17,733 bases of DNA, from positions 1-17,733 of the forward strand of contig JADHYX010000436.1 in NCBI GenBank assembly GCA_027604685.1. Reading direction: 5' to 3'. The notes beneath the pieces are model-generated. The model was not told the origin of the DNA, made no database searches, and saw only the letters and a program-made list of their open reading frames with translations. A program made the translations under genes and the position numbers. Positions within the stretch are counted from its first letter, which is position 1. Each line of letters starts with the position of its first letter. Shown here piece by piece: positions 1-17,733 of this stretch. This stretch comes from Lobulomyces angularis. Its lineage: Eukaryota > Chytridiomycota > Chytridiomycetes > Lobulomycetales > Lobulomycetaceae.

Positions 1-76
1 ATGACGTTGCTACTTTGAACCAAAAAAGTCGATAGTAGAGGAGATATTGGCTGGTGAAGGTCGTCCTGCGAGATTC

Positions 77-190
77 TTAAGAGCTATTATTCCGATTATT
101 CCTGAGTAGTTTTCGCTACTCTCGCCAGGTATAATTTTTGTGTAACATTAAATTTTATTTCGTTTTTTGTCAGATGTTGAAAAACTCCAT
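77..190 (+). repeat. Left copy of an inverted repeat containing an intron
   Basis: This segment matches the reverse complement of 17620-17733. From 81 to 173 I count one difference (position 123) in 93 bases; similarity fades after about 190. It includes a likely 45-nt intron at 129-173 (donor gtataa, branch-like gtaac, acceptor gtcag) that is as conserved as its flanks, so the pair arose by recent duplication or recombination and not from protein-level constraint. In the frame open in the right copy (ELLFRLFLSSF), the left copy has a TAA codon at 78-80, where the right copy reads AAA, and a stop soon after the intron, so the left copy looks like a broken fragment. Bases 1-130 are clearly GC-richer than the next kilobase. 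Confidence 0.8.
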
Positions 191-553
191 GTACTACTAC
201 TGTACAATAGAATACTTGAAATGAAAAATACTTGAAATGCAGTTCAACATTGCAACTGTCCAACAAGTTTGAATCTGCTTTGATACTTTTTGAATTTGTT
301 AATGTGTTGTATAATCAATGAAATGGGAATTTATTTTTATTCACACAGTTGGACCTTTAAAATTAAATATATAGTTGTTTTAACTAACTGTTTTAACTTT
401 CTTAAATAAATATATATAGATACTTCATTATTTATTATGATAAAAATGAAAGAAAAACTTTTTTTTTATACAGTTTTTCTATAATTTTTTTTTCTATTAA
501 AAAAACTTCTATTTAAACTACTTTTACCTTCACTTTTCAAGCTTTCCAATACA
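191..553. other. AT-rich spacer, no gene seen
   Basis: No exon chain is supported on either strand. A 13-nt direct repeat (aatacttgaaatg) occurs twice, 17 nt apart, near 210-240. The rest is AT-rich and forms the 3' flank of the minus-strand MARVEL-like gene, whose stop codon is at 554-556. Confidence 0.5.
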
Positions 554-1368
554 TTACTTTAACCGTGATTTCTTAAAAAGCGACGTTGCTGGAGAGTAAG
601 TAAAGTAAAACATACTTAATAGGGAACTAGCCAAAGTAATTACTCCCTAGAAAAGGATTAAATTATAGGTTATCATTAATATTACAATTATAGTTGCTGC
701 AAGCATGAAATTACAAAGATCAATACTCTTAGTTGAAGAAAGAGAAGAATTAAATGTTGAACAAAAGTCTTTAATTTCCTTTGATCCAACACCCTAATAA
801 ACAACATATATATATTAGTTTAAATTTTTACAATTTAGTACCATTAGTACTGAAGCATAAAACCATCCGCATGCTGTTACAACATCAAAAATAAATTCAA
901 AAAGAACAATTCTAGTTGGAGGTTTATTTAACAGTTTGTGAATAAAAAAAGTGGATGACCCAAGGAAAGAAATAATACTTAATGTTAAACAAAGATATGT
1001 GCAACAGACTGAATTTACAGATTTTGCATTTAAACCTTAAAAAAAAAAAATAAATAAATAAAAAAAAATTATCAAAGAAAAACCTAAAAACACCGAAAAT
1101 ATTAAATTGAGAAGTGACAGAACAATTTGAATGAATCTCAAATTTTTCCCTGAAGTTTCAAATAAAAATAAAAAAACTAATTAAAAGAGAAAGTAGAATT
1201 AATACCTCTGCTTAGGATTGGAACATGAGTGAGATGGCAAGATGTTTGGAGTTTGTTGGAAAAGATTACTTGTGAATTTGTGTCCGAGAGCCTATGAGAG
1301 AAGTATTCTGGGTTTAGCTGACCTGTAAATGGAAGCGAGCTTCTTCTCTCCGTCAAATTTTCTTGCAT
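554..1368 (-). CDS. MARVEL-domain-like tetraspan membrane protein
   Basis: Five exons on the minus strand: 1368-1206, 1149-1084, 1035-842, 793-686 and 646-554, giving 207 aa. Introns are 56, 48, 48 and 39 nt; all junctions keep frame. After a hydrophilic N-terminus (1-57) come four predicted TM helices at about 58-78, 87-108, 119-141 and 170-192. TM1 starts with an LRFIQIVLSL-type segment and TM3 carries a CGWFYASVLM stretch. A cysteine-containing loop between TM3 and TM4 (C152, C168) and a short basic C-terminal tail complete a MARVEL layout like that of fungal Nce102 and other vesicle or plasma-membrane tetraspans. Skipping the last intron would end the protein inside TM4 at a TAG that belongs to the acceptor site; splicing extends TM4 and adds the basic tail. 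The family is inferred from topology and sequence texture; the exact role is unknown. The start is the first ATG of the open frame. Confidence 0.75.
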
Positions 1369-2986
1369 TTGGTAGCACTACTATTTTCTTTCCAAACTTG
1401 TTTTTTTTATATCATACGTGAGGCTTCAACGCCTACCATATGGCGTTAATTAAACTTTTTTTCCAGTCAGGAACTCTACTATTTTTACTGGCTTCGCTTT
1501 TTTAATGTGTTTTCTTTTGCAAACTTACTGTGAAATTTATTTATACCAAGTTAAAAAATTGAAAATATAATGAGTTTATTATTTTGAAGCTATCGCATAA
1601 ACTGTATTGTTCTGATTCTTTAAATGGGTTTTGTACTTCAAAAATCTTTTTATCACCTTTTTTTAAAAGCTACACAATAACACAAAGGTCCACAAAAGAT
1701 GATTACAAAGGAATACATAAAAAAATTTTTTATAAAAAAAGGCTTTATGTATAGATAAAAACCAAATATACTGAATAATTACTGCTTAGTTGAGTAATTT
1801 ATCAAAAAAATAAGAAATCCTTTGTTGATATTGTTAATTTTTTTTACAATATTTAGTGTAGTTTTGAATTTAAAATTGCACTATTTGGGTGGTTTGCAGT
1901 TGCGTTCTTATCACTGATGAAACAATGGGTTGGTGAATTTATAGTAACAAAAATGCAAATAATTTTTCTATTTTACAATTGTTCCTTTTTTACAACTCTA
2001 TCTTTTGCAGAACTAAAACTTGGAATTCTGGTAGATACTGTCCATTTGCTCAATACTTTTTTGGTGTCAAAAAAGAAAATATAATTTATTTTCGTTGCTA
2101 TTTGGTAAAAATTTAATAACACTGCCAAATCTTTCACTGAAACAGTTTTTTTTAAAAATAAAAATAAAGAAAATTTGATAGTAATAATCATTTGTTTCTC
2201 GGCCAAGTAATTTTGTCATAAATTGCTCTAATCTACAATAATTTATAACTAATGTCTAATGCCAGTACAAAATAATCATTTATTAAGTAGACCGGTGGGG
2301 TGTAAAATCCTTTTTTTCATCATTTAATTTCCTTTGGCAACTTTTTTGAGACTTTCCACTGAGATTTAAACGAAATAGTTAAAAATTTTGTGGTACAATT
2401 TAATATCGAAATCGTTTCCAGAAAGAATCGAATTTAAACTTTTCTAATTAATAAGGTTTTTAACGAAAAAGTCTTGATCATAGATTAAAGGTGAAAAAAA
2501 AAGAGAATCAAAATTTTGACTTCTACTTTAAACGAAGGGAAACATATTCTAGATCAAAAAATTTAATACAAGAAATTAGTAAATAAATAATTTACTCTAG
2601 TAAAGTTATCAAGGTAGGAAGAGCATAAGCTGATAAGTAGTCTTCTTGTAGGAATCTTTTTTGTCGCACAAAAAAAAAAAAAAAATTAAGATTTTTATTA
2701 AAGGTAAATGAATTCCTTTTTCTTTAATCAAAAATTAAAGCAATCTTCCTCTATTTGATGTGCTTCTTTTAAATTTTATTTTCTCTACTTCTCATCTTTT
2801 TTTTTACCTTTTTTTACTTTAGTTTACAACAATTTTTTTTAACTTTTTTCTTTATAGAAAAATTTTCACTTTTTTTATTTTTAAAAGATCTTATTCTTTT
2901 TATATTGCTTCTAACCCATCTTATTTTTTTAAAATAAAGAAGTACTAGAGATATTTTTTGTAACTAAACTTATATAATTAATATAA
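1369..2986. other. Divergent intergenic region, no confident gene
   Basis: This 1.6-kb AT-rich stretch separates the minus-strand MARVEL-like gene from the plus-strand BTB gene and must hold both 5' regions. No complete exon chain could be built. Weak open stretches are a 21-codon hydrophobic plus-strand frame from the ATG at 1440, a 75-codon plus-strand frame at 1857-2084 preceded by a plausible acceptor, and a minus-strand frame at 1973-2206 that overlaps it and lacks an ATG at its start. Long T runs dominate 2790-2960, upstream of the BTB gene. No tRNA or other structured RNA was recognised. Confidence 0.4.
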
Positions 2987-4313
2987 ATGATGCACCGTGA
3001 AAGCGACACACCTTTAAAACAAAAATATCAAACTGATCAAGATCATCAAATTTATCACCAATTAAATCCTCAACAAAAGTTTAACCAGCAACAAACACAA
3101 AATATGAATGGCCCTTCTAATGCCATACATAATTCTAATTTATTTAGTAACCCTCAACACGTTTCCAATAATCAAGAGCAAATCTGCCAGCATCTTTATT
3201 CCAATGTTTATGTGCATGGTTTATACAGTGACATGTTTGTAAAATTTCAACCAATTCCATCTAATCTTCCAAATCAACCTTTGCAATTAAAAGACTTTTG
3301 TGGATTTAAATTACATAAAATTTTGGCATTAAGATCTCCTGTTTTTGCTCAATTACTTCAAGATTATCAACAGGATGGGTAAGTTGTTCTGTAAAGAACA
3401 TCGAATGAGCATTTTTTAAAGAACACCATGTTATTTTGCTACTAAAAACAAAAAAAAATATTAAAACAAATTTTTGATTATATTTTATTTTATCTAGAAG
3501 CTGTCCCGAGTTTGTTATACCAACCAGTGATCCTAACCTTACACCTGAAGGATTAAATCTTGTAATTGGTCACTTATATTCTAATCTCAGTCAAAACATC
3601 CTATTAAATCCTCCTCAGCAATATAGCCAATCTCAATGGTCAAATTTGTTAAGAAGTGTTTTAGGCGCTTCCTCTTTACTATCTCTATTCGATTTGGGCA
3701 ATTTGGCAAAAGATTTAATAAAGCAGGATTTTAAAAAGGAAACTTTAGCAAACTATTGCAAATTTTTTACTCACCCAATTTTTGAAATAAATTACAGTTT
3801 ATATGCTAAAGAATTGAAAGAGGAATTTTTTATCTACCTTGCAAAAGGATTAGTTAGAGAAGTTGTTGAATTACATGGACAGCAAGTTTGGTTAAATAGA
3901 CAAGGAGAAGCTTATAGAACACTGGTTAACCTTTTTGTTGAGTTACCTTTTGAATGGATGAAAAAAGTAATTGAAAGTAAAGAATTTGAAACATCATCTG
4001 AAATGGAAAGGTAAACAAAAAAATTTTAAAAGCTTTAATAATATTTTAACCAAGGTATCACTTTGCTAATGAAGTTATTCAATCACGTTCTCGCCAGCAA
4101 TTAACACCACAAAGTGAAGAAGCTGTTTTAATGGCGTTTGGATCAAAAAATGGAATAACAATTGTTCGCAAAGCATCTAAAAAAAATATAAGTGTAACAA
4201 ATGGGGGAGCAACAGAGTACAATGGCACTATTAACAACAACGTTAATGGAGTTAATAGAAATACTGTTGGAAGTGTTGGCGAACGTAAAGTTTGGAAAGT
4301 TCAAGGTTTATAG
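2987..4313 (+). CDS. BTB/POZ domain protein, fungal type
   Basis: Three exons: 2987-3378, 3498-4010 and 4055-4313 (387 aa). Donors are gtaagt and gtaaac; the second intron (44 nt) has a TTAAC branch motif just before its acceptor. Residues 11-65 are rich in Gln, Asn and His and probably disordered. From about residue 76 the sequence shows the BTB pattern: a hydrophobic strand with YSDMFVKF, then FKLHKILALRSPVFAQLL (about 107-124), the usual 'held in reserve until folded' helix, and a following strand FVIPTSDPNLTPEGL. A helical region follows, then a C-terminal block (RYHFANEV, AVLMAFG, IVRK, final KVWKV) that resembles the tail of fungal BTB proteins. BTB domains dimerise and often recruit Cullin-3 ligases; no Kelch, MATH or zinc-finger partner domain is present, so the partner is unknown. 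The start is the first of two adjacent ATGs. Confidence 0.8.
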
Positions 4314-4699
4314 TAGTGATAAAATTAAAATTTCTCTTTTAAATTTTTATTATAAGAATGTTTTTGGCTTAACTTTGTTATAAAAAATTTTAATATTCCA
4401 GTTTAAGCAATTTAATTTTTTTCCCCTTTTTAAATAATATAATGGTAATAAAATTATTTCTTTTTGTATTTTATTTGATGTCAACTTCAATATCTGCTAC
4501 TCATTTACAAGTCACTATCGAAATTGTTTGATTTTCTTCAAAATGGATGCACAAATATTAAATATTTCTAAAAAATTTGATTAGTTATTTTAAATTACCT
4601 TTTTCATAGTTTTGATAACTTTAAACAAAGTTTCCTATTTATTTATCTACGAATTTTTAACAAATCAAAAAAAAAAAAAAAAAAAAAAATTATAAGGAA
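4314..4699. other. Spacer with a 23-nt A tract next to a start codon
   Basis: This stretch is AT-rich and holds the 3' flank of the BTB gene and the leader of the importin gene. It ends with an uninterrupted run of 23 A at 4667-4689, only 10 nt before the importin ATG. No coding or RNA feature is seen. Confidence 0.5.
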
Positions 4700-7600
4700 A
4701 TGGATCTAAACAATGTTTTTAATGAACTAACAAAAGCTTCTTCATTAAATACTGAGATTAGAAAGGAGGGAGAGGAAATACTTAAACAAATGGAAACACA
4801 TCCCAACTTTTTAAAAAGTCTGGTACTTATTTACTGTAACAAGAATTTGGATTTAAAAATAAGATTTTTGTCAATTGCGTATTTCAAAAATGGAATTGAC
4901 AAGTATTGGAGGAAAACTGCGAAATTTCCAGTTAGTGAAATGGAAAAAAGTGAAATAAGGGAACTTCTTCTATCAAATTTTCAAGAAGAGGAAAAGAAGT
5001 TGGCTACTCAATCCTCTGTGGCTATTGCCAAAATATCAAGATTTGATTACCCTCTTTACTGGTTCCTTTTTTAGTTTTTTTTGGTTTAAAAATTTTATTT
5101 TAATTTTGTCTTTTTTTAGGCCTGATTTGTTGCATAGATTAATGAACAACATTCAACATAATGCAGCCAATAATAATAGTATTCTTGTGCAGCAGAATTG
5201 CCTTATTACATTTCACCAGGTCATTAAAACCCTCTGTTCTAGATCCTTAATGAGTAGTAGAAAAATGTTGCAACAGGTAATTCTTTTTTTGGATTTATTT
5301 TTTTATTTTCTGTATTTTTTCTTTTTTTTTTTTGCTTTTACTTTAGCTGGCACCTGATATACTTTCTTATTTGACACAAAACTTTTATTCAAATTTAAAT
5401 TTATTTTTATCAACTGTTGAAGGAAATACATCTCCTGATGAAAAAATTAATTCAATAAATTTTTTAAAATCTTCTACCATAATATTAAGAACATTAAGAA
5501 GATTATCACTCCATGGATTTAAAGATTTTGAAGCAAATGAGGACAATGTCCGGCTTTTTGGTAGTTTACTTGAATACTTAAAAAAATTTTTGCAACTGAG
5601 GTTAATTTATAGTAACAGCGGTAGTTTACTGACAAGCATTGACTTATTTATATTAAAAATTGGGAAGTTTTACTTGGAAATAGTTAAAGAAAAACCCGTG
5701 AACTTTCTTTCCACTCCGAATTCAATTTTAGTTATCAAATATTATTGGAGTCTTTTAGATGCATACTTGCAAGATGAAACTAAAGAATTTGCTATGTATG
5801 AAAGGTTTTTGGTTCAGGGGATGATTATTATAAAATGTTTAATTAAAAATAGTGATTTTACTCTGGTTAGAAAAGGTAATGAAAAAAAAAAAAATGATTT
5901 AAACTGTTCTTTATTTTTTCCAATAGATGAAGATACTGAAAAGAGGAATCAAATAAAGCAGTATCTTACTGTTGAATTTTTCACACCTGATTTTGTTGAC
6001 AAAATGCTAAAAACATTAGTAACAAAGTACTTAGTTATCGCAAAGGAAGATTTGGAACACTGGCAAGATGATCCTGAGAGTTTTGTACAAGAAGAGGAAG
6101 CAGATCACTGGGAATACAATATAAGGGTATTTTAATATTTGAATTTTTTTAATATTAAAATTAAACTAGGCATGCACAGAAAAATTAATAATGGATTTAT
6201 TTACTAAAAATAAAGAAATTTTATCACCGGTAGTTATTTCAATGTTAAGCGCAGTTTCTGGTAATGTAAAATGTTGTTTAATATAGTCTAAAGAAAAGGA
6301 ATTTTATTTTTCTAGAAAATGCTTGTGTTGATCTGAAATCGATTCTTTTGAAAGAAGCTGTATACCGCACTGTGGGGTTAGTCTCTCATGACCTTTATAA
6401 TCATTTGGATTTTGATAACTGGTTTAATTCACGATTGATTGCTGAATCAACAAATCATCAGCATAAGTAAATCATCGAAATAAATTTCTGTATTGTTAAT
6501 GATAGTTTACTTTTTCTTCCTGAAGTTACCATATAATTAGGAGGAGAATAGCTGTGGTAATTGGAAACTGGATTTCAGTTAAAGCCTCAAAAGAGATCAG
6601 AGGAAGTATTTATACTGTGCTTCTAAGCCTAATGAAAAAAGAAGAAGATCTATGCACCAGATTAACTGCGGTTTACAATTTAAAAATATGCGTAGACGAT
6701 TGGGATTTTGAAGTAGATAAATTTTTTAATTACTTTGAAACTAGTTTAAACTTATTTTTGAGTTTAATTAATGATACCGAGGAATTTGAATCCAAAATTA
6801 AAGTTTTAAATTGTCTATCTGTTATAATTGAAAGGATGGAAGAAAAAGTAATTGAATAAAAAAAAAACTAAAAAAGATAAATTTTTTACTTATCACTTTT
6901 GTATATCTAGATTTTACCGTTTGCAAGAACAATTACCTCAATTTTACCCGATTTATGGACCTCTTCTGAAGGACAGCATATGTTCAGATCCGCCATTATT
7001 GTGATTTTAAAAAGTTTAGTTAAATCTTTGAAAGGGGAATCACTACATCTTCAAGAATTCGTCGTTCCACTCATTCAGAGTGGTGTTGACACAACACAAG
7101 TATAACGAAAATACTTTTAGTATTTTTAATGTTATATTTATAGCCTGGACATATTTATTTGATAGATGACGCTATCGAGTTGTGGTTGTCTGTGGTCCAA
7201 AATTCACCGCAACCAACTGAAGTATTATTCGCACTTTTACCATTTGGAATTAAATTAATGGAATATGGAACCGATAGTTTGAAGGCAATTTTAAAAATTG
7301 TTGAAGCTTATATCCTCTTGAATCCTTTATCTGTATTACAGGTAAACACCAAATTGATTTTTTGATTTTTTTTGAAAAATTGCATGTTTTTTGATTGTTT
7401 TTTCTAGATTTATGCTATTTCAATTTTTACTTCGTTATCTCAGTTAATTGGTTCTTTAAAACCGGAAGCATCAAAAAGTATTCTACATTTGCTAGATGTA
7501 ACAATTCAAGTTTGCTCAAGAGACTTGAATTTATTAAAACCATTAGAAGAAGTGCTAAGCTCTACAGGATTACTGACAAAGCTCTTAGAGCTAATCTTAT

Positions 7601-8360
7601 TAAATGAAGAAATGGGGTTTATTCTATGCTCTTACCTAAGTATTTTCGCTAGACTAACTCTGTTTGATGCGAACTTTTGTATTACTTTTTGTAAATACAG
7701 TGGCGGCCTATTAAATCCTCCTCTTGAAAGTGTTTTACCTATGCTCATAAATGCCTGGGTTGAAAAGGTATTTTCGTTAATTGTAAAGAAATTTTTAACC
7801 TTTTAACATGGTTAGTTTGATAGTATGGCACACCCTAAAGAAAGAAAGTTGAGTGCTTTAGCTTTGGCTTCTCTTCTAATCGATAATGCAATTATTGATT
7901 CCAAGTTAGAACTTATATTAAATGTTCTATCAAGTGTAGTTGCCGAAATTTCTGGAGATTTAGACAAGTAAGTAAAATATAAATTTTAATCAAGAACGAC
8001 ATGAAAATGTATATATATGCATATGCTTTTCTGTGACAATTAAGACTTTCATGTAATTTTTTAATGTCTATTTTAAAAAAAAAAAAAATATGCAGTGCAC
8101 AAATATATTGGAAAGAAACTAGGGGTGGTGAAGAAGAAGAGTTGTTTATTGATACAAATAGTTTTCATGAAGCAAGATTAAAAGAATTACAAAAATTTGA
8201 CCCAGTTTATCAAGAAAATTTAAAGACATTTTTAAATTTTAAATTAAGCGAGTATGAAAAAATTTTTAACATTAAGTTTGGTAGTAATACGAGCTTTAGA
8301 AGCTACCTATTTGAAAGTGAAAATTCCAAAGTTTTTGAAACCTTAAAGCTGGTTTTTTAA
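4700..8360 (+). CDS. IPO11: Importin-11 / Kap120 family karyopherin
   Basis: Twelve exons: 4700-5061, 5120-5276, 5347-5875, 5927-6126, 6170-6260, 6316-6466, 6541-6847, 6911-7099, 7144-7341, 7408-7767, 7816-7967 and 8096-8360, giving 986 aa, close to human importin-11. It is a beta-karyopherin, built from HEAT repeats, that binds Ran-GTP and carries cargo through nuclear pores. The N-terminal importin region contains the family motif for Ran binding (RFDYPLYWPDLL, split by intron 1). Later blocks match importin-11 closely: ACTEKLIMDLF, the IGNWISVK segment, VDDWDFEVDKFF, a VIER motif, the DDAIELWL block and PKERKLSALALASLL. Introns are 43-128 nt and all junctions keep frame. The 51-nt intron 5876-5926 is a multiple of three without a stop, so its retention would give an in-frame insertion; I treat it as spliced because of its donor gtaatg and acceptor ccaatag. 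It is in tandem with the BTB and MATH genes. Confidence 0.93.
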
Positions 8361-8673
8361 TATTCATAATATTTGCAATTTAAAAATGCATTCCTTTTTT
8401 AATTTTTATTTGGTTAATAAACTTGAAAACCATAAATTAAATTATTAATTTTTCTTAATTTTAATTTCATAAAGTTCTCAAAATGCAAAAAAAAAGGAAC
8501 TTTTCTAAAGGCTTGTGCAGGCTGTTTTTTAAGGTTTTCTTTGTAATACAAAAAAAAAAAAAAAATTTACTGTTCTCATAAGATTTTATTTTTTTTTGGT
8601 TTATCTTTCATTCATTTTTTTTTTTTTTTTACTTTTTTCTTTTTTTTTCACAATAATTTTAACAAAGAAAGAT
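8361..8673. other. Spacer with long T tracts
   Basis: This 313-base stretch holds the importin 3' flank and the upstream region of the MATH gene. It has A and T homopolymers, with a pyrimidine-rich block at about 8585-8650 just before the next start codon. No gene is visible. Confidence 0.5.
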
Positions 8674-11600
8674 ATGGATGAATCAAATGCAAATATTTTA
8701 AACACTTCTACAAAAAACCAATTCAATTTTGACCACATTCCTCTTGATTTTCAAAATAAAATTGTTAATCATGAAAAACTTCCTCTTAATACATCCTCTT
8801 ATAATAGTAAATTAAATATTTAAATAAATTTTTTTTAATTTTTTTTTTTTTTTTTGCTAAGGTTCACTTGATTCTCATTCAAATGAAATTCATCATCAGA
8901 ATACAAACCAGTTTGATTTAACAAATTCAGTAATTGCAAATGACCAACACTTATACCAAACTAATCATCAAAATAACTTAAATGCAGATATAAACAATTC
9001 TATAAACCACTTTTCTTCTCCTCATAATTTGACTTCTACATCTCAACCGTACATATCTACCTTTCCAAATCCTTTTAATACGAATAAACGTAAGCATAAA
9101 ATTAAGTATCCTCAGCAGATCACGTCCGAATTTGAGTGGAAAATACCAAATTTTATAGAAAACTACTGTGTTGATAAAACTTTAGATAGTTTATTATTTA
9201 ACGACTTAAAAGTGGTTTCAAACCCAATTGGTCCAGAATTTGGTAGAATGCAAATTGTTTTGTTTCCGAGAGGTACCTCAAAAAAAATTTTATTAATTTT
9301 AATTTTGATTTAGGCATCGGAGCTGGCAAATCTACTCATTTAAGTTTTTTTTTGCGTCCTATAAAAAATTCGAAGGAACTTGAAATGGGATCGAATTGGG
9401 AACGAAAATTAACTTACTGTAAAATTGAAGTTACAAAATTCAATCCTTTTACTACTTACAGAGAAAGTTACATGGAAATTGATTACGGTGAAGGTGCTAT
9501 GCACAATGAAGAAGTTTTGGGATTTAAAGGAGTACCAGGAGTTGGTTTTGGAGAAGAAACATTTTTGTCTAATGAGGATCTTTTAGAGGTGTTAGATTAT
9601 GATGGCAGTTTAAATTTTAGAGTGTCGGTCTCACAAACGGATATTGTTGAAATTTATCAATTAGATCATTTTTATGAAGGGAAGGCCTTTTTTGCAGTTA
9701 GAGATTCATTCTTGTTACCGAAATTTGGACCAAAAGATTCGCAATGGGAATTAGAAGTAACAACAAATGAAGATGACTCGTTCTTGAGTATTTACTTACT
9801 ACCAGTAAAAAGTGAGATAGAAAACGAGTTAGGTGGTTTATTTCGAAGAGTTGTTACGACAGTTGATGTTAAATTTTTCGCAGGTCAGGAACGATCTGCA
9901 CTGGTTGGAAATAAAATTTTCACAGGAAGTTTTGTTTTTTCTGAGGAAGAAAATCTTAAATTAGGCTGGAAAAATTTTGTAAGCTCGGATAAAATTTTAA
10001 ATCCTTTAGATACCTACAGCATTTCTGTTTCAATCACAGTTGATCCAAAATTTAATCAAAATCACCAATATTTTCCTTTTTCTCAGGCTTTAAGTAGTTT
10101 TTCTCTCTCCGCAAAATTAAATTTATACGATCAAAAATACTCCCAGGCTCTACAGAGTGATACAGCAGCAAAACTAGAAATTGCAAATAAAAAAATATTG
10201 GAGCAAGAACACTTGATAATGGAATTAAACGAATACAAAAAAGAATATTATAATAGCAAAAATACTGCCGATAGTACCGAAAATTTTCTGAGGTTAGAAT
10301 TGGAGGAACTGAAAAGCAAATTAAATGACAATCAAATTTTACTAAAAAATCAAGAGGCTACATTAAAAAACACCAAATGTAATCTTTTAAATATAAAAAG
10401 ATATATGGATGATACCGATGCAACCTACTTAATTACTCATTCTGATTCAGGTGTGATTTTGGAAAATTCTTTTACCACAGATCAGATTGGTAATTCTGAG
10501 GAGTTCCTCAACCCTAATATAGTCGAAAATCTTAAGCGCCTAATTTTAACCTGCCGATCATCTGTTGATGAAGCCTTAATTAGAGCAAATGATGGTAATT
10601 ACAATAAAGTGAAAGTTGCAGCAATTACAGCGGATTTGACAATGCATTTAGCAGAATTAGAAAGTGCCAGGTTAACTTTTATTGATTTAATGGAAGAAAA
10701 CAACAAAAATGCTGAATTAGACCTTGTGGAAATAGAATGTTTAGAATTTGATCTTGAAAGTAGCAGAAATTTAATTTTTGAGGCTTTACAAAAATTAACT
10801 TTAAAAGATGAATTTACAAATAACAGAGAAGAAATTGATTTTTTTAACAGCTTCGGAAATTATAGTGATTTTAATAACAAACCTAGAGGAACTGAAGAAG
10901 TATTAAAGAGTTATGAATCAGAAAATACCAGATTAAAGCAGGAGATAAATAATTTAAATTTCAAGTTAAACAATTTTCAAAAGTTTTTTATGGAGGCTTA
11001 CGAATTACTAGTTGGAAAAAACAATAACATTGTTCTAGATCAGCTGGCCAATCTACCATCGCAGTTACACTCCAAAATCAACAATTATGATATCGCTGAA
11101 GATATTGCAAGCAACTATCCTGATACTAAGGTAGTTACTTTTGAGCAGGATCCACAGATGAAAATGAATGGTCCTGTCATTGAGGAGCCTACGATTATTT
11201 TTGAGAAGTGGGAGTTAATGAGCGAAAATATGGTGAAACCAAACGTTAATACTAAGGTAATTTTTTTTTTTTTTTTTTTGATTAAACTAACATTCTTCTT
11301 TTGAAGAAGAAATTTGGCACCTTTTCTTTACTACAGATTTTTGTAATTTTTTTGGGGATATTTGGATTTTTTGCAAGTAACTTTACTTGTTGGAATACCA
11401 TTTATAATGATGCCGGTTTTCACGTAAACAATAATTTGAATTCAAACTCGTCACTAAGCGGCCTTGATTATAGAAAGGGGTTTATTGAAAATGAATGTTT
11501 CAATAGAAATATTTATTCTGTTAGGCACAACATGCAAAACGGATATAAAAAACTGCTTTACTACATTAAATTTAGAAACCTTAAAAGTAACTTCAGTTTA

Positions 11601-12287
11601 GAAAACAACTTAACTGAATGTAAAGTGGCATCTAGACAAATAGCAAGCAACATTTCAAGGTTCAATGTTTCATCATTGCAAGTCACTTCATCACTACCCA
11701 CAACCTTAAGCAACCCTACCACTTCAGTGCCTACGTTTTCAAGAACAGCATCTAATGCTGTGTCCCCCTCAAGTGCGGCGACTGAATCACAAAATTTGAA
11801 AACAAGAGATGATGTAAGTGAAGCGAATTTTAGGAACATTCTTACTGCATACAAGAATTTGCCCATAGAAACTAAATTAGTGAGTAACACAATGATGAAG
11901 AAACTTTTGACTGGTAGACAGTCAATATCCTCTCCTACATTACTACCTGATTTAACTGATGATACAACTAAAGATTTGGATAAGAAAATTATTCATTCTG
12001 TTCCTGAAAATTTGTTGATTACCACCCCAACAAAGAATATTTTACAAACGAATATCAAAGAGGTTATGAATGGCATATCAAATATTGATATTAATATGTT
12101 AGAAAATGAAAAAGTGGGTGATTTACCATTTGATTCAAAAGGAGCATCTCAAGGCGAAGAAAAAGATAACAGAATGATAAATGGAAAGGTTTTTTCCTCA
12201 TACGCAATTATTGAAGATACCCAAAGAAAAGATAGCGATTTTGTTAACAATTTAGCGGTTCATGAATTTTTGAAGGAAAACAGTTAA
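8674..12287 (+). CDS. Double-MATH, coiled-coil, single-pass membrane protein
   Basis: Four exons: 8674-8806, 8862-9272, 9314-11256 and 11307-12287 (1155 aa). Residues 1-110 are rich in Asn, Gln, His and Ser. Two MATH (TRAF-like) domains follow: about 134-292 (starting with the FEWKIPNF strand; later a P-G...LSFFL pattern) and about 305-427 (F-V-D-F...F-G...S-WELEV and SIYLLP). Coiled-coil segments lie near 455-545 and 708-745. After the 50-nt third intron (CTAAC branch motif) comes one hydrophobic TM helix at about 837-853. The roughly 300-residue tail has sequons at N854, N876, N924, N930, N944 and N949, three cysteines (857, 893, 934) and a Ser/Thr-rich stretch (951-995), as expected of a lumenal or extracellular part. 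MATH domains normally bind receptor tails or ubiquitin-ligase substrates in the cytosol; here the membrane anchor appears built in. Without intron 3 splicing the protein would stop at 11302-11304 as a soluble form of 650 codons past 9352. The join is inferred from splice signals; the MATH call is firm. Confidence 0.75.
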
Positions 12288-12433
12288 TTCATTAGTTTTT
12301 AATTTCATTTTTTTTTTACATATCTTCATTGCATATAAAATTACCAGTTTGAGTTGTAAATTAACTTCCAATTATTTCAAAATTTTTTAATGAGAAAAAC
12401 CCTTCTTCCAAAAATAAATCGCCAATTTTTAAA

Positions 12434-13413
12434 ATGAAATTGGAAGACCAAGAGCAGTGGAATATCGAAAGAGTTAAATCTTTATACAGAGAAATGTCCA
12501 AAAACTATGATGACGACGTGTCAATAGAATCGTATCCCTCACCATATATTATTGGAAGTTGGATTATAAAGGAGCTTAAAAATTGCACATTTGATACAAA
12601 AAAAAAAGTTGTTAAAATTTTAGATGTTGGATGTGGAACAGTAAGAAAAGAAAAAATAAAAAAGAAGAAATAATTTAAATATTAGTTTTAATTTTTTTAT
12701 AAATTTCCACCAAATTTGTTTAAGGGAGTAAGTTCCACACCATTTTTTTCAAGTGAAGATTTTTTATTTGAAGTTACTGGTATTGATGCAACTGAAGAAG
12801 TACAAATGAGAATTGATTTTTTATTTTAAAATTATTTTAATTTTTTTTTTATTATTTTGATAATTTCTTTAAAAAAAAAAAAAAAAAAAATTAGATGCTG
12901 GAAATAGCTAAAAACAAACCCTTTAAAATGTTAAAACAAGTAGACTTAAATACTGATTTTTTCGAAGATCAAGTAGAAATTTTCGATGCAGCAGGTAAAC
13001 AAATTTTTTTTTATGCCTTTTTGGTTTATACTATATAAATTTTTTTTTTTATTGAAGTCTGTGTAGGCGTGTTAGACTTTATTCAAAATTTACCAAAATT
13101 ATTTTTCAAAATAAATAAGTTATTAAAAAAAGGAAAAGATAAAAAACCACTATTTGGTTTAACTTCACCGATCTTGCTAAATGAAAATAATATAAAATTT
13201 ATGAAGAATTTTACAGATTGTAAAAAAAAAGAGGAAAATGTCGCTTGCGATGATACAGTATTTAACTACTTTAAACAATATGAAAAAAACCTCACTAACT
13301 TATTTATAAAAACTAACTTTAAACTTCTTAAAGTTGATTTGATTTTTGGTTATAAAGACAGTGTTTCATTAAGAAACATCTTTTATTGGGGACTACTATT
13401 GGAAGCAAATTAG
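12434..13413 (+). CDS. Class I SAM-dependent methyltransferase, METTL27/WBSCR27-like
   Basis: Four exons: 12434-12640, 12725-12799, 12895-12994 and 13058-13413 (245 aa). Introns are 84, 95 and 63 nt; all junctions keep frame. It has the Rossmann-fold methyltransferase motifs: motif I DVGCGTG at 64-70 (split by intron 1 after Thr69), the acidic end of strand 2 at D90 in TGIDATEEMLEIAK, and the motif-IV-like FDAAVCVGVLDF stretch rejoined across intron 3. The N-terminal segment (YREMSKNYDDDVSIESY..P) is the lead-in seen in WBSCR27-like methyltransferases, which contain VSLY..W...YD-type sequence before motif I. The substrate is unknown, and the C-terminal part is more divergent than motif I-IV. 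It lies 146 bp downstream of the MATH gene on the same strand and is convergent with hexokinase. Confidence 0.85.
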
Positions 13414-13799
13414 CTCGTATAGAAAAAATTAAAATAAAATAAATCATTTTAACCTATCATTCTATTTATTTTAAATCCTTATTTAAATAAAATTTCTTAA
13501 ATTTCTTATTTAGATGATTTTTTCACATAAATTAGATAAAAAACAAAGAAAAATTTGTTATTATTTTTTTTATATTTTTAAGATTTGTTAAATTGTATGA
13601 AGCACTCGTTACTGAACTTATAATTGCAACCAAAAAATTGCACACCACCGCCTCTCCTGAGGATCAAAGCACATTTATGATTCGCAATAAACCATATTGT
13701 TGATGATAAACATGTAAAAAAACTTTACTTTTTAGCTGTTTTAAATTTTATTTCTTAATATAAGATACAAATTATTATAACAACACAAACTAAAAGAAA
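13414..13799. other. Convergent intergenic region with a GC-rich island
   Basis: The 3' ends of the methyltransferase and hexokinase genes face each other here. The flanks are very AT-rich, but about 13595-13705 rises to roughly 40-45% GC. The island is open on both strands: a plus-strand frame (13583-13703, after a possible acceptor, ending NKPYC) and a minus-strand frame ending at 13578 that contains a Cys/Gly-rich GGGVQFFGC segment. The minus strand also has an Sm-like AATTTTTTGG at 13639-13630. No exon chain or known RNA was recognised, so the nature of the island is open. Confidence 0.5.
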
Positions 13800-15843
13800 T
13801 TAAATTTCCTTTTTATGCACATCCTTTGGAACAAAAGGAGTTTTTAGAGTATCACAGCATGCCGCAACTAAAGCCGCACCTGTTTAAAGAATTAGATGGT
13901 GAAAAAATAGTTATTTTTTAACCTTGTCCTGAACCATCTCGAACTTGTTCAAACACTATGTTTTCGGCAGAAATTCCAACTAGTTCCAACAAGGCATCCC
14001 TCATTCTACTGGTAAAATGTGGGTAATGCTCAAATACAGAACCATCAATGGCCACAGTACAACCTTAAGAAGATATTAAAGTTAAAAAATGCATAGTATT
14101 ACCATCCAGCCTATTTATTAAAATTAAAATCGAAGCAATTCCGGCTAAAGTTAGTCTTGCTGCTCTAATGCCAACCAATTCGCATATTTCTTTTACTAAA
14201 AGTAAAACGTAAGTTACAAAATCATTTTTTTAACTTATTTTTATTTTTATTTTTATATTATACCATATTCTCGGTCCGTTAGACTTGTATTATATATTTG
14301 AAAAAAATTTTCCAAAATGGTTTTTGTATCAATTAAATCCGTGGAATGGTCTCTTTCAATTCTACTCAAAAAAGATGTTTCGAATGACCACTTTTTTTCT
14401 AACAAATGAAATGAGCTACCTCCAAACAAATTGTATTTTTTTGCCAGATCTAACAAAATAAATCGCACAATTTCACCTTTATGTTGTTAAAATTAAAATT
14501 TCATTTTTTGTAGAGCTGTACCTAGATACATTCCACTAACCATTTTTTCGAAAACTTGGGAATTTGGTGCAACAGATGAAGAATCAACTAAGTTATCATA
14601 CTCTGTTATAGGAAGTATTTTTTTTCCTGGAATAGAATAAATTCAAGAATTTTTTTTTTTTAAAAAAAAAACCATTATCAAAAGCTCCCCATTCCGTATT
14701 AATTATCATTTTACCTCCTTCAGGAACCTGACCTTTCCATTTTGGGATATTTTTCAAGTTTTCCACCTATTTTTTGAATATAAGTTAAATTTTTACCAAC
14801 TTATTTTTACATAAGCAGCATTTGTCCCTGTTCCTAAAATTACACCAATTCTCGTTTGTGCATCACGATACGCCTGCAAGATTAACGTTCCAACGGTATC
14901 TAAACCAAATATTTTTTTGAGTTAAATTTCAAGGTATCCATACCATTACTAAAAGAAAGAAATATTGTTAACCAAACATAAATAAGAACATAATTACATA
15001 ATCGAGTTCACAGTTACATTAATATTCTTTTTTATTAGCGCTTGGTTAAGTAAATGCACCACATCATTTCCCTGGATTGAAAAATATTAAGACATTAAAT
15101 TTGTGATTATACCACGACTCCTTCGCATGTAAAACCTTTGTTCCACAGCTCAAGAGTTCCTAATAAAGACTTAATAAAGTTTTTGCTGCCTAAAACATAC
15201 CAGAACCAATTGATTTTTGTTCAACAGGAAAACTAAATGTAAATCCCATCTTTAAATTATCATTAGAGAGATTATACTCGTCTAAAAATATCTTTATGCA
15301 GTCAGCTACAAAGTCAAAAAGGTGTGTCCCACTTGCTTTCTTTATTTCATCAGAAATCTTAAATTTTTTCTGCTTCATTTTAATAACTCCTTTTCCTTTT
15401 AAATACACTTGGCATACTCTCAAGTTCGTACCCCCTAAATCCAACGCAAGATAGGTTCCTGTTTCCTCCCCAGTCGGCAAAAACTGAATGTAAGAGGGAA
15501 TCATTTTTAAATCGTATTCATCGGATGTTAGGCCTTTCTTTAATTCTCTAACATAAACAAAAATTGATAAAAAATTTCCCAGTTAAAGTTAGAATTACTT
15601 GAGCATACTAAAAACCACATGTCTTAATTTTTTTGTGTGTACTGTGAATTCTTTCCTAATTGAATCCTATGAATTAAACCAAAAAAAAATTATACAGTTT
15701 ATGTGATTGAAAGTTGCAAGAGCTCATACCATTTTTAAGTCTAAACTATTTTTCGTTCTATTGGATGTAGCATAATTAATTGGAATAGCAGCTAAGCGGA
15801 GGCCAACTAGTAGTCCAGCAGTAAAAGTAATTATTAAATTCAT
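13800..15843 (-). CDS. HK: Hexokinase with N-terminal hydrophobic segment
   Basis: Thirteen exons on the minus strand: 15843-15730, 15666-15599, 15547-15201, 15159-15113, 15071-14998, 14948-14944 (5 nt), 14899-14811, 14766-14673, 14626-14522, 14476-14264, 14195-14103, 14063-13923 and 13879-13800, giving 489 aa, the usual length of a fungal hexokinase. It phosphorylates glucose and related hexoses with ATP. Visible motifs are the phosphate loop LDLGGTNLR (D97 to R104), the sugar-binding GFTFSFPVEQ (162-171), the catalytic NDTVGT (N218, D219), the GTGTNAAYVE loop (241-250), NTEWGAF (271-277) and a C-terminal adenosine segment around DGSGQGAAL (459-467). Residues 3-22 are hydrophobic and followed by a basic/polar stretch, suggesting a membrane anchor or signal peptide. 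An in-frame ATG ten codons upstream (15873) is an alternative start that would repeat the MNLI beginning. Introns are 39-68 nt, several with TTAAC branch motifs. Confidence 0.95.
14944..14948 (-). other. Five-nucleotide micro-exon (TAATG) of hexokinase
   Basis: The exon lies between a 49-nt intron (14997-14949; TTAAC branch motif, acceptor ttttag) and a 44-nt intron (14943-14900; donor gtatgg, TTTAAC, acceptor tttag). It supplies the last base of an Ile codon, all of Asn218, and the first base of catalytic Asp219. If it is skipped, the downstream frame shifts and the invariant ND pair is lost; including it restores VNSIINDTVGT, the expected hexokinase sequence. Confidence 0.85.
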
Positions 15844-17023
15844 TTTTAAAGTTGTAAAATATATTAAGTTCATTATTATAACAAATTAGTTACACATTTT
15901 TGGACACATCAAAAATTTTAATGAATAACTTGATTTTATTTCGCATCACAACTTCATCATAAAAGCTTGCAGTACTTTTATCTTACAGATTTTATAAGTT
16001 TTTGATAAATGGATCAAGTATTTTCTTCTCAAAACCGTTTATCTAAGAACCCATTGCAACTTTTTAAAAATTACTGGCTACTGCAACTTAGAGTTTAAAT
16101 TTCAGATTTCGTTGGATTTTTTGAAAGTATTAAATGAGGAAGAAGTTGGCGACTTTTATATAATTAACCCGATTTCTCCCTTTAGCATTTTCCATTTCTA
16201 TTATCGAAGTTAAGAAAGAGAATCCAGGAGTTTCAGTGAATCTAAATCTTCTATGTATTTTTCAATTTCGAGTTCAATATTGTGCATGAAATTCATTAAC
16301 AGCGCATCGAAATTTGAAAGTTTTTATTAAGATTTCATTGTTTTTTTTGTGTATTAACATTTCAAATCAAATGAATTTTAAAACATCAAATTATAGCAGT
16401 TTTTTCACAAATATCATCCCTATCTTTATATTTTAATTATGTTCCTTGTGGATATTATAGGATATGAAAGTGACATAATTGAATTATCTTAAAATAATAA
16501 TATCCACTGTCCCATGGTTACAAAAAATGAAATAGAATTAATCATAAACCAAAATGTAGAAATTAAAATTAAAAAACAAAAATTGTTCTTCATTACAAAA
16601 AAATTTTTTTTTACTTTTTTAGCTTGCAACCAAATGTTAAAAAAGTAATGGAACGAAGAAACTCTTGCATCATACATAATTACAATACTACTATCTACAC
16701 ACTTTTACTCAAAAAATAACTCCAAAACATATCTAAAAATAATTGGCAATTTAGGACAAGGTTAAAACTATTTTTGGACAATTTTTTATTTTGCAAGCCT
16801 CAAGCTTTGATATAACATAAAAATTGCTTTTAGTGGCGTTGAGAAAACCATAATCAATATTATTTACAATGCTTAAATTAAAATGTAAAATACTGTAGAA
16901 TTTAAAAATAATGCTGTTCTTTAATGCTGGTATCAAATGGTATTGATAGTAGGTAATGGAATAAGGGTATTTCTTTTGTTATTGTTATAGATCATGTATG
17001 ATTGTTTGAAATGATATAGTATA
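15844..17023. other. AT-rich region, no confident gene
   Basis: This stretch holds the upstream region of hexokinase and about 1.1 kb with only weak coding signs. A tentative plus-strand chain from the ATG at 16009 (intron to 16105, intron 16144-16184 with a TTAAC motif) would give a short peptide. A minus-strand open stretch at about 16207-16305 has an amphipathic acidic texture and ends in TAA. They overlap, so at most one can be real. Open frames at 16489-16677 and 16751-16936 on the minus strand are no longer than expected by chance in DNA this AT-rich and resemble no family known to me. Confidence 0.4.
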
Positions 17024-17733
17024 TTAGGTGTATCTTGATCCTGATCCTAATTTGTGATATTCGTTCGAAACATCTTGAGCAAGTTTGAGATGTGAGATAT
17101 TCATCAGAGCCAACCACATTAAAGCGTAAACCTCTTGCTTTCTGATAAAGTGTTCTTGAAAAGGCCGAATGAAGCCAAGGAAGTCCTTTTTAGATACCAA
17201 ATTTAGCATCGCCAAACACAAACAAAACGGAATTAATTTCTTCTTCAGTTAATTCCCTACGTTTTGGAATATCCGCCAATTTCAATAAGTCATCAAAAAG
17301 TTTGTCAAATTGTGATCTTTTCTTTTTTTCTACCTTCCAATTATTAGATAAATTTCTTCTTGAAGAGAAATAATTCGCAAGGTCTTTTTGATGCTGCAAC
17401 CTAGTTTTATAATCTTCCACCAAATTAATCCCACTTGACTTGGTGGTACTCAAGTTCATCCCTAAAATCTTGCAGTCCTGAATACAAGAATCCTTTTCTC
17501 GCCTTTAAATTCTTTCTAGTGCCCGTGGTAAATGTCAAATAAGCACACAAAAGTCCTTGCAAAAGTATTCAAAAGTTCTCAACTCCAAGGATTTTGGTAA
17601 CAAATATATTTGTGCATGGACGTAGTTTTTCAACGACTGACAAAAAACGAAATAAAATTTAATGTTACACAAAAATTATACCTGGCAAGAGTAGCGAAAA
17701 CTACTCAGGAATAATCGGAATAATAGCTCTTTA
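17024..17733 (-). pseudogene. 3' part of an unrecognised gene, with apparent frameshift
   Basis: Minus-strand pieces: 17733-17682 (17 codons), a 45-nt intron 17681-17637, 17636-17547, a possible 69-nt intron with a weak gtgctt donor (17546-17478), then an open frame from 17477 reading DCKILGMNLSTTK. That frame remains coding-like through LTEEEINSV and then meets a stop at 17190. The frame one base over continues naturally from about 17221 (CLAMLNLVSKKDFLGFIRPF) to a stop at 17024. Skipping one T near 17220-17230 would join them into one helical C-terminus of about 65 residues. I could not name the family. It may be a pseudogene, a sequencing indel in a T-rich stretch, or an unusual intron. 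The 5' part lies beyond the window, and its first piece matches the left end of the window in inverted form. Confidence 0.45.
17620..17733 (-). repeat. Right copy of the inverted repeat
   Basis: This is the reverse-complement partner of 77-190, containing the intron 17681-17637. It touches the window edge, so the repeat may continue outside. Unlike the left copy it has an open frame (ELLFRLFLSSF, intron, SLKNYVHAQ). Confidence 0.8.

What the first reader, a model, noticed from the sequence alone, without database searches (positions are those of the whole stretch)
14900..14997. Five-nucleotide micro-exon splits the catalytic Asp codon of hexokinase
Two back-to-back short introns (49 and 44 nt) leave a TAATG exon. 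Only its inclusion gives the invariant Asn-Asp pair of hexokinases (N218-D219). Exons this small are close to the lower limit known, and the catalytic Asp codon here depends on it. Skipping would shift frame and destroy the enzyme, so splicing could act as an on/off switch.
Basis: partly seen in the sequence, partly recalled or inferred. Interest (0 to 1): 0.78.

Follow-up and report, generated by a model that had tools for sequence, protein, structure and literature searches.

The report
Five-base exon in a fungal hexokinase
In a chytrid fungus, one hexokinase gene seems to carry a piece of coding sequence only five bases long that must be spliced in to complete the enzyme's active site; it is very probably real, but such tiny exons are already known elsewhere and nothing seen here shows that this one is a switch.

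Summary
Two back-to-back GT-AG introns (49 and 44 nt) leave the exon TAATG (14948-14944). With it the 13-exon gene encodes a 489-aa hexokinase identical to the protein deposited for Lobulomyces angularis. N218-D219 matches the family's active-site pair: 118 of 120 listed homologues have Asn there. Of all one- and two-intron structures tried between the ends of exons 5 and 7, the only three that give the motif use TAATG. Two paralogues encode the motif without an intron in it. Splice signals and intron sizes are ordinary for this genome. The Clydaea vesicula model, encoded letter for letter by this DNA with other introns, omits the exon and loses 42 residues.

The switch is not supported: retaining any of the 12 introns also truncates the protein, skipping 7 of 11 internal exons breaks the frame, and two other hexokinase genes exist. 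No transcript was available. Best reading: a constitutive micro-exon from intron crowding, spliced by intron definition; a member of a known kind (1-nt exons are published). More interesting, 190 kb of this genome hold four further homology-backed exons of at most 15 nt, one (4 nt) inside a RecQ Walker A motif.

The parts
13800..15843 (-). HK3, hexokinase/glucokinase gene, 13 coding exons, 489 aa
   Evidence: exon chain rebuilt and translated; identical to deposited P0001; Pfam Hexokinase_1 241 bits and Hexokinase_2 284 bits
14998..15071 (-). exon 5 (74 nt), ends with AT, the first two bases of the Ile217 codon
14949..14997 (-). intron 5, 49 nt, GTAATT...TTTTAG, branch-like TTAAC
   Evidence: donor at 16th and acceptor at 66th percentile of 406 non-hexokinase introns, one branch-like TTAAC about 19 nt from the end
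14944..14948 (-). exon 6, the micro-exon TAATG: last base of Ile217, all of Asn218, first base of Asp219
   Evidence: required for identity with P0001 and for the N-D pair
14900..14943 (-). intron 6, 44 nt, GTATGG...GTTTAG, branch-like TTAAC
   Evidence: donor at 69th and acceptor at 46th percentile of 406 non-hexokinase introns, one branch-like TTAAC about 22 nt from the end
14811..14899 (-). exon 7 (89 nt), starts with AT of the Asp219 codon, encodes D-TVGTLILQAYRD...
14900..15200 (-). the single 301-nt intron that reproduces the Clydaea vesicula deposited protein P0002 on this DNA; it removes exons 4-6 (42 codons)
   Evidence: P0002 lacks residues 177-218 of the full model

Best explanation
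TAATG is a genuine, normally always included micro-exon of an intact third hexokinase gene (HK3) of the chytrid Lobulomyces angularis. It exists because two short spliceosomal introns lie five bases apart in a stretch that codes without interruption for the Asn-Asp motif in both paralogues. Each intron carries its own donor, branch-like motif and acceptor and a typical length, so each is probably recognised across the intron, and no exon definition over five bases is needed. The two are likely removed one after the other; once either is gone, skipping is no longer possible, because the micro-exon is then part of a 79-nt (exon 5+6) or 94-nt (exon 6+7) exon. Shown: geometry, homology, signals, intactness. 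Inferred: inclusion in mRNA, order of splicing, constitutive use, and origin by intron gain in HK3 rather than loss before HK1 and HK2 parted.
For: Exact geometry and frame. Identity of the full model with deposited P0001. No one-intron structure and no two-intron structure without TAATG gives the motif. D219 in 17 of 17 and N218 in 16 of 17 aligned rows, the exception being the Clydaea model; Asn before the Asp in 118 of 120 listed homologues, P0001 itself counted. Hexokinase-2 of the PDB aligns with no gap at the motif. Both paralogues encode LVNDTVG with no intron in it. Sites fall between the 16th and 69th percentile of 406 introns; intron length median 50, 279 of 378 between 34 and 60 nt. 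Chance 9 of 20,000 shuffles. The gene model trained without the window prefers this structure by 1.8 and 5.5 nats over its best paths without the micro-exon's donor or acceptor. Other homology-backed micro-exons occur in the same genome.
Against: No transcript evidence at all. The donor of intron 5 is weak (16th percentile; 23% of random GT score as high). The 98-nt skipping intron is within the genome's range: 32 of 378 sample introns are at least 98 nt. The Clydaea deposit of the same gene leaves the exon out. The gene model that found it also predicts 7 zero-length and 13 other internal exons of 15 nt or less among 416, so its support alone is weak. Both deposited proteins may be software predictions only. 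Gain against loss of the introns is not resolved.
Confidence: 0.9

Rival explanations
1. Regulated switch: inclusion or skipping of the micro-exon turns HK3 on or off, for instance with sugar supply, the skipped transcript giving a truncated 228-aa product.
For: Skipping gives a frameshift and early stop. A precedent exists: a 20-nt micro-exon of Trichoderma Xlr2 is included without glucose and not expressed with it (PMC11121469, passages). The intron 5 donor is weak.
Against: Truncation is generic in this gene: 12 of 12 intron retentions and 7 of 11 internal-exon skips. Two other hexokinase genes lack the micro-exon. No unusual RNA structure in the 151 nt around it: z-score +1.0, 173 of 200 shuffles fold at least as well. 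No expression data either way.
Confidence: 0.05
2. The Clydaea deposit is right: exon 3 (ending 15201) is joined directly to exon 7 (14899), exons 4-6 being intron, giving a protein that keeps the Asp but lacks residues 177-218.
For: P0002 is encoded exactly by this DNA with that 301-nt intron, and the join is in frame.
Against: It deletes 42 residues over which the other 16 of 17 aligned sequences run, including the WNKGF-like stretch and N218. Asn204, Asp205 and Lys169 of human glucokinase are described as acting at the active site (PMC2706991, passages; that HK3 K184 corresponds to Lys169 is recalled). A 301-nt intron is far above the median of 50. P0002 also starts at another ATG and uses another acceptor in its first intron, so it looks like a prediction error.
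Confidence: 0.04
3. Part of intron 6 is coding: exon 6 runs on to 14906 and a 32-nt intron 14905-14874 follows, giving an in-frame protein that loses the DTVGTLILQ stretch.
For: It is the best path of the gene model when the micro-exon donor is forbidden, only 1.8 nats worse.
Against: It removes D219, T220, G222, T223 and L224, invariant in 17 of 17 rows, and is not among the structures that give the motif; a 32-nt intron lies below the 1st percentile of 34 nt.
Confidence: 0.02
4. HK3 is a decaying pseudogene and the micro-exon a chance pattern.
For: HK3 sits on a long branch (1.89 changes per column; median end branch 0.28) in a tree of 39 rows that I picked.
Against: An intact 489-aa reading frame over 13 exons with both Pfam domains far above cut-off and family-wide motifs kept; chance 9 of 20,000.
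Confidence: 0.03

Closest known systems
1-nt exon of Fusarium CYP621A P450 genes (PMC12940212; abstract, introduction and discussion read)
   Same: A tiny exon inside a conserved enzyme motif in a fungus, inferred from homology because flanking exons do not fit in frame; leaving it out breaks the enzyme
   Different: There 1 nt, 20 orthologues and RNA reads support it; here 5 nt, one gene, no RNA
Micro-exons in Phanerochaete chrysosporium P450 genes (PMC1184071, passages; PMC12940212, discussion)
   Same: Short exons (shortest 6 bp) among frequent small introns of 45-55 bp, some in conserved motifs
   Different: A basidiomycete P450 family; here a chytrid hexokinase and, it seems, other genes
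APC11 1-nt exon of Arabidopsis and the small plant micro-exons (PMC4674806, abstract; PMC8831610, abstract and passages)
   Same: Constitutive 1-nt exon (APC11); small micro-exons often missed by annotation
   Different: Plant genes with RNA evidence; [quoted passage not shown]
4-bp micro-exon of MPC1 (PMC9929638, abstract)
   Same: Exon length not a multiple of three, included constitutively
   Different: [quoted passage not shown] here short fungal introns make intron definition more likely (inference)
Xlr2 micro-exon switch of Trichoderma (PMC11121469, passages)
   Same: Fungal micro-exon in a gene of sugar metabolism
   Different: 20 nt, glucose-dependent inclusion seen in RNA-seq; no such evidence here
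Stwintrons, spliceosomal twin introns (PMC12403724, PMC8469720; abstracts as shown in the search listing)
   Same: Two introns crowded together
   Different: In a stwintron one intron interrupts a splicing element of the other; here both are complete and separated by coding bases

Membership tests
Internal coding micro-exon (15 nt or less) | very short exon between two canonical spliceosomal introns | tested here: met
   5 nt between GT-AG introns of 49 and 44 nt; site scores within the genome's range
Internal coding micro-exon (15 nt or less) | needed for the reading frame and for conserved protein sequence | tested here: met
Internal coding micro-exon (15 nt or less) | present in mature transcripts | not testable with these tools
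   no RNA data for this organism available here
Regulated (switch) micro-exon | inclusion changes with condition or cell type | not testable with these tools
   no RNA data; the folding and isoform tests give no pointer to it
Stwintron | a splicing element of an outer intron is interrupted by an inner intron | tested here: not met
   each intron has its own donor, branch-like motif and acceptor; removing all 98 nt as one intron breaks the frame
Hexokinase family | Hexokinase_1 and Hexokinase_2 domains with the Asn-Asp active-site pair | tested here: met
Intron born by tandem duplication of exon sequence | intron similar to the adjoining exon beyond chance | tested here: not met
   intron 6 against exon 7 scores 14; 136 of 350 control introns score as high against their downstream exon

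The most novel reading that the evidence does not exclude
The hexokinase exon is one of a crowd: this early-diverging fungus has a micro-exon-rich genome, on the order of hundreds of exons of 15 nt or less, several inside catalytic motifs (hexokinase N-D, RecQ Walker A), produced by dense short introns and spliced by intron definition, and largely missed or garbled in deposited annotation.
Probability: 0.45. Interest if true: 0.6.

Novelty: new member of a known kind. Interest (0 to 1): 0.42.

Why it matters
It is a clean case of an active-site codon that depends on a five-base exon, and a caution for annotation: the same DNA carries two contradictory deposited proteins. If the wider pattern holds, Lobulomycetales would be a simple short-intron system in which to ask how a spliceosome handles exons too small for exon definition, and some seemingly missing or truncated genes of this genome would be annotation artefacts.

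Tried and rejected
Tandem-duplication origin of intron 6 (GATACC occurs in intron 6 and across the exon 6/7 junction): rejected, 136 of 350 control introns match their downstream exon as well. Introner-like spread: 11 of 12 HK3 introns are no more similar to other introns than 40 randomly drawn sample introns are (95th percentile 44); intron 10 scored 53 and was not pursued. RNA structure around the splice sites: z-score +1.0. Dating by the gene tree: HK3 is a long branch and the base of the tree is unresolved; HK1, HK2 and HK3 are one side of a branch in 10% of 200 bootstrap trees (39 of the 120 listed proteins, my choice). Dating by Clydaea: not informative, its three hexokinase proteins are encoded letter for letter by L. 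angularis DNA. DNA of other chytrids was not in reach. A published hexokinase micro-exon: the search with hexokinase, micro-exon, microexon, intron found 91 papers with at least 3 terms and listed 20, in none of which 'hexokinase' occurs; micro-exon, chytrid, intron found 0.

Limits of the sample: 20 stretches of 10 kb were fetched; one, 43% of whose letters read N, was left out, leaving 190 kb, 71 genes and 378 introns in the model trained without the window, and 415 introns in the one that included it (the percentiles use 406 of these, hexokinase introns removed). The notebook calls the dropped stretch a repeat; that is wrong. The self-made gene model errs: 7 zero-length exons, two gene models with a stop codon inside, one wrong acceptor in HK3 (14450 instead of 14477), one wrong acceptor in the RecQ gene. 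Of 29 predicted internal exons of 1-27 nt in 20 genes, 6 genes were compared with Pfam or the PDB, the kinase of L004 with its tail cut off. Of the 13 of 15 nt or less, 4 were backed by homology (one of them after its acceptor was moved), 1 is supported by an internal repeat only, 1 is an artefact, 7 were not assessed.

Full report
What was checked. The finding places a TAATG exon between introns of 49 and 44 nt on the minus strand. Reading the window and cutting it by script gives exactly that: exon 5 ends AT at 14998, intron 14997-14949 (GTAATT...TTTTAG), exon 14948-14944, intron 14943-14900 (GTATGG...GTTTAG), exon 7 from 14899. Spliced, the codons are ATT AAT GAT, so Ile217 is split AT|T and Asp219 is split G|AT.

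The gene. The full gene has 13 exons and 12 introns of 39-68 nt (15843-13800, minus) and encodes 489 aa. The product matches both Pfam hexokinase domains and hexokinase-2 and hexokinase-1 chains of the PDB. It is identical to deposited protein P0001, glucokinase [Lobulomyces angularis], whose contig is 17,733 bases long, the length of this window. The organism is thus a chytrid of the order Lobulomycetales. I call the gene HK3; the genome, 20.8 Mb in 533 contigs, has two more places that match Hexokinase_1, here HK1 (L001) and HK2 (L002).

Is the Asn-Asp pair really conserved? In an alignment of 17 sequences of zoosporic fungi D219 is invariant and N218 is present in 16; the exception is the Clydaea vesicula model P0002. 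Among the 120 listed homologues (of 5,724 found; P0001 itself counted) 118 have N before a D-[TS]-[VTA]-[GA]-T motif; the two others are P0002 (S) and P0044 (motif not found). For the catalytic role I saw passages of PMC2706991: in human glucokinase Asp205 is proposed as the general base, and Asn204 and Asp205 contact glucose. That N218-D219 of HK3 corresponds to Asn204-Asp205 is recalled from the common motif; glucokinase was not aligned residue by residue here.

Does only this exon give the pair? I listed the one- and two-intron structures between the start of exon 5 and the end of exon 7 (donors GT or GC, acceptor AG, introns of at least 25 nt). 8 one-intron and 62 two-intron structures stay in frame without a stop. 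None of the 8 and 3 of the 62 encode ND[TS]VGT; all three use TAATG with the same second intron, and the two besides the stated one start with a GC donor and lose further residues.

Is it more than chance? Given the two fixed flanks, five bases of the form NAAYG restore frame and pair. With both sub-introns at least 34 nt long, AG-NAAYG-GT arises in 9 of 20,000 dinucleotide shuffles of the 98 nt and in 1 of 405 GT(94)AG stretches on the plus strand of the genome sample; any AG-N5-GT arises in 303 of 20,000 and 27 of 405. I then built a simple gene model from 190 kb of the same genome, seeded with HK1 and HK2 introns only and without this window: 71 genes, 378 introns, median length 50, 279 of 378 between 34 and 60 nt, 32 of 378 at least 98 nt; GTAATT is the donor in 18, GTATGG in 4, and 149 end in TTAG. 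Applied to the window it chose the micro-exon unaided, 1.8 and 5.5 nats better than the best paths without its donor or its acceptor. Site scores against 406 non-hexokinase introns are ordinary: intron 5 donor 16th and acceptor 66th percentile, intron 6 donor 69th and acceptor 46th; each intron has one TTAAC branch-like motif about 20 nt from its end. The weak intron 5 donor and the tendency of my model to call micro-exons are the main weaknesses of this line.

Two deposited answers for one gene. P0002, glucokinase [Clydaea vesicula], 393 aa, is encoded letter for letter by this window if other introns are used, among them one 301-nt intron 15200-14900 that swallows exons 4-6. It loses residues 177-218, over which the other 16 aligned sequences run. 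The most likely reason is that the predictor could not place a five-base exon; that is inference. The two other Clydaea hexokinases seen (P0046, P0055) are likewise encoded exactly by L001 and L002, so Clydaea gives no independent date for the micro-exon.

Origin. HK1 and HK2 encode LVNDTVG without an intron in it. By eye on the output, HK3 shares none of its 12 intron positions with HK1 and one (before GAAL, phase 1) with HK2, while HK1 and HK2 share six with each other. The two introns were therefore gained in the HK3 line or lost before HK1 and HK2 parted; the tree does not resolve the order. Tandem duplication of exon sequence was tested and rejected.

How it most likely works. Both introns are complete and of typical size, so intron definition suffices and the exon need not be recognised as such. 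The skipping product would use the weak donor of intron 5 with the acceptor of intron 6 over 98 nt, past a nearer acceptor and a stronger donor. If either short intron leaves first, skipping becomes impossible. This is inference from site scores and lengths; no RNA was seen. No RNA structure beyond chance was found around the exon.

The switch. Skipping exon 6 gives a 228-aa product, but retention of any of the 12 introns gives a premature stop and skipping of 7 of the 11 internal exons breaks the frame, so the micro-exon is no special point of control. With HK1 and HK2 present, losing HK3 need not stop hexose phosphorylation. The nearest precedent I saw is the 20-nt Xlr2 micro-exon of Trichoderma (PMC11121469, passages), where RNA-seq shows glucose-dependent inclusion; nothing comparable is at hand here.

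A wider pattern. The gene model suggested other micro-exons in the sample, and four of 15 nt or less hold up by homology. In a RecQ1-like helicase (L015), exons of 17 nt (6263-6279) and 4 nt (GGAG, 6341-6344), with the first bases of the next exon, build the Walker A motif MPTGGGKS, and a 15-nt exon (7560-7574, after I moved the model's acceptor) completes GRAGRDGFDSDC; DNA helicase Q1 of the PDB aligns over both without a gap, and 113 of 120 listed homologues have PTG[GA]GKS and 119 of 120 GRAGRD. In a PDAT-like acyltransferase (L021, minus), exons of 12 and 14 nt encode VWAR and AYDW with part of the next Arg; dropping the first lowers the LCAT score from 195.7 to 181.1 bits, and relatives carry similar residues (GYWVW in 58 of 120, A[AS]YDWR in 118 of 120). 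Neither search listed a protein named Lobulomyces or Clydaea among its best 120, the highest identities being 50% and 47%, whereas the hexokinase search listed both; this fits broken or missing annotation, though models much shorter than the query would be outside the search's length limits. Four exons in 190 kb would scale to about 440 in the genome (Poisson 119-1119), or by genes about 220 (26-789). The four lie in only two genes and the sample is small, so this is a pointer and not a count.

Comparison. Very small exons are published in plants (1 nt and up; PMC4674806, PMC8831610) and fungi (1 nt, PMC12940212; 6 bp, PMC1184071), some in conserved enzyme motifs. The present case meets the structural marks of that kind; presence in mRNA could not be tested. 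It is not a stwintron. I rate it a new member of a known kind.

Noticed in passing
L015:6263-6279, 6341-6344 and 7560-7574 (+): RecQ1-like helicase gene with exons of 17, 4 and 15 nt; the 17-nt and 4-nt exons lie in the Walker A motif MPTGGGKS, the 15-nt exon completes the GRAGRD motif.
   Followed up: partly
L021:7490-7501 and 7315-7328 (-): PDAT-like acyltransferase gene with exons of 12 and 14 nt in a conserved stretch (VWAR, AYDW).
   Followed up: partly
L021:3474-5437 (-), exon 9 of 10: Predicted 5-nt exon GAATG in a zinc-finger-like gene; it restores a WN that recurs in an internal repeat (CIKWN / CFNWN). Supported by the repeat only.
   Followed up: partly
L001, L002 and window 13800-15843: The three hexokinase proteins deposited for Clydaea vesicula that were seen here (P0002, P0046, P0055) are encoded letter for letter by L. 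angularis DNA. Identical proteins in two genera suggest a mislabelled or mixed culture or assembly, or one species.
   Followed up: partly
window 17025-17189 (-): Translation contains DEYLTSQTCSRC and matches Pfam PF07282 (Cas12f1-like TNB domain) at E 1.1e-4, 22.8 bits, below the curated cut-off of 26.3: a possible remnant of a TnpB/Fanzor-like mobile-element gene (the Fanzor link is recalled).
   Followed up: partly
window 14767-14810 (-): Intron 7 of HK3 must start at 14810 (GTAAAA): starting it at 14800 (GTTGGT) gives stops soon after, while 14810 gives AAY|VENLKNIPKW as in the relatives.
   Followed up: yes
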